Shown in pieces: positions 1 through 64,000 of a DNA stretch of 64,000 nucleotides. This DNA is from Leptolyngbyaceae cyanobacterium JSC-12 (GTDB taxonomy: Bacteria > Cyanobacteriota > Cyanobacteriia > Leptolyngbyales > Leptolyngbyaceae). The position numbers and the translations under genes were made by a program. Where the stretch lies: contig CM001633.1 in assembly GCA_000309945.1 (NCBI GenBank), positions 2,266,292 through 2,330,291 of the forward strand, given 5' to 3'. Numbering within the stretch: the first letter of the stretch is position 1; every line of letters begins with the position of its first letter. The notes under the pieces were generated by a model that ran no database searches, was not told the origin of the DNA, and was given only the letters and a program-made list of their open reading frames with translations.

Positions 1-510
1 GGCTTGCTCTATGGAATCATTGTGTGTGTTCTTGCCTATATTCTGATTCAGCACACCACCTTCGGTTTTGCAGCCCGAACAGCAGGTGGCAATGTTAAAG
101 CAGCTCGAATTGCGGGGCTTCCAGTTGGCAAGCTTACCATCATTATCTGCTTCCTGGCGGGGTCGTGCGCTGGCTTGGCAGGCATGGCAGAAGTGGCAGC
201 GGTTCATGGTCGAGTTAATGAATCATTGGTAGCTGGTTATGGTTACACTGGCATTCTGGTTGCGTTTGTCGCTCGCTACAATCCCATCGCTTGCACCATC
301 GTTGCCATCTTGTTAGGAGGGATTATTTCCAGCGGCGGCGCACTCCAACGAAACCTGGGAATGCCAGATGCAACGGTGCTGGTATTCCAAGGGCTAGTCT
401 TCTTAGTCATTCTTTACAGCGACTCCCTGTATGGGCGCTTCAAAATTTTCAAGGAGCCTGTGGTTAAGGCTCCACTCCCACCTTCTGCCTCAACAGCAGT
501 TCCTGTTTAG
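1..510 (+). CDS. ABC transporter permease (nucleoside/simple-sugar type), 5' truncated by window edge
   Basis: Inner-membrane permease of the BPD_transp_2 family, which moves nucleosides, simple sugars or related small polar compounds. The frame is open from base 1, so the N-terminal part lies outside the window; about 170 residues are visible. The remaining segments are hydrophobic helices, and the family loop is recognisable (FAARTAGGNVKAARIAGL, then GLAGMAEVAAVHGR). It is followed by a second permease at 591 and a double ATPase at 1658, the usual permease-permease-ATPase order. A BMP-type binding protein would be expected upstream, outside the window. The family call is firm; the substrate is unknown. 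Confidence 0.9.
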   Translation, partial: GLLYGIIVCVLAYILIQHTTFGFAARTAGGNVKAARIAGLPVGKLTIIICFLAGSCAGLAGMAEVAAVHGRVNESLVAGYGYTGILVAFVARYNPIACTIVAILLGGIISSGGALQRNLGMPDATVLVFQGLVFLVILYSDSLYGRFKIFKEPVVKAPLPPSASTAVPV

Positions 511-590
511 AGGTTCAATGCGATAAAGCGGTTATTTTTCTTCAAGACATATTCAGAAGTTTTCAAACAATGCTTACAGGACGATAATTC

Positions 591-1550
591 ATGGCAGCAG
601 AAACACTTGGTTGGTGGGGAGTTCCCCTCGGTATTCTGGCAGGAACCCTTAGAGGAAGTGCTCCATTTTTGTTTGTCAGCTTGGGCGAATGCTTGACCGA
701 AAAGAGCGGCAAAATCAACCTGGGGTTGGAAGGAACATTGTTAATGGGAGCCATGAGTGCCTATGCTATTTCCTATTTGGGCACCGAGAAGTGGGGCATG
801 ACTCCAGCCGCATCTCCCTGGCTAGGAGTTCTGATCGCAGGTCTGGCAGGCATGGTCATGGGATTTATTCATGCCTGGTTATCTCAGCAACCCAAAGTGA
901 ACGACATTGCCGTTGGCATCGCTATGATTATTTTCGGCAGTGGAGTCGCATTTTTTCTCGGAAAACCGTTTATTCAGCCTCAAGCTCCCCAGTTGCCATC
1001 AATTGAGTTAGGGCAATTGTTTTCAAACTCACCAGCTTTGCAATCAGCACTCAAAATCAGTCCTTTATTTTTGATTGGGCTAGTGCTAGCACCTCTAATG
1101 AACTGGTTCTTTAACTCCACACGTCCAGGATTGTTTGTGCGTGCAGTAGGTGACAGTCCCGATGCAGCTCTGGCGATGGGAGTATCAATCAAGAAAGTAA
1201 GAATGCTTTGCATTATTGTGGGCAGTTTTCTGGCTGGCATTGGGGGAGCGTATTTGTCGCTAGTTTATCCCGGTAGCTGGACGGAGCGTATCTCCAGCGG
1301 TCAGGGTTTGATGGCAGTGGCATTGGTCATCTTTGCGCGATGGAACCCAATTCAATGCCTGTGGGCTTCTTTATTCTTCGGCGGTGCACAGTCGATTGGT
1401 CCGGCACTGCAAGCAGTGGGGATTGATCAGGGCTACTACTTATTTAACGCTGCACCTTATTTCCTCACCCTCCTGATTATGATCATTACCTGTTCCCCCA
1501 AGAAGACATTGTCAGGTGCACCTGGTGCCCTGGGCACGATTAGTGGATAG
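591..1550 (+). CDS. ABC transporter permease, second subunit (nucleoside/simple-sugar type)
   Basis: A 319-residue inner-membrane permease and partner of the truncated permease at 1-510. The N-terminal part has the family motif GECLTEKSGKINLGLEG, typical of the YufQ/NupQ-type second permease, and is followed by about eight hydrophobic segments. The C-terminal part carries RAVGDSPDAALAMGVS, the cytoplasmic coupling loop of this family. Length matches the family. It is the second gene of a three-gene transporter operon (gap of 80 bp before, about 107 bp after). The substrate cannot be read from sequence; the cysteine hydrolase at 3292 hints at a nitrogen compound. Confidence 0.9.
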   Translation: MAAETLGWWGVPLGILAGTLRGSAPFLFVSLGECLTEKSGKINLGLEGTLLMGAMSAYAISYLGTEKWGMTPAASPWLGVLIAGLAGMVMGFIHAWLSQQPKVNDIAVGIAMIIFGSGVAFFLGKPFIQPQAPQLPSIELGQLFSNSPALQSALKISPLFLIGLVLAPLMNWFFNSTRPGLFVRAVGDSPDAALAMGVSIKKVRMLCIIVGSFLAGIGGAYLSLVYPGSWTERISSGQGLMAVALVIFARWNPIQCLWASLFFGGAQSIGPALQAVGIDQGYYLFNAAPYFLTLLIMIITCSPKKTLSGAPGALGTISG

Positions 1551-1657
1551 CTCTGGTGGGGTTTTGTCCTTCTCGGATATTCTTAAAAATTTGCCCTCCA
1601 GTTTGCAAGTTCTATCCTGTTTAACTTTGTCTCTCACATTCCCTCTCAGGAGGTTCC

Positions 1658-3223
1658 ATGACCAACGTTGCTAACCAGACTGAACCTAATCCTCTACCAC
1701 CTCTCCCTACGATGACAACCCCACCAGAGCTTGAGGTTGTCAACATGACTAAGCGGTTTGGCAGCCTTGTGGCATTAGACAACGTTTCGTTGCATCTCAA
1801 ACCAGCCACGTTTCATGCGCTCTTAGGTGAGAACGGTGCTGGCAAAAGTACGTTGGTAAAGTGCATCATGGGCTTTTACAAAGCGGATCATGGGGATGTG
1901 CTTATCAATAAACATGCTCGGGCGATTGAGAGTCCACGAGATGCTCATAAGTACGGCATCGGTATGGTCTATCAACACTTCACCTCAGTCCCAGCAATGA
2001 CGGTTGCTGAGAACCTGGTTTTATCCCGGTTTGACAGTCCCACGGTCATTAACTGGAAGCGGGAACTGGAACAACTGAATGCATTTATGGTAAACGCCCC
2101 ATTCAAAGTTCCAGTCGAAGCATTGGTTGGGCAACTGGCAGCGGGCGAAAAGCAAAAGTTGGAGATTCTCAAGCAACTTTACCTGGAAAGCAAAATCCTG
2201 ATTTTGGACGAGCCAACGTCGGTATTGACGCCTGGCGAAGCAGATGAGGTGCTAGGGCTGATTCGGGAACAGGTCACCGATGGCAAACTGAGTGTGCTTA
2301 TCATCAGTCATAAGTTCCGTGAAGTCACTTCTTTCTGTGACGAAATTACAGTATTGCGGAAAGGGAAATATGCCGGAACGGGGGCTGTGAAAGACCTTAG
2401 TGTGGCGCAGATGGCAGAAATGATGATGGGTGAGAAACGCGAACCCCAGAAGGTTGAGAAAACTCCCCATCCAGACATGGCACCAGTGCTGGAGCTGAAA
2501 GATTTACATGCTAATAAAGACAATGGTGTGGAAGCGGTGCATGGTGTGAATTTAACAGTGCATAGTGGCGAGATTGTAGGAATTGCGGGGATTTCTGGCA
2601 ATGGGCAGCGGGAGTTGGTGGAGGTGCTGGCAGGACAGCGATCGCTCACGGGTGGTCAGGTACTGGTCAATGGAAAACCTTATTTTGCTACTCGCAAGGA
2701 AATTGATGCAAACCGTGTGTTTGTGTTACCAGAAGAACCTTTGAAGAATGCCTGCGTTGCCCATATGAGCGTTGCTGAAAACCTAGCATTGCGAACCTTC
2801 GATAAACCTCCCCAGGCAAAGGGGGCAATGCTCATCTTCAAAGCAATTCGAGAGATGGCAATCAACTTGATTAGCGCGTTCAAAATTAAAACGCCTTCTC
2901 CTGAAACACCTGTAGGAAACCTGTCAGGTGGTAATGTGCAGCGTACAGTCCTGGCACGAGAACTTTCATCGGACAATATTAACCTGCTGATTGCCGCCAA
3001 TCCCTGCTTTGGGTTGGACTTTGCCATGGTGGACTACATTCACAGCCAGATCTTGAGTGCTCGTAATCGCGGAGTGGCGGTTTTGCTGGTGAGCGAAGAT
3101 TTAGATGAATTGTTGAAGTTGTCTGATCGCCTTCTGGTCATTAGCGGCGGCAAGTTTGCCTATGAAAGCCCAATTGAAACGGCAGACTTCGCAGCAATTG
3201 GTCATGCAATGGCAGGACATTAG
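1658..3223 (+). CDS. ABC transporter ATP-binding protein with two nucleotide-binding domains
   Basis: Energises the importer formed with the two preceding permeases. The 521-residue protein has two fused ATPase domains, as in the sugar/nucleoside YufO/MglA family. Domain 1 has a good Walker A (GENGAGKSTL), a diverged signature (LAAGEKQK) and Walker B with ILILDEPTSVLTP. Domain 2 has the degenerate Walker A usual for the family (GISGNGQREL), signature LSGGNVQR and a weak Walker B ending LIAANPCFGLDF. The start is supported by a strong CAGGAGG ribosome-binding site at 1647-1653. An N-terminal Pro-rich stretch of about 25 residues precedes domain 1. Confidence 0.92.
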   Translation: MTNVANQTEPNPLPPLPTMTTPPELEVVNMTKRFGSLVALDNVSLHLKPATFHALLGENGAGKSTLVKCIMGFYKADHGDVLINKHARAIESPRDAHKYGIGMVYQHFTSVPAMTVAENLVLSRFDSPTVINWKRELEQLNAFMVNAPFKVPVEALVGQLAAGEKQKLEILKQLYLESKILILDEPTSVLTPGEADEVLGLIREQVTDGKLSVLIISHKFREVTSFCDEITVLRKGKYAGTGAVKDLSVAQMAEMMMGEKREPQKVEKTPHPDMAPVLELKDLHANKDNGVEAVHGVNLTVHSGEIVGIAGISGNGQRELVEVLAGQRSLTGGQVLVNGKPYFATRKEIDANRVFVLPEEPLKNACVAHMSVAENLALRTFDKPPQAKGAMLIFKAIREMAINLISAFKIKTPSPETPVGNLSGGNVQRTVLARELSSDNINLLIAANPCFGLDFAMVDYIHSQILSARNRGVAVLLVSEDLDELLKLSDRLLVISGGKFAYESPIETADFAAIGHAMAGH

Positions 3224-3291
3224 GAATTGATGATTGGTAAATTGGTGGGGATTTGGGGGATCAGGGTCGGGAAGCAAGAATTGGGGGTTGA

Positions 3292-3984
3292 ATGGTTTAT
3301 ATTTCTGCGCTGCCTTATGAGTATGAGTTGCCAGAGTCCAGTCAGGTGGCGCTCGTGGTGATTGATATGCAACGAGATTTTTTAGAGCCAGGAGGTTTTG
3401 GCGATGCTCTTGGTAATAATGTGGCTCGGTTGCAAGCGATCGTGCCAACCCTGAAACGATTGATTGCAGGATTTCGTGAGCTTGGGCTACCGATTATTCA
3501 TACTTTGGAATGTCATCTGCCTGATCTGTCTGACTGTCCCCCGTCTAAAATCCGTCGTGGTAAAGGGGAGCTAACCATTGGGTCTGAAGGTCCAATGGGG
3601 CGAATCCTAGTCAAGGGAGAGCCTGGCAATGGCATTATTCCTGAACTGGCACCCTTGCCAGGTGAGTTTGTGATTCATAAACCTGGCAAAGGTGCATTCT
3701 ATGCCACTGAGATGGAGACAATTTTGCAAAAACAAGGGATTACGCACCTGTTAATTACGGGTGTCACAACCGAAGTGTGTGTGCAAACGACAATGCGTGA
3801 GGCAAACGATCGCGGTTATGAATGCCTTATGGTGGAAGATTGTACCGAAAGTTATTTTCCTGAATTCAAGCAAGCGACCTTAGACATGGTTCGCGCTCAA
3901 GGTGGCATTGTTGGCTGGACAGCGACTGCTGAAGAGGTTTTAGCTGGATTACGTCAGTGGCAACCATCGAAGGTGTTCGTGTAA
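3292..3984 (+). CDS. Cysteine hydrolase, isochorismatase superfamily (biuret-hydrolase-like)
   Basis: A 230-residue cytosolic amidohydrolase of the isochorismatase-like cysteine hydrolase family. The catalytic triad is visible: Asp in VVIDMQRDF, Lys in IHKPGKGAF, and the nucleophile Cys in [17 protein letters not shown]. The block around the Cys closely resembles the characteristic block of biuret amidohydrolases, so hydrolysis of biuret, a ureide or a similar small amide is the leading guess. It lies 68 bp downstream of the ABC importer in the same direction, which fits uptake followed by breakdown of a nitrogen source. True isochorismatase activity is less likely. The family is firm; the substrate is inferred. 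Confidence 0.85.
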
Positions 3985-4048
3985 TTTCTTACCAAAGAGC
4001 AATGTATTGTTAGACCAAGCAAATGGATGGGGGATGAGATGCAAACCA

Positions 4049-4810
4049 TCAATCCAGCCTAGGAACAAATCGATTGCCGTCATAACTCCAGGCGATGCCA
4101 TCTGGGTCTAAATCTTGGCTCCAGGCGCTAAAGTTTGCACGCTGTTTGTAGCGGTGGAGAGTGCTGGTGCTGATTCCTAGCCGCCGAGCAAGTTTGGCAC
4201 TGGACAACGGTTCGTTGGGGTTGATCGCCCCCAACCATTCAGCGTAAGTATCCCAAAGGATCAGAATCAGCGCAAAGGCGACTAAGGCCATCATTTCAGG
4301 ACGTAACAACAGTTGCTTGAGGGTGCCATCCCATGAATCAGCTTCAGCTTGGGGGAGTTCTGTCGCTGATGATAGCGTGGTTACAGGCGAGGGGGGCGTC
4401 GAGTGCAATCGCGATGTTGCCTCGGCGATCGCAGTCCCTGAAGAAGCGAGGTCAGCCGTTGGAGTATCAAGATTAGTCAATTCGTTATTCATTGCTAAAG
4501 ATGGTGTGTGAGGGTCTGCAAGTTCTATTGTCTGACTCCACAGCAATTCTTGATCACCAATTCGTCGAGCACTAATCTCAACAATCGTAATTTCGTCAAC
4601 TCTCAAATTTTCTAAAATGTCTAGAACCAGCTTTACCAGCATTTCTTGCTCGGCAGCAAACGTCGCATCAATCAGGACTGACAGGTAATTGCCAAGCCGA
4701 ATCACACTTGCAGTCGTATTGAAGCGCTGAGCAAGGTGATAAGTCAAAATAATGGCGATCGCAGCTGGATCACCTCGCTTCGCCAGTTCCAGGGTATTCT
4801 GGGAGGTCAT
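4049..4810 (-). CDS. Cyanobacterial protein with C-terminal helix-turn-helix
   Basis: About 253 residues from the ATG at 4810; the frame is open further upstream to 4957, but that extension would overlap the well-supported divergent gene at 4876 and has no family-like sequence. Residues about 1-90 form an alpha/beta domain seen in many cyanobacterial proteins (ending about WSQTIEL). A low-complexity Ser/Thr/Pro-rich linker and a hydrophobic stretch (MMALVAFALILILW, possibly one membrane helix) follow. The C-terminal HTH-like segment is LARRLGISTSTLHRYKQRA. It may be a membrane-linked DNA-binding protein; the function is not known. Confidence 0.75.
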   Translation of the reverse strand: MTSQNTLELAKRGDPAAIAIILTYHLAQRFNTTASVIRLGNYLSVLIDATFAAEQEMLVKLVLDILENLRVDEITIVEISARRIGDQELLWSQTIELADPHTPSLAMNNELTNLDTPTADLASSGTAIAEATSRLHSTPPSPVTTLSSATELPQAEADSWDGTLKQLLLRPEMMALVAFALILILWDTYAEWLGAINPNEPLSSAKLARRLGISTSTLHRYKQRANFSAWSQDLDPDGIAWSYDGNRFVPRLD

Positions 4811-4858
4811 GGAAATGGTCAAATGTAAGAGTGAGCGGTTTATGTTATGGGGAATTAT

Positions 4859-4864
4859 AGGAGG
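4859..4864 (+). promoter_or_regulatory. Strong ribosome-binding site deciding the start of the 73-residue ORF
   Basis: AGGAGG lies 11 bp before the ATG at 4876. It supports this small gene as real and argues against the long N-terminal extension of the opposite-strand gene. Confidence 0.7.
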
Positions 4865-4875
4865 CTTATTCAAGC

Positions 4876-5097
4876 ATGGACAGCCCATTAAATCATGAAA
4901 ATTTGGCTCGTTATATCGAAGAAACTGATGGTATCTCCAAACCCTGGTTGTTGGCACAACTGCGGCTCAAAAAACTACAGGAAACCCGCGAACACCTCAC
5001 GCCTGAAGAATACGAAGCTGCGATCGCCAGTCTGCATCAGGAACTCATGAACCTGGGTGAGTGGTGGAAGGGAATTGAAGATGAGGTATTTGGCTAA
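4876..5097 (+). CDS. Small conserved-looking hypothetical protein upstream of ppk
   Basis: A 73-residue, charged, helical, soluble protein with no membrane segment or signal peptide. It has a good Shine-Dalgarno sequence and ends 2 bp before the ATG of polyphosphate kinase, so the two are very probably cotranscribed and perhaps translationally coupled. I do not recognise the family. Its position suggests, without proof, a role connected to polyphosphate metabolism. Confidence 0.7.
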   Translation: MDSPLNHENLARYIEETDGISKPWLLAQLRLKKLQETREHLTPEEYEAAIASLHQELMNLGEWWKGIEDEVFG

Positions 5098-5099
5098 TC

Positions 5100-7235
5100 A
5101 TGCCCAGACGCAAAGCAGCACCGACGGAAATCAATCTTAGTGACCCCCAATATTACTTTAATCGAGAGGCAAGTTGGCTGGAATTTAATAATCGGGTCTT
5201 GCACGAAGCCTTTGACCCTCGCACTCCACTGCTAGAACGCCTCAAATTTTTGGCAATCTTCAGTTCTAACCTGGATGAATACTTTATGGTGCGGGTTGCG
5301 GCCCTCAAACAGCAGGTAGAAGCCAACGTCACTAAGCTCTCAGCAGACGGACGTACTGCCCAGGAGCAATTGGCTTTAATCAGCCAGCGGTTGCGTCCCA
5401 TGGTAACAAAGCAGCATCAACACTTTGAGGCAGCTTTGCGCCCCCAACTTGCTGCCCACGGCGTTTACCTGCTGGACTATATTGACCTTGACCAGGAGCA
5501 ACGCACCTATCTGCAGCACTATTTTGAAGAACAAATCTTCCCAGTGCTGACTCCTCTGGCGATAGACCCCAGTCACCCCTTCCCTTATATTTCCAACCTC
5601 AGCTTGAATCTGGCAGTTGTGATCCAAGATCCTGATCAACAAAAAGACTTGTTTGCCAGAGTCAAAGTTCCTAACAGCCTGCCGCGATTTCTGCCCTTAC
5701 CAGAAGAACTGCGCCGACAAAAGCGAGGCATCCGAGCCATCTGGACAGGCGTTCCTCTGGAACAGGTGATTGCGCATAACCTGACGAGCCTATTTCCAGG
5801 AATGGACATTCAGGAATATCATCCGTTTCGAGTTACCCGTGATAATGACCTGACCCTGGAAGAAGACGAAGCAGAAGATTTGTTACTAGCGATCGAGCAA
5901 GAACTCCGTAAGCGGCGTATAGGTGGCTCTATTGTGCGGCTGGAAGTGCACGCATCTATGCCGGATAGTATTCGAGCCATGCTCCTGGAAGAAATGGACT
6001 TAACTGTAGAAGACCTCTACGACGTACCTGGACTGTTATGCCTGCGGGATGTGATGTCATTCCTGGAACTACCCCTACCAGACCTAAAAGATCCTCCTTG
6101 CGTCTCCTCAGTGCCACCTGCACTCCGTCGAAATGGCGATTCTACCTCTGAAAAAATCGACATTGATGGGGATCTATTCTCCATTCTCCGCAAACAGGAT
6201 GTGATGGTTCATCACCCGTATCATTCATTCTCGCGCACGGTTCAGCGCTTCATTACTGAGGCAGCCCATGACCCAGATGTGCTGGCAATTAAGATGACCA
6301 TGTATCGCACCTCTGGAGATTCACCGATCTTGAATGCCCTGATTGCTGCGGCGGAAAACGGTAAGCAAGTGGCAGTGTTGATGGAAATCAAGGCTCGGTT
6401 TGATGAAGAAAACAATATTATTTGGGCACGGAAGCTAGAAAGTAGTGGGGTCCATGTGGTGTATGGATTAGTGGGGTTAAAAACTCATACTAAAGTAGTG
6501 CTGGTTGTGCGTCGGGAGGAAGGGAGAATTCGTCGCTATGTGCACATTGGGACGGGCAACTACAACCCCAAAACAGCTCGACTCTACACCGATATTGGGC
6601 TATTGAGTAGTCGAGAGGAATTGGGAGCTGATTTAACGGATTTGTTTAATTACTTGACCGGATATGCTAGACAACAGACCTATCGCAAACTGTTGGTGGC
6701 TCCAGTAAGCCTTCGCGATCGCATGACAGCGTTGATTAAACGCGAAGCAGAACACGCCCGCCAAGGGCACCATGCCCGGATTGTTGCCAAAATGAATGCG
6801 CTGATCGATCCACTCATCATTATGGAACTGTATCGAGCTTCGCAGGCAGGGGTACAGGTGGATTTGATTGTGCGGGGCATGTGCTGTTTGCGGCCAGGGG
6901 TACCTGGAATCAGCGATAACATCCGCGTCATAAGCATTGTAGGTCGGTTTTTAGAGCATTCCCGCATTTTTTATTTCCACAACGCTGGCGACGAAGAAAT
7001 TTTCATTGGGAGTGCTGATTGGATGCAACGTAATCTTGATCGCCGGGTGGAAGCAGTTGTGCCGATTGACGATCCTGCGATCGCCGTAGACTTGCAAGAA
7101 ATTTTGGGCATCATGCTAGCAGACAATCGCCAAGCCTGGGATTTACAGCCAGACGGACGCTACATCCAGCGACACCCCACTAACGACAGCCCAGAACAAA
7201 GTTCGCAAAAAATTCTAATGGAGATGGTTCAATAA
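5100..7235 (+). CDS. ppk: Polyphosphate kinase 1
   Basis: Reversibly transfers the gamma phosphate of ATP to polyphosphate. The 711 residues match the full family length. The N domain starts with YFNREASWLEFNNRVLHEA. The catalytic domains carry the autophosphorylated histidine at residue about 463 in GLKTHTKVVL, the block HIGTGNYNPKTARLYTD, and the C-terminal NLDRRVEAVVPI. All key motifs are intact. It follows the 73-residue ORF by 2 bp. Downstream comes a MITE-like repeat and then the sigma-factor leader. No Pho box was identified. Confidence 0.97.
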   Translation: MPRRKAAPTEINLSDPQYYFNREASWLEFNNRVLHEAFDPRTPLLERLKFLAIFSSNLDEYFMVRVAALKQQVEANVTKLSADGRTAQEQLALISQRLRPMVTKQHQHFEAALRPQLAAHGVYLLDYIDLDQEQRTYLQHYFEEQIFPVLTPLAIDPSHPFPYISNLSLNLAVVIQDPDQQKDLFARVKVPNSLPRFLPLPEELRRQKRGIRAIWTGVPLEQVIAHNLTSLFPGMDIQEYHPFRVTRDNDLTLEEDEAEDLLLAIEQELRKRRIGGSIVRLEVHASMPDSIRAMLLEEMDLTVEDLYDVPGLLCLRDVMSFLELPLPDLKDPPCVSSVPPALRRNGDSTSEKIDIDGDLFSILRKQDVMVHHPYHSFSRTVQRFITEAAHDPDVLAIKMTMYRTSGDSPILNALIAAAENGKQVAVLMEIKARFDEENNIIWARKLESSGVHVVYGLVGLKTHTKVVLVVRREEGRIRRYVHIGTGNYNPKTARLYTDIGLLSSREELGADLTDLFNYLTGYARQQTYRKLLVAPVSLRDRMTALIKREAEHARQGHHARIVAKMNALIDPLIIMELYRASQAGVQVDLIVRGMCCLRPGVPGISDNIRVISIVGRFLEHSRIFYFHNAGDEEIFIGSADWMQRNLDRRVEAVVPIDDPAIAVDLQEILGIMLADNRQAWDLQPDGRYIQRHPTNDSPEQSSQKILMEMVQ

Positions 7236-7326
7236 AACACGCTCAACTCGAAACCTGGAGATTTCACTCAGGAAAAGCTACAAGTTTGGGCATGGACACG
7301 GTTGAAGGAGCGAACGCTCACTTACT

Positions 7327-7479
7327 GGGAGCACGTCAGTTTTGCAAGTCTCTGCATTTGCCCTCATCCCCCAACCCCTTCTTCTCCCAAGTTTGGGAGA
7401 AGGGGAGTCGAAGCTTCAAGTCCCTCTCCCAAGCTTGGGAGAGGGACTTAGGGTGAGGGCGCAAAGGTGACATGCTCCC
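7327..7479. mobile_element. MITE-like 153-bp repeat, copy 1
   Basis: Near-identical to the repeat at 8947-9099. Its ends are imperfect inverted repeats: the left end GGGAGCACGTCAGTTTTGC and the reverse complement of the right end GGGAGCATGTCACCTTTGC differ at 3 of 19 positions. The 8-bp flanks are CACTTACT (left) and CATTTACT (right), 7 of 8 identical, as a target-site duplication would give. Inside are a 10-bp-stem hairpin (7381-7402) and a perfect 24-bp palindrome (7422-7445, centred on AAGCTT). There is no coding capacity, so it would be a non-autonomous element; the exact end could shift by 1 bp. Confidence 0.7.
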
Positions 7480-7614
7480 CATTTACTGTTCACAACTCCA
7501 TCAATCATTGTTTGGAGTTGTAATAAGGAACGAACTAACAAAAAATAGCTGCTTGATCACAGCAATTACTTTGAGTTGATCAGCCCCTAAAGCCATCTGA
7601 ATTAATCGAACTCA

Positions 7615-7668
7615 AACTGTGGAAAACTGATCAACAACTGTGGAAAAAGCACAAATAATTGTGGAAAA
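7615..7668 (+). promoter_or_regulatory. Three TGTGGAAAA boxes in 21-bp phase (cyanobacterial DnaA-box-like iterons)
   Basis: TGTGGAAAA occurs at 7618-7626, 7639-7647 and 7660-7668, in the same orientation and exactly 21 bp apart (two helical turns). Each is preceded by AAC or AAT. The reverse complement TTTTCCACA is the form of DnaA box I recall for cyanobacteria. An AT-rich stretch follows, about 120 bp before the sigma-factor start. This could be DnaA control of the sigma gene or an origin-like site. The repeat is seen directly; the binding protein is inference. Confidence 0.65.
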
Positions 7669-7790
7669 ATAGCATTTGCAATAAAAATTTAAACTTTTTT
7701 TGAAAGAAGCAGTTTCACTTTCCAACTTTTTTGCTAGAGTTGGAGGCAATTTTAATGCAACTTCTCGCTGGTCAATTTATGTGAGTGTGT

Positions 7791-8816
7791 ATGAGTGCCG
7801 AACTGCCTTCCAATTCTGGACAAATTAATTCAATAGAAGCTGACTTGATCGGGCAAGATTTTGATGTCGATCTCGACATTGATCCAGAGATGCTTGATGA
7901 GTTGGACAGAGATATCGAGCCAACTGATTTTGAACCCAGGAAGCCTCCAATTAAGTTTACAAAAGCAGAGCGGCTGGGTTTAACGGATGACTCTGTAGGG
8001 CTATTTCTGCGTGAGATGGCACGTTATCCGCTCCTTACTCAAGCACAAGAAGTTGAGTTAGCGAGAGAAATTGCAAAAGGTGGACCCCAAGCTGAACTCG
8101 CAAAGCGAAAATTAGTCCGTTCAAATCTGCGTTTAGTTGTTTCAATCGCTAAAAAATATCTTAATCGTGGAGTGCCGTTTCTCGATTTAATTCAAGAAGG
8201 GGCGATGGGTTTAATGCGAGCGGCTGAAAAGTTTGATTATGAGCGTGGGTACAAGTTTTCAACCTATGCTTACTGGTGGATTCGGCAAGGAATTACCCGT
8301 GCGATCGCCTCTCAGTCGCGCACAGTTCGCCTGCCTGTGCACATGGTTGAAAAACTCAATCAAGTTCGCAAAGCACGGCAAATGTTATCCCAAAAATTAG
8401 GACGCAAACCAACCAAGCAAGAAATTGCAGCTGAGCTAGATCTCGATGAAGATAAGCTGGAGCATGTGCTCGATGTCAGTCAAGGCACATTATCATTGCA
8501 TGCCTGGGTTGGTCGAGAAGAAGATACCGAATTAATGCAACTGATTGAAGATTCCGATACTATTGCCCCGAATGAATGTTTAGATCACAAATTACTATGC
8601 GATCGCTTGAATTCGGTGTTGGAACATTTGAGTGATCGCGAGCGGGACATTATCAAATTACGATTTGGATTGACTGACGGACAGCACTACACGTTGTCTG
8701 AAATTGGCGAGTTATATCATCTTTCTCGGGAGCGAGTACGGCAAATTCAAGCAAAAGCTATGCGAAAACTGCGGCATCCTCGTCGCCAGGCTTTATTAAA
8801 AGACTGGATGCGTTAA
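7791..8816 (+). CDS. Group 2 RNA polymerase sigma-70 factor
   Basis: Non-essential-type primary-like sigma factor that redirects RNA polymerase under stress or nutrient change. From the ATG at 7791 it has 341 residues (GTG at 7785 is an alternative). After an acidic N-terminal segment come region 1.2 ([16 protein letters not shown]), region 2 ([19 protein letters not shown], then [17 protein letters not shown]), region 3, and region 4 with the [22 protein letters not shown]. The long acidic region 1.1 of the housekeeping RpoD1/SigA is absent. I cannot assign it safely to SigB, C, D or E. The gene sits between two MITE-like repeats. Confidence 0.93.
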
Positions 8817-8946
8817 TCTCCAAGGTGGGTCTTTCTAAAATTAGGGGTTTCCAAAGGGTTGAACCTTAAACCTTTTCAAGCCAATTTCATAGTCCAAGCT
8901 GACAAGCTGTATTATTTGGGGCTGTAGCGATCACCCCCTTTACAGT

Positions 8947-9099
8947 GGGAGTATGTCAGTTTTGCAAGTCTCTGCATTTGCCCTCATCCCCCAACCCCCT
9001 TCTCCCAAACTTGGGAGAAGGGGAGTTGAAGCTTCAAGTCCCTCTCCCAAGCTTGGGAGAGGGATTTAGGGTGAGGGTGCAAAGGTGACATACTCTCCC
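8947..9099. mobile_element. MITE-like 153-bp repeat, copy 2
   Basis: Second copy of the element at 7327-7479, same orientation and length, with a few substitutions. It is flanked on both sides by a perfect 8-bp direct repeat TTTACAGT (8939-8946 and 9100-9107), the signature of a target-site duplication. Ends are GGGAGTATGTCA and TGACATACTCTCCC. It fills most of the 312-bp gap between the sigma gene and pgl; the rest of that gap shows nothing I recognise. Confidence 0.75.
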
Positions 9100-9128
9100 T
9101 TTACAGTTCCCTATCTCCAGGCTCATCT

Positions 9129-9845
9129 ATGGAAAAGATTGTTGAAGTTTTGCCCGATAAATCAACTCTGGTTCTTCGTTCGCTAGAGCTAATTTTGTCT
9201 ATGGCGCAAACTGCGATCGCAGACCGAGGGCGCTTTACAATTGCGCTTTCCGGGGGCAGTACGCCCAAGCCTCTGTACGAAAAATTGGCTCAACAAGATT
9301 TGCCGTGGGACAAAATCCATGTTTTTTGGGGGGATGAGCGGTACGTTCCGGTCGAACACCCCGACAGTAATGAGGGGATGACCCGCCAAGCCTGGCTCAA
9401 CCATATTGCCATTCCTGCTGAAAATATTCATCCAATCCCAACTGGGGCTGGCGATCCAGCAATCGATGCCGCCAAGTACGATGCTGAACTACAAGCATTC
9501 TTTCAAACCGCGCCCGGAGAATTTCCGGTGTTTGACCTGATGCTACAAGGGATGGGCGATGACGGACATACCGCTTCCCTGTTTCCCCATACAGAAGCCC
9601 TGAATGTGCGCGATCGCCTTGTGACTGTTGGCAGCAAAGATGGACAACCCCGCATTACTATAACCGTTCCCTTGATTAATCACGCTCGCACTGTTCTTTT
9701 CCTCGTTGCTGGAGCTAACAAGCAAACAGCACTGCGCCATGTTTTTGCCCCTGAAGGGGACGATGCCCAATACCCGTCTCGGCTCATTCGCCCTCAAGGA
9801 ACGCTTCTGTGGTTGTTAGACCAGGCAGCAGGGCAAGGATTATAG
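9129..9845 (+). CDS. pgl: 6-phosphogluconolactonase
   Basis: Hydrolyses 6-phosphogluconolactone in the oxidative pentose phosphate pathway, the main source of NADPH for cyanobacteria in the dark. The 238 residues match the DevB/Pgl family. Motifs visible are FTIALSGGSTPKPLYEKL near the N-terminus, FWGDERYVPVEHPDSN, and LQGMGDDGHTASLFPHT with the catalytic His. The start at 9129 is the first ATG with full family coverage. It is followed by a tandem 19-bp duplication that includes its stop codon. Confidence 0.95.
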   Translation: MEKIVEVLPDKSTLVLRSLELILSMAQTAIADRGRFTIALSGGSTPKPLYEKLAQQDLPWDKIHVFWGDERYVPVEHPDSNEGMTRQAWLNHIAIPAENIHPIPTGAGDPAIDAAKYDAELQAFFQTAPGEFPVFDLMLQGMGDDGHTASLFPHTEALNVRDRLVTVGSKDGQPRITITVPLINHARTVLFLVAGANKQTALRHVFAPEGDDAQYPSRLIRPQGTLLWLLDQAAGQGL

Positions 9846-9868
9846 ATAAGGGCAAGGATTATAGATAA
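9831..9868 (+). repeat. 19-bp tandem duplication over the pgl stop codon
   Basis: The unit gggcaaggattatagataa occurs twice head to tail (9831-9849 and 9850-9868). The first copy contains the last codons and stop of pgl, so the second copy is a recent non-coding duplicate. Confidence 0.85.
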
Positions 9869-9964
9869 CAGAATGGCTAGGAGTTGCTCACTGGAAATCT
9901 TCAAGCATGAATCTCCAATCCTCAAGCATTCATCTATGATGATCCTCAGAGATGGAAAACGTTC

Positions 9965-10738
9965 ATGATTGTTTGTCCAAATTGCAACCATCAAAATCCT
10001 GATGGCGCGGTTCAGTGTGAGGCTTGTTACACTCCATTACCAGCCATAACTGCCTGTCCCAACTGTGGTGCCAGTGTTCAAACAGATGCCAGTTTTTGTG
10101 GGCAATGTGGTTTTAACCTGAAGGCAGCTGCAGTTGCCCAAGTAGCTGTTGCTATGTCTCCATCGCTAGATGAGGCTAGCATATCGGTATTGGTTCAACC
10201 AGATCCACTGGTCGAGCCTGATCCAATTCCTGAAAGTCCAGGGCTTGAAAATCCAGTTGCAGTTTCAGTACCAATGACACCTGAACCCCCACCTGATTTG
10301 GAGATAGCACAACCTGCTTCGTTGCCAGATGCGTCTCTGGCAACCCCAATTCCTGCTCCATCCGTTGTTGCAGTCCCCAGTGCAATAGAAGGACGAACCC
10401 AATTACAAACCCAGAGTGCTCGGCTGTTACATGTCCAGACCAACACCTCTGTTGAGTTACCTCCAGGACTGACCGTCATTCATATTGGCAAACCGAACGA
10501 TCGCATCCCGCCCGATATTGATGTGTCTGGGTTTCCTAACTCCGAAATTGTCTCCCGCATTCATGCTGATATTCGCTTAGAAGGCGATGCTTACTACATT
10601 GAAGACGTAGGTAGCTCCAATGGCACTTATATCAACAATCTTCCTCTAGTAAGAGGGAATCGGCATCGACTACGTCCTGGCGATCGCATTGCGCTTGGTA
10701 AAGGCGACAAGGTGACGTTTCTATTCCAACTTTCATAG
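9965..10738 (+). CDS. Zinc-ribbon and FHA domain protein
   Basis: A 257-residue soluble protein. The N-terminus has two zinc-ribbon knuckle pairs (CPNCNHQNPDGAVQCEAC, then CPNCGASV...FCGQCGF). Residues about 60-155 are a Pro/acid-rich linker. The C-terminal FHA domain, residues about 165-257, holds the phosphothreonine-binding core SRIHADI and the signature GSSNGTYINN. FHA domains read phospho-Thr, so this is probably an adaptor for Ser/Thr kinase signalling. The next gene is an FHA-zinc-ribbon-pseudokinase with the same kind of domains. The partner is unknown. Confidence 0.88.
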   Translation: MIVCPNCNHQNPDGAVQCEACYTPLPAITACPNCGASVQTDASFCGQCGFNLKAAAVAQVAVAMSPSLDEASISVLVQPDPLVEPDPIPESPGLENPVAVSVPMTPEPPPDLEIAQPASLPDASLATPIPAPSVVAVPSAIEGRTQLQTQSARLLHVQTNTSVELPPGLTVIHIGKPNDRIPPDIDVSGFPNSEIVSRIHADIRLEGDAYYIEDVGSSNGTYINNLPLVRGNRHRLRPGDRIALGKGDKVTFLFQLS

Positions 10739-10992
10739 ATTTTGCCAATCTGAGTTAGGTTAGATAGCAAAGGCAACTTTTGTCGATTGAGTTCACGTTC
10801 CAGAAAATCGTTATCTTCCTTTTAGGTTGTGGTGTTGCATCTTTGCTGGCTATAACGTACTCATTGAAGGTATATGGCTTTTCAACGGGTCTTCCAATCT
10901 ACGCCCAGCCAAAAGCACCTTAGGATAGTAAACAAGTTTCCTTATACTAAGTCCCAAATTTTCGTTTACGATTCAGGCTCTCTACTGCCAGC

Positions 10993-12390
10993 GTGATTAC
11001 TCTCACCTTATTGCATCCAATGCAGTCAATCCCTGTTCAAAGTTGGACCTTTGAGCAGGAATCAACTATCCGGATTGGGCGCTCAACCGATAACCACGTG
11101 ATTCTCTACAGTGCTGTGGTTTCTCGTCATCACGTCGAAATTCGGAAGGTAGATTCAGGCTGGGAAATTGTCAATTTAGGTGCAAATGGGACCTACCTGG
11201 ATGGACGGCGCATTACTCAAGTCCCAGTCGATGATGGTGTCATTATTCGGCTGGCTCGCTCTGGACCTAATGTCCAAATTCATCTCACACCTCAAAATGC
11301 AGAATCATCTCGCGCTCTCGTAGGCGAGAAAACGGTTGGTCAAAGTGCGAAACAACCTAGTCACGCATCTGTTTCCCCGACGGATATTCCATCTGACATC
11401 GAGATTGTTACTACGACTCCGCCTGAAACAGATGAATATGTGACAACAGAGTCCCAGGAAGATACTCTGCAAGCAGCACAATCAGCGGACGCGGAGGACA
11501 CTGAGGGGATACGAGCGATCGCACCTGTTAATCCTGGTTTTGTCCTGTCTGCTTGTTGCCATCAATATATCGAGACCGACCATCTTTTTTGTCTAGATTG
11601 TGGCAAACCGCTAAAGCCGCTGGGTGTGGTTGGAGACTACCAGCTTGTGAAAGTGTTAGAGACGGACGAGCTGAGTACTGTTCAGCTTGCCTGGAAAGAT
11701 GGGCAGACGGTTGTGCTGAAAACTCTCTTGCCCTATTGGATGGAGCAGTCAGAAGCGGTTGAACTGTTTGAGCAAGAAGCTAGATTGTTTTTGAAGATTA
11801 ATCACCCAGCTCTACCAAAGTTTTTGGATGTGTTTTCGGATGCAGGGCACCCTTACCTGGTGATGCAGCCTGTTTATGGTCGATCGCTCCGGCAAGTAGT
11901 TCTGACAGAGGGACCACTAACGCAAGAAACAGCAATCAGGCGCATATTGGAAGTATGTCATGCACTGGATTACCTGCATACCCAAACCCCACCTATTCTG
12001 CACCAGCGCCTTAAACCAGACTATTTGATTCAGCGTTCGGCAACGGCTCCGTTGATGATTACGGGACTGACACCTGGTCGAGTCATCGCGCCTTTAGAGG
12101 CATCTGCAGAGTATCTGGCTCCGGAACAACGCCAGGGGCAAGCATCCTTTGCCTCTGATTTGTATGCGATCGGCCCAACTCTGGCATTTTTACTGACCGG
12201 GAAATCCCCAGCGACCTTTTATGCTCAACGCGAGCAGGGATTCCGTTTGTATGCAGAGTATGTACCGGGGTTGAATCATGACTTGGCAGCAGTTATTCGT
12301 AAGCTCACCAATTTGCAACCAGGTGAACGCTTCGCTTCGATCCAGGAGCTTGCCAGCGCTTTACAACAGATTGTTGCTGTTGAAGCCTAA
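10993..12390 (+). CDS. FHA, zinc-ribbon and Ser/Thr pseudokinase fusion
   Basis: 465 residues from a GTG start. An N-terminal FHA domain (about 1-100, with SRHHVEI and GANGTYLDG) is followed by an acidic linker, one zinc ribbon (about 182-202, CC...CLDCGKPL) and a protein-kinase fold (about 209-460). The kinase keeps the ATP-contacting Lys (about 243, VVLKTL), the helix C Glu and an APE-like LAPEQR. The catalytic HRD is HQR (337-339), the Mg-binding Asn is Tyr (344), the DFG position reads TGLT (357-360), and the Gly loop is lost. It is predicted to be catalytically dead and to act as scaffold or sensor. Confidence 0.87.
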   Translation: MITLTLLHPMQSIPVQSWTFEQESTIRIGRSTDNHVILYSAVVSRHHVEIRKVDSGWEIVNLGANGTYLDGRRITQVPVDDGVIIRLARSGPNVQIHLTPQNAESSRALVGEKTVGQSAKQPSHASVSPTDIPSDIEIVTTTPPETDEYVTTESQEDTLQAAQSADAEDTEGIRAIAPVNPGFVLSACCHQYIETDHLFCLDCGKPLKPLGVVGDYQLVKVLETDELSTVQLAWKDGQTVVLKTLLPYWMEQSEAVELFEQEARLFLKINHPALPKFLDVFSDAGHPYLVMQPVYGRSLRQVVLTEGPLTQETAIRRILEVCHALDYLHTQTPPILHQRLKPDYLIQRSATAPLMITGLTPGRVIAPLEASAEYLAPEQRQGQASFASDLYAIGPTLAFLLTGKSPATFYAQREQGFRLYAEYVPGLNHDLAAVIRKLTNLQPGERFASIQELASALQQIVAVEA

Positions 12391-12458
12391 CACCAGCGAG
12401 TTATTTCCTTTGCCAAAAACAAGTGGTTAGCGATCGCGTCAATTTGGGCAGTCTGAAT

Positions 12459-12534
12459 TTAAGGCAAATCAGGTGTGCTAATGCACCCTAGCTGCTTTAA
12501 GGCAAATCAGGTGTGCTAATGCACCCTAGCTGCT
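12459..12534 (+). repeat. Perfect 38-bp tandem duplication
   Basis: Two identical 38-bp units lie head to tail (12459-12496 and 12497-12534), each starting TTAAGGCAAATC and ending CCTAGCTGCT. They lie in the 219-bp gap between the pseudokinase gene and the histidine-kinase-like gene. No protein is encoded; they may duplicate a regulatory site or be a recent slippage or recombination product. Confidence 0.9.
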
Positions 12535-12609
12535 ATGACGTGCTTTGAATCACGGCAAGTTAATTTCTAGTTGAGATAACTTTCAGGGATATCGCAAGGT
12601 TAGGTAAGC

Positions 12610-14082
12610 ATGAGGAAGCGTTCTGCATCTATTTCACCTCGCAAACCGTCTATGGTTCCAACCTTATCCAACGGAAGTTGTCAGGCATTACATCTTGAGG
12701 CAGTGCTTCAAGACTTGCCATTGCATCGGTTTGAAATATCTATCGATTGCTCAGGAACTGAACTGGCACAGGTATTTGAGCGTTACCCCTTGTTGCCAGG
12801 TGCCGTCCTGGTTGACGAGAGACGGTTGGTTGGGATGATTTCTCGGCAACGCTTGTTGGAGTTTTTGATTCGTCCGCATGGCATGGAGATGTTTTTGCAA
12901 GAGCCGCTTCGGGTTCTGCATAGCTATGCTCAATGTGAATGCCTCCTGTTATCAGGAGAGACCTCTATCTTGACTGCAGCTCAACAAGCATTGCGGCGAT
13001 CGCCAGAGTTATTAGGCGAACCAATCATTGTTCAGGTAGATCAGTCCCATTACTTGCTAGATGTTCACGAACTCAACATTGCGCATTGGCAAATTCGCGG
13101 CATTGAGACACAAGTCCGCTACGAGCGAACTCAGGCGCAAATGATTCAGACTGACAAAATGGCAAATTTGGGACGGTTAGTGGATGGCGTAGCTCACGAA
13201 ATTTTGGATCCAGTCAGTTTTATCTGGGGAAACCTGAGCCATATTGCCTCCTACAGTCAAGATTTATTCGAGTTGCTAACTGCCTATGAACATACCCTGC
13301 CGAACCCACCCACCCAAGTGGCGCAATTGCGAGAAGCGATTGAACTCGATTATCTGCGGCAAGATTTACCTCGGGCAATTGAGAGTGTCAAGACAGGAGC
13401 CGAACGTCTATCAAAACTGGCAACAAGTCTACAAAACTTTTGTCACATTGATGAAATCTATCCCAAGCCCACAAATCTACATGAATCGATTGACAGCATC
13501 CTCTTGTTGCTGAAGAGTCGCCTAACCAGCGACATTACAGTGATTAAACATTATGGTAATTTGCCACCAATCATGTGTTACCCAGGGCAGCTTAACCAGG
13601 TGTTTATGAATATTTTGAGCACTTGTCTAGATAGTTTGCTGATTCAAGCAGTGAGCCAACAACTTGACTTAGATCTCAAAACTCGACGAAACCAAATTAA
13701 GCCATCATCTGCTGTGCCTACTAAACCTGCGATCGCTATTACAACAGAAGTTTGCTCCCTGCCAGAACCCAATGGAGGTATTGTTCGCTGGGTTTCAGTT
13801 CAAATTGCTGATAATGGTCCTGGCTTATCGAGAGAAGCCCAGAGACAACTCATGGAATCCTTTTCGATTCAGCGCCGCACTGAGAAGGAAACCAGCCTAG
13901 CTGTGAGCTATCAAATTGTAACCGCAAAACATGGTGGACGGTTTAAGGTACGTTCTCGCAGTGCAGCAACCAATGAATTGCGCCGAATTGCCTGCAGTGA
14001 CAGATCTGAGGAGGAACTTCCTCTCCAAGTTGATGACAACCTCACAGGAACAGAGTTTGAGATTTTATTGCCTTTAATCTAA
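12610..14082 (+). CDS. Histidine-kinase-like protein with CBS-like sensor and degenerate ATP lid
   Basis: 490 residues, soluble. The N-terminal half, residues about 25-160, resembles a CBS pair (AVLVDERRLVGMISRQRLLE). A HisKA-like dimerisation helix follows with the phospho-acceptor His at about 196 (GVAHEI), then a HATPase_c domain. The N box is MNILSTCLDSL, with the second Asn replaced by Thr; G1 is intact (ADNGPG, about 401); the G2 box GTGLGL is replaced by TSLAV (about 428-432). An insertion is present between N box and G1. ATP use may be impaired. It could act with the preceding FHA proteins; no response regulator is adjacent. Confidence 0.82.
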   Translation: MRKRSASISPRKPSMVPTLSNGSCQALHLEAVLQDLPLHRFEISIDCSGTELAQVFERYPLLPGAVLVDERRLVGMISRQRLLEFLIRPHGMEMFLQEPLRVLHSYAQCECLLLSGETSILTAAQQALRRSPELLGEPIIVQVDQSHYLLDVHELNIAHWQIRGIETQVRYERTQAQMIQTDKMANLGRLVDGVAHEILDPVSFIWGNLSHIASYSQDLFELLTAYEHTLPNPPTQVAQLREAIELDYLRQDLPRAIESVKTGAERLSKLATSLQNFCHIDEIYPKPTNLHESIDSILLLLKSRLTSDITVIKHYGNLPPIMCYPGQLNQVFMNILSTCLDSLLIQAVSQQLDLDLKTRRNQIKPSSAVPTKPAIAITTEVCSLPEPNGGIVRWVSVQIADNGPGLSREAQRQLMESFSIQRRTEKETSLAVSYQIVTAKHGGRFKVRSRSAATNELRRIACSDRSEEELPLQVDDNLTGTEFEILLPLI

Positions 14083-14253
14083 ATCTGATCTCAGTATGCT
14101 TGGCTTCTTGACTTCCTGCTCCCTGTTTCAACCCCCAACTCCCAACTTAAACCAGATCCACATTCAAACCTGCCATTTCTTGTAGGGAAAACTCCGGGGC
14201 TCTTGCTGGACGTAGTTTAGAATACCAGGGTGGTTGATTAACAGCATTGAATT

Positions 14254-15075
14254 ATGGCAAGTCCCATTCCGGTATTGGTGAACGGCGCAGCAGGCAAAAT
14301 GGGTCGGGAAGTGGTGAAAGCAGTTGCTAGTGCACACGATATGGTGCTGATGGGAGCAGTTGATCGCAACCCAGAGCACCAGGGGAAAGATGCTGGCGAG
14401 TTGGCAGGGTGCGGAACACTAGAAGTACCAATTACCAACGATTTTCAGCCCATGCTGGCATTTGTGTCGCAAGAAAAAGAACCTGCAGTCATGGTGGATT
14501 TTACCCATCCTGATTCGGTGTATGACAATATTCGCTCTGCGATCGCTTATGGTGTGCGCCCCGTCGTAGGCACCACTGGTTTGAATCACGAGCAAATTCA
14601 AGATTTAGCTGAATTCTGCGACAAAGCTAGCACTGGGTGTTTGCTGGTTCCAAATTTCTCAATTGGCATGGTGCTGTTACAACAGGCAGCCATCCAGGCA
14701 TCCCAATATTTTGAGCATGTAGAAATTATTGAATTGCACCACAACCAAAAAGCCGATGCCCCCAGCGGGACGGCGATTCAAACAGCCCAATTGTTAGCAG
14801 AAATGGGCAAATCATTTAATCCCAAGTCGGTAGAGGAAACTGAAAAGCTCCCAGGCGCACGAGGAAGCATTGCTGGGGAAGGCATTCGGATTCATAGCAT
14901 TCGGCTACCAGGGTTGATTGCCCATCAAGAAGTCATCTTTGGGGCACCTGGGCAGGTCTATACTTTGCGCCATGATACCAGCGATCGCGCCTGCTATATG
15001 CCTGGTGTATTATTGGCAATCCGTAAAGTGCTCCAACTCAAAACCCTGGTATATGGACTAGAAAAAATTCTATAG
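14254..15075 (+). CDS. dapB: 4-hydroxy-tetrahydrodipicolinate reductase
   Basis: NAD(P)H-dependent reduction step of the diaminopimelate/lysine pathway. 273 residues, family length. The nucleotide-binding motif is [16 protein letters not shown] at the N-terminus, and the substrate-binding and catalytic block is [17 protein letters not shown]. The ATG at 14254 is the natural start. It has no metabolic neighbours here and appears monocistronic. Confidence 0.96.
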
Positions 15076-15238
15076 TCCAGCACTTAAGAACCCTTCACTG
15101 CTGCCACAAAAACGTAGCAGCAGGATTATAAAGTTAGCTAGAACAGTCTAACTTGTGGAGGGCGTAGTCATGCCTGACTCAGTCATGCCTAATCAAGTGA
15201 TAATGAAGGCGGAAAGACGGTTTCTCCGACCTTGATTT

Positions 15239-15922
15239 ATGTGTGGTCGATATTCTCAAACTCATTCAGCATTGGCGATCGCTCGTACCTTTCAGTTATC
15301 GGTTGTCCCCGATGCACCACCACGCTACAACATTGCACCCACTCAGTTGGTTGGAGCGATATTACAACTGCAAGACAGACCAGAACGTCAGTTTCGCATC
15401 TTGCGCTGGGGACTGGTGCCATCCTGGGCGAAGGATGCAGCCATTGGTAACCGATTGATTAATGCACGCTCAGAAACCGTGAGTGAAAAGCCTTCATTTC
15501 GTTCAGCATTTCGTTACCGTCGTTGTTTAATCGTGGCCGATGGGTTTTATGAATGGCAGCGGCAGGCAGGCAAAAACCAAAAGCAGCCTTACTACTTCCA
15601 GTTAGCGAATCATGCTTTGTTCGGTTTTGCTGGGCTATGGGAGCACTGGGAAAGTCCAACAGGTGAGCTACTAGAAACTTGCACGATTTTGACAACGGAA
15701 GCAAATGAAGTGCTGCGCCCCATTCATGAGCGAATGCCCGTCATTATGCATCCTGATGATTACGATACCTGGCTCGATCCAACTCTGAATACATTTGCCA
15801 AATTGCACCCCTTATTGCGTCCCTATCCGGCTGAAACAATGCGAGCCTACCCTGTTAGCCTCCGGGTGAACAAAGCAGACTACGATCGCCCAGAATGCAT
15901 TGAACCATTGGGAGAGCAATAA
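15239..15922 (+). CDS. SOS response-associated peptidase (SRAP/HMCES-type abasic-site protein)
   Basis: A 227-residue YedK/HMCES family member. The protein starts Met-Cys-Gly-Arg-Tyr, so after Met removal Cys2 is the N-terminal nucleophile that crosslinks abasic sites in single-stranded DNA. Also visible are the conserved Asn in RYNIAPTQ, FYEWQR, and the Glu/His block TTEANEVLRPIHERMPVI. The Met-Cys start fixes the start codon at 15239. Likely role: protection of abasic sites at replication forks. Confidence 0.94.
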   Translation: MCGRYSQTHSALAIARTFQLSVVPDAPPRYNIAPTQLVGAILQLQDRPERQFRILRWGLVPSWAKDAAIGNRLINARSETVSEKPSFRSAFRYRRCLIVADGFYEWQRQAGKNQKQPYYFQLANHALFGFAGLWEHWESPTGELLETCTILTTEANEVLRPIHERMPVIMHPDDYDTWLDPTLNTFAKLHPLLRPYPAETMRAYPVSLRVNKADYDRPECIEPLGEQ

Positions 15923-16006
15923 ATGCTCAACAGGTTGCATGAGGAGCGATCGCATCCAGCTATTGTAGGGAACTCTAAAGTTATCCCTTGATTCAACTGC
16001 CCCCTT

Positions 16007-16747
16007 ATGAGCCACGGACTTTACCTTTATGGTATTTTTCCTGACAGCAGCCTGGATACTTCCGGGCTAGAAGGCTTAGACAAGCAACCTGTTCAGGCTC
16101 ACTCACTGGATGGCTTTACCTTCCTTTATTCCGAAGCCCAGCAGGAACGCTACCTGGCAAGCCGCAAAAATTTGTTGGGTCATGAGCGCGTGTTAGAGCA
16201 AGCAATGCACAGCGGACACCGCACCCTCTTGCCATTGCAGTTTGGGCTAATTATCAATGATTGGGACACTGTAGCCACCCAGTTGACCCAACCCTACGGA
16301 ACTCGTTTGCATCGCCTGTTTGAGAAACTGCATGGCAAGCGGGAAGTAGGTATCAAAATATTTTGGGAGCAAGACAGCGAACTGCAAGCCTTGCTAGAAG
16401 AAAATCCCACTTTGAAAGCCCAGAGAGATAGCCTGGAAGGCAAACCCCTCAGTATGGACGAAGTTGTGGCAATCGGGCAGGCAATTGAGCGATCGTTGGA
16501 AGCTCGCAAACAATACATCATCACCCTATTCCGAACAGCTTTAAATCCGCTAGCTACCGAAATTGTGGAAAACGACTCACTCACAGAATCGATGATCTAC
16601 AATGCCGCCTATTTGATTGATTGGGATGCCGAACCCCACTTTGGACAACAGGTTGAAGACCTCGACCAGAAATTTGATGGACGTTTGAAGATCCGTTACA
16701 ACAACTTCACTGCGCCATTTAACTTTGCCCAGATGGAACACCTATAA
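16007..16747 (+). CDS. gvpF: Gas vesicle protein GvpF/GvpL
   Basis: A 246-residue GvpL/GvpF family accessory protein for gas-vesicle assembly. The N-terminal ferredoxin-like half starts GLYLYGIFP and contains HERVLEQAMHSGHRTLLPLQFG, the family hallmark; the C-terminal half repeats a related fold (LKIRYNNFTAPFNF). It is followed 2 bp later by gvpG. No gvpA or gvpC is present in the window, so the pair is separated from the structural genes or the rest lies elsewhere. Confidence 0.92.
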   Translation: MSHGLYLYGIFPDSSLDTSGLEGLDKQPVQAHSLDGFTFLYSEAQQERYLASRKNLLGHERVLEQAMHSGHRTLLPLQFGLIINDWDTVATQLTQPYGTRLHRLFEKLHGKREVGIKIFWEQDSELQALLEENPTLKAQRDSLEGKPLSMDEVVAIGQAIERSLEARKQYIITLFRTALNPLATEIVENDSLTESMIYNAAYLIDWDAEPHFGQQVEDLDQKFDGRLKIRYNNFTAPFNFAQMEHL

Positions 16748-16749
16748 CT

Positions 16750-16998
16750 ATGTTCAACTTCCTCCTTGCCCCTCTCACCGCGCCCATTACCGGAATTGCC
16801 TGGATTGCCGAACAACTCCAGGAACGGGTAGATGCGGAACTCGATGTCAAAGAAAACTTGCAGAAACAACTGCTGGCATTACAACTTGCCTTTGATATGG
16901 GCGAGATTGAAGAAGAACTCTTTGAGGAACAAGAAGAAGCCCTGTTGCTGGCAATTCAAGAACTGGACGATTTAGAGCGGCAGACTGGTCAGGAATAA
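16750..16998 (+). CDS. gvpG: Gas vesicle protein GvpG
   Basis: 82 residues, in the usual GvpG size range. A hydrophobic N-terminus (FNFLLAPLTAPITGIAWIAEQ) is followed by an acidic coiled-coil-like helix (about residues 30-80). It starts 2 bp after the gvpF stop, so the genes are cotranscribed and probably coupled. GvpG is an assembly factor of the gas-vesicle shell in the known systems. Confidence 0.88.
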   Translation: MFNFLLAPLTAPITGIAWIAEQLQERVDAELDVKENLQKQLLALQLAFDMGEIEEELFEEQEEALLLAIQELDDLERQTGQE

Positions 16999-17145
16999 AT
17001 CCAGTCCATAGCCAAATCTACGGTTTTTACTGAGAGAATCCTCTAGTTTTCCAGTTAGACGTGGTTCAGGAAGAAACTCTGCATAAAGTCAGCAAGCTCA
17101 ACGGATAGGTGAACAGCACACCTTATTCCCCTGTTGGACATCGCT

Positions 17146-17685
17146 ATGCAACTTTCTTCTGCTCTATTGTCGAATGGTTCTCCCAAGCTGAATGCTCAAA
17201 CCAGGACCATCTTGCACCAGCTACAAAGTGGACAGTTATTGACAATCGCGCCTGATTCCCCCGGTAGTTTGTTGATTGTCAAATCATTTTATGTAGACTT
17301 TGCCGGACCTGGAGCAGCCGTAGGCGGAGAATTTGATCGCCGCTGCACTGCTGTTTATGTGGTGGGCACTGTGCGCTTGCAGACGATCGCCAACCAGAGC
17401 GATCGCGAAGACGCAATCCAAACCCGCCTTACCTACGCGGAACAGTTGGCGCATATTGTCGATTACCCAAATCCTCAACAGCGAGGACGGGCGATCGTGC
17501 AGCAGCTTGCAGAGTGGCTACCTGGGAACTTGTCGTTAACAATTCCAGCAGAACTGACAGCAGGTTTAGCAGGAGTATTGCCTACTACAGTACAAATGGC
17601 TTGGCAATCTCATAAGGAGATAGCAGATGATATTTCGGTTTTCAACCCTGGCTTTGTAAGAATGCCTGTAGCTCAGTTGGCATAA
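17146..17685 (+). CDS. Hypothetical cyanobacterial protein
   Basis: 179 residues from the ATG at 17146 (a TTG at 17134 is an alternative). Soluble, no signal peptide. The central part FYVDFAGPGAAVGGEFDRRC and the helical C-terminal half give no family that I recognise. It stands alone after gvpG and converges on the esterase gene. Codon use with repeated HIP1 sites matches its neighbours, so it is a native gene rather than a recent arrival. Confidence 0.65.
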   Translation: MQLSSALLSNGSPKLNAQTRTILHQLQSGQLLTIAPDSPGSLLIVKSFYVDFAGPGAAVGGEFDRRCTAVYVVGTVRLQTIANQSDREDAIQTRLTYAEQLAHIVDYPNPQQRGRAIVQQLAEWLPGNLSLTIPAELTAGLAGVLPTTVQMAWQSHKEIADDISVFNPGFVRMPVAQLA

Positions 17686-17808
17686 GCAAAAGATTAGCCT
17701 GATGACACTCACATTTCTTGAACACAAGTATGAAGCTGCTACAACTGCTGAAGTAGCATCTGCTGATATTTGACATTGAGCAAAAACTGGTAGGGAGCAA
17801 ACTGCCTT

Positions 17809-19011
17809 CTATCCTTCTGCTTTAGTTGCCCAAGCGAGAAAGCGTTCCATATGGTAAAGCGCCAGTTGATTGCTGACTCCGTTAAAAATCACATCAAACG
17901 AGTGCTCTGCCCAGGGAATTTCGATGTAGACCACCGTGTTACCGAGCGATCTCAATTGGTCAGCCAACTGTCGCCCAAACGCAGCTTTCATAATGTGATC
18001 GCGCCCTGCATAGATTAACAAGGTTGGTGGCAGGTTGCCTCTCAAAAAGCTGGCAGGGGAGGCTTGCTGGTACTGTTCTGGAACGGTCTCCGGAGTGCCT
18101 CCCAAAAAGTCTTCCAATACAGCCTGCACATTGATTGGGTCGGGAGTGGGCAAGTCGTAGTAGCCTTTGGTTAAGTCAATAGGACCGTAGTAGCTCACCA
18201 CTGCTTTGAATGGGTAGGGAGTGGGCTGATAGGCAGCCAGTTTTGCTAGATGCCCCCCGGCTGATCGCCCCATGATTACCATCCGATTGAGATCCAGTTC
18301 GTACTCAGTCGCATGCTGCTGAATGAACGAAATCGCCGTTTGCACATCTTCGAACTGGGCAGGGAAAAGACATTGCGGCACCAGGCGGTAGGAAATCGCA
18401 ATCACCGTATAACCTTGCGCTGCCAGGTAGCGATTGAACTGAGTGTTATCCTTAGGACTGCCCGATCGCCACGCACCACCATGCACCACCACTACCCCTG
18501 GATAGGTGCCAACCTGCATCGGACGGTACACATCCAGCGTTAATGGCACCCCCTCTGGAGCAGCAAATTGAACATCTGCCGTCACCCGCACTGGGTCTAA
18601 AGAAATCCCTTTGAATACGTCCGTGAGGACAAACGGTTGAGAGCGAAATTTTGCCTGCAAATTGACGGGAGTTTCCATTAAATAATTTTTTCCTAGACTA
18701 CGCTCCATCTCAGTCAGCGCTTGCTGATGGGTGGCAGGCAATTGCACCAGTGGCAAACAACTCAGCAGCAGCCCCAAACAACCACACCCCAGCCCGCCCC
18801 ATTTTACCCACCCCGATCGCAACCATAGACTGGAGAACACGGCGATCGCATTTAGCCCAAACAACCAGGGACTCATCTCTGGCGCACCCACCGACAGTGG
18901 ATACAGCGAAAGGATAGGAGCTGTTAACACAATCCAACTGCTGAGAAACAAGCCAGCAATGCCAATCAGCAGAGGCACCAATCCAAAGCCAATTTGAAGT
19001 ACTTTGAGCAT
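17809..19011 (-). CDS. Membrane-anchored alpha/beta hydrolase (esterase)
   Basis: 400 residues. Three hydrophobic segments at the N-terminus (about residues 1-95) anchor an esterase domain of the BD-FAE/hormone-sensitive-lipase type. Oxyanion motif VHGGAWRSGS, nucleophile elbow GRSAGG, acid Asp in YAGRDHIM and catalytic His in AEHSFD are all present. Probably an envelope-facing or cytoplasmic carboxylesterase; the substrate is unknown. It lies downstream of ispD on the same strand with a heptamer repeat between them. Confidence 0.88.
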   Translation of the reverse strand: MLKVLQIGFGLVPLLIGIAGLFLSSWIVLTAPILSLYPLSVGAPEMSPWLFGLNAIAVFSSLWLRSGWVKWGGLGCGCLGLLLSCLPLVQLPATHQQALTEMERSLGKNYLMETPVNLQAKFRSQPFVLTDVFKGISLDPVRVTADVQFAAPEGVPLTLDVYRPMQVGTYPGVVVVHGGAWRSGSPKDNTQFNRYLAAQGYTVIAISYRLVPQCLFPAQFEDVQTAISFIQQHATEYELDLNRMVIMGRSAGGHLAKLAAYQPTPYPFKAVVSYYGPIDLTKGYYDLPTPDPINVQAVLEDFLGGTPETVPEQYQQASPASFLRGNLPPTLLIYAGRDHIMKAAFGRQLADQLRSLGNTVVYIEIPWAEHSFDVIFNGVSNQLALYHMERFLAWATKAEG

Positions 19012-19070
19012 TCGTCTTTATGCAGAAAGTTCCATTTTTATCCAGGTTGACAACCGAACCGCTTTAACTC

Positions 19071-19105
19071 CTGTCTTCTAACTTCTGTCTTCTGTCTCCT
19101 GCCCT
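19071..19105. repeat. Degenerate heptameric tandem repeat
   Basis: Five consecutive 7-mers, CTGTCTT CTAACTT CTGTCTT CTGTCTC then CTGCCCT, lie between the ispD stop and the esterase start. This is the short tandemly repeated repetitive sequence type common in filamentous cyanobacteria. A perfect heptamer array of related composition lies inside the topoisomerase gene at 22116. Confidence 0.6.
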
Positions 19106-19111
19106 CTCCGC

Positions 19112-19810
19112 CTACTGATGTCCTTCCTTTGTCCGCTGCCGCAGGATGAATTCTGCGATCGCTAGATCCACAGGCGTTGTCACTTTTAGATTAGTTTCCT
19201 CACCTGCCACAATTTTGACCGGAAAGCCACACCGCTCAAATAACATGGCATCATCTGTGGCTTCCCACTGATTCTCAACACCTTGCACATGGCAGCGCAT
19301 TAGAATATCGACTTCAAACCCTTGTGGTGTTTGGGCTGCCCACAGATTGCGGCGATCGGGTGTGCTGGTGATGACGTTTGTTGTCGGGTCCACGACTTTA
19401 ATCGTGTCTTTCACGGGAATTGCTGCAATTAACCCAGAACAGGTATTGAGTTCCTCAAAGCAGCGCTCAAACAAAGCAGGTGTGGCTAAACATCGCGCCC
19501 CATCATGAATCAGCACGCGCCTCGCCACGGCTGGTAAGCCTTGCAGCCCATTGAATACGGATTCCTGGCGAGTGGCTCCGCCTGGGATCAGGTGAACCAT
19601 TTTAGTCATCCCCACGCTTTGGATGATTTCTTTAAAGTCCTGAAAATCATCAGGTTGTCCAATGACTCCAACCCAACGAATGGATGGTGATGATTTCGCT
19701 GCCAACAACGTCCAGGCAAGTAGCGGTCTGCCCAGTAGCGGCAACAATAGTTTATTGCGATTGCTGCCCATACGTCGCCCAGATCCCGCTGCCGGAATGA
19801 GTAGGTACAC
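19112..19810 (-). CDS. ispD: 2-C-methyl-D-erythritol 4-phosphate cytidylyltransferase
   Basis: Third enzyme of the MEP isoprenoid pathway (carotenoid, phytol and quinone side chains). 232 residues. The N-terminal nucleotide-binding motif is IPAAGSGRRMGSNRNKLL, followed by HDGARC, DTIKVV and WAAQTPQGF, and TDDAML near the C-terminus. Its position between an esterase and an MFS gene gives no pathway clue. Confidence 0.96.
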   Translation of the reverse strand: MYLLIPAAGSGRRMGSNRNKLLLPLLGRPLLAWTLLAAKSSPSIRWVGVIGQPDDFQDFKEIIQSVGMTKMVHLIPGGATRQESVFNGLQGLPAVARRVLIHDGARCLATPALFERCFEELNTCSGLIAAIPVKDTIKVVDPTTNVITSTPDRRNLWAAQTPQGFEVDILMRCHVQGVENQWEATDDAMLFERCGFPVKIVAGEETNLKVTTPVDLAIAEFILRQRTKEGHQ

Positions 19811-19855
19811 GATGTTCCTCGCTAGACAAATTCTTTCTATTATTGCAGTCGAGCG

Positions 19856-21072
19856 TCACCCTGGTTTAGTTTCTGCCTCAACCTCTAGACTTGTTTTGAG
19901 GCGATGGGCAAACCAAGCAGTCAGAATGGTTAGCACTCCTGTAATCCAGAAAGGAGCCTTGTAACCGAGTTCAACCAGCATTCCTGCGGTTGCTGGACCA
20001 AAAGCATTAGACATACTCAAGTAGGAAGCGTTGATGCCAAACACTTCGCCCTGCTCGCGATCGCTGCTATTCAGCGACAATAGGGAATTAATCAGTGGCA
20101 GAGGGTAAGCGTTGGCGATGCCAAAGAAGATGCCAATTGCCAGAAACGCAGGCAGGGTGGGAAAGGTGGGGATCAACAGGAACAGGATGCCACGCACCAG
20201 AATTGCGATCGCCAGAATATCCATTAACTTAAATCGAGTCGTCAATGGTTGCAGCCAAAACACTTGCGCCACAAAGCCTAAAATGCCAAACATGGCAAAT
20301 ACAATCGCCAGCATTTTAGGCGTTTGCTGTAGCACATTCAGAAAAAAGGGCTGGAACGCAAACGTAAAAATCGTGAAGGTAAAGCCGCTGAAGAAGGTTA
20401 ATAAAAACAACGAACCAATTTTGGGTCGCGTAGCAGATTTAAAGATTCGCCCAATGCCAAAATCTCGCCAACTGAGATGAAAATTTCGCTTGGTAGAGAG
20501 TGTTTCTGGCAAGAAGAACAAAGTGAGCACAGTTGCAACCAACGCCATCCCCGCTGCCACCAAAAAGCCCATGCCCAACCGCGACACTCCCGGAAATGGT
20601 GGAATCGTCTGTGCCAGATAGCTGAGGCTGGGACCTGCCACAAACCCCAAACGAAACATAGCATCAAAGATCCCAAAGGCTCTGGGACGATGGTCAGGTG
20701 AAATCATGTCGCTAATCACAGCCCTGGCAATGGAAACGTTACCACCCGTCACTCCATCCAGCACCCGAGAAGCATACAGCAACCAGGCGTAGGGGGTGAG
20801 GCTGGCAATCAGTCCGGCAATAACCGTTCCCATCAAGCTCACGAGCAGTAGCGGCTTGCGTCCCAGAAAATCGGAGAGTCTGCCAAGAATAGGCGTGCCG
20901 ATGAACTGGGAAATGGCATAGGCAGTGGTGAGCAAACTGGCTTGAAAATCGCTTAACCCAAACAGTTTGGCATAGGGGTAGATTAACGGAATAATAGCGG
21001 TGAAACTGACTGAATTAATTAGGGCGATCGCTGCCAGCAGCCAAAACTGGAGCGAGAGGGGTGATTTCTGCA

Positions 21073-21073
<1 letters not shown>
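19856..21073 (-). CDS. Major facilitator superfamily transporter (TetA-like)
   Basis: 405 residues with about twelve hydrophobic helices. The MFS motif A is clear in the first cytoplasmic loop (GRLSDFLGRKPLL), and a partial second copy occurs at the middle loop. It resembles drug/proton antiporters of the TetA/YfkF group. The GTG start overlaps the stop of the topoisomerase gene by one base (TAGTG), so it is probably translated by coupling. Substrate unknown. Confidence 0.85.
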
Positions 21074-23673
<2,600 letters not shown>

Positions 23674-23907
23674 GAGTCTTATTTCCTAATTTCTGACTTC
23701 TCGCACAGGTTGGGTAATCTAGAATGACACCATTAGCATAATGTCACGCTGTTGTTGTCGAAATGTGGATTTTCAAGGCTCCCTCAATCCGTGGAAGCTA
23801 AGCTTAGCATCACCAACGAAGAAATTTAGGATTATTAATCCCTTAGGAAAGCGTCTAATTGCACAAACACTTAGATTTTTATTGGGTCGAAAGACAAGGA
23901 AATCTAT

Positions 23908-24306
23908 ATGAAAACCGTTCTGATTGTGGAAGATGACCTGATCAATGCGCGGGTGTTTTCCAAGATACTGACCAAACGCGGTGGGTTGGAAGTGAAGCAC
24001 ACCGAGAATGTAGAAGAGGTGATGCAGATTGCCCAATCTGGCGAGGTCGATATTATTCTCATGGATGTGTCGCTGTCGCGTAGTGTGTATCAGGGTAAAT
24101 CGGTGGATGGGATTAAGATTACGCAAATGTTGAAGGGTGATCCCAACACGGCAACTCTGCCAATTGTGTTGGTGACGGCACATGCAATGGAGGGCGATCG
24201 CGAAAATTTTCTGCGCCAGAGTGGCGCTGATGGCTACATCAGCAAGCCGATTGTGGATCACCAAGCCTTTATCGACCAAATCCTGAAATTGCTGCCCCAA
24301 GACTAG
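23908..24306 (+). CDS. Single-domain response regulator
   Basis: 132 residues, a stand-alone receiver domain. Acidic pocket in VEDD near the N-terminus, phospho-acceptor Asp in IILMDVSLS (about residue 52), conserved Thr in VTAHAM and Lys in YISKPI. The loop after the phospho-Asp is slightly long, as in DivK/CheY-like receivers of large hybrid systems. No output domain and no histidine kinase beside it. A perfect 12-bp palindrome GCTAAGCTTAGC lies about 100 bp upstream (23797-23808). Confidence 0.93.
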   Translation: MKTVLIVEDDLINARVFSKILTKRGGLEVKHTENVEEVMQIAQSGEVDIILMDVSLSRSVYQGKSVDGIKITQMLKGDPNTATLPIVLVTAHAMEGDRENFLRQSGADGYISKPIVDHQAFIDQILKLLPQD

Positions 24307-24627
24307 CAATCGCCACCTGATTGTAGTCACGCCATCCAAACCCAAACCCTAAATCCAACAACTTTAAGCATTTTATCGTACAAAAGTACTATTCAGCTTA
24401 ATTCCCAAAATTGTTCTGGATAGCGGGCAAGTAGGGCTTCGGCTTCAGTAGCACGTCGTTGCAAGGTCAGTGGGTAAGCAAGGTAATTTCCTCCCATTCA
24501 TCGCCCCGCCATCCTTCGTTGATAGATTCCAGATCGTTTGCCAGCGACATGATTCATTTTCCTAAGAAAGCAGCGGGACTGAATTTATCTATCCAAATTA
24601 TTGCAGACCAAATTATTGCAGATGGAT
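24307..24627. other. Gap with two overlapping short minus-strand ORFs
   Basis: A 321-bp gap without a sure gene. On the minus strand 24467-24550 encodes 27 residues (MSLANDLESINEGWRGDEWE and so on) and 24393-24497 encodes 34 residues ending ARYPEQFWELS, in another frame and overlapping the first. Both look protein-like in composition. They may be one small gene broken by a frameshift, or chance. Nothing else is recognised. Confidence 0.35.
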
Positions 24628-25461
24628 TTAGTCTTGCTGGTGCGAAAACTGGTAAGCGCCAGCGGCAGAAAGAGCGATCGCAACCACAAGCAAAATCGGA
24701 ATCGAGTACCAGGGAAATTGAGAAAGCGGAAGGTAGGCAGCGGCTCGCAGGGCAACGCTGGTATAAGTGAGTGGCAACAGATAGACAATCACTTTCAGCC
24801 CAAATGGCAGTGTCATTGGGTCAAAGAAGGTTGCGCCCAGAAATGACATCGGCACAATCACAAAGTTGTTGTAGATACCGACGCTTTCTAGAGATTTGAC
24901 GTTTAATCCGACAATTACACCCAAGCCAGAAAACACTGCACAGTTAAGCAATAGCACCAGCAAAAATAGGGGATTCAAAAAGCTCCAGAATTTGCCTGTG
25001 AATAGAACCGCTACCAGAATTACCGAACCTGCGGTTAACAGTCCACGTACCATCCCCGCCAGCATTTTGCCAATATGCAGCGACAGCGGATGAATCGGCA
25101 TCAGCATCAACTCTTCAAAGGTTTTGGTGAACAGGCGATCGCCACAGATGGAAAACGTGGTACCCCCAAAGCTAATTACCATTGAAGACAGTGCTACCAT
25201 GCCCGGAAGAATGAACTGCAAATAGTTATCCCCAGCGGCGGGTTTCATCGCAGAGTCGAGTGCACTCCCTAAACCCAGCCCAAACCCAACGATATAAATC
25301 AACGGAGAAATCAATCCTGATGCAGCAACCTGCACCAACCGCACCCTGAGATCCAGCCAATCTCCCCAAAACACCGTGAGTGTGTCACTCCACAAGGTTC
25401 TAAGGGGAGAACCTGAACCTTTTCTATTCACTGCGATCGCACTCTGTCCGCTCACAATCAA
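24628..25461 (-). CDS. ABC-2 type transporter permease
   Basis: 277 residues with about six membrane helices in the ABC-2 exporter pattern (NodJ/DrrB-like). The family stretch around ICGDRLFTKTFEELMLMPIH and the C-terminal LLPLTYTSVALRAAAY are typical. These exporters need a separate ATPase subunit, yet none lies next to it: upstream is a molybdopterin oxidoreductase on the same strand. The partner must be encoded elsewhere. Substrate unknown. Confidence 0.85.
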   Translation of the reverse strand: MIVSGQSAIAVNRKGSGSPLRTLWSDTLTVFWGDWLDLRVRLVQVAASGLISPLIYIVGFGLGLGSALDSAMKPAAGDNYLQFILPGMVALSSMVISFGGTTFSICGDRLFTKTFEELMLMPIHPLSLHIGKMLAGMVRGLLTAGSVILVAVLFTGKFWSFLNPLFLLVLLLNCAVFSGLGVIVGLNVKSLESVGIYNNFVIVPMSFLGATFFDPMTLPFGLKVIVYLLPLTYTSVALRAAAYLPLSQFPWYSIPILLVVAIALSAAGAYQFSHQQD

Positions 25462-25708
25462 CTCCTACTGCAACATGTCTTATTCTGACATTGGGTAGCA
25501 GCGGATTATCAACCTGAGAGCGTCCAACGATTAATCAACAGCATCACTATGAACCGTTTGCTTTCATTTTGCGTTCATTGCAGTAGTAAGAGCAGATTAC
25601 AGTGCAATCCTTAGAGGCTTTAAGCAAAGGCAATTTGCCAGACTTTTACTGCTACCAGCACAAGATGTTGTTTAACACAAGATGTTACTTATTGCTCAGA
25701 GGAGGTGG

Positions 25709-27958
25709 TCAGGTCTCAGCCACCCTCACTGCTGCGTAGACACAGACAGGGACGCGCTTGTAGGCGGGGGTGCCAGATTGCGGATCAATCGGAGCGGCGA
25801 AAATCTGATTCACTTCTGGATAAAACATCAGGGCTGCTCCTCGCCGGATATTGCCATAGATGATTTCGACGTTTTCCAGTTTTCCGGCATTGCCCTGTAC
25901 TGTGACGCGATCATGTTCTTGCCAACCCATCGATTCCACGTCGGCTTGATGCATCAAAATGCAATTGCGGTGGGGCATGCCCCGATACTTGTCGCCTTCC
26001 CGATAAACCACCGTATTATGTTGAGAATAACTGCGCCCCGTTCCCAGAATTACGACCAGAGCCGGAGTGGATTTAGGTACGCCGAACTCTTGCTGGGTAG
26101 GCAGCGTCAGGACTGGCAAGGGTGTGACAAACATTGTGGCTTTTCCAGTTGGGGTGGGAAAGTGGGGTGTTGTGAAAATGCGATCGCCAATGGTGAATTC
26201 CTGTTTGGTGGCATCAATGTCCGCCATTGGCTCAAATCCCGGAATAGTTTGGGCGATTAGTTGCCGCACATACCTGGTATCTTGTAGCTGGTGCCACTGG
26301 ATGGGCATTTCCCCATGCAGCCGATGCGCCAGTTCGGTGAGAAAAGCAATTTCTGAGATCAAATCGGCATGTTTCAGGTGAGTATCACCTTCGTCATTGA
26401 GCCGCACAAAGTTATTTCCTGATTCTGTCGTGGTTTTATGCGGATTCTCGAAGCGGGCAAACACTGGAATGATCAATGTATTTTGCCGTGCCAGTCCATG
26501 AAAATGTCCCAGGTTGGGCTTGGTGGAAAGGTAGACAATCGTTTCAACGTTGCCTAAGGCTCGTCGTGCCTGGGTAGAATCTGGGTTAGCAGCGTAAAGG
26601 TTGCCCCCCAAGCACAGCAATGTGTCAATCTTGCCTGCGTCTGCCGCTGTAATTAAGGCGCGAGTGTCGTAACCTGGTACACGACTCAAAGGACGCTGTA
26701 ACAGATTTTCTAATGCCAGGCGAATTTCTTCTTTGAGGCGAATCGTGACCCCCATCGAGCCAAATCCTTGTACATTTGAATGTCCTCGGATTGGCATTGT
26801 TCCAGATCCTTCTTTGCCTGCATTACCAGTGAACAAAGCGGTATTGGCAATACTATGAATGTTATCTACCCCATTGCTGTGTTGAGTTGCTCCCATTGCC
26901 CAGGCAAATACAACACCTTTGGACTGACCGATGATGATTGCAGCCTGATCGATTTCTGTCTTGGATACCCCGCATATAGTCGTAATGGTTTCCCAGGATG
27001 TTGCTTTTGCGTATTCAATTACACTTTCCCAATCAATCGTATAAGCTTTCAAGTATTCCCACTTGATTAAGTCTTGTTCAATAAGTGACTTTTGGATGCC
27101 CACAAACAATGCCACATCACTACCGGGAATTGGCTGCAAGTACAGAGACGAGATATCAGAACCACCCGCCAGCATAGACTTGATAGGGTAAGCGGGAGAA
27201 GCAAATTTGACTAAGCCTACTTCTACCAGGGGATTGACGATGATAACTTTACCGCCGCGATCGCGCAGTTGAATCAATTCATTCATCAAACGTGGGTGGT
27301 TTGATGGCGCATTAGAGCCAATTAGCACGACGCAATCCGCTTTTTTCAGGCTCTCCAAGCTCACCATTGAGGTGCCGGAGCCAAACATCTGCTTAAGCCC
27401 GACAGTTGAGGCAGCATGGCATAGATCTGAGCAATCAGCCAGATTGTTAGATCCCAACGCTCGCATCATCAGTTGCAATAAATAAGCGGCTTCATTTGAC
27501 GATCTCCCGGAACTGTAAGAGGCAACTCGCTCCGCTGGTTGGCGAAATCCGGCTTCCACAATGGCGAACACTTCATCCCAGGAAATTGGCTCATAGCGAT
27601 CGCTGCCTGCCCGGTGAATCAGCGGCGTACTCAAACGCCCCAACCGATCTACCTGAAGCGAGGTGAGGCGCTGAAGCTGTTGAATCGTATACTGCTCATG
27701 AAAATAGGTCGCAGGTTGTAGTTCTGCCGCGATCGCCTCTACGCTCTTAGCGCAACGCTGCAAAAACTCCCCCTCCTCGTTATAAAAGCCGCCCTTTTGC
27801 CCGCCCGTTCCCCAGGCGCAGGAAAGGCACGCACTTTTATGATTCAAGGTCCGCCAAATCTTGGCTCCATCTGGCGATAGGGTATGCTCTGCCCAATATT
27901 GAATCACGGGTATCCCACCGCCAACTGCTGGAGTGTTACTGGGAGTATCGGTTGCCAT
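25709..27958 (-). CDS. FdhF/YdeP-family molybdopterin oxidoreductase
   Basis: 749 residues, a cytosolic protein without a Tat signal. The N-terminus has a CLSCAWG cluster with a later Cys that probably binds an iron-sulfur centre; the large molybdopterin domain follows (SSGRSSNEAAYL, VLIGSNAPSNHPR, ATQHSNGVDN), and the C-terminal Mo-dinucleotide-binding domain contains LGTGRSYSQHNT. It belongs with the YdeP-type formate-dehydrogenase-alpha homologues of unknown reaction. There is no selenocysteine codon and no formate dehydrogenase partner subunits nearby. Confidence 0.9.
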   Translation of the reverse strand: MATDTPSNTPAVGGGIPVIQYWAEHTLSPDGAKIWRTLNHKSACLSCAWGTGGQKGGFYNEEGEFLQRCAKSVEAIAAELQPATYFHEQYTIQQLQRLTSLQVDRLGRLSTPLIHRAGSDRYEPISWDEVFAIVEAGFRQPAERVASYSSGRSSNEAAYLLQLMMRALGSNNLADCSDLCHAASTVGLKQMFGSGTSMVSLESLKKADCVVLIGSNAPSNHPRLMNELIQLRDRGGKVIIVNPLVEVGLVKFASPAYPIKSMLAGGSDISSLYLQPIPGSDVALFVGIQKSLIEQDLIKWEYLKAYTIDWESVIEYAKATSWETITTICGVSKTEIDQAAIIIGQSKGVVFAWAMGATQHSNGVDNIHSIANTALFTGNAGKEGSGTMPIRGHSNVQGFGSMGVTIRLKEEIRLALENLLQRPLSRVPGYDTRALITAADAGKIDTLLCLGGNLYAANPDSTQARRALGNVETIVYLSTKPNLGHFHGLARQNTLIIPVFARFENPHKTTTESGNNFVRLNDEGDTHLKHADLISEIAFLTELAHRLHGEMPIQWHQLQDTRYVRQLIAQTIPGFEPMADIDATKQEFTIGDRIFTTPHFPTPTGKATMFVTPLPVLTLPTQQEFGVPKSTPALVVILGTGRSYSQHNTVVYREGDKYRGMPHRNCILMHQADVESMGWQEHDRVTVQGNAGKLENVEIIYGNIRRGAALMFYPEVNQIFAAPIDPQSGTPAYKRVPVCVYAAVRVAET

Positions 27959-28079
27959 TGTTCTGTGTTAAGAGTGCTTTTGTTTCAACCTAGCGCATTG
28001 GGGAATCTATAACATAAACCTTTTGGATCGGCTTCTGGCTGCAATCATCCATCTCTATGAACCACACTCCAGTCTTGAT

Positions 28080-29027
28080 TTAACTGGTTGCCAGTCCAAT
28101 CTCCCGGAGGCGCTGCATCAGGTAATCCCCTGCAGTGATAGGAGGGAACAATCGCGTTCCAGTGCGGGCGATACAACCAGGGAGCGGGGCGAGGTTAACT
28201 TCTTTGCGGGGATGGACAAAGAAAGGCATGGAGAAGCGGCGGGTTTTGTCTGCTGATGGGTTCACTACCCGATGGGTTGTGCTTTTCAGAATCCCGTTCG
28301 TCAAGTGTTGCAGCATATCACCGCTGTCTACAATGATTTGCCCAGGAACTGCCTGGATTGGCAACCAGGAGCCATCTCGTTGTAGGAGTTCCAGCCCATC
28401 GTCGGTGGCTTCGCATAGCAGAGTAATCAGGTTAATGTCTTCATGCGGAGCAGAGCGCATACTGACAGGGTGGGCATTGGGTGGAACTGGCGGGTAGTGG
28501 ATGATTCGCAGAATAGTGTCGCTATCTTGAATCAGGTCAGCGATCGCGGTTTCTGATTCTCCCAAATACAGAGCACAGGCTTGTAACAGTTTTACAGCAC
28601 AGGCTTCCAGTTGGGCATAAAGTTGCATCATCACTGGATGAAACTCTGGAACTTCGGCAATGAGGAGATTCGCAGGATAAGCCTGCGATCGCTGAGGATC
28701 TGTTGAGCAGTCACGTCCAACATGCCAGAACTCCTTCAAATCAGGAGCAGGATAATCTTTAGCATGTTCTCGCCCAAACGATGTGAACCCCCGTTGCCCA
28801 TGAAGTTCCAGCCTTTCGTAGCGCTGCTTAATTTCTTGCGGCAATGCAAAAAACTCTTGTGCAACCTGATAGGCTTTCTGAATCAGATTCGGCTCAACAC
28901 CATGATTCACCACAGCCAAAAAGCCGACTGCTTCCAACGCCTGTCCCAATTGCTGCACAAAAGCATCCCGCTGGATAAGGCTGCTGGCATGGAAGGCTTG
29001 GAGGTCTAGAACAGGAATAGTTTGCAT
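28080..29027 (-). CDS. 2-oxoglutarate/Fe(II)-dependent oxygenase, isopenicillin-N-synthase family
   Basis: 315 residues. The N-terminal DIOX_N domain (QLGQALEAVGFLAVVNHGV) is followed by the double-stranded beta-helix core. Iron ligands are His and Asp in APHEDINLITLL and the distal His in TTHRVVNP; the 2-oxoglutarate-binding Arg-X-Ser is RFSMPFF. Family length and all metal ligands are intact. Substrate unknown; plant-type ethylene-forming or flavonoid enzymes are relatives, but no specific activity can be claimed. Confidence 0.92.
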   Translation of the reverse strand: MQTIPVLDLQAFHASSLIQRDAFVQQLGQALEAVGFLAVVNHGVEPNLIQKAYQVAQEFFALPQEIKQRYERLELHGQRGFTSFGREHAKDYPAPDLKEFWHVGRDCSTDPQRSQAYPANLLIAEVPEFHPVMMQLYAQLEACAVKLLQACALYLGESETAIADLIQDSDTILRIIHYPPVPPNAHPVSMRSAPHEDINLITLLCEATDDGLELLQRDGSWLPIQAVPGQIIVDSGDMLQHLTNGILKSTTHRVVNPSADKTRRFSMPFFVHPRKEVNLAPLPGCIARTGTRLFPPITAGDYLMQRLREIGLATS

Positions 29028-29252
29028 AAAGGGGAGTATAGAGATGTGAGCCAGTTAGCCTTCTTGGGGCATTTGATTGGTGAGACAGTTTTTGGGCAGT
29101 GGCAAGAGCACGATCAAAACCATGCAAGTTGGGCATGGCTTAGTGTTTCTATGCTGTGTTGTTGAAAATCTCATGATACAAGTGGGGTGTTCATGTCATC
29201 ATTCAAGGTGAATTAACTCCCCATTGTTTGTCGCGTTTGCTGAGTGTTGGCA

Positions 29253-29585
29253 ATGAATTTTGTGATTGTAGCGATCGCCCCCTGGGTACTTTTACTCTAT
29301 GCTGTGTTAGTCATTGCAGGTGGTGTGATGGGCTACCTCAAAGCTCAAAGTCAGCCATCCCTGATTTCTGGGCTGATCAGCGGAATTGCATTGCTAATTG
29401 CCTGGCTGATTGTCTTATTTCAGAGCTATAACGCTGGCATGGGATTGGCAATTTGTTTAGCGATCGCGTTGCTGATTGTGTTCGCTCTGCGCTTTTGGAA
29501 AACTCGTAAGTTCATGCCTGCCGGACTGATGGCAAGCCTGAGCATGGTATGCGGGATGATATTTGCGATCGCCCTTTTCCTTTAA
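29253..29585 (+). CDS. TMEM14-family small membrane protein
   Basis: 110 residues from the ATG at 29253, with four hydrophobic helices. The first helix pair and the AGGVMGYLKA motif fit the TMEM14 (UPF0136) family, found in cyanobacteria and plastid envelopes and linked there to lipid or fatty-acid export. Stand-alone gene. The upstream GTG at 29244 is possible but less likely. Confidence 0.8.
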   Translation: MNFVIVAIAPWVLLLYAVLVIAGGVMGYLKAQSQPSLISGLISGIALLIAWLIVLFQSYNAGMGLAICLAIALLIVFALRFWKTRKFMPAGLMASLSMVCGMIFAIALFL

Positions 29586-29681
29586 GAGAGGTTTTATAAC
29601 GTATGGGTTGCCCCTACTATCAAACCTCTATCGTCAAGCAAAGCCCATTGAAACTGAGGCTTCAGAAAACATCTTGTTAAA

Positions 29682-29754
29682 CGCGCCCTGGAGGACTCGA
29701 ACCCCCGACATCAGGTTTTGGAGACCTGCGTTCTACCAACTGAACTAAGAGCGC
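29682..29754 (-). tRNA. tRNA-Trp (CCA anticodon)
   Basis: A 73-nt cloverleaf on the minus strand: acceptor GCGCTCT with AGGGCGC, D-arm GTTC/GAAC, anticodon stem CAGGT/ACCTG with loop CTCCAAA (anticodon CCA), T-arm GGGGG/CCTCC with TTCGAGT. Discriminator base is G. The 3' CCA is not encoded. It lies 106 bp downstream of rplS on the same strand, the normal cyanobacterial arrangement, but secE does not follow. Confidence 0.96.
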
Positions 29755-29860
29755 ACCCAGCCAAGAACATTCTTTAAAGAGTTATCCTTCAGTGTAACAG
29801 CTAGAAGGCAGCTAGTTGCTAATCGCACCGAGAGACTAGCAACTCATTGCCATTCACTGA

Positions 29861-30223
29861 TTATAAAGGGCGATCAAACCGTTGCTTCAGACGAGTTGCC
29901 TTACCAACGCGGTTTCGCAAGTAATACAGTTTCGCACGACGAGACCTACCACGACGTAAGACTTTGATGCTTTCAATCCGAGGAGAGTGAAGAAGAAACA
30001 CTCGCTCAACCCCTATCCCCTGGAAAATTCGGCGCACTGTAATGTTCTGGTTAATTCCAGAACCACGTTTGGCAATCACAACCCCTTCATACGGTTGGGT
30101 ACGCTCTTTTCCGCCTTCTTGAATAATCACACCAACTTTTACAGTATCGCCAACGAAGATCGTTGGCAAATTTGACTTCATTTGTTCCGCTTCAATCGAG
30201 CGGATAATTTCCTGGGCGTTCAT
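29861..30223 (-). CDS. rplS: 50S ribosomal protein L19
   Basis: 120 residues from the ATG at 30223 ([14 protein letters not shown]). The frame extends further upstream, but that part overlaps the leader of the opposite gene and is not L19-like. Conserved segments: [48 protein letters not shown], and [14 protein letters not shown]19 sits at the 30S-50S interface. tRNA-Trp lies downstream. Confidence 0.97.
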
Positions 30224-30401
30224 GGCTCTGGTCAAAAACTCACAGTCTTTAATAATAGCTCGGGTAATCGGTTTAAGTCTAGATAAAGGGCAAATTTGCG
30301 ATCGCAGAATCCCCCTATCAGGGATTGTAATTCCTGCTGTTACCGCCATACTGAGTGTTGTAAGACCTAAACTAACGATGGAGCGAAGGAAAATCTTCAC
30401 A

Positions 30402-31256
30402 ATGAGGATGCGATTACTCTCATTAGTTGGCTTTATGGTTGTAGTAGCCGTTCAAGCCTGTTCTGGCTCTCAACCACCAACAGCACAGGATCCAACAGCC
30501 GCCGCTCCCGCCAAAACAACCTCAGATCAGGGAACATTGGTAATCCGGGCAAATGGAGAAGATTTTGTTCGGCAGGGATTTACCTCCAAAGATGGCTGGG
30601 AAATTACGTTCGACCATGTATACGTTACACTTGCAGACGTGACTGCTTATCAAACTGAGCCACCTTACGATGCCCAAACGGATACCGAACTCAAGGCGAA
30701 ACAGCAGGTGAGCCTGGATCGTCCACAAACGGTTGACTTAGCAGCAGGGGATGCATCGGCTGAGCCTGTTCTGGTTGGGGAAGTCAAAGCTCCACCAGGA
30801 CGATATAACGCGCTCTCCTGGAAAATGCCTAAAGCAACTGAGGGGGTAGCCAATGGCTATGCATTGATGCTCGTAGGCACAGCCACTAGAAGCGGACAAA
30901 GTATTCCTTTTATGCTCAAGATCGACAAGGAAATGGGCTATCAGTGTGGAGAGTTTGTGGGTGAGCAGCGCAAAGGCACCCTGAAAGCAGGAGAAACAGC
31001 CGATTTAGAAGCGACCTTCCATTTTGATCACTTGTTTGGTGATGCCAAAGCACCACCTACTGATGAGTTGAACAAGCAAGCTCTGGGTTTTGAACCGCTC
31101 GCAAAGCTGGCAAAAGACGGCAAAGTGGATGTGGATATGGCAATGTTGAAACAATCCCTCTCAACCGAAGATTTTCGGAAATTTCAGGCGATTTTACCGA
31201 GTTTGGGTCATGTTGGGGAAGGTCATTGCAAGGAAACCACTCTGGCAAAAAGCTGA
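30402..31256 (+). CDS. Putative lipoprotein of a nickel/cobalt uptake operon (DUF4382-like)
   Basis: 284 residues from the ATG at 30402; the frame is open upstream to 30222, but the hydrophobic signal starts here, with GAAGGA about 12 bp before. A signal peptide ends at an approximate lipobox VQAC. The exported domain has beta-rich, DUF4382-like features ([24 protein letters not shown]). Cys and His occur in [16 protein letters not shown] and the terminal GHVGEGHC, possible metal ligands. It is first in an operon with NikL-like, CbiM, CbiQ and CbiO genes; a periplasmic metal-capture role is inferred. Confidence 0.72.
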
Positions 31257-31263
31257 GGCAAAG

Positions 31264-31767
31264 ATGAGCAAGCAGCAAGTTCAATGGTGGAGAAGATGGC
31301 TTTCTGTAGGTGGCAAGTGGACGCTGCCCGTGTTGGTGGGAGTTGGGGTTGCTGGGCTGGCAGAGCGATCGCTAGCACATGGTGTAGTGATGCAATACAA
31401 CACTACTCAAGCAATTTCCATACAGGCAAAATATGACTCTGGAGAACCATTTGCCAACGCTCAGGTGATCGTGTACGCGCCGGATAGTGACACACCTTGG
31501 ACGAAAGGCACTACGGACAACAACGGCATGTTTACTTTTACACCGGATCAGTCAAAACCGGGTACCTGGCAGGTAAAGGTGCGTTCAGCAGGTCACGGGG
31601 ATGTTGCCAACATTCCAGTTGGCGAAACGACTATCAGCGAAACTCAAAATTTGGCGGCCGTCAGTAGCAACGCTGGGTACACTCCTTTGCAAAAAGGAGT
31701 GATGGCAGCAGCAGTGATCTGGGGATGTGTCGGCACAGCATTGTTCTTTCTCAGGAGGAAGGCGTAG
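31264..31767 (+). CDS. NikL-like accessory subunit of ECF nickel/cobalt importer
   Basis: 167 residues. After a short cytoplasmic N-terminus and a signal-like helix, cleavage near SLA would give a mature chain starting Ala-His-Gly, the N-terminal His arrangement used for metal binding in NikK/NikL-type proteins. A periplasmic beta-sandwich of the carboxypeptidase-regulatory type follows (SGEPFANAQVIVYAPDSDTP), and a C-terminal membrane helix with a basic end. The stop abuts the CbiM start. Such proteins replace CbiN/NikN in some nickel systems. The role is inferred from family and position. Confidence 0.75.
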   Translation: MSKQQVQWWRRWLSVGGKWTLPVLVGVGVAGLAERSLAHGVVMQYNTTQAISIQAKYDSGEPFANAQVIVYAPDSDTPWTKGTTDNNGMFTFTPDQSKPGTWQVKVRSAGHGDVANIPVGETTISETQNLAAVSSNAGYTPLQKGVMAAAVIWGCVGTALFFLRRKA

Positions 31768-32433
31768 ATGCACGTCCCAGATGGGATTCTGCCAGCTCAG
31801 ATTTGCCTTGGTGGGTATGTGTTGACTGGGCTAACGGCGTGGTTTAGCTTGCGGAAAATTCATCATAGTCCAGATCCAGCCCGGGGAGTCCCAAAAGCCG
31901 CACTGCTGACAGCCGCTTTTTTTTCAGCATCTTTGCTGCACATTCCTGTGCCACCTGCGAGTGTGCATCTAGTCCTCAATGGTTTGCTGGGTGTCATGCT
32001 TGGTTATTACGCCTTTCTAGCAATTTTGGTGGGCTTGTTTTTGCAAGCGGTCATGTTTGGGCATGGTGGGTTGAGTACATTGGGAGTGAATGCTTTGATT
32101 ATGGGAATTCCGGCGTTCATTGCGTATTTCCTGTTTCAACTCCGCGATCGCATTCCTAAACGATTTAACCCAAAATTGACAACTGGTGTTTTTGCCTTCC
32201 TGGCAGGAGCAAGCGGGACTGCCATTTCAGCCATCTTGTTTTACAGTTTGATGGTGTTGAATATTCCAGCAGAACTAGACGTAACAGCAGAGCAAATTGC
32301 AGTCATGGGGTTAACCCTTACCCACATTCCCCTGGTAATTCTAGAAGGGATCTTTACGGCTGTTCTGGTGCTGTTCTTGGAGAAAGTAAAGCCTGAACTA
32401 CTGCGAAGTCCCTGGTCAAAGGCATCGTTATGA
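31768..32433 (+). CDS. cbiM: ECF transporter substrate-binding membrane protein CbiM/NikM
   Basis: 221 residues, the S-component that binds Ni2+ or Co2+. The diagnostic N-terminus MHVPDGIL places His2 for metal coordination, so the start codon is certain. About six to seven helices; His-rich loop FGHGGLSTLGVNALIMG. It starts immediately after the NikL-like gene and overlaps cbiQ by 4 bp. Nickel is favoured by the NikL-type partner, but cobalt cannot be excluded. Confidence 0.93.
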   Translation: MHVPDGILPAQICLGGYVLTGLTAWFSLRKIHHSPDPARGVPKAALLTAAFFSASLLHIPVPPASVHLVLNGLLGVMLGYYAFLAILVGLFLQAVMFGHGGLSTLGVNALIMGIPAFIAYFLFQLRDRIPKRFNPKLTTGVFAFLAGASGTAISAILFYSLMVLNIPAELDVTAEQIAVMGLTLTHIPLVILEGIFTAVLVLFLEKVKPELLRSPWSKASL

Positions 32434-33239
32434 AATTGCATCTAGATGTCTACAGCCATCAATACTCATGGATGCATCGTTGGGAGCCAAGATGCAAACT
32501 AATTGGGTTGATGGGGTTAATCGTTGCCTTCGCCTTTGTGCGGGATTTACGTTTGCTGGTTCCGATGTTGGGGGTAACAGGGGGATTGTTTGCTCTATCT
32601 AGATTGCCGCTCACGGTGCTAATCCATCGCCTGCGCTATCCAGGTTTTTTCCTGTTGGGCGTTGTGTTCCTGTTACCCTTCTTTGCTGGGGAAACAGTGA
32701 TCTGGCAGTGGGGCGGGCTGTCGCTATATCAGGAAGGCTGTTTGGCAGTGGTGTTGATTGCGGTGCGGTTTTTCTCAATTTTGACGATCGCCTTAATTTT
32801 GGTTGCCTCTACTCCATTCCTAACACTGCTTAAGGCACTGCGATCGCTAGGTCTTTCGCCAATTTTGACGGATATGGTGCTGCTCACCTACCGCTACCTG
32901 TACGACATGACAGAGAACTTAACCACGATGCGAACTGCAATGCGACTTAGAGGTGGCGATCGCGCCCGTGCCCGATTTCTTCTTCCCGATTGGCGCGCCT
33001 TGCAGCAAACCGCAACATTGGCAGGAACGCTACTAATTCGTAGCTATGAACAATCAGAGCGCGTATACAAAGCCATGCGTCTGCGAGGATACGGACTGGC
33101 ACCAAGGCAGCCAAATTGGCAAGATTGGCGCACTATCAAGGCAAGCAACGTCTTGGCGCTAGGGTTAAGTTTGATTGTGGCAGGCGGATTTGTGCTAGCT
33201 GAAGTGTTGATTGAGGGAATGGGGCGGAACGCGAGATGA
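32430..33239 (+). CDS. cbiQ: ECF transporter transmembrane (T) component CbiQ/NikQ
   Basis: 269 residues with five to six membrane helices. The two coupling motifs of ECF-T proteins are visible (AMRLRGGDR and AMRLRGYGL), which dock the protein to CbiO. Overlaps both neighbours by 4 bp, so the operon is translationally coupled. Confidence 0.93.
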   Translation: MKLHLDVYSHQYSWMHRWEPRCKLIGLMGLIVAFAFVRDLRLLVPMLGVTGGLFALSRLPLTVLIHRLRYPGFFLLGVVFLLPFFAGETVIWQWGGLSLYQEGCLAVVLIAVRFFSILTIALILVASTPFLTLLKALRSLGLSPILTDMVLLTYRYLYDMTENLTTMRTAMRLRGGDRARARFLLPDWRALQQTATLAGTLLIRSYEQSERVYKAMRLRGYGLAPRQPNWQDWRTIKASNVLALGLSLIVAGGFVLAEVLIEGMGRNAR

Positions 33240-34054
33240 CACGCATGGAACAAGTGCTACAAGAACGGCAACCCATTTTGCCCCCAAAAGCAGCAAATCC
33301 TCCTGCAATTGCGATCACCCACCTCAGCTTTTCCTATCCCGACTGCGCTTACACTATTCATGACCTCAATGTGCAAATTCAACCAGGGGAACGGGTTGGC
33401 ATCGTTGGAGCCAACGGCTGTGGCAAAACTACCTTGTTCCTGCTGCTTTGCGGCGTTTTAACTCCTACTGCTGGAGAAATCTCGATTTTAGGCAATCCAA
33501 TAATTCCTGGTGCCTTGGAAACACGAATTGGACTGGTATTCCAAAATCCTGACGACCAACTCTTTTCTGCCTCAGTATGGGATGATATAGCGTTTGGTCC
33601 GTTAAATCTGGGATTACTCCCAGAAGACGTTGAGCAACGGGTTAGCACAGCAATGGCGTTAACCAATGTGGTTGAACTGGCACAACGTCCACCCCATCAC
33701 CTCTCTGGCGGCCAAAAGAAGCGGGTGGCGATCGCTGGAGTACTAGCAACCAACCCTGAAATTCTGTTGCTGGATGAACCCTCTGCCCAACTCGATCCCC
33801 GCTCCCGTCGGCAATTGATTCAGTTACTCGACTCTTTGCCACAAACTCAATTGATTGCTACTCACGATCTGGATTTGGCACTGGAATTGTGCGATCGCAC
33901 GATCTTGTTAAGCGAGGGACAAATGGTTTGCGATGACGACACTTATACCATCCTGAGCAACGCCGAACTCTTGGAACAATACGCCTTGGAATTACCCCTC
34001 AGCTACAGTCGCCCCTACTGCCAGCTAAACCATGCTCCAGCAATAAACTGTTAG
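33236..34054 (+). CDS. cbiO: ECF transporter ATPase CbiO/NikO
   Basis: 272 residues, the ATPase of the metal importer. Walker A GANGCGKTTL, Q-loop LVFQNPDDQLFSASVWDD (typical of ECF ATPases), signature LSGGQKKR, Walker B ILLLDEPSAQLD, and switch His in ATHDLDL. An N-terminal extension of about 20 residues precedes the ATPase fold. Last gene of the operon. Confidence 0.95.
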   Translation: MTRMEQVLQERQPILPPKAANPPAIAITHLSFSYPDCAYTIHDLNVQIQPGERVGIVGANGCGKTTLFLLLCGVLTPTAGEISILGNPIIPGALETRIGLVFQNPDDQLFSASVWDDIAFGPLNLGLLPEDVEQRVSTAMALTNVVELAQRPPHHLSGGQKKRVAIAGVLATNPEILLLDEPSAQLDPRSRRQLIQLLDSLPQTQLIATHDLDLALELCDRTILLSEGQMVCDDDTYTILSNAELLEQYALELPLSYSRPYCQLNHAPAINC

Positions 34055-34170
34055 CCATGCAACTGCTGCGGTTTGCGAAATTGCTTACTTCGGTTGGCAG
34101 GCTTTGTACAATGGCTTCCATATAGCTCCCCATTGAGCGCGTGTGGTTATTTGCACCTTGGTATAAACTT

Positions 34171-35256
34171 ATGTCTCAGCCCATTCTTTACATCGCCATT
34201 ACCAATCATGGGTTTGGACATGCCACCCGTGCGGCTGCCGTTGCTGCGGAAATTCAACGCCAGTGCCCTGATATTTTGCTGATTCTCGTCACCACAGCAC
34301 CTCGCTGGCTCCTGGAAGGGTATCTCTCAGGACATTTTATCTTGCGTCCCCGTGCTTTTGATATTGGTGTGGTGCAAAGCGACAGCATCCAGATGGATAA
34401 AGCTGCTACCCTTGCGAAACTCAACGAAATTTATACGAATCAACACGCGATCATTGCTGGGGAAGTCAACTTCATCCAACAAAACCAGGTAGGGTTGATT
34501 CTAGCGGATATGCCACCTCTGGCAACGTTGATTGCCAAAGCGGCTGGCATTCCCTGTTACATGATGAGCAATTTTGGCTGGGATTTTATTTATCGCCCCT
34601 GGGGAGAGGAGTTTGCAAGCATTGCCGATTGGATTGCAGACTGTTTTAGCCAGTGCGATCGCCTGTTTCGCTTGCCCCTGCACGAACCCATGAGCGCGTT
34701 TCCTCATATCACTGATGTTGGCTTTACAGGTGGCACACCCCGCTACAGTAGCGAACAACTGCGGCAAGATTTGAACTTACATGCTCCGATAGACAAAACC
34801 GTGCTGCTCACCTTTGGCGGCTTAGGGTTAGAGCAAATTCCTTATCAAAACCTGGCACACTTTCCTGATTGGCAATTTCTCACGTTTGACCGCAACGCGC
34901 CCGATCTACCAAATCTGGTAAAACTCAGCAGCCCCCAATATCGCCCAGTTGATGTGATGCCGATTTGTAAGTGCGTTATTTCCAAACCAGGATTCAGCAC
35001 CTTTTCAGAAGCCTGTCGATTAAAGTTGCCAATTATCTCCATCACCCGCGATGACTTTGCGGAAGCAGCGGTTTTACTCCGTGCTATGCAAAATTATGTC
35101 CCCAACCGCATTTTGCCCCCTGCAGAATTTTTTGAAAGCCAATGGGAGTTTCTTCACGATTCGTTTCAGGCTCCTTATTGCTCCGATCTACCGATCACCG
35201 ATGGCAACGTTGAAATTGCCGAAGCCGTGCTTCATTATTTTCAAACTGTGGCGTGA
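34171..35256 (+). CDS. GT-B type glycosyltransferase-like protein
   Basis: 361 residues from the ATG at 34171 (the frame starts at 34141, but the fold begins with ILYIAITNHGFGHATRA). The N-terminal Rossmann motif resembles MurG/MGT-type and predicted UDP-sugar glycosyltransferases. The C-terminal half has TFGGLGLEQ and CVISKPGFSTFSEA, the nucleotide-sugar-binding pattern of this fold. Soluble. Acceptor and donor unknown. Confidence 0.8.
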   Translation: MSQPILYIAITNHGFGHATRAAAVAAEIQRQCPDILLILVTTAPRWLLEGYLSGHFILRPRAFDIGVVQSDSIQMDKAATLAKLNEIYTNQHAIIAGEVNFIQQNQVGLILADMPPLATLIAKAAGIPCYMMSNFGWDFIYRPWGEEFASIADWIADCFSQCDRLFRLPLHEPMSAFPHITDVGFTGGTPRYSSEQLRQDLNLHAPIDKTVLLTFGGLGLEQIPYQNLAHFPDWQFLTFDRNAPDLPNLVKLSSPQYRPVDVMPICKCVISKPGFSTFSEACRLKLPIISITRDDFAEAAVLLRAMQNYVPNRILPPAEFFESQWEFLHDSFQAPYCSDLPITDGNVEIAEAVLHYFQTVA

Positions 35257-35293
35257 TTTCGACACGCATTCATCCCACTTTCCTATCTGTGCT

Positions 35294-35710
35294 ATGTCTC
35301 ATTATCAAAAAATCATCAGCATCCCTACCACTGGCAAATCACTCTGCAAAGTAACGTCTAAAGTGCAGGCAATTGTAGCAGAATCTGGCATTCGCACTGG
35401 GCTTTGCACCCTGTTTCTGCGCCATACCTCTGCAAGCCTGGTGATTCAAGAAAATGCCGACCCTGACGTGCTCACTGATCTGAATCAGTTTCTAGCAAAC
35501 CTGGTTCCTGAAGGCAATCACTACATCCATAGCACCGAAGGACCAGATGATATGCCTGCCCATATTCGTACTGCTCTCACTAGCACCTCTGAACAAATCC
35601 CGATTACCAATGGTCGCCTGTCGCTTGGCATCTGGCAGGGCATCTATATCTGGGAGCATCGGCAACGGGGGTCCAATCGTGAACTTGTCGTTCACTTGAC
35701 GGGGGAATAG
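35294..35710 (+). CDS. YjbQ/UPF0047 family protein (secondary thiamine-phosphate synthase-type)
   Basis: 138 residues from the ATG at 35294 (MSHYQKIISI); the upstream open frame is a shadow of the previous gene. Family motifs are LFLRHTSASLVIQENADPDV, the His-rich HYIHSTEGPDDMPAHIR, and the C-terminal LGIWQGIYIWEHRQRG. The family forms small trimers with weak thiamine-phosphate synthase activity reported; the true cellular role is not settled. Confidence 0.92.
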   Translation: MSHYQKIISIPTTGKSLCKVTSKVQAIVAESGIRTGLCTLFLRHTSASLVIQENADPDVLTDLNQFLANLVPEGNHYIHSTEGPDDMPAHIRTALTSTSEQIPITNGRLSLGIWQGIYIWEHRQRGSNRELVVHLTGE

Positions 35711-35736
35711 CGAGTTCTGTCACACCTCCAGAAGTA

Positions 35737-36231
35737 TCAGTGTTTCTCAATGTCTACGGAGGACGATTCTATCGTTTCTGTGCGATCGCCGATTTGCAGG
35801 GTGATCTTTGCCTTGACTTTACCAAAGCCACGAAAGCCTGTTTTATTAGTTAGCTGAATATGATTTGAAAAGACTTCGAGTGGTTTTAATTCGATTGTCT
35901 GAGGTTGTTCCGTTTTAAGTTGTGTAAAACCAGTTAAAGCATTACAAACTTCAATCTTTCGGAGCGTGACGATTGTTGCTTGCGGTCGTTGATTTTCCAG
36001 TTCAAAAAAGATGGAAGCAAACCCTATATCGCGATCGCGATCTGGTTTAACACCAGCAGGCGATGATTTTTCTTCCCGGGCTATCAGCGACACTTTTTTG
36101 ATTGCAATCCCTGTTTTTGTCATCATTGCTGTATCTCCAGTAGAAGTTGAAACAGAACCATTTGCCAGCAATTCACGACTACATGCAATCAGGCTGGCAG
36201 TTAGTACAAATAAAGTAAGTTGTCGAATCAT
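35737..36231 (-). CDS. Putative lipoprotein, function unknown
   Basis: 164 residues from the ATG at 36231. The signal peptide LTLFVLTASLIAC ends in a textbook lipobox (LIAC), so the protein should be lipidated and exported. The mature part is beta-rich (FFELENQRPQATIVTLRKIE) and resembles Ig-like or FxLYD-type domains; no family recognised. It lies 3' of the calpain-like protease on the same strand behind a hairpin. Confidence 0.72.
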   Translation of the reverse strand: MIRQLTLFVLTASLIACSRELLANGSVSTSTGDTAMMTKTGIAIKKVSLIAREEKSSPAGVKPDRDRDIGFASIFFELENQRPQATIVTLRKIEVCNALTGFTQLKTEQPQTIELKPLEVFSNHIQLTNKTGFRGFGKVKAKITLQIGDRTETIESSSVDIEKH

Positions 36232-36261
36232 GGTGATTTGGTTGAACGATTGGCTGTTAGG

Positions 36262-36291
36262 GGAAAGGGCGCACAATTGTACGCCCTTTCC
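36262..36291 (-). terminator. Hairpin between the calpain-like protease gene and the lipoprotein gene
   Basis: Perfect 10-bp inverted repeat GGAAAGGGCG / CGCCCTTTCC with a 10-nt loop, 11 bp after the protease stop on the minus strand. No U-tract follows, so it may be a terminator or an RNA-processing/stability hairpin. Confidence 0.5.
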
Positions 36292-36301
36292 AGAATCAGA
36301 G

Positions 36302-38866
36302 TTAGCTTAACGCTGCCCACTCATCAAAGCTAGCAAGAAGTTGGGTACGAGAAATCCAGCGTAAACCATCGTTGGCACCATCAACTGAGGAACCGCCATC
36401 GGTTGCCCAGGGATTGTAGATCTGGAAGCGATCTGTGGCGGCATTATAGCCAACCAGCGTGTAGCAGTGATTGCCGACGATGATACTTTCGGGGTTGCTG
36501 GGAGTACACAAAACTACCATGCGATCGTTATTGAATGCATTGATCATTTCATTCACAGAATCTGAGATGCGAATGAACAAAAAGTTAGTCGTCATCCCGT
36601 GCCGTGCGGCGTTAAGTCCAGTAATTTGCCGCAGTGCAACTTCTGCAAAGCCGCCATTAATTCCAGCGTTGTTATTAGAAACAGGGGTTGTAGATAGAGT
36701 GGTGCCATTATACGAATTGGTGTTGTCTTGCCCAATCCAACCGGATTCATTGAACTGAGCGTAGGCTTTCTCCAGCAATGCCACCCACAATTCATTATTG
36801 GGGTTGGAAAAATGACCACCACCCCAGCCAGCAAACACGGCTCTGCCATCAGCCCCAGTTGGCAGGAAGCGATCAACCGTCACATAATCTGCCACACCGT
36901 TGTTAAACATGCGGACCGTCCAGCTATCTATAATGCCATCGCCATTGTCATCATTGTGGCTAACGAACATATTTTGAATAGTGGTGGGGGAATCAAACGC
37001 GACTGCACCGAGGGCTGCCAGGAAATAACAATCACCCAGATTATTTTGCTGCACATCACGGAAGCTAATGCCGCCCTGGAACAGGTTACCAGTCACGGAT
37101 TGGTAGGTGTAGGTGGTGGTGCGATCGTAGGAGATGGCAACAGGGCGATCGTTCCCTAGGAACCATTTACCGATCAGTCTTTCCAACTGAGTTCCGGTAC
37201 TGCCTGCTGCCAGGTTACCAATTCCAGACCGGGCATTTGCTGGATCGCTGTTGATGATCTTATTGGAAAGCACGCGCACGTACTCCGGCATCATGTAATT
37301 GAGGCTGTTGAGCACGGTTCGTAAATCTGTCAACTCGGTGGCACTGACGGTGTTACCATCTTTGACATCGCGCAGAATGTTGATCATATCCATACGGCTG
37401 AGTTGCCCATCGGCGGCAAAACTGCGAGTCAGGTCTTGAATCCCAGCATCCTTCAGGTTCAGTGTGTACCAGTCACCAGTATTCACGGTGAACCACATAC
37501 GGGCGCGATCGCCGCTGTTGCCTGCAATCGTTAACAGTTGCCCCCTTGAACCGCTTACATCTCCGGTAATTGCTCCGGTAACCACATCAAAGGTAATGTT
37601 AAGGTTTTGTCCAGCACCGGGGTTAATATCAATGCGATCATCTGCACCAGCCAATCCACCATCGCTATCCCACATTTCCACCTCAATCGAAACGTAACGG
37701 CTGTTCACCGATCGGGTAAAATTCCAGTTGGGAAATGCATTGTTGTTATTGCTCACAACTTCTGATGTCAAAGTCGTGCCATTGATCCGCACACGGCTGT
37801 AAAAATCAGCATCATCCCCAAACCAGCCAGAATCAGGATTATTCAATGCCTGCACCTGACTAATGTTGAGGTTAACTTGAGGTGCGGTTTCAGTTAACTT
37901 CAGGCTGTACCCTGTATCGCCGCTGAAGCGATAAACCTGCACAAAGTAACTGCCCACATCCAGGTTCCGATTAATTGCCTCATTCCAGTTAGAGCCATGG
38001 GTAGAACGAGCAATGATTTCGTTATCTTGCACGATGCCGTCATTATTCAGATCCTGAATCAACCGCACATCGGCATTATTACTCAAGCCAGTTAAGGCAA
38101 TACCAACATTGCGGACAGTATTCAAACTAAAGCGGTATATATCTGAAGTATCGGTGCTGCTGATACCGTTACGGCGGGCAAGAGTTTCACCTTCGCTGTA
38201 AGAGGGATTGGTGAAGGTTTGCGTTCCAGACAATACCCCCACATTCATTTCAGTTGCTAACAGGTTACTGGTGCTGTTTGGAGAAAGACGCAGGGTGTAG
38301 TTCGTATCACCAGAATAGCGACTGACCTGTACAAAATATTCGCCGGAAGTAAGTCCATGCAGATTGATAGATTCATCATTGCTACCTCCTCGATTCGAGT
38401 AAGCAATAATTTCATTACTATCCACCACTCCATTACCATTCAAGTCTCGTAACAGTTGTAGATCGGCATCGCTAGAGAGTCCAGTAAGAGTCAAATTTAA
38501 GCTACTGCCAGCCAGATTGAGGCGATAGAAGTCAACCGTATCACTACTGCCAACAAAACCATTACGGGTGATGGTTCCGGTTAAACTTCCTAAGTTGTTT
38601 GCAGTAGCAAGGGTATTGTCAGTAATCAGAATGGGGGTACGAATAATCGGGGCTAGAACAAGATTGTTGGTGAGAGAAGTTGCATCGATGCTGGAAATGT
38701 TGCCATATCCGGCGCTAGAGGCTGCAGACATTTTGCCTTGCACCGGATCAACTAATCCATAAGCAGCAGATGCAAAAGTATTCGATGTATCAGGAAGCAG
38801 GACGGTGGATGCGGAGCCTGTGTTGAAAAGATTGAAGCGCTCTTGAGAAGAAGGCTCTAGAAACAT
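36302..38866 (-). CDS. Calpain-like (family C2) cysteine protease with PPC domains
   Basis: 854 residues. Two bacterial pre-peptidase C-terminal (PPC) domains lie at about 80-190 and 200-315, each holding an EF-hand-like loop (DLNGNGVVDSNE, DLNNDGIVQDNE). A third beta-domain follows, and the calpain catalytic domain is at about 590-854. The triad is visible: Cys613 in NNLGDCYFLAAL, His800 in NHCYTLVGY, Asn818 in YNPWATDGG. No classical signal peptide. Bacterial calpains are uncommon. The PPC domains and the nearby TpsB suggest an exported protease. Confidence 0.88.
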   Translation of the reverse strand: MFLEPSSQERFNLFNTGSASTVLLPDTSNTFASAAYGLVDPVQGKMSAASSAGYGNISSIDATSLTNNLVLAPIIRTPILITDNTLATANNLGSLTGTITRNGFVGSSDTVDFYRLNLAGSSLNLTLTGLSSDADLQLLRDLNGNGVVDSNEIIAYSNRGGSNDESINLHGLTSGEYFVQVSRYSGDTNYTLRLSPNSTSNLLATEMNVGVLSGTQTFTNPSYSEGETLARRNGISSTDTSDIYRFSLNTVRNVGIALTGLSNNADVRLIQDLNNDGIVQDNEIIARSTHGSNWNEAINRNLDVGSYFVQVYRFSGDTGYSLKLTETAPQVNLNISQVQALNNPDSGWFGDDADFYSRVRINGTTLTSEVVSNNNNAFPNWNFTRSVNSRYVSIEVEMWDSDGGLAGADDRIDINPGAGQNLNITFDVVTGAITGDVSGSRGQLLTIAGNSGDRARMWFTVNTGDWYTLNLKDAGIQDLTRSFAADGQLSRMDMINILRDVKDGNTVSATELTDLRTVLNSLNYMMPEYVRVLSNKIINSDPANARSGIGNLAAGSTGTQLERLIGKWFLGNDRPVAISYDRTTTYTYQSVTGNLFQGGISFRDVQQNNLGDCYFLAALGAVAFDSPTTIQNMFVSHNDDNGDGIIDSWTVRMFNNGVADYVTVDRFLPTGADGRAVFAGWGGGHFSNPNNELWVALLEKAYAQFNESGWIGQDNTNSYNGTTLSTTPVSNNNAGINGGFAEVALRQITGLNAARHGMTTNFLFIRISDSVNEMINAFNNDRMVVLCTPSNPESIIVGNHCYTLVGYNAATDRFQIYNPWATDGGSSVDGANDGLRWISRTQLLASFDEWAALS

Positions 38867-39031
38867 AGAAGAACTCTCCTGGGGCTAACGGTGTGTAAAG
38901 CAAAACCTTGACACAATCAACGTTTGAAGTGGTGAGTTTAGCTCTGCATACCTATACGCCCAGCAGGAAAAGTTTATGCAAGGAGGAAAGGTAATTAATG
39001 GGGAATAGGGAATGGGGGATTAGGAGACGGG

Positions 39032-40765
39032 TTAAAAAAATTGCAGGCGAATAGAGAAGACAACGCCGCTATCTTGAAGGGTGTTGCCCTGGCGATCATA
39101 GGAGACGAGAGGAATGCCCCAATCTAAGCGAGCAAGGAGGGTGTTGCCAATCTGCCAGCGTAGCCCTAAGCCAGTGCTTGCTAACAGTTGAGGGCTGCGA
39201 ATTTCGTCAGCGTTATTCCAGACTTTGCCTACATCGATGAAGGGGGCGAGTTGCACAATGCCAATGCCATCTTCTTGTTGCAGGATGGGGAAGCGAATTT
39301 CCAAATTACCCACGATTCCATTGTCGGCAACTCGATAGTTTTGCCGGAAGCCGCGTACAGTGTCAATTCCGCCTAGGCTGAATTGTTCGAGGGGTAATAG
39401 GGAATCGGGGGTGAGTTGGGCAGCAATCCGAGCGATCGCAGTGATGTCCTGGTTTATTGCCTGCACCCACTGAAACTGTCCGACCCAGCTAAAGAAGATG
39501 CCATCAATTCCGGCTTCGTTTTGCGTAGCACCCAAAATGGGGAGGCCAAAGCTAAGTTGCGATCGCGCTGCCAGCACCCGGTTACTGCCCCGGTTTATCC
39601 AATCCTGGGTGAAGCGCAATACTCGGACTTTCGCTTCTCCTTGCTCAGAACCGGGCGAGAAAGAGAAAGGAAGATCGTTAAACAAAAATGATTGGCTGCG
39701 GCGAAAGTCCATGAGCAGTCCCAGTGCAAATTCATGGGTAGAGGTGCGCATCAATGGCTGCCGAAAGCCAAATGACACAGTTTCGCTGTTGCTGTTGATA
39801 TCTAGTATGGAAAAGGGTTCTTCTACAATCTGGCTGCGGGTGCGCTCATACCGCACATTCCAGGTGCCATCACGGGAATTCAGCGGGATAGCATATGCCA
39901 GTTCCAACTCAGTGATGCCAGAAGTGAGTCCCAGTTCTGCTGAGAAGCGATCGCCCAAGCCCAGCAAATTATCATGCCCCACAATCAGTGAGCCGCGAAC
40001 GGAACCGACGCTAGGAGGGTCACGATTTTCCAGCAGTGCCGCCGCCCGAAATGCTTTTGCTTCTTGTAAATTCACCACCAGCACGCTACGTCCAGGAGCA
40101 GTTCCGGCTCGTAGTTCTGCCCGAACTGAACTCAACAAGGGATTGATCTGCAACAACTGAAGTGCAGACTCGATTTCGCGCAGATTGAGTGGAGTTTTTG
40201 CTGCCCGTTCCAGTCTGCGGCGCACATAGCGATCGCGCAACCGTTGTAAGCCTCTAATTTCTAAACGCTCTAACTCTCCTTCCACAACCTGAATTTTGAT
40301 CGTCCCGGTTGCCAGATCATCCTGAGGTGGCAGGAAAGCACCAGAGGTGATGTAACCGCGATCACTATACAACTTGGTGATGGCAGAACGAATTTCCAGC
40401 AATTGTTCAAAGGTCAGGTGGCGTTTTTCAAACGGACGCACAACTGAGGCTAATTCTTCTTCAGAAAAAATTTTACTACCCTGCACCAACACTCGATCCA
40501 CATAGACGGTTGCGGCTGGCATAGGTATGGATTCGGGTGCAGGCGGCGTGGAACTGGGAGGAATTTGCAGAGGAGACGGGGGGAGCGGGGTTGGTGTAAT
40601 TTCTGGAAATGGTTCTAAATCAGGACGAGGCGGTAAGAGGGGATTAGTCACTGGGCGCTCTTGCGATGCAGGGGCTTGGGAAGGAGCAGGAGTTTGAGCG
40701 ATCGCTGCCGCACCCAACTCAAACCAGAGGACGCAAATAGTCAATAATTGCAACGTTTTCTTCAT
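39032..40765 (-). CDS. Two-partner secretion outer-membrane transporter (TpsB, ShlB/FhaC family)
   Basis: 577 residues. Signal peptide at residues about 1-23 (ends AAAIAQ), a Pro-rich linker, two POTRA domains (about 90-240) and a C-terminal 16-strand beta-barrel ending in Phe (SIRLQFF). The barrel motif VRGFRQN is clear. These proteins export large TpsA adhesins or exoproteins through the outer membrane. No TpsA with a haemagglutinin secretion domain is adjacent; the calpain-like gene lies downstream in the same orientation with a 165-bp gap. Confidence 0.9.
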   Translation of the reverse strand: MKKTLQLLTICVLWFELGAAAIAQTPAPSQAPASQERPVTNPLLPPRPDLEPFPEITPTPLPPSPLQIPPSSTPPAPESIPMPAATVYVDRVLVQGSKIFSEEELASVVRPFEKRHLTFEQLLEIRSAITKLYSDRGYITSGAFLPPQDDLATGTIKIQVVEGELERLEIRGLQRLRDRYVRRRLERAAKTPLNLREIESALQLLQINPLLSSVRAELRAGTAPGRSVLVVNLQEAKAFRAAALLENRDPPSVGSVRGSLIVGHDNLLGLGDRFSAELGLTSGITELELAYAIPLNSRDGTWNVRYERTRSQIVEEPFSILDINSNSETVSFGFRQPLMRTSTHEFALGLLMDFRRSQSFLFNDLPFSFSPGSEQGEAKVRVLRFTQDWINRGSNRVLAARSQLSFGLPILGATQNEAGIDGIFFSWVGQFQWVQAINQDITAIARIAAQLTPDSLLPLEQFSLGGIDTVRGFRQNYRVADNGIVGNLEIRFPILQQEDGIGIVQLAPFIDVGKVWNNADEIRSPQLLASTGLGLRWQIGNTLLARLDWGIPLVSYDRQGNTLQDSGVVFSIRLQFF

Positions 40766-41086
40766 GCTTTACAAAATCACACGCAATCCACAGCAAGACT
40801 TTCTTGACATTTTTATGAGCAAAATCCTCCCCTGATGCCAGCAGGCTACACGAATACAGTTCACTCCCGCAAGTTGTGCCTCGTTACCGAATCAACGCTG
40901 AACATGCATAAACTTGGACACAGTTGCGACCCACAACACTAACCAGGATTGGGATTGCCTGTTTCAGGAAACAGATTACCGAGTTACTGCTGTGGCAATT
41001 TACTGTGTTGCCGTTCATTGTGGCAAGCTATTAAATCAGGATCACCCATCCTGATTTAATTTTCCTGTCTAGTTTGAGATAGCTGT
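40766..41086. other. Gap between the divergent TpsB and small membrane protein genes
   Basis: 321 bp that should hold both divergent promoters. Apart from the 13-bp-stem hairpin at 41030-41060 I see no gene or known motif. Confidence 0.6.
41030..41060 (+). promoter_or_regulatory. Perfect 13-bp hairpin in the leader of the small membrane protein gene
   Basis: ATTAAATCAGGAT and ATCCTGATTTAAT are exact inverted repeats around a 5-nt loop (CACCC), followed by TTTTCC and ending 26 bp before the ATG at 41087. It could be an operator, an attenuator or an RNA hairpin. No plus-strand gene precedes it, so it is not a normal terminator. Confidence 0.6.
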
Positions 41087-41341
41087 ATGAAAGATAAATT
41101 TGTCCAGTGGTTAAATTGGGCATTGATGATGGATGTATTTTTTGTTCTGTTGTGCTTTGCCTGGTTTGCGATCGCCGTCGTGGGGCATAGTGCAGGTGTT
41201 GCCCTTGGTCTAGATCTCTGGTACTCCCTCTGGACTCCTGTGATGCAACCCGCGATCGGGATTCTTATGGCAGGCGCAATCCTCAGCGGCATCACCAGTT
41301 GGGTCAGCAAACGCCTGAACCGAGAAAGCAAGGGGATTTGA
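41087..41341 (+). CDS. Small membrane protein, function unknown
   Basis: 84 residues with two hydrophobic helices (about 11-32 and 50-68) and a basic C-terminus (SKRLNRESKG). Family not recognised. Short gap to the convergent epimerase gene. Confidence 0.7.
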   Translation: MKDKFVQWLNWALMMDVFFVLLCFAWFAIAVVGHSAGVALGLDLWYSLWTPVMQPAIGILMAGAILSGITSWVSKRLNRESKGI

Positions 41342-41380
41342 GATGGCAGAGACACTCCTCCTCATCTCCTCATCTCCCTT

Positions 41381-42304
41381 TCAACCCTGCTTCAACACCT
41401 CTTCCAGGGCAAACTTAACGGTTGGATACTGATACTGAAACCCCGCTTCCTGAGTCTGTTTCGGCAACACCCGCTGTCCTTCTAAGACAACCTGAGCACC
41501 ATCTCCCAACAACACTTCTAGCGCGAACGCCGGAACTGGCAACCAGGAGGGACGATGCAACACCTCTCCCATGGTTTGGCAAAATTCCCCCATGCGAACG
41601 GGATTAGGGGCTGTAGCATTAAAGGTTCCTGCCATTTGAGGATGAGTCAGGGCATAGAGAATCAGATTGACCAGGTCATCCCGATGAATCCAGGAGAACC
41701 ATTGCTTGCCTGTGCCGATGGGTCCACCTGCAAACAACTTGAAGGGAGTGATCATTTTGGCGATCGCACCGCCCATGCCCAGTACAATCCCAATCCGCAC
41801 AATTACCAGTCGCACGCCCGCATCCTTCACTTTCTGTGCTTCTGCTTCCCAGGCTTGGCAGACTTCCGCTAAAAAGCCGCTACCTGCACTGCTTTCTTCA
41901 TCGAAGGTTGCCGTTTCGCTGGTGCCGTAATACCCGATCGCCGATGCACTCACCAACACTTGCGGTTTGGGATCAGCTTGCAGAATGCCCTCTACCAGTT
42001 TTTGAGTACCAATCTGACGGCTTTCAAAAATACTCTGTTTCCGCTCTGCTGTCCACCGTTCAGAAATGGGTTCTCCTGCCAAGTTCACAACGCCATCGCA
42101 GCCCGCCAAACTCTTTTGCCAATCACCCGACTGGAGCGGCGTGTAGGACTGAATTTCGACCCTGGGAAAGGCAGATTTAGGAAACAGTTTGGTTGCCCGT
42201 TCCAGGTTACGAACCAGCACTAAAACTTCATGCCCCTCTGCCTGTAGCCGTTCTACCAAACGACTCCCCACAAATCCGGTTGCCCCTGTTATTGCGACTT
42301 TCAT
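41381..42304 (-). CDS. TIGR01777-family NAD-dependent epimerase-like protein
   Basis: 307 residues, an extended SDR. Starts [19 protein letters not shown] (Rossmann GxxGxxG), with SASAIGYYG and the C-terminal DUF1731 region ([18 protein letters not shown]). Cyanobacterial and plastid members are linked to cell or plastid division; the reaction is unknown. Confidence 0.92.
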
Positions 42305-42370
42305 GGCAAATGTCCCTCAGTCATACACACAAGCATTACTCGACAATTGTTGAACTCGCGTCCACTGCTT

Positions 42371-42751
42371 TCATTCTCCTGGTTTTCGCTCCCCGTATTC
42401 CAGTCCGTTGGCAGCGGCATACCGTTCCATAAAGCGAGAAAATCGCTCCCAGTGATCATCTTGAACCAGTTCAAAGCGGCACTCCATGCGCTCTAGTTCG
42501 TCCCCCTCCGGACCACCAAAATAAAACTTGACTGAAGACGGTTCAATGCTGATTTCGCCCTCAGAATCAGTTAGTTTCAGGCATTGAGAAAAGCGATACC
42601 GAAAGCTGTTGAATTGGGCGATCGCCTTTAACTCCCGAAACACCATTACCACAATACGAGCGCCAGATACGCGATTCCGTCTCAGACTTACAGTGTCCAG
42701 TTCCTCAGAAATACCATCAAAAAATTGGATAGAGGGCTGTAGAGTTGTCAT
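42371..42751 (-). CDS. Photosystem II protein Psb28 paralogue
   Basis: 126 residues from the ATG at 42751. The family pattern is clear: PSIQFFDGISEEL at the N-terminus, SEGEISIEPSSVKFYFGG in the middle and WERFSRFMERYAAANGLEYG at the end. Psb28 binds PSII assembly intermediates near CP47. The sequence diverges from the main form (for example an inserted basic LRRNRVSG), so a Psb28-2-type paralogue is likely. It is soluble and stromal-side. Confidence 0.88.
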   Translation of the reverse strand: MTTLQPSIQFFDGISEELDTVSLRRNRVSGARIVVMVFRELKAIAQFNSFRYRFSQCLKLTDSEGEISIEPSSVKFYFGGPEGDELERMECRFELVQDDHWERFSRFMERYAAANGLEYGERKPGE

Positions 42752-42895
42752 CAGCAATACCGAAAGCGGTAAGTTTCAGTATAAGAGAAGTCAGAAGTGA
42801 GGGGAGACTGGAAACTGGAATCGAGGTCTCGCGTTCCCAGTCCCCAATTCTGCCGCGTCCTCGACTTCCCAAATTCTGAGATAAGCTGGAGGCTG

Positions 42896-43726
42896 ATGGC
42901 TGATTGCGTTGCGCCCATGTTGTTTCGTCTAATTTTTTTACTCGCCATTGCTGGTGTACTCACGGTGTTTACGGTACAAAACCTGACACCGCTAATGCCG
43001 TTAGTCTTCCTTGGTATGCAGTTTCCGGCACTCCCATTGTCCTGGTGGGTGTTGGGGGCGATCGCGGCAGGCGCATTGACCACTCTGGCAATCCGGCTCT
43101 TGTTTGAGTTATCGAACTTTGCTGCTGGGCAAGCTGTGCGATCGCGAGTTCGTTCAACCTTTTCTCGCTCAGGGGGTGAAAATCGCTGGGCAACCTCCAC
43201 CACAGACTCAGTTCATGCAGCGCCTCGCACCTCTAGTCGCAACGATCGCTCTCCAGACGATGACACCGCCTGGAAAGATTGGCGGGGATATGAAACACCT
43301 GAACCACGAACATCCACCAGCCATAGAGAGCACCAATCTACCGTCAAGGAATCCGTGGATGATTGGGAGCGCCCCTCAAGCGACGACTGGGAAACCCCAA
43401 CCTCTCACTCCACTAGTGCAGCCCCTATCGGTGCCAGCGATCGCCAGACTCCTCAAGACTCGAACAGGGCTGCAAAGACACCTTCTGCGAAACAAACATC
43501 GCCATCTGGTTCGAGCTATTCCTACGGCTACCGCGACCCGGAAGGCTCGGGCGTTGGGAAGCCAGAAAAAGTCGTGGATGCAGATTATCGGGTCATCGTT
43601 CCGCCCTACCGTCCGCTGGATGAACCCGTTTCCACGCCATCGCCGTCTGCTTCGGTTGAAGAAAATGCAGACGACTGGTTTGAAGATTCTTCGGATGAGT
43701 TTGGAGATGAGAAAGGCGATCGCTAA
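42896..43726 (+). CDS. LapA-domain (DUF1049) membrane protein with long disordered tail
   Basis: 276 residues from the ATG at 42896 (the ATG at 42917, giving MLFRLIFLLAIAG, is as likely). Two N-terminal helices of the LapA/DUF1049 type (TVFTVQNLTPLMPLVFLG, WWVLGAIAAGAL) are followed by about 190 residues of Ser/Thr/Asp/Pro-rich, probably disordered sequence ending in an acidic tail. Tail-to-tail overlap of 4 bp with the next gene. Confidence 0.78.
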   Translation: MADCVAPMLFRLIFLLAIAGVLTVFTVQNLTPLMPLVFLGMQFPALPLSWWVLGAIAAGALTTLAIRLLFELSNFAAGQAVRSRVRSTFSRSGGENRWATSTTDSVHAAPRTSSRNDRSPDDDTAWKDWRGYETPEPRTSTSHREHQSTVKESVDDWERPSSDDWETPTSHSTSAAPIGASDRQTPQDSNRAAKTPSAKQTSPSGSSYSYGYRDPEGSGVGKPEKVVDADYRVIVPPYRPLDEPVSTPSPSASVEENADDWFEDSSDEFGDEKGDR

Positions 43727-44679
43727 GGCGTTTCAGACACAGCTGAAAGAATATACGGCGATGGCCCCGGATACAATCTGGAATATTTCGTGTCGTAATG
43801 TCGGACTTCTAAATAATTTAAGTTCGTAGGGTGAGGTTTAAAGATCGAAAAACACTCCAACAGGCAGAAGGTGGCTGCACTCTCTAGGGGTCCGACCATT
43901 ACCGGACGATGCTTCCAGGTGCGCCCGGATGCAATCCAGCGCCGCATTTGCATCTGGGAAAGACAATAAATCCCCGCATGGGGGTTGGTACATTCAGCGA
44001 ACTTCACAGAACCAATAGCAAACTTTGAAAGTCGCTCCCAAGCTAGATCTCGATCAATAGTTAAATCGATGTAACTTTTCTTGCCCTGATGCATCTCATA
44101 CCGATTTGGGAAAAGCAGGGCATGGTCATGTCCATAAACCTGGTTAAACTGCTGAATTTTTTCCAGGAAGCAACTGTCATAAAGCACAATGTCGTCTTCA
44201 ATGAACATTAACCAATCATAGCGATCCACGTTTTCGGCGAGTAAATCTTGGGCAGCAAAGCCGATATACATAGGGTCGCAGTGAGTGACTTCGTGAACTG
44301 AGAGGCTGCGTTGTTGATAATCTGGCAGATAGTGGGTGATGTGTCTTCCAGGGACCGTACACACCACGATGTGCAGGTGGCAATGCGCCAGGCTAGTGAG
44401 TAGCCCTTCGATTGTCTGAGTCAGACGTTCAATTTTTTGTGCCCCAGTTTCGCAACTGGCTGCCTCTGCGATTGAGGTAATGTGGGCGATCGCGATCAGG
44501 ACACGGGGGCGATCGCCCGGTTGGGACTCCGGATCAGCCAGGAAGCCGATAACCTGGTACCGCTGATAGAGCTGGATCAGTTTAATTTTTTGCACAATTG
44601 CCCGGAGCAATCTCATTCCCACTGTTCCGCCAAAGACACACCCATTAATCAGCCATTTCTTAAACTTCTTAATTGCCAT
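43723..44679 (-). CDS. Glycosyltransferase-like protein
   Basis: 318 residues. A basic/hydrophobic N-terminus (possible membrane anchor) is followed by a GT-A-like domain with the metal-binding acidic motif WLMFIEDDIVLYD and the later NPHAGIYCLSQMQM. It looks like a member of the large family of cyanobacterial hypothetical glycosyltransferases. Substrate unknown. Confidence 0.7.
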   Translation of the reverse strand: MAIKKFKKWLINGCVFGGTVGMRLLRAIVQKIKLIQLYQRYQVIGFLADPESQPGDRPRVLIAIAHITSIAEAASCETGAQKIERLTQTIEGLLTSLAHCHLHIVVCTVPGRHITHYLPDYQQRSLSVHEVTHCDPMYIGFAAQDLLAENVDRYDWLMFIEDDIVLYDSCFLEKIQQFNQVYGHDHALLFPNRYEMHQGKKSYIDLTIDRDLAWERLSKFAIGSVKFAECTNPHAGIYCLSQMQMRRWIASGRTWKHRPVMVGPLESAATFCLLECFSIFKPHPTNLNYLEVRHYDTKYSRLYPGPSPYILSAVSETP

Positions 44680-44902
44680 TTGCCGCAGTATGGTGACAGG
44701 TTCCAGTCAATCGCGTCTCGTGTCCCAGAATATCGCCCTTGGGGGAGTGCTCAAGGTGTTGGTCTTAACTAAATTTCAGATATTCGGTTGAAATCCCGGA
44801 ATCATTCCGCTCAGAGGAAACTAATATGCAGGACAATACAACCTGGTTGGATGGATCTTATTAGATTCATTCTTAATCTCAGTAACAGGATTGAAACCGT
44901 CC

Positions 44903-45475
44903 GTGGAAAAAAGTTTGAGCGATCGCCTGCAGGGGATTAATCTCTACCTGATTGGCATGATGGGCGCCGGCAAAACAACGGTGGGACGCCTGATAGCACA
45001 GGCGTTGGGCTATCAGTTTTTTGATACCGATGCAGTGATTGAGCAGGTTACCGGACAACCAATTACAGCCCTGTTTACGGAAATGGGGGAAGCAGGCTTT
45101 CGGGAACTGGAAACGCGGGTCCTGGCAGAGCTTTCGACCTATACCCGGTTAGCGATTGCCACAGGGGGTGGGATCGTGTTACGGCACGAGAACTGGGGCT
45201 ATTTACGACATGGGGTGATCGTGTGGCTGGATGTTCCCCTGGAGCAGTTACAGCAGCGGCTCCAATCTGACACAAACCGGCCCCTCTTGCAGACAGGCGA
45301 CTTGACTACACGCCTGCAAACGCTGCTGGATCAACGGCGATCGCTCTATGCCCAGGCAGATGTGCACGTTGGCTATCGCGTTGGAGAAACCCCCACCCAG
45401 GTGGCAGAGCAAGTCCTCATCCAGGTGCAACAGGTGCTACTCCCCGACTCAGCCCCGCCGGATTATGGGAATTGA
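44903..45475 (+). CDS. aroK: Shikimate kinase
   Basis: Phosphorylates shikimate for chorismate and aromatic amino-acid synthesis. About 190 residues from a GTG start (a TTG at 44891 is an alternative). P-loop MMGAGKTTVGR, the shikimate-binding FFDTDAVIE, ELETRVLAEL, and the glycine motif IATGGGIVLR; the lid is DTNRPLLQT. Stand-alone gene. Confidence 0.95.
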   Translation: MEKSLSDRLQGINLYLIGMMGAGKTTVGRLIAQALGYQFFDTDAVIEQVTGQPITALFTEMGEAGFRELETRVLAELSTYTRLAIATGGGIVLRHENWGYLRHGVIVWLDVPLEQLQQRLQSDTNRPLLQTGDLTTRLQTLLDQRRSLYAQADVHVGYRVGETPTQVAEQVLIQVQQVLLPDSAPPDYGN

Positions 45476-45662
45476 GGAGTGCTCATGGTAGCCAGAGTTT
45501 GGATTCTATCGTAATCAGTCTATCAGGATGCCTGCCAATGACAGCCAATCTGTGCTCCTACCAGATTCACCTCTGCCCGCTAGAATAAACAGACCTCTAG
45601 ACCTATTGGCGATTTTGGCTTACACTTTACCGTGTATTTTGTCTAACTCTGGTTAGTCTGGT

Positions 45663-48215
45663 ATGCCTTCTGACTCTGGCTCTAATTTTCCGACAGACTT
45701 TGCCGTTGCGACACTGGCACCTCCCGATTCACTTACCAGGCATTGGGTAGATGTGCTGGTGGATTGTCCAGGTGCTCAAGGGGTGTTTACCTATGCAGTG
45801 CCAGAGGGGATGACAGTCCAGCCTGGAGATATTTTGAGTGTTCCGTTTGGCTCGCAACAGGTGGGGGCGATCGCCATTCGTTACCCTGCTACTCCAGCCA
45901 CGGAGGTAGCCCCTTCCCAGATTCGACCAGTGGAAGCCATCATTCAACCAGGCTTTTTTTCTCCCACTTACTGGCAATTGCTTAACCAGGTGGCTGATTA
46001 TTACTGCACCTCATTCATGCAGGTAGTTCGGGTGGCATTACCGCCAGGGCTACTTACGCGATCGCAGCGGCGAGTGCGGTTGAAGTCACCCCAGGGCGGG
46101 GGGGAGGAGTGTGCTTTTGTTGCAGCATCTCTTTCAACAGTGGCACAGCGCGTACTTGCGGTGTTGCAGGCTAGCAAAACAGGAGACTATAGCTGGCAAT
46201 ACCTTCAGCGTCAGGTACCGGGGGCAAGTCGAGGGATGCAAGAATTGACTCAGGCAGGCTGGGTAGAACCCTATCTAGAACCCCCCTGCCCCGTGCGCCC
46301 CAAGCAACGACAGTCCGTTACTCTAACAGCAATTGCTCCCACCAGTACAAACCTGAGTGCACGGCAGCAAGAGGTTCTGGCGGTGTTGCGACGGCACGGC
46401 GGCGAACTCTGGCTAGCAGAGTTGTTGCAGCAGTGCCGAACCAGTACAACAACGATCAAAGCACTGGCGCAGAAAGGCTATCTGGTTGTGCGATCGCAGG
46501 AAGTCTTGCGCACCGAGCGGGGTGTATCCCTGGAGCTAGAGTTACCCAAGCGCCTTACCCCTGACCAGGCAACCGCATTAGCCCAAATTCAGACGCTTAC
46601 CGGGTTTAGGGAGGTTTTGCTGCATGGGGTAACCGGGTCAGGCAAAACGGAAGTGTACCTGCAAGCGATCGCGCCTTTGCTGGAACAGGGTCAGTCAGCC
46701 TTGGTGCTGGTGCCAGAGATTGGACTCACTCCACAACTAACGGATCGGTTTCGGGAACGGTTTGGTGATCAGGTTGTTGTTTATCACAGTGCCCTCTCCG
46801 AGGGAGAACGCTACGACACCTGGCGGCAAATGTTAGAGGGTAAAGCGCAGGTAGTGATTGGTACCCGTTCAGCGGTTTTTGCACCCCTCCCCCACCTGGG
46901 ACTAATCATTCTGGATGAAGAACACGATAGTAGCTTTAAGCAAGAACACCCAGCCCCCTGTTACCATGCCCGGACAGTGGCTCGCTGGCGTGCAGGGTTG
47001 GAATGCTGTCCACTGGTGCTGGGTTCTGCCACTCCCTCGCTAGAAACCTGGGTTCGCAGCCAGGGGCTTAGAGGCAGGCAACACGAGATCCCCCCTTTTT
47101 CGCCTTCTCCCGATTCGCCTCCAGCAGTTTACCTGTCGCTACCAACCCGGGTACATGCCCAGCCTCTGCCCGCGATCGAGGTAGTAGACATGCGACAGGA
47201 GCTACATAATGGTAATCGCTCCCTGTTTAGCCATGCCCTACAACAAGCTCTGCAAACCCTACAGGATGAGGAACAACAGGGCATTTTGTTTATGCATCGT
47301 CGGGGGCATAGCACTTTTGTATCCTGTCGCAGTTGTGGGTATGTGGTCACTTGTCCGCACTGCGATGTGTCATTGACTTACCACCACCCGCATCAGGGGG
47401 CAATGCCGACGCTGCGCTGCCATTACTGTAACCATAGCCAACTCCAGCCTCCCGTTTGCCCGAATTGCGAGTCTTCCTATTTCAAGCATTTTGGCAGTGG
47501 CACCCAGCGGGTAACGCAGGAATTAGCTGCCCTCTTTCCCAATCTCCGCGTCATCCGGTTTGATAGCGACACTACCCGCACCAAGGGGGCACACCGATCG
47601 CTGCTCACCCGCTTTGCTCAGGGCGAGGCAGATTTACTAGTGGGTACCCAAATGTTAACCAAAGGCATCGATTTACCCCAGGTGACGCTGGTGGGAATTG
47701 TGGCAGCGGATGGGCTACTTCACTTTTCAGATTACAGTGCCAGTGAACGAACTTTTCAGACCCTAACCCAGGTGGCAGGGCGGTGTGGACGGGGTGATCG
47801 CAGGGGACGGGTGATCTTACAAACTTACTCGCCAGAGGATCCTGTGATTCAAGCCGTGCAACAGCAGGATTATGTTGCTTTTGTCGAAACAGAACTGCGT
47901 CAGCGACGCACTCTTCACTATCCACCTTACGGACGGCTGATTCTGCTGCGCTTCTCCAGTCCCAATCCAGTTGCCGTACAAACGGCTGCGGAACGAGTTG
48001 CCCGGGCACTGGCAGAACAGTTGCCACCAGAGGGGCACCTGTTAGGTCCCGCTCCTGCTCCAGTCCTGCGAATTGCCAATCGCTATCGCTGGCAGTTGCT
48101 GCTAAAGCTGCCGATGTCCAGAGATGCCAGTTGGTTCAATGTCGAAGCGTTGCGATCGCTCTGTCCCAATACCGTGAGTTTATTAGTTGATATTGATCCA
48201 ATCACTATGGGATGA
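45663..48215 (+). CDS. priA: Primosomal replication protein N' (PriA helicase)
   Basis: 850 residues. An N-terminal DNA-binding region is followed by the superfamily 2 helicase core: Walker A GVTGSGKTEVY, ILDEEHDSSFKQEHPAPCYH, LGSATPSLE, and VGTQMLTKGIDLP. The zinc-binding Cys clusters are CRSCGYVVTCPHC and CHYC...CPNC. It restarts stalled replication forks. The IS701-like element lies just 24 bp after its stop, leaving the reading frame intact. Confidence 0.97.
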   Translation: MPSDSGSNFPTDFAVATLAPPDSLTRHWVDVLVDCPGAQGVFTYAVPEGMTVQPGDILSVPFGSQQVGAIAIRYPATPATEVAPSQIRPVEAIIQPGFFSPTYWQLLNQVADYYCTSFMQVVRVALPPGLLTRSQRRVRLKSPQGGGEECAFVAASLSTVAQRVLAVLQASKTGDYSWQYLQRQVPGASRGMQELTQAGWVEPYLEPPCPVRPKQRQSVTLTAIAPTSTNLSARQQEVLAVLRRHGGELWLAELLQQCRTSTTTIKALAQKGYLVVRSQEVLRTERGVSLELELPKRLTPDQATALAQIQTLTGFREVLLHGVTGSGKTEVYLQAIAPLLEQGQSALVLVPEIGLTPQLTDRFRERFGDQVVVYHSALSEGERYDTWRQMLEGKAQVVIGTRSAVFAPLPHLGLIILDEEHDSSFKQEHPAPCYHARTVARWRAGLECCPLVLGSATPSLETWVRSQGLRGRQHEIPPFSPSPDSPPAVYLSLPTRVHAQPLPAIEVVDMRQELHNGNRSLFSHALQQALQTLQDEEQQGILFMHRRGHSTFVSCRSCGYVVTCPHCDVSLTYHHPHQGAMPTLRCHYCNHSQLQPPVCPNCESSYFKHFGSGTQRVTQELAALFPNLRVIRFDSDTTRTKGAHRSLLTRFAQGEADLLVGTQMLTKGIDLPQVTLVGIVAADGLLHFSDYSASERTFQTLTQVAGRCGRGDRRGRVILQTYSPEDPVIQAVQQQDYVAFVETELRQRRTLHYPPYGRLILLRFSSPNPVAVQTAAERVARALAEQLPPEGHLLGPAPAPVLRIANRYRWQLLLKLPMSRDASWFNVEALRSLCPNTVSLLVDIDPITMG

Positions 48216-48239
48216 CAGCTGACAGAGAAAGGGGACTGG

Positions 48240-49696
48240 CACAACTTGGCAAGTTACCGAAGTAGAAAAAACGATCGCCAATCAACTGGGGAGGAGAGCT
48301 TGTAAAATCTGTTCATTTGTATGTCCGTGAGAACATCGCGTCACAATGAATTGCAGCAAATCATCAAAGGCTTGACGAGTGAGGGTATAGAGCTTCTGTC
48401 CCACCGTTTGCTTGCCTTGAGCAAACTCAAATCGTTCAGATTGTGCGCCAGAACAGGCAGTCCGTTGCAGAATCGACTGCGCCACGCAACTAAGACGGAA
48501 GTGACGGTTGACCGCTTCCTCGTTCCGCACCTGAGCCGACTCTAGCCCGGTGTGCTGTTTGCTCACCTCATGAAAGACCTCGCAGGACCATCGATAACTC
48601 CAAGTCTGCATGACTCGCCCACTTTCCCAATGCAACGCATCGGTGAGCAGGAAGCGAGGTGGGTCTTGTAAATCTGCTTGCTCGTGGACGATGACCAATC
48701 GCTTGCGTCCAAACTTCTTGAGGCGCACGACTTTGGTAAATGCCCAAATCGGTTTCGTTTCGCCGTTGCGGCAAGTGACTTGAATCGGGCGAAAGCTCTC
48801 TGGGTGATGGATTCTGAGTTCTAAACCAATCGCATCTACCCGTTGCCATTGGTCATTCCACAAGATGTTGCGAGAACTTTCAACTTCACTCACCCAGTGT
48901 TTTCCTGCGGACTCAATCATGGTGGTTAACTCAACAGTCAACACCCCATTGTCAAACGCATAATCGGCGGTGGGAAATTGTCCTTCCGCTTCCACTTGGC
49001 GCACAATCTCGACGGCAATCTCGGTGCGTTTGCGATACTCCAATCGATTCTTGTGATAATGCAACATCTCAATCAGTCGTTCTCGCACTTGGTCTAAATC
49101 GTCATAGTGGGATTTTGCCGTCACCTTCAGATACTCCCGTTCTGCCACTGAAAAATCTGGAAAACTGCACCACCACGTCAATCCCATCAATTAGGTGGCG
49201 GTTCGCAATCGTCGCCGTCACCACCGTTTGAAAGCAACTCATCCGATGTTCCACATAATCATAGGATCGCTTCACCCCAAAGATCTGCTTGCCCCAATCG
49301 TGATGGCTGAGCGTCCAATCCAGACTGATGACTTCTCGCCCTCGCCCCTGATGCTCTTTGGCTATCACAGCACGATGATGGGACATTAACTCTGAACTCC
49401 TCCAGCCCGCCTCAAACACCGCTGCGTGCATCGCTCTTCGTCCGCCGACCTCCCCACCTGCTACCCATTGTCCGGCAATCCCTTGCAAGGTTTTGTTCTC
49501 ACTCAACAGCAATCCGGTCACATAGCGACTCACCTGCTCAAAGCCTGCGCCTCGGCAGAACAGGTCTCGATATTTCCCAAACTCTTGAGCAATCGTCGAT
49601 GGCACAGCGACAAAGGGCAGCATGATACGGCTACGGCTAACGTCTCCTACATTTTCTGCTTATCTTTTTCCTTTCTGGGTAACTTGCCAAGTCGTG
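48240..49696 (-). mobile_element. IS701-like insertion sequence, 1457 bp
   Basis: Ends match over 19 bp: left CACAACTTGGCAAGTTACC and right (reverse complement) CACGACTTGGCAAGTTACC, one mismatch. They are flanked by the direct repeat GACTGG (48234-48239 and 49697-49702), a likely target-site duplication. It contains one transposase gene on the minus strand split into two frames. It sits between priA and the giant surface protein gene. The family name is by protein resemblance to IS701 transposases. Confidence 0.82.
48282..49623 (-). pseudogene. IS701-like transposase, frameshifted
   Basis: Two frames cover one DDE transposase. Frame A (49623 down to about 49150) has LDWTLSHHDWGKQIFGVKRS; frame B (about 49190 down to 48282) has DYAFDNGVLTVEL and the C-terminal zone. 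Removing one T from the TTTT run at 49161-49164 (coding strand) joins them as VVQFPDFSVAEREY without loss. Hence a single-base insertion in a homopolymer, an unlikely programmed shift, or an assembly error. About 447 residues when joined. The product is probably inactive as it stands. Confidence 0.85.
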
Positions 49697-50177
49697 GACT
49701 GGGGTTTGAGCAGTTGTATAAAGCTACCTCATCAATCCCTATCCCTCCATGAACCTGCCACCTCTCAGTCAGTGCTCTCAGATTTGGGTAGTTTCACGGT
49801 TTCCCAAGATCAGACCGAATTGATTCCGTGTTTTTACTGTGATTATTACCCAATTTAAACAAACTGCACTCGACAATCTTTATCCGGATCCTGTTTTATT
49901 TCTTCATGATTGGGGCATTCTAAAAGTAAACCATTTGGGGTTAAAGTCCCCGTTCAACTCTATTTTTCGTGCTTCCAGGTAAGAAGCAGCATTCTCACTT
50001 CTAAGTGTGGGTGGCAAAGGGATTTGTCACTTTATACGGCTAAAGCCCGTAACACCCCCATTCACCTGTTCTTTTTGATACACAAAAAGCTCTCGCTCGT
50101 TGATTTGCTTTACCCGGGGCATTTGCACCAACCGCCTAGCATCTGCTCGGTCGTCTACCACCTAAGAGGAATTACCT
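49697..50177. other. Leader region before the giant surface protein gene
   Basis: 481 bp between the insertion sequence and the GTG start at 50178. No convincing gene, terminator or known riboswitch is seen. It should hold the promoter of the 1797-residue protein. The IS may have displaced regulatory DNA originally next to it. Confidence 0.5.
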
Positions 50178-53100
50178 GTGGAATCGTCCTGGTCTTCGAT
50201 CCAATCGTCGTCTCAACTCTCTGAACCTTGGTTGCCAATTCCTAGCAACTGGGGAAGAACCGATCCGTTGCAGGAACCCTTCTGGCAGTTCTCTGGACGT
50301 GCCAGCGGAGCGATCGCGTTTATTGATCCCACAGTTCAGAATTACCAGAGCTTAGTGGCAGACATTACACCAGGAACAGCTGTTTATGTCTTAGATCCCC
50401 TACAAGATGCAGTCACTCAAATCACCCAAACGCTGTTGCAGCACAGTGGCATCTCTAGCGTACATATTCTTTCCCACGGTAGCGCTGGCAGTTTGCAACT
50501 AGGTCATACAACGCTAGACTTCTACAGTCTTAATCGTTACAGCACTCAACTACAATCCTGGTCTCAAGTCTTGACACCGGATGCTGATATTCTGCTCTAC
50601 GGTTGTGATATTGGTGCTGGTGCGCTAGGGGAAGCCTTTTTGCAAGAGTTTGCTCGTTTAACAGGGGCAGACTTGGCAGCCTCTAACAACCTTACTGGGA
50701 GCGCCGCATTAGGAGGAGATTGGGAACTAGAAGTGAACACGGGTGAGATTGCCACTTCCTTGATTTTTCAATCCTCGGCGCTTTCTGGTTATCAATTCAT
50801 CTTACCTAGCGAATTGATTTCAGTAGTAGGCTCAACTCAAGGGAATGGCGACGCCTGGAACACCAATTTCACCACGGGTGACTGGGCGCGAGATGCAATG
50901 AATAGCTCACTCCAATCCATGAGTGATGACGGTCGGTATGTGGTATTTGTCAGTACAGCCACTAACCTCGGATTTGATGACCAGAATGGGAACCAGCGAG
51001 ATGTATTTTTGCGCGATCGCCTCACAGGGGAAACCATCCTGGTCAGCAGTGTCTATAGTGCCGCTCAAGGGAACAACAATACCAACCGCACAGACTTTGC
51101 CCAGTCCTATAATCCTGTGATTAGCGGGGATGGACGCTATGTTGCTTTTGTTAGTGAATCGCCCAACTTAGTCGCAGGTGGAATTGATGAAAATGGCTAC
51201 ACGGCTGACGTGTTTCTCTGGGATCGAGAGACCCGCACAACCACACTGATCAGCCGCCGTAACTCTAACGGTCGCAGTACCTTTGGTCCATCCATGTACC
51301 CCTCAATCAGTCGAGATGGGCGACGAGTTAGCTTTTCCAGCCTTGGTTACGACCTCACCACATTTGAAGGTTATGACTGGCAAGTTTATGCTTACACCTG
51401 GTCTGGCACTCCGGCCAATGGCTCACTCGTCAAAGTCAGCGTCAACAACAGCGGGCAGGCTGGCAACAACCAATCTGCCAGTGAATATCCAGCCCTGATC
51501 AGCGGCAATGGTCGTTATGTGGTCTTTGCCACTCGCGCCACCAACATGATTGATTTGAACAACGATGGCATCCCCGACCCAGACAACAGCCCTTCATTCG
51601 ATGTTTATGTCCGGGATTTAGACACTAACCAAACCATCCTGGTTAACATGAACGCCAGTGGCACAGGCAATAGCAACCAGCGGGCCATCCGTCCAACCAT
51701 TAGTGACGATGGACGCTATGTAGCATTTCTCAGCTACGCCACCGATCTGGTTCCTGGAGCAAACAATAATCCCAACTTCCGCCATGCTTATGTACGAGAT
51801 CTGCTCACGAATACCACTCAACTAGTCAGTATTAACAACAGTGGCATGCCGAGCACAGGTTGGTCAGATTTTGCCGTCATTAGCGGCGACGGACGCAGTG
51901 TGGCATTTACGAGCGATGGCACCAACCTGGCTAGTTTTGGTGGTGCTGTAGGCAGAAATGTGTATGTCCGCAATCTAGACACCAATACAACCACGCTGGT
52001 GAGCATCAACCAAACTGGAACCGGGTATGGCAATGCCCCCTCCGACCCTGTTGAAAATATGGTGCCATCGATTAGTTTTAATGGACGCTATGTGGCATTT
52101 ACCAGTGAGGCATCGAATCTGGTACCCAACGATACTAATAATGCCCGAGATGTGTTTCTGCGAGATTTGGTTGCCAACACAACAACCCTAGTTAGCCAAA
52201 ATTTCAGTGGGACTGGTAGCGCCAATGCTGGCTCTAATTATGCAGTCGTTAGCCGAAATGGCAGCGTGGTTGTTTTCACTAGTGCAGCAACCAACCTTGT
52301 AAGTACAGATACTAATGGCTTTCGAGATGTTTTTGTCTTCACTGGCAACCAATCACCGATCGCTAATAACGACAGTTTCGGCACCAACGAAGATACCGTG
52401 CTGACGAACAATGTCCTGACCAACGATACTGACCCCGATGGTAATACGCCGTTGACCGTCAGTCTAGTTACAGGTCCAGGCAATGGGTCCCTATCGCTCA
52501 ACCCCAACGGCACCTTTAGTTACACTCCCAATGCTGACTTCAATGGGACTGATACCTTTACCTATTCAGTGCGTGATAGCCTCGGTGCTTCATCTAATCT
52601 AGCCAGTGTCGTTCTGAGCATTACGGCTGTTAACGATGCACCTGTGGCAGTCAACGATAGCTATACGCTGGCTGCGGGTTCAGCACTCACCATTGGGACT
52701 GCAAATGGAGTGCTTGCCAACGATACGGATATAGACACTCCCCTATCTAACCTGGTTGCAAACCTAATTACTTCGCCCAGTAACGGGGTACTGAACCTCA
52801 ATACCAACGGCTCCTTCACCTATACACCGAACGCAGGCTTTACTGGTTCAGATAGCTTCACCTACCGTGCCAACGATGGCAGCCTAGATTCAGGACTGGC
52901 AACTGTTACCCTGAGTGTGACAGCCGTTCCCAATGCTGCACCGATCGCCAATAACGACAGTTTCGGCACCAACGAAGATACCGTACTGACGAACAATGTC
53001 CTGACCAACGATACTGACCCCGATGGTAATACGCCGTTGACCGTCAGTCTAGTTACAGGTCCAGGCAATGGGTCTCTATCGCTCAACCCCAACGGCACCT

Positions 53101-55571
53101 TTAGTTACACTCCCAATGCTGACTTCAATGGGACTGATACCTTTACCTATTCAGTGCGTGATAGCCTCGGTGCTTCATCTAATCTAGCCAGTGTCGTTCT
53201 GAGCATTACGGCTGTTAACGATGCACCTGTGGCAGTCAACGATAGCTATACCATCAACAGTACTGCAACTCTCAATGTTGGTAGCGCGGCTGGCGTATTA
53301 GCGAATGACACAGACATTGATACAGCTTTGTCTGCTTTGACCGCCTCACTTGTTTCCACGGTTACACACGGAACACTAGCGCTGAATGCGGATGGTTCTT
53401 TCACCTACACTCCCAATACGGGTTTTACCGGAACAGATAGTTTTACTTACCGTGTGAATGACGGTAGTTTGAATTCTGGAGTAGCAACGGTCAGCATTGC
53501 AGTGACAGCGACGGTCAATACACCCCCGATCGCGAGTAATGACGCATTCACAGGCAATGAAGATACCATCATCAGCAACAATGTGCTTGCCAACGATAGT
53601 GACCTCGATAATCACACCCCGCTATCTGCCACCTTGGTTGCAGCACCTAGTTCTGGTTCACTGTCTCTCAACCCGAATGGTACTTTCACCTATACTCCAA
53701 CTGCTGACTTTAACGGCACTGATACCTTTACCTACATTGCACGGGATGCGCTTGGTGCAGTTTCGAATACAGCAACGGTAGTATTGACAGTGAATCCGGT
53801 GAATGACGCACCCAGCTTTGTGGCAGGGGCAAATCAAACTGCGATCGCCGGATCTGGACCGCAAACCGTAACAAACTGGGCAACAGGGTTTAATCCTGGT
53901 GCCGCCAATGAATCCGGGCAAACGGTTGCTGGCTATATGATTGTCAGCAATTCTAACCCCAGCATTTTTGCAGTAGCTCCCAGTATAAATCCGGCTGGCA
54001 CCTTGATTTATACTCCCGCAACCACGGTTGCCAGCACCAGTAGCGCTGTCATTGGGGTGCAAGTTCAGGATACAGGCGGAACTGCCAACGGCGGCATAGA
54101 TATGTCAGCCGTCCAATTCTTTACCATCACGGTCACGCCACAACCCAGTCTCAGCATTGTCGGAGTCAGCCAATCAGAAGGCAATAGCGGCAATAGCTTG
54201 TATAACTTTACTGTGTCCCTTTCGGCTGCCAGTACCCAAACAGTATCCGTCAACTACAGCACCTCAGATGGAACCGCAAAAGTATCAGATAATGACTACG
54301 TTGCAGCCAGCGGGACACTAGTCTTTCTTCCGGGAGAAACCCACAAAGTAATTCCAGTCAGCGTGATTGGAGATACCCGATTTGAACCTAATGAAACCTT
54401 TACCGTCAGTCTCAGTGCCCCTAGCAATGCCCAAATTGCAACCAACAGTGCACTAGGCACGATTCTGAACGATGATGCTCAACCCACAATTAGCATCAGC
54501 GGTACCAGCCGAGCAGAGGGCAACAGTGGTCAGACACCTTTTGTATTTACGGTTTCCCTCTCAAGCGCCAGTGCTCAAACGGTCAGTGTTAACTACACAA
54601 CAGAAGATGGATTTGCGACTGTTGCTGATCAGGATTATGTAGCAACCAGTGGCACACTAATCTTTGCTCCTGGTGAAACGAGCAAAACTATTACAGTCAA
54701 TGTAATTGGAGATAAAAAATCGGAACCGGACGAAACCTTCTCAGTTAGATTGAGCAATCCGAGCAATGCGGCGATCGTGGTCACCAGCGCGGCTGGCACC
54801 ATTCTGAATGATGAATATGCCACCACGTCTGATTTCAACGGTGATGGCATCAACGACATTGTATGGCGCAACTATGTAACAGGCGAGAACATGGTTTGGC
54901 TGATGGGCAGCACCTTGCCCAATTCTGTTATGGTTCTGCCATCCGCTCCAATCAACTGGGTTTTAGAAGGCGTTGGCGACTTCAACCGAGATGGCAATCC
55001 TGATCTGCTTTGGCGGGAATACGAAACGGGTGTCACAGGGATTTGGATGATGTCTGGAGCTAGCATTGCCTCAATTGAAATTCTGGCTCCTGCCTGGATT
55101 AACTGGATCATTGAGGGTGTGGGCGACCTGAACGGGGACGGCAATCCTGATATTCTTTGGCGAGATAATCAAACAGGCTTCACTGGGGTTTGGTACATGA
55201 ACGGAACCAGCATCAGTTCAATTGAGTTTCTGGGATATGCTGGCATGGAGTGGATCATGGAAGCCGTTGCAGACGTGAACAACGATGGCAAAGTTGACCT
55301 GGTTTGGCGTCACGCAATCACGGGGTATACCGGAGCCTGGTTAATGTATGGCACTGCTGGAGCGCCATTTTATAGCATTGCAGCACTCTCTGCTCCAATA
55401 GGGATGACCTGGAGCATTGCCGCCGTTGGTGATTACAACCAAGATGGCAAAACCGACTTTGTTTGGCGGAACTATGCTGACGGGACAAACCATATCTGGT
55501 TCATGAATGGCACAACGTCTACAGGACAAGTGCATACAAACTCACTCTCGTTAGAGTGGTATGAAGTGTAA
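50178..55571 (+). CDS. Giant mosaic surface protein (DUF4347, beta-propeller, cadherin-like, Calx-beta, FG-GAP)
   Basis: 1797 residues from a GTG start. DUF4347 at about 35-205 (HILSHGSAGSLQLG). TolB/PD40-type propeller repeats at about 215-715 (recurring DGRYVAF followed by TNL). Five tandem cadherin-like repeats at about 725-1215 (NDAPVAVNDSYT). Two Calx-beta domains at about 1325-1550 (DYVAASGTLVFLPGET). FG-GAP/VCBS repeats to the end (DFNGDGINDIVWRN and four more). The repeats should bind Ca2+. No classical signal peptide, as is usual for DUF4347 proteins. An exported adhesin or matrix protein is likely; ligand and export route are unknown. Confidence 0.88.
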   Translation: MESSWSSIQSSSQLSEPWLPIPSNWGRTDPLQEPFWQFSGRASGAIAFIDPTVQNYQSLVADITPGTAVYVLDPLQDAVTQITQTLLQHSGISSVHILSHGSAGSLQLGHTTLDFYSLNRYSTQLQSWSQVLTPDADILLYGCDIGAGALGEAFLQEFARLTGADLAASNNLTGSAALGGDWELEVNTGEIATSLIFQSSALSGYQFILPSELISVVGSTQGNGDAWNTNFTTGDWARDAMNSSLQSMSDDGRYVVFVSTATNLGFDDQNGNQRDVFLRDRLTGETILVSSVYSAAQGNNNTNRTDFAQSYNPVISGDGRYVAFVSESPNLVAGGIDENGYTADVFLWDRETRTTTLISRRNSNGRSTFGPSMYPSISRDGRRVSFSSLGYDLTTFEGYDWQVYAYTWSGTPANGSLVKVSVNNSGQAGNNQSASEYPALISGNGRYVVFATRATNMIDLNNDGIPDPDNSPSFDVYVRDLDTNQTILVNMNASGTGNSNQRAIRPTISDDGRYVAFLSYATDLVPGANNNPNFRHAYVRDLLTNTTQLVSINNSGMPSTGWSDFAVISGDGRSVAFTSDGTNLASFGGAVGRNVYVRNLDTNTTTLVSINQTGTGYGNAPSDPVENMVPSISFNGRYVAFTSEASNLVPNDTNNARDVFLRDLVANTTTLVSQNFSGTGSANAGSNYAVVSRNGSVVVFTSAATNLVSTDTNGFRDVFVFTGNQSPIANNDSFGTNEDTVLTNNVLTNDTDPDGNTPLTVSLVTGPGNGSLSLNPNGTFSYTPNADFNGTDTFTYSVRDSLGASSNLASVVLSITAVNDAPVAVNDSYTLAAGSALTIGTANGVLANDTDIDTPLSNLVANLITSPSNGVLNLNTNGSFTYTPNAGFTGSDSFTYRANDGSLDSGLATVTLSVTAVPNAAPIANNDSFGTNEDTVLTNNVLTNDTDPDGNTPLTVSLVTGPGNGSLSLNPNGTFSYTPNADFNGTDTFTYSVRDSLGASSNLASVVLSITAVNDAPVAVNDSYTINSTATLNVGSAAGVLANDTDIDTALSALTASLVSTVTHGTLALNADGSFTYTPNTGFTGTDSFTYRVNDGSLNSGVATVSIAVTATVNTPPIASNDAFTGNEDTIISNNVLANDSDLDNHTPLSATLVAAPSSGSLSLNPNGTFTYTPTADFNGTDTFTYIARDALGAVSNTATVVLTVNPVNDAPSFVAGANQTAIAGSGPQTVTNWATGFNPGAANESGQTVAGYMIVSNSNPSIFAVAPSINPAGTLIYTPATTVASTSSAVIGVQVQDTGGTANGGIDMSAVQFFTITVTPQPSLSIVGVSQSEGNSGNSLYNFTVSLSAASTQTVSVNYSTSDGTAKVSDNDYVAASGTLVFLPGETHKVIPVSVIGDTRFEPNETFTVSLSAPSNAQIATNSALGTILNDDAQPTISISGTSRAEGNSGQTPFVFTVSLSSASAQTVSVNYTTEDGFATVADQDYVATSGTLIFAPGETSKTITVNVIGDKKSEPDETFSVRLSNPSNAAIVVTSAAGTILNDEYATTSDFNGDGINDIVWRNYVTGENMVWLMGSTLPNSVMVLPSAPINWVLEGVGDFNRDGNPDLLWREYETGVTGIWMMSGASIASIEILAPAWINWIIEGVGDLNGDGNPDILWRDNQTGFTGVWYMNGTSISSIEFLGYAGMEWIMEAVADVNNDGKVDLVWRHAITGYTGAWLMYGTAGAPFYSIAALSAPIGMTWSIAAVGDYNQDGKTDFVWRNYADGTNHIWFMNGTTSTGQVHTNSLSLEWYEV
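52354..52666 (+). repeat. 313-bp near-identical intragenic repeat, copy A
   Basis: Matches 52939-53251 with three base differences, all synonymous. It encodes residues about 726-829 of the mosaic protein (one cadherin-like unit). The separation is 585 bp. Confidence 0.9.
52939..53251 (+). repeat. 313-bp near-identical intragenic repeat, copy B
   Basis: Second copy of the unit at 52354-52666, residues about 921-1024. Differences are GCT/GCC, GTG/GTA and TCC/TCT. The intervening units are much more diverged, so recent duplication or gene conversion is likely. Confidence 0.9.
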
Positions 55572-55583
55572 CGCCTGGTCTTC

Positions 55584-56690
55584 TCAGATCCTGGACTCTG
55601 GCAGAATGAGCATGGCATCGCCGAAGGAATAAAAGCGGTATTCCTCGGCGATCGCCAGCTCATACAACTCCAGTAGTCTAGTACGCCCAATCAAAGCACT
55701 CACCAGCATCATCAAGCTCGATTTGGGTAGATGAAAGTTGGTAATCAGTCCATCTACCACCCGCCATTCATAGCCTGGATAAATAAACAAGTTCGTTTTG
55801 CCATACAGCGGCTTGAGTATCCCTTCTTGAGCTGCTCCTTCTAATGCTCTGACCACGGTTGTTCCTACTGCAATCACGTGGTTGCCTCTAGCTTTTGTGG
55901 CAAGGATTTGCTCAACTGTTTCCAGTGGCACTTCTGCCCACTCAGAATGCATTTCATGTTGAGTAATATCAGTCGTTTCAACTGGACGAAACGTCCCCAC
56001 TCCCACGTGTAACGTGACAAATACCTGCTGAATCCCCCGATCTGTTAACCGCTCTAACAGTTCTGGCGTGAAATGCAAGCCAGCCGTAGGAGCCGCAACT
56101 GCCCCCACGCGATCGCCATAGACCGTCTGATATTGTTCCGGGTCTAAAGGGGTTTCAGAAATGTAAGGTGGCAGCGGAATATGCCCAGTTTCATAAATCC
56201 AGGTTTTGAGTGACTGATCGGGAGGCATCTCAAACTTGAGAATGCGTCCACTCGTTGCCGGATCCGTTGCTAGCACTGTGGCCGAAATAGGATGCTTTGA
56301 TGAAGCCGTCGATGGTTCTCTATCAAAAAAGATTTGGGTTCCTGGTTTTAGTCTGCGCCCCGGCTTCACCAGTGCCAGCCATTGGTCTGAAAAGTCTGCT
56401 TCAGTTGCCGAATCACTGGGTCGCGGTTCTAGCAACAAAATTTCCACTGGTAAACCACTGGCTTTGTAACCATACAAACGGGCAGGCAGTACACGCGTAT
56501 TATTCAAAACCAGCAAATCACCAGGATTCAGTAGATCCGGTAACTCTCGAAAAATGGCATGAACCTGTTCGGTGCGATTTTTCACCACCAAAAGCCGAGC
56601 ATGATCTCGAGGAATTGCGGGAGTTTGAGCAATTCTCTCCTTTGGCAAGTTGTAATCGTAAGCCGCAAGTTGGCGATCGCGATCTACCAC
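55584..56690 (-). CDS. queA: S-adenosylmethionine:tRNA ribosyltransferase-isomerase
   Basis: 368 residues, converts preQ1-tRNA to epoxyqueuosine-tRNA. Family blocks: YDYNLPKERIAQTPA, RDHARLLVV, VLNNTRVLPARLYG, APTAGLHFTPELL, and ITNFHLPKSSLMMLVSA. Its stop converges with the giant gene across 12 bp. No other queuosine genes here. Confidence 0.96.
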   Translation of the reverse strand: MVDRDRQLAAYDYNLPKERIAQTPAIPRDHARLLVVKNRTEQVHAIFRELPDLLNPGDLLVLNNTRVLPARLYGYKASGLPVEILLLEPRPSDSATEADFSDQWLALVKPGRRLKPGTQIFFDREPSTASSKHPISATVLATDPATSGRILKFEMPPDQSLKTWIYETGHIPLPPYISETPLDPEQYQTVYGDRVGAVAAPTAGLHFTPELLERLTDRGIQQVFVTLHVGVGTFRPVETTDITQHEMHSEWAEVPLETVEQILATKARGNHVIAVGTTVVRALEGAAQEGILKPLYGKTNLFIYPGYEWRVVDGLITNFHLPKSSLMMLVSALIGRTRLLELYELAIAEEYRFYSFGDAMLILPESRI

Positions 56691-56863
56691 AGCATTTCAA
56701 CCGAAAACCACTTCTGAAAATATCACTCACTAGCCGTCGCTGACTCACTCAATCCTGAATTGGGTGGAATCCCTGTATCAGATAGGGGGCTTTTCCCCTG
56801 TTAGGACAGGCTATGAAGCACGAGGATAAATATATAGCATTGCGCCCGGTTAAGTAGGCAACT

Positions 56864-57250
56864 ATGGACTACCTCTATTTTCTTGCAAATACCAGTCTTA
56901 CCCTTCGTGTTGTTGAATACTTACACACCGGTCCACTACCCATTCGCTTCATGACTGTGATTCATCAAATTGATGGATGGATTGTCCGAGTCAAAATGAG
57001 TGAGTACCTTGAACCGCAACAACATGGAGATTTCAAAGCATTCATGAGCGAGTTAGGCATTCCCTACGAGCCAGACATTCGAGTTCAGATGGCATTGTGG
57101 GGGTTAGAAACTGGACAATCTCCAGTTGAAGTGATGCAGCGTTATCAAGTTGCAGTTGTGTCCCATGGCATCCCAGATCGACAAGAGATTGAAGAATTCC
57201 GCAACCAATTTGTTCGAGGATTGGGCTATTGCCCAGAGACCCTCGCTTGA
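56864..57250 (+). CDS. Hypothetical cyanobacterial protein
   Basis: 128 residues, soluble, with no membrane helix after the short hydrophobic start. The sequence RFMTVIHQIDGWIVRVKMSEYL and the C-terminal helical part do not match a family I can name. Composition matches native genes. It is monocistronic, upstream of a 574-bp gap. Confidence 0.65.
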   Translation: MDYLYFLANTSLTLRVVEYLHTGPLPIRFMTVIHQIDGWIVRVKMSEYLEPQQHGDFKAFMSELGIPYEPDIRVQMALWGLETGQSPVEVMQRYQVAVVSHGIPDRQEIEEFRNQFVRGLGYCPETLA

Positions 57251-57824
57251 GTTGAGGCTTAGAACCGAATCTCTTTTACTCGAATAAAATCAACCGTAAC
57301 CTGGGATATCCTGCGTCATACACCGTTGCCATCTTTGACCAGGATGATGACTATCAGTCAGCCGCTCTGGGTTTAGGGTTCCAATGGCGGCGATCGTGCC
57401 ACTTTGATTAACCATCTTTATACTTTGCAGGCATCAACCTATTAACCGCAGGTAGACGTTTTCCCGGTGGAATTTGTTGATGCTTTTTTATGCTCATTGT
57501 CAGTCACACTGTTGATAACTCAATAAAACTTCGGACGGATAGACGGAAACCCAGACAAACCGTAAATTTACGGACTTTCGAGGTATGAAATAGAAGACAT
57601 CGAAGAGACTTCTCTGGGTTTTCTAAACGCTTTGAGCGCTTCGAGGCGTTCTTCTAAAGATTTAGTAAACTTACGAAATCGGTATTCACGTAGCTCGTTA
57701 CACTCTGTTAGTCTTTGACAAAGATTTTTCCTGATTACCTTCGTTGAGAGTGTTCAGGTTGGTTGCAAGACTGAATGAGTTTTAGGGCTTGATTTTATAG
57801 TGACTTTGGAGGTTATCAGACGCT
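57251..57824. other. 574-bp leader region before the UDP-glucuronate decarboxylase gene
   Basis: Contains a 51-codon open frame (57256-57411) with protein-like composition (SYTVAIFDQDDDYQSAALGL) but no ATG, GTG or TTG start; it may be a gene remnant. The rest is AT-rich with short inverted repeats (for example around 57630-57650) and should hold the promoter and a long 5' leader of the downstream gene. No riboswitch recognised. Confidence 0.45.
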
Positions 57825-58793
57825 ATGAGAATTCTGGTCACGGGGGGCGCTGGTTTTATTGGATCCCATTTAATTGATCGGTTAATGACAGAGGGGCATG
57901 AAGTCATTTGCCTCGACAACTTCTACACTGGGCGCAAGCATAACGTCCTCAAGTGGGTTGGGCATCCCTATTTTGAACTCATTCGCCATGATGTTACGGA
58001 GCCAATCCGTCTGGAAGTAGACCAAATCTATCACCTTGCGTGTCCAGCTTCTCCAGTTCATTATCAGTACAATCCAGTCAAAACCATCAAGACCAACGTG
58101 ATTGGGACATTAAATATGCTGGGTTTGGCGAAGCGAGTTAAGGCAAGATTTTTGCTTGCTTCTACCTCAGAAGTCTACGGTGACCCCGAAGTGCACCCCC
58201 AGGCAGAAGACTATTGGGGCAACGTTAACCCAATTGGCATTCGCAGTTGCTACGACGAGGGCAAGCGGGTTGCTGAAACGTTGACCTTCGATTATCACCG
58301 TCAAAATGATGTGGACATTCGCGTGGTACGGATTTTCAATACTTATGGTCCTCGAATGCTGGAAAATGACGGGCGGGTTGTGAGTAACTTTATTGTGCAA
58401 GCTTTGAAGGGCATTCCCTTGACGGTTTATGGCAATGGGTCGCAAACTCGTAGTTTTTGCTACGTTTCCGATCTGGTTGATGGGTTTATCCGGTTGATGA
58501 ACAGTAACCACACAGGTCCCATCAACCTGGGCAATCCGGAGGAGTACACCATTTTAGAACTGGCTCAAACGATTCAAAAAATGGTGAATCCAGATGTGGA
58601 TATTCGGTTTGAACCCTTACCGCAGGATGATCCACGGCGACGCCGTCCAGACATTACTAAAGCCCGGAAGTTGTTAGATTGGCAGCCAACTGTTCCAGTC
58701 AGCGAGGGGTTGCGCTTGACAATTGATGATTTTCGATCGCGGCTAGGCATTCCCGGAACTACATTGAATGTTGATCGCGTCGGTTCCGTTTAA
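57825..58793 (+). CDS. UDP-glucuronate decarboxylase (UDP-xylose synthase)
   Basis: 322 residues, an extended SDR. NAD-binding [26 protein letters not shown], the decarboxylase signature [12 protein letters not shown], the catalytic SxnY-K region ([17 protein letters not shown]) and [10 protein letters not shown]. Converts UDP-glucuronate to UDP-xylose for polysaccharides. The next gene makes UDP-glucuronate, so the two form a short pathway. Confidence 0.94.
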
Positions 58794-58946
58794 GCCATTT
58801 AGTCAGGTTGGATTGCCAAGGATTATTGCAGAAGGTGATGATTTGCGATCGCAGTCCAGGTTGCTATTCATATCAGTTACCTGCTGAATTCTCTAAATTT
58901 TGACGGGTTGCCTTTGTCAACAAGTAGCATTCTTTGAGGTTGTTTC

Positions 58947-60356
58947 ATGCGTGTCTGTGTCATTGGTACTGGATATGTTGGTTTGGTTACCGGTGCATGC
59001 CTGGCTCACGTTGGTCACCATGTTGTCTGCGTAGACAACAATGAAGAGAAAGTCAAGCTGATGAAAGCAGGGCAGTCTCCAATTTTTGAGCCGGGGCTAT
59101 CCGAGATTTTGCAAGGATGTATTCAAGCTAGAACGATTGAGTTCACAACGGATTTGAAGGCTGGGGTAGAGCATGGACAAGTTTTATTTATTGCTGTAGG
59201 CACACCCGCTCTGCCAACTGGAGAAAGTGACACCCGCTACGTGGAGGCTGTAGCCCGCGGGATTGGAGCTAATCTCAATGGTGAATATAAGGTAATTGTG
59301 AATAAGTCCACTGTGCCCATTGGGTCTGGCGATTGGGTAAGAATGCTGGTGCTGGATGGATACGCCGAGCAGAAAGCTGAAGTTGCAATGCCAGTGACGG
59401 CGGGTGGTAGTGTAGATGTGGTAGCAGCGGCAGCAGCTCTGGCAAAGGAGCCAGAATTTGATGTGGTCAGCAATCCTGAGTTTTTACGGGAAGGCTCTGC
59501 AGTTTATGACACCTTCAACCCCGACCGGATTGTGTTGGGTAGCAGCAGCCAGCGGGCGATCGCAGTTATGCAGGAACTATACGAACCCATCACCAACCGC
59601 CAGTTTGCAGAAAACCCAGCATTGCCTGCGGTGCCTGTTGTGGTGACTGACCTAAGTTCGGCAGAAATGATCAAGTACGCTGCTAACGCCTTCCTGGCGA
59701 CCAAAATTAGTTTTATCAATGAAGTTGCCAACATTTGCGATCGCGTCGGTGCAGATGTTGTGGAAGTGGCAAAAGGCATTGGATTGGATTCCCGCATTGG
59801 CAGCAAGTTTCTGCAAGCCGGAATTGGCTGGGGTGGTTCCTGTTTTCCCAAAGATGTTTCTGCGCTGATTCACACTGCGGATGATTACGGCTATGAAGCC
59901 CAACTGCTAAAAGCTGCCGTAAGTGTCAACCAGCGGCAACGCTTACTTGTGGTTGAAAAACTGCAACAAGTGCTGAAAATTTTGAAAGGTAAGACAGTTG
60001 GGCTACTGGGTTTAACCTTCAAACCTGATACTGATGATCTGCGGGATGCACCAGCACTCAATATCATTGAGCAACTATCTCGATTGGGAACCAAAGTGAA
60101 AGCTTATGACCCAATCATCTCCCAGACGGGAATGCGTCATGGCATCTCGAATGTAATTGTGGAAACCGACCCAGAGCGGTTAGCCGATGGTTGCGATGCA
60201 CTGGTGCTGGTCACAGATTGGAAAGAGTTTCGCAACCTGGATTATGCTCGCATGGGAGAACTCATGCATAGCAAAATCCTGATTGATGGACGTAACTTCC
60301 TGAATCAGGCAGTGCTGGAAGAAGCGGGCTTCCGCTATGTCGGAGTTGGTCGATAG
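58947..60356 (+). CDS. UDP-glucose 6-dehydrogenase
   Basis: 469 residues. NAD-binding CVIGTGYVGLVTGACLA, central NPEFLREGSAVYD, catalytic Cys in GIGWGGSCFPKD, and the C-terminal UDP-binding FKPDTDDLRDAP. Oxidises UDP-glucose twice to UDP-glucuronate. A Gly/Ala-rich insertion near residues 150-165 (AGGSVDVVAAAAALA) is slightly unusual. It lies 153 bp after the decarboxylase and converges with exbD through a hairpin. Confidence 0.95.
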   Translation: MRVCVIGTGYVGLVTGACLAHVGHHVVCVDNNEEKVKLMKAGQSPIFEPGLSEILQGCIQARTIEFTTDLKAGVEHGQVLFIAVGTPALPTGESDTRYVEAVARGIGANLNGEYKVIVNKSTVPIGSGDWVRMLVLDGYAEQKAEVAMPVTAGGSVDVVAAAAALAKEPEFDVVSNPEFLREGSAVYDTFNPDRIVLGSSSQRAIAVMQELYEPITNRQFAENPALPAVPVVVTDLSSAEMIKYAANAFLATKISFINEVANICDRVGADVVEVAKGIGLDSRIGSKFLQAGIGWGGSCFPKDVSALIHTADDYGYEAQLLKAAVSVNQRQRLLVVEKLQQVLKILKGKTVGLLGLTFKPDTDDLRDAPALNIIEQLSRLGTKVKAYDPIISQTGMRHGISNVIVETDPERLADGCDALVLVTDWKEFRNLDYARMGELMHSKILIDGRNFLNQAVLEEAGFRYVGVGR

Positions 60357-60365
60357 AGCACTTTG

Positions 60366-60412
60366 CAACCCCAGGGGCATTGCCGAATTCACTGGTTGCG
60401 CCCCTGGGGTTG
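60366..60412. terminator. Bidirectional hairpin between the convergent UDP-glucose dehydrogenase and exbD genes
   Basis: Perfect 13-bp inverted repeat CAACCCCAGGGGC / GCCCCTGGGGTTG with a 21-nt loop. It starts 10 bp after the dehydrogenase stop, and its right arm lies inside the last codons of exbD. Strong GC stem, no long U-tract. Confidence 0.6.
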
Positions 60413-60802
60413 TTCGGCTGAGATCGCCATTTTCACATTGGGTAACTGACGCAATTGATCCATGACCGCGACCACCCGTCCATGATCGACTCGTTCATCC
60501 GCATTAATCACAACTAGAACAACTCGTGTTCCAATCAATGCTCGCAATCGAGGTTGAAGTTCGGCTAATGGGATTGGCTGATTGTTCAGTGCCAGTTTGC
60601 CACTTCGTTCAACTGTCAAGGTTAACTGACCGGGTGCTTGCTCTTGGGCGGTGTCTGCACTAGGCAGATCGACGGGTAGCCCAGTTAAGCGCGTCAGAAA
60701 CAGCGATGACATAATGAAAAAGGTCAAAATGGCGAAGATGACATCAATCATCGGCACGATGTTGATTTGAAATGGTAGGTCAGGCTCTTCAGGTAGCCGC
60801 AT
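60389..60802 (-). CDS. exbD: Biopolymer transport protein ExbD/TolR
   Basis: 137 residues from the ATG at 60802 (MRLPEEPDLP), overlapping exbB by 14 bp. One N-terminal membrane helix with the proton-carrying Asp in NIVPMIDVIFAILTFF, then a periplasmic domain. It works with ExbB as a proton-driven motor for TonB-type or Tol-type envelope processes. No TonB gene in the window. Confidence 0.92.
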   Translation of the reverse strand: MRLPEEPDLPFQINIVPMIDVIFAILTFFIMSSLFLTRLTGLPVDLPSADTAQEQAPGQLTLTVERSGKLALNNQPIPLAELQPRLRALIGTRVVLVVINADERVDHGRVVAVMDQLRQLPNVKMAISAEQPQGRNQ

Positions 60803-61436
60803 AAGGTACGCCTCCTCGCTCATATTGACGACGATACAGCAGTTCCAGTTGTCCACCGTATTCTTGAATCAGGGCAATTTGTCGTAAGTACAGCCCTCGA
60901 AATGTGTTGGCAAACAACAAGGCAAAGATCGCGACTATCAGCCCGGTTGCAGTAGAAACAAGCGCTTCACTGATTCCTGCGCTGACTTCCAGAGTTTCAC
61001 CACCGCCCAGTTGCCCGACCTTTAAGGAGGCAAACGAACGAATCAGCCCTAGCACAGTCCCTAACAACCCGAGCAGAGGAGACAGGCTGATGATCGTTTC
61101 AAAGATGGTGTTAAACCGCTTGAGCAAGGGAATTTCTGCCTGAGCCGCGCTTTCTAGAGCTAACCGAAACTCTTCGGGGTTGGGGCAATCTAGTTCCAGT
61201 GCTGCTAAAAAAATTCGGGCAATGGGCATATCGGCATTGCGTTCCAGTAGCATGTAGGCGGCACGAGGGCTTTTACCGTACAGCACTAACACCTCTCGAA
61301 CAAGCCGATCTTGACGGTAAGCAATTCTTACCCAGAAGATAATTCGCTCGAGAATCAGCGCTCCTGCCAGGATAGAAAACCCCAGCAAGGGATACATCAC
61401 AAAGCCGCCAGCCGCAAACAAGTTTCCGAGTTGCAT
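60789..61436 (-). CDS. exbB: Biopolymer transport protein ExbB/TolQ
   Basis: 215 residues, three membrane helices in the MotA/TolQ/ExbB pattern. The conserved core is SPLLGLLGTVLGLIRSFA and ISEALVSTATGLIVAIFALL. The stop overlaps exbD, so the pair is coupled. Upstream on the same strand is a DUF815 ATPase, 102 bp away. Confidence 0.93.
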   Translation of the reverse strand: MQLGNLFAAGGFVMYPLLGFSILAGALILERIIFWVRIAYRQDRLVREVLVLYGKSPRAAYMLLERNADMPIARIFLAALELDCPNPEEFRLALESAAQAEIPLLKRFNTIFETIISLSPLLGLLGTVLGLIRSFASLKVGQLGGGETLEVSAGISEALVSTATGLIVAIFALLFANTFRGLYLRQIALIQEYGGQLELLYRRQYERGGVPYAAT

Positions 61437-61538
61437 GGTGGGTCTCCTGATACCGACGTTTCAGCAAACTCCCATTGAGGAGGCACAATCTAAACACAAT
61501 ATCAGGTGAGGGGACCGTATGCGGGGATGAGTAGACAC

Positions 61539-62837
61539 TCATTGTGAGTTAGCAGTTAGCTCTGCCCACAAAAAATCAATGAATTGCCGTGCTGTACGTC
61601 CAGAACGCCCATTGTGCTGGGTTGCCCATTGTAAAGCACGGTGTTCTAATTCTTCGCTGGCGAGGGATAGCCCAGCCTGGTGTGCCAGATGATGCACAAT
61701 TTGCAGGTAAGTCGCCTGGTTGGCAGGTTCAAAGGTGAGGGTTAAGCCGAAGCGATCGCTAAACGAGAGTTTTTCCTGCACTGTATCCCAGGCGTGAACT
61801 TCGTCCCCATCTCTGGGCGCAGGGCGATCGCCAAAAAATTCACGAATCAGGTGCCGTCGATTAGAGGTAGCGTAAACTACTACATTCTGGGGTCGAGCGG
61901 TCAAGTTCCCTTCTAGCACAACTTTGAGAGCTTTATAGGCGTCTTCGTCTTCCTCAAAGGACAAATCATCGACGAAGATGATGAATTTTTGTGGCAGTTC
62001 TCGCAATTGATCGGCGATCGCAGGCAAATCCTGTAGCTCCGATTTTGCTACTTCAATCAGCCGTAAACCTTCCTTACCATAGCGATTCAGCAAGGCTTTC
62101 ACCAATGAAGACTTGCCTGACCCGCGACTACCGTAGAGCAAAACGTGCAGCGCTGGAACCCCTCGCAGCAAAAATTCCGTATTCTTAACCAGGGCTTCTT
62201 TTTGCCACTCATATCCAGTTAACTGGTTCAACTGCACTGGATCAGGATGAGGGATGCCAAGCAAAGCTCCCTGGTGCCAGCGGAGCGCATGATACCGAGC
62301 AAACAATCCCGTGCCGTGCTGGTGATAATAGGTTGCGAATAGGGCAAGGGCATCTGCCCAGTCAGCGATCGCACTCAGTTTCACCCGCAACGGCTCCGAC
62401 TCAGCCTGAAGCGAGTGCCACACCACGAGGGGCTGAGGCAAGGGAGAAACCGCTTGAATCCACAAATTGAATTGCTCACCATCACACCAATAGAGCCGTT
62501 GGAGGATTTGCAAATCATGCCGGGCTGCTGCTAGCAAATGGGCAGGAATTTGCTCTAGGGGATGTCTTTGAGCTTGGCGAGTGAAAGGGTTGTCATCGTG
62601 CAAAATTTGGGTAAGCAGATAATCTTGCCAGCTCTGGTTTAAGTCTGCTAGGAGACGAAACCAGCGACCATACGCCCGCAAACAACTCAACGTTTTTAAG
62701 GTGGGTGCCCGTTTGGCGCGATGGATCGCCTGTAATAACTCCAGAAATGCCCGCCCCACTTCGGTCTCTAAAACGGATTGGTAAATCAAGAGCGAGGCAG
62801 CGTGTTGCAGAATTCCATCAACGGAGACAGCAGACAT
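61539..62837 (-). CDS. DUF815-family ATPase
   Basis: 432 residues. An N-terminal helical region (about 1-190) is followed by an AAA-like ATPase core with Walker A YGSRGSGKSSLVK and Walker B FIIFVDDLSFE, then sensor YATSNRRHLIREFF. The DUF815 family is of unknown function. Its place before exbB-exbD and after a potassium channel suggests envelope-associated work, but this is positional only. Confidence 0.85.
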   Translation of the reverse strand: MSAVSVDGILQHAASLLIYQSVLETEVGRAFLELLQAIHRAKRAPTLKTLSCLRAYGRWFRLLADLNQSWQDYLLTQILHDDNPFTRQAQRHPLEQIPAHLLAAARHDLQILQRLYWCDGEQFNLWIQAVSPLPQPLVVWHSLQAESEPLRVKLSAIADWADALALFATYYHQHGTGLFARYHALRWHQGALLGIPHPDPVQLNQLTGYEWQKEALVKNTEFLLRGVPALHVLLYGSRGSGKSSLVKALLNRYGKEGLRLIEVAKSELQDLPAIADQLRELPQKFIIFVDDLSFEEDEDAYKALKVVLEGNLTARPQNVVVYATSNRRHLIREFFGDRPAPRDGDEVHAWDTVQEKLSFSDRFGLTLTFEPANQATYLQIVHHLAHQAGLSLASEELEHRALQWATQHNGRSGRTARQFIDFLWAELTANSQ

Positions 62838-62856
62838 GAACCAACGTATAGACGGC

Positions 62857-63924
62857 TTATTTCAGCCTACCGGAGAACTTCGCACCCCGGTACTGCATCT
62901 GTCGCTTCATGGCATGGTGTTTGGCAAATTTGGGAATGTCGCCCTGGTGCCCCATCAAAATCAGAGTATCGCCTTCTTCCAAAAATGTTTCGCGATCGGG
63001 GTGAACGGTGATTGAACCATCGTGCCGCCGCAGTGCCACAACAATAAAGGTGCCTCTACCCCGCACTTCCACATTACCCACCGTAGAGCCGATTAGATTG
63101 GAGGCAGGAGTCACTGCCAATTCATCGATTTGAATATCAATTTGGGCCAGGATTTCGTTCAGGGTTTCGCGTCCGTGTGCCTGATCCAGAAAATCGAGAG
63201 AGGCAGGATGGGTAATCATGTGAGACATCCGCAGTGCCCCGATCGCAGCAGGAGAGACAACCTTATCCGCGCCTGCCTGCAACAGTTTCTTTTCAGTAGA
63301 AGGATATTCACCCCGCGCCAAAATAATCAGGTTGGGGTTGAGGCTGCGTGCCGTGAGGGTGATAAATACATTCGCGGCATCATCGGGTAAAACGGTTGCC
63401 AAAAATCGGGCACGATTAATGCCCACGGACTCTAACACGGTTTCATCCGTGGCGCTGCCCTGCCGCACCAGATAGCCTTTGGCTTCAGCTTCGACAGTAC
63501 GGCTAGGGTCGTTGTCGATCAGAACAAAGGGCTGTCCAGCTTCGTACATGTTGCGGGCCAGAATTTGCCCAATGCGACCATAGCCACAGATGATCACGTG
63601 GTTTTTCAACGTGTCAATTTCTCGCATCATGCGTCGTACTCCTAGTGCCCGTTTAATTTCACCTTCGGTGATCATTTGCAGGAACCCGCCTAAGACATAG
63701 GCAACGGAGGAACACCCAGCAATGATCACAATCATCGTGAAGACCCGCAGTTGGGGGGTCATGGGACCAATTTCACCAAAGCCTACTCCAAAGACCGTGA
63801 TCACGACTTGATAGACTGAGTCGAGCAGAGTCCAACCAGCCAGGATATAGCCCGCAACCGCGATGAGCAACGTCGCAAGGAAGAAGCCTCCTCCAATCAG
63901 CATTCGCTTGAGTGAACTTTGCAT
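62857..63924 (-). CDS. Potassium channel with TrkA-N (RCK) regulatory domain
   Basis: 355 residues from the ATG at 63924. Two membrane helices flank a pore loop reading VITVFGVGFGEIGPM, where a canonical filter is TVGYGD. A full NAD-binding RCK domain follows (VIICGYGRIGQILARNMY) and a TrkA-C domain (LTP... ending EEGDTLILMG). It probably conducts K+ or a related cation under nucleotide control. The altered filter makes ion selectivity uncertain. Confidence 0.88.
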   Translation of the reverse strand: MQSSLKRMLIGGGFFLATLLIAVAGYILAGWTLLDSVYQVVITVFGVGFGEIGPMTPQLRVFTMIVIIAGCSSVAYVLGGFLQMITEGEIKRALGVRRMMREIDTLKNHVIICGYGRIGQILARNMYEAGQPFVLIDNDPSRTVEAEAKGYLVRQGSATDETVLESVGINRARFLATVLPDDAANVFITLTARSLNPNLIILARGEYPSTEKKLLQAGADKVVSPAAIGALRMSHMITHPASLDFLDQAHGRETLNEILAQIDIQIDELAVTPASNLIGSTVGNVEVRGRGTFIVVALRRHDGSITVHPDRETFLEEGDTLILMGHQGDIPKFAKHHAMKRQMQYRGAKFSGRLK

Positions 63925-64000
63925 ACCGCGATCGCCCCAACATTCAGATTGATGATGCGCGAAAGTCAGGCTAGGAAAAGGTAGCACCTGTTACCAGAAG

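Follow-up and report, generated by a model that had tools for sequence, protein, structure and literature searches.

Three copies of the nonamer TGTGGAAAA precede a group-2-like sigma gene in the window, which is the whole 64,000-nucleotide stretch of the Leptolyngbyaceae cyanobacterium JSC-12 genome (G000) that was analysed. The copies lie on the forward strand with start-to-start spacings of 21 and 21 bp, and 21 bp corresponds to two helical turns. The reverse complement of the nonamer, TTTTCCACA, is the cyanobacterial box for DnaA, the initiator protein of chromosome replication. The three boxes probably make up a DnaA-binding array outside the origin, placed in the promoter region of the sigma gene, which it would control, and the best reading of the sequence data is a putative lineage-specific DnaA-bound promoter array. 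The array is intergenic, between ppk1 and the sigma gene, and its sequence and positions agree with those of an earlier sequence-only reading of the window. The features are listed in Table 1.

Table 1. Features of the three-box array, the sigma gene and related loci (window positions unless a locus or contig is named).
Feature	Position	Strand	Remarks
DnaA box 1, TGTGGAAAA	7618..7626	+	Extended copy AACTGTGGAAAA at 7615-7626; TTTTCCACA on minus strand; in-register G001 counterpart has one mismatch, TCTGGAAAA
DnaA box 2, TGTGGAAAA	7639..7647	+	Extended copy AACTGTGGAAAA at 7636-7647; no mismatch in the congeners G001 and G002 or in G013
DnaA box 3, TGTGGAAAA	7660..7668	+	Extended copy AATTGTGGAAAA at 7657-7668; perfect in G001 and G002; TGTGGAAAG in G013
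AT-rich block, sigma promoter region	7678..7702	+	Present in box-free orthologues (upstream sequences, alignment)
Putative -10-like element TAGAGT	7735..7740	+	Within the family-wide block TTGCTAGAGTTGGAGGCAATTTTA; orthologue conservation suggests a promoter role
Group-2-like sigma-70 family gene, proposed target	7785..8816	+	GTG at 7785; alternative start ATG at 7791
Likely chromosomal origin next to dnaN	L042:5675-5807 (G000:C1:3049674-3049806)		dnaA about 180 kb away
guaA-linked array	L043:6664-6724		Behind guaA
DUF2811-linked loci	L294-L323, L325-L329; G000:C1:4731475-4731645 and 1167590-1167781		The G000 coordinates are those of the DUF2811 genes

TTTTCCACA has experimental support as a DnaA box in Anabaena 7120, Synechococcus 7942 and Cyanothece 51142 (PMC4674748). 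The nonamer of the sigma array is also identical to that of the dnaN-adjacent cluster of the same genome, which carries boxes in both directions and is the expected origin. The earlier identification of the word as the cyanobacterial DnaA box is borne out by both observations, and from this identity we infer DnaA binding. As the same reading had noted, neither dnaA nor dnaN is nearby; 776 kb separate the array from the dnaN-linked origin, and the only dnaA of the genome is encoded at C1:3227602. An Rfam search at gathering thresholds found no non-coding RNA at seven array loci.

The array is not a product of chance. In the 5.53 Mb genome, a single contig, TGTGGAWAA occurs 138 times, from which about 0.005 same-strand pairs at 20–22 bp are expected per genome. 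Seven TGTGGAAAA pairs are observed, and they fall at five loci: one at the origin beside dnaN, one directly 3′ of guaA, one at each of two DUF2811 genes and one at the sigma gene. Such arrays are therefore extremely rare and not equally frequent elsewhere in the genome. The whole window holds four copies of TGTGGAAAA compared with 0.93 expected, and three of the four are in the array. A reversed control word yields no pair in 42 genomes of the family and none in 194 of the class. Clusters were defined by perfect boxes only, and some of the genomes are incomplete. A functionless relic or chance repeat could account for the lack of the array in most of the family, but this explanation is very unlikely in view of the low expectation, the empty control and the retention of the boxes while the spacers diverged.

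This retention is evident in the two congeners examined (G001 and G002), where the same boxes stand, in phase, before the orthologous sigma gene, which was one of the checks proposed from the sequence. Both congeners have two perfect boxes 21 bp apart and a degenerate third, further upstream by 11 bp in G002 and by exactly 21 bp in G001. Their boxes carry the extended form CTGTGGAAAAC. When G000 and G001 are set in register on the boxes, identity is 26/27 in the boxes, 13/24 in the spacers and 24/100 over the preceding 100 bp (Fisher p = 6e-11, with columns treated as independent), where the ungapped register somewhat lowers the upstream value; a gapped MAFFT alignment gives the same contrast between boxes and background. 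ppk was not found within 1.5 kb upstream of the G001 sigma gene and the boxes are still there, which indicates that the boxes track the sigma gene.

Conservation above background holds for both congeners and partly for G013, a genome of a related genus, but not for the rest of the family. G013 is the only genome outside the genus with boxes at the orthologous sigma gene (one perfect and one one-mismatch box). Most orthologous sigma promoters of the family lack the boxes, including those of the nearer genera G015, G011 and G019/G028, which suggests a recent gain or repeated loss and counts against DnaA control. The gene tree places G013 as sister to a clade uniting the genus with the box-free G011, G015 and G019/G028, so that the distribution is explained by one gain with losses or by two gains. 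Four Nodosilinea-type loci (L079, L080, L081 and L084), with boxes 325–535 bp upstream of a sigma gene, were considered as an independent case and not counted as support, because a divergent PriA-like ORF starts near the boxes and the sigma gene belongs to another clade. In this Nodosilinea/Phormidium tenue group, the boxes lie between the long divergent ORF, labelled PriA-like by eye only, and a group-2-like sigma gene, and they are in tandem in three of the four loci.

The array keeps a fixed geometry to the putative promoter. Box centres lie 94.5 and 73.5 bp from the centre of the -10-like TANNNT in all three congeners (G000, G001 and G002). In G013 the corresponding distances are 84.5 and 63.5 bp, exactly 10 bp shorter, which is one helical turn. 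The -10-like element itself was not picked up by a promoter consensus scan. We propose that DnaA would fill these predicted high-affinity sites next to one another along the same helical face, with box centres about 83, 104 and 125 bp before the predicted start site. Bound DnaA would then alter sigma transcription, so that expression may follow the amount or the nucleotide state of DnaA. Since the boxes lie upstream of the core promoter, activation is slightly more likely than repression. DnaA occupancy, the start site and the effect on sigma transcription are all predicted from the sequence features described above, and the literature searched contained no genome-wide mapping of cyanobacterial DnaA by ChIP-seq.

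The array might instead be a titration or DnaA-control site of the datA or DARS type, which sequesters DnaA or alters its nucleotide state, with the sigma gene an incidental neighbour. All lineages sampled have recurrent arrays outside the origin, and in many genomes the arrays behind guaA stand between two converging genes, a position that makes a role in a promoter unlikely; both observations would fit titration. This explanation is nevertheless rather improbable. Across genera, the sigma array and the promoter block stay in helical phase. The boxes lie on one face, and their distances to the block shift by roughly a full turn from one genus to the other, which favours direct DnaA control over titration. 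In addition, the recurrent arrays do not keep their distance from oriC, unlike E. coli datA and DARS (PMC5010248). Another possibility is that the sites bind a different transcription factor, whose word coincides with the DnaA box. E. coli DnaA prefers double boxes only 2–3 bp apart (PMC11317965), a form not present in the array; this difference in spacing counts against DnaA control and, together with the derivation of DnaA binding from the box word, leaves some room for such a factor. We consider it unlikely, since the dnaN-linked cluster has the same word at the same 21–22 bp tandem spacing and the extended form of the congener boxes also occurs at other arrays. DnaA control of the sigma gene thus remains the preferred reading.

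The sequence-only reading had also suggested a cryptic or accessory replication origin, in which the boxes would act with the adjacent AT-rich stretch. This stretch is real, but box-free orthologues retain one too. Its presence family-wide without boxes points to a feature of the sigma promoter and not to an unwinding element, which makes an accessory origin unlikely. The local GC skew, proposed earlier as a check for an origin, shows a weak change from positive to negative, opposite to that of an origin. Furthermore, the sigma boxes point in one direction whereas dnaN-linked clusters have both, neither dnaN nor dnaA is a neighbour, a dnaN-linked oriC exists elsewhere in the genome, and most of the family lacks the array. 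We therefore reject the accessory origin as highly implausible, chiefly for the box-independent conservation of the AT-rich stretch, the skew direction and the single box orientation. The earlier interpretation is supported in part: its reading of the boxes as DnaA boxes stands, and two of the checks that it named, on the phased array in close relatives and on the frequency of such triplets elsewhere in the genome, did not refute it.

The sigma gene has the co-directional ppk1 (5100-7235) upstream and pgl (9129-9845) downstream. Its product contains regions 1.2, 2, 3 and 4. Its earlier description as a group 2 sigma factor holds for the sigma-70 family and for a group-2-like character, but the curated cut-offs of named subfamilies are not reached: the RpoD, SigB, SigC and SigD NCBIfam models all score below them (TIGR02997, for example, 354.4 compared with 384.5 bits), and only broad models such as TIGR02937 pass. 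Orthologues are present in nearly all sampled genomes of the family. In the gene tree they group in a clade to which none of the other sampled cyanobacterial sigma genes belongs, and among relatives with names, genomes of Leptolyngbya and Stenomitos are the nearest. The gene is flanked at 7336-7475 and 8956-9095 by two near-identical copies of a repeat of about 140 bp that is rich in palindromes and may be a dispersed or MITE-like element; the repeat was not seen in the sigma upstream region of G002. An inverted repeat, CCAAC...GTTGG, spans the -10-like element (7719-7746). The G001 version reads CTAAC...GTTAG, and other orthologues show no clear retention.

The sigma array belongs to a small set of tandem DnaA-box clusters with recurrent neighbours. 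Among 87 such clusters from about thirty family genomes, a sample that covers part of the species of well-sampled genera, 25 adjoin dnaN, 19 guaA and 36 DUF2811. Four adjoin HemJ without a detected DUF2811, two (in the window and in G002) the sigma gene, with the G001 sigma array outside the count, and one lies elsewhere. HemJ accompanies 23 of the 36 DUF2811-linked clusters and a nuclease gene the other 13. The two DUF2811 arrays of G000 itself, about 330 and 420 bp upstream of the gene, lie beside a PD-(D/E)XK nuclease gene and HemJ, respectively. The tandem pattern gave 30 further loci in the class; among the matches listed, the assignable ones adjoin dnaN, DUF2811 or guaA, and five are without assignment.

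The guaA arrays of the family (loci L258, L265 and L292, for example) contain two to four boxes, often at 0/21/52 or 0/21/42, in the direction of the gene and mostly 15–340 bp behind it. They lie between convergent genes in many genomes, which indicates that an array need not imply promoter control, and their placement away from promoters counts against promoter control at the sigma gene. A search for a small gene behind guaA as a possible target of the array gave the convergent F8 gene as the sole clear recurrence.

Of 59 class genomes, 58 encode DUF2811, a small protein, mostly in one or two copies; Synechococcus elongatus also has it. At least one perfect TTTTCCACA lies upstream in 28 of the 29 loci with enough upstream DNA, and the exception, L302, has one-mismatch boxes only. 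The arrays are mostly 230–620 bp before the gene and in its direction, and usually add perfect or one-mismatch boxes at spacings of 11 or 20–23 bp. Across 35 loci, there are 81 perfect boxes compared with two matches to the reversed word. Examples are found in Microcoleus vaginatus HSN003, Stenomitos frigidus ULC18, Calothrix brevissima NIES-22 and Anabaenopsis elenkinii, the last two with just one perfect box each. The class-wide DUF2811 arrays, together with the arrays on the 3′ side of guaA, are a larger result than the sigma array. DUF2811 is uncharacterised: we found no mention of it in the literature searched and no convincing relative among solved structures. From its sequence, a ribbon-helix-helix fold is suspected.

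The role of DnaA outside oriC in cyanobacteria is an open question, and it is sharpest where DnaA is dispensable, as some species replicate without DnaA and dnaA can be deleted (PMC7198777). The arrays offer concrete places for such a role: the sigma gene in one lineage, and the regions before DUF2811 and behind guaA class-wide. Tentatively, they may mark a conserved DnaA regulon outside oriC (DUF2811 and the guaA 3′ region), into which the sigma gene would have been recruited here, so that the level or ATP state of DnaA would set a global transcription programme; DUF2811 might be a partner or regulator of DnaA. In Synechococcus elongatus, DnaA binding to oriC depends on light and photosynthesis (PMC6478999). 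A DnaA-controlled sigma gene, if true, would therefore link energy status directly to the transcription programme.

Compared with known systems, the sigma array shares the identical box word and the 21–22 bp tandem spacing with the cyanobacterial oriC beside dnaN (PMC4674748). It differs in having one box direction and no dnaN, whereas oriC has both directions and dnaN as a neighbour. Like E. coli datA, DARS1 and DARS2, the recurrent cyanobacterial arrays are clusters of DnaA boxes in non-coding DNA, and related genomes have them too. However, datA and DARS act on the nucleotide state of DnaA and keep their relative distance from oriC (PMC5010248), while the recurrent arrays keep their gene neighbours and lie at 6–100% of the half chromosome in chromosome-level genomes, only one of which allows the sigma array to be placed. 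The sequence-only reading had regarded a link between replication state and sigma-factor expression as new. This is not wholly so, since passages of PMC8203912 and PMC11317965 that cite Wang and Kaguni (1989) describe repression of the E. coli rpoH (sigma-32) promoter by DnaA, which gives a DnaA-controlled sigma gene a precedent. In both cases DnaA boxes lie in the promoter region of an alternative sigma-factor gene, but the sigma types are unrelated and the phyla differ. As described in those passages, rpoH has a perfect box and a weak box 2 bp away, whereas the sigma array has three perfect boxes at 21 bp spacing, a good distance before the core promoter. In Bacillus subtilis, DnaA-bound intergenic regions occur outside oriC (Ishikawa et al. 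2007, as cited in a passage of PMC7198777); according to that passage, DnaA regulates transcription there. Those regions were mapped by ChIP, while the cyanobacterial arrays are predicted from sequence and conservation, and the gene set of DUF2811, guaA and the sigma gene is cyanobacterial, unlike that of B. subtilis. In both bacteria the intergenic DnaA-box clusters outside oriC are few, and the sigma array has the features of such a cluster: several boxes, an intergenic position far from oriC and conservation above background.
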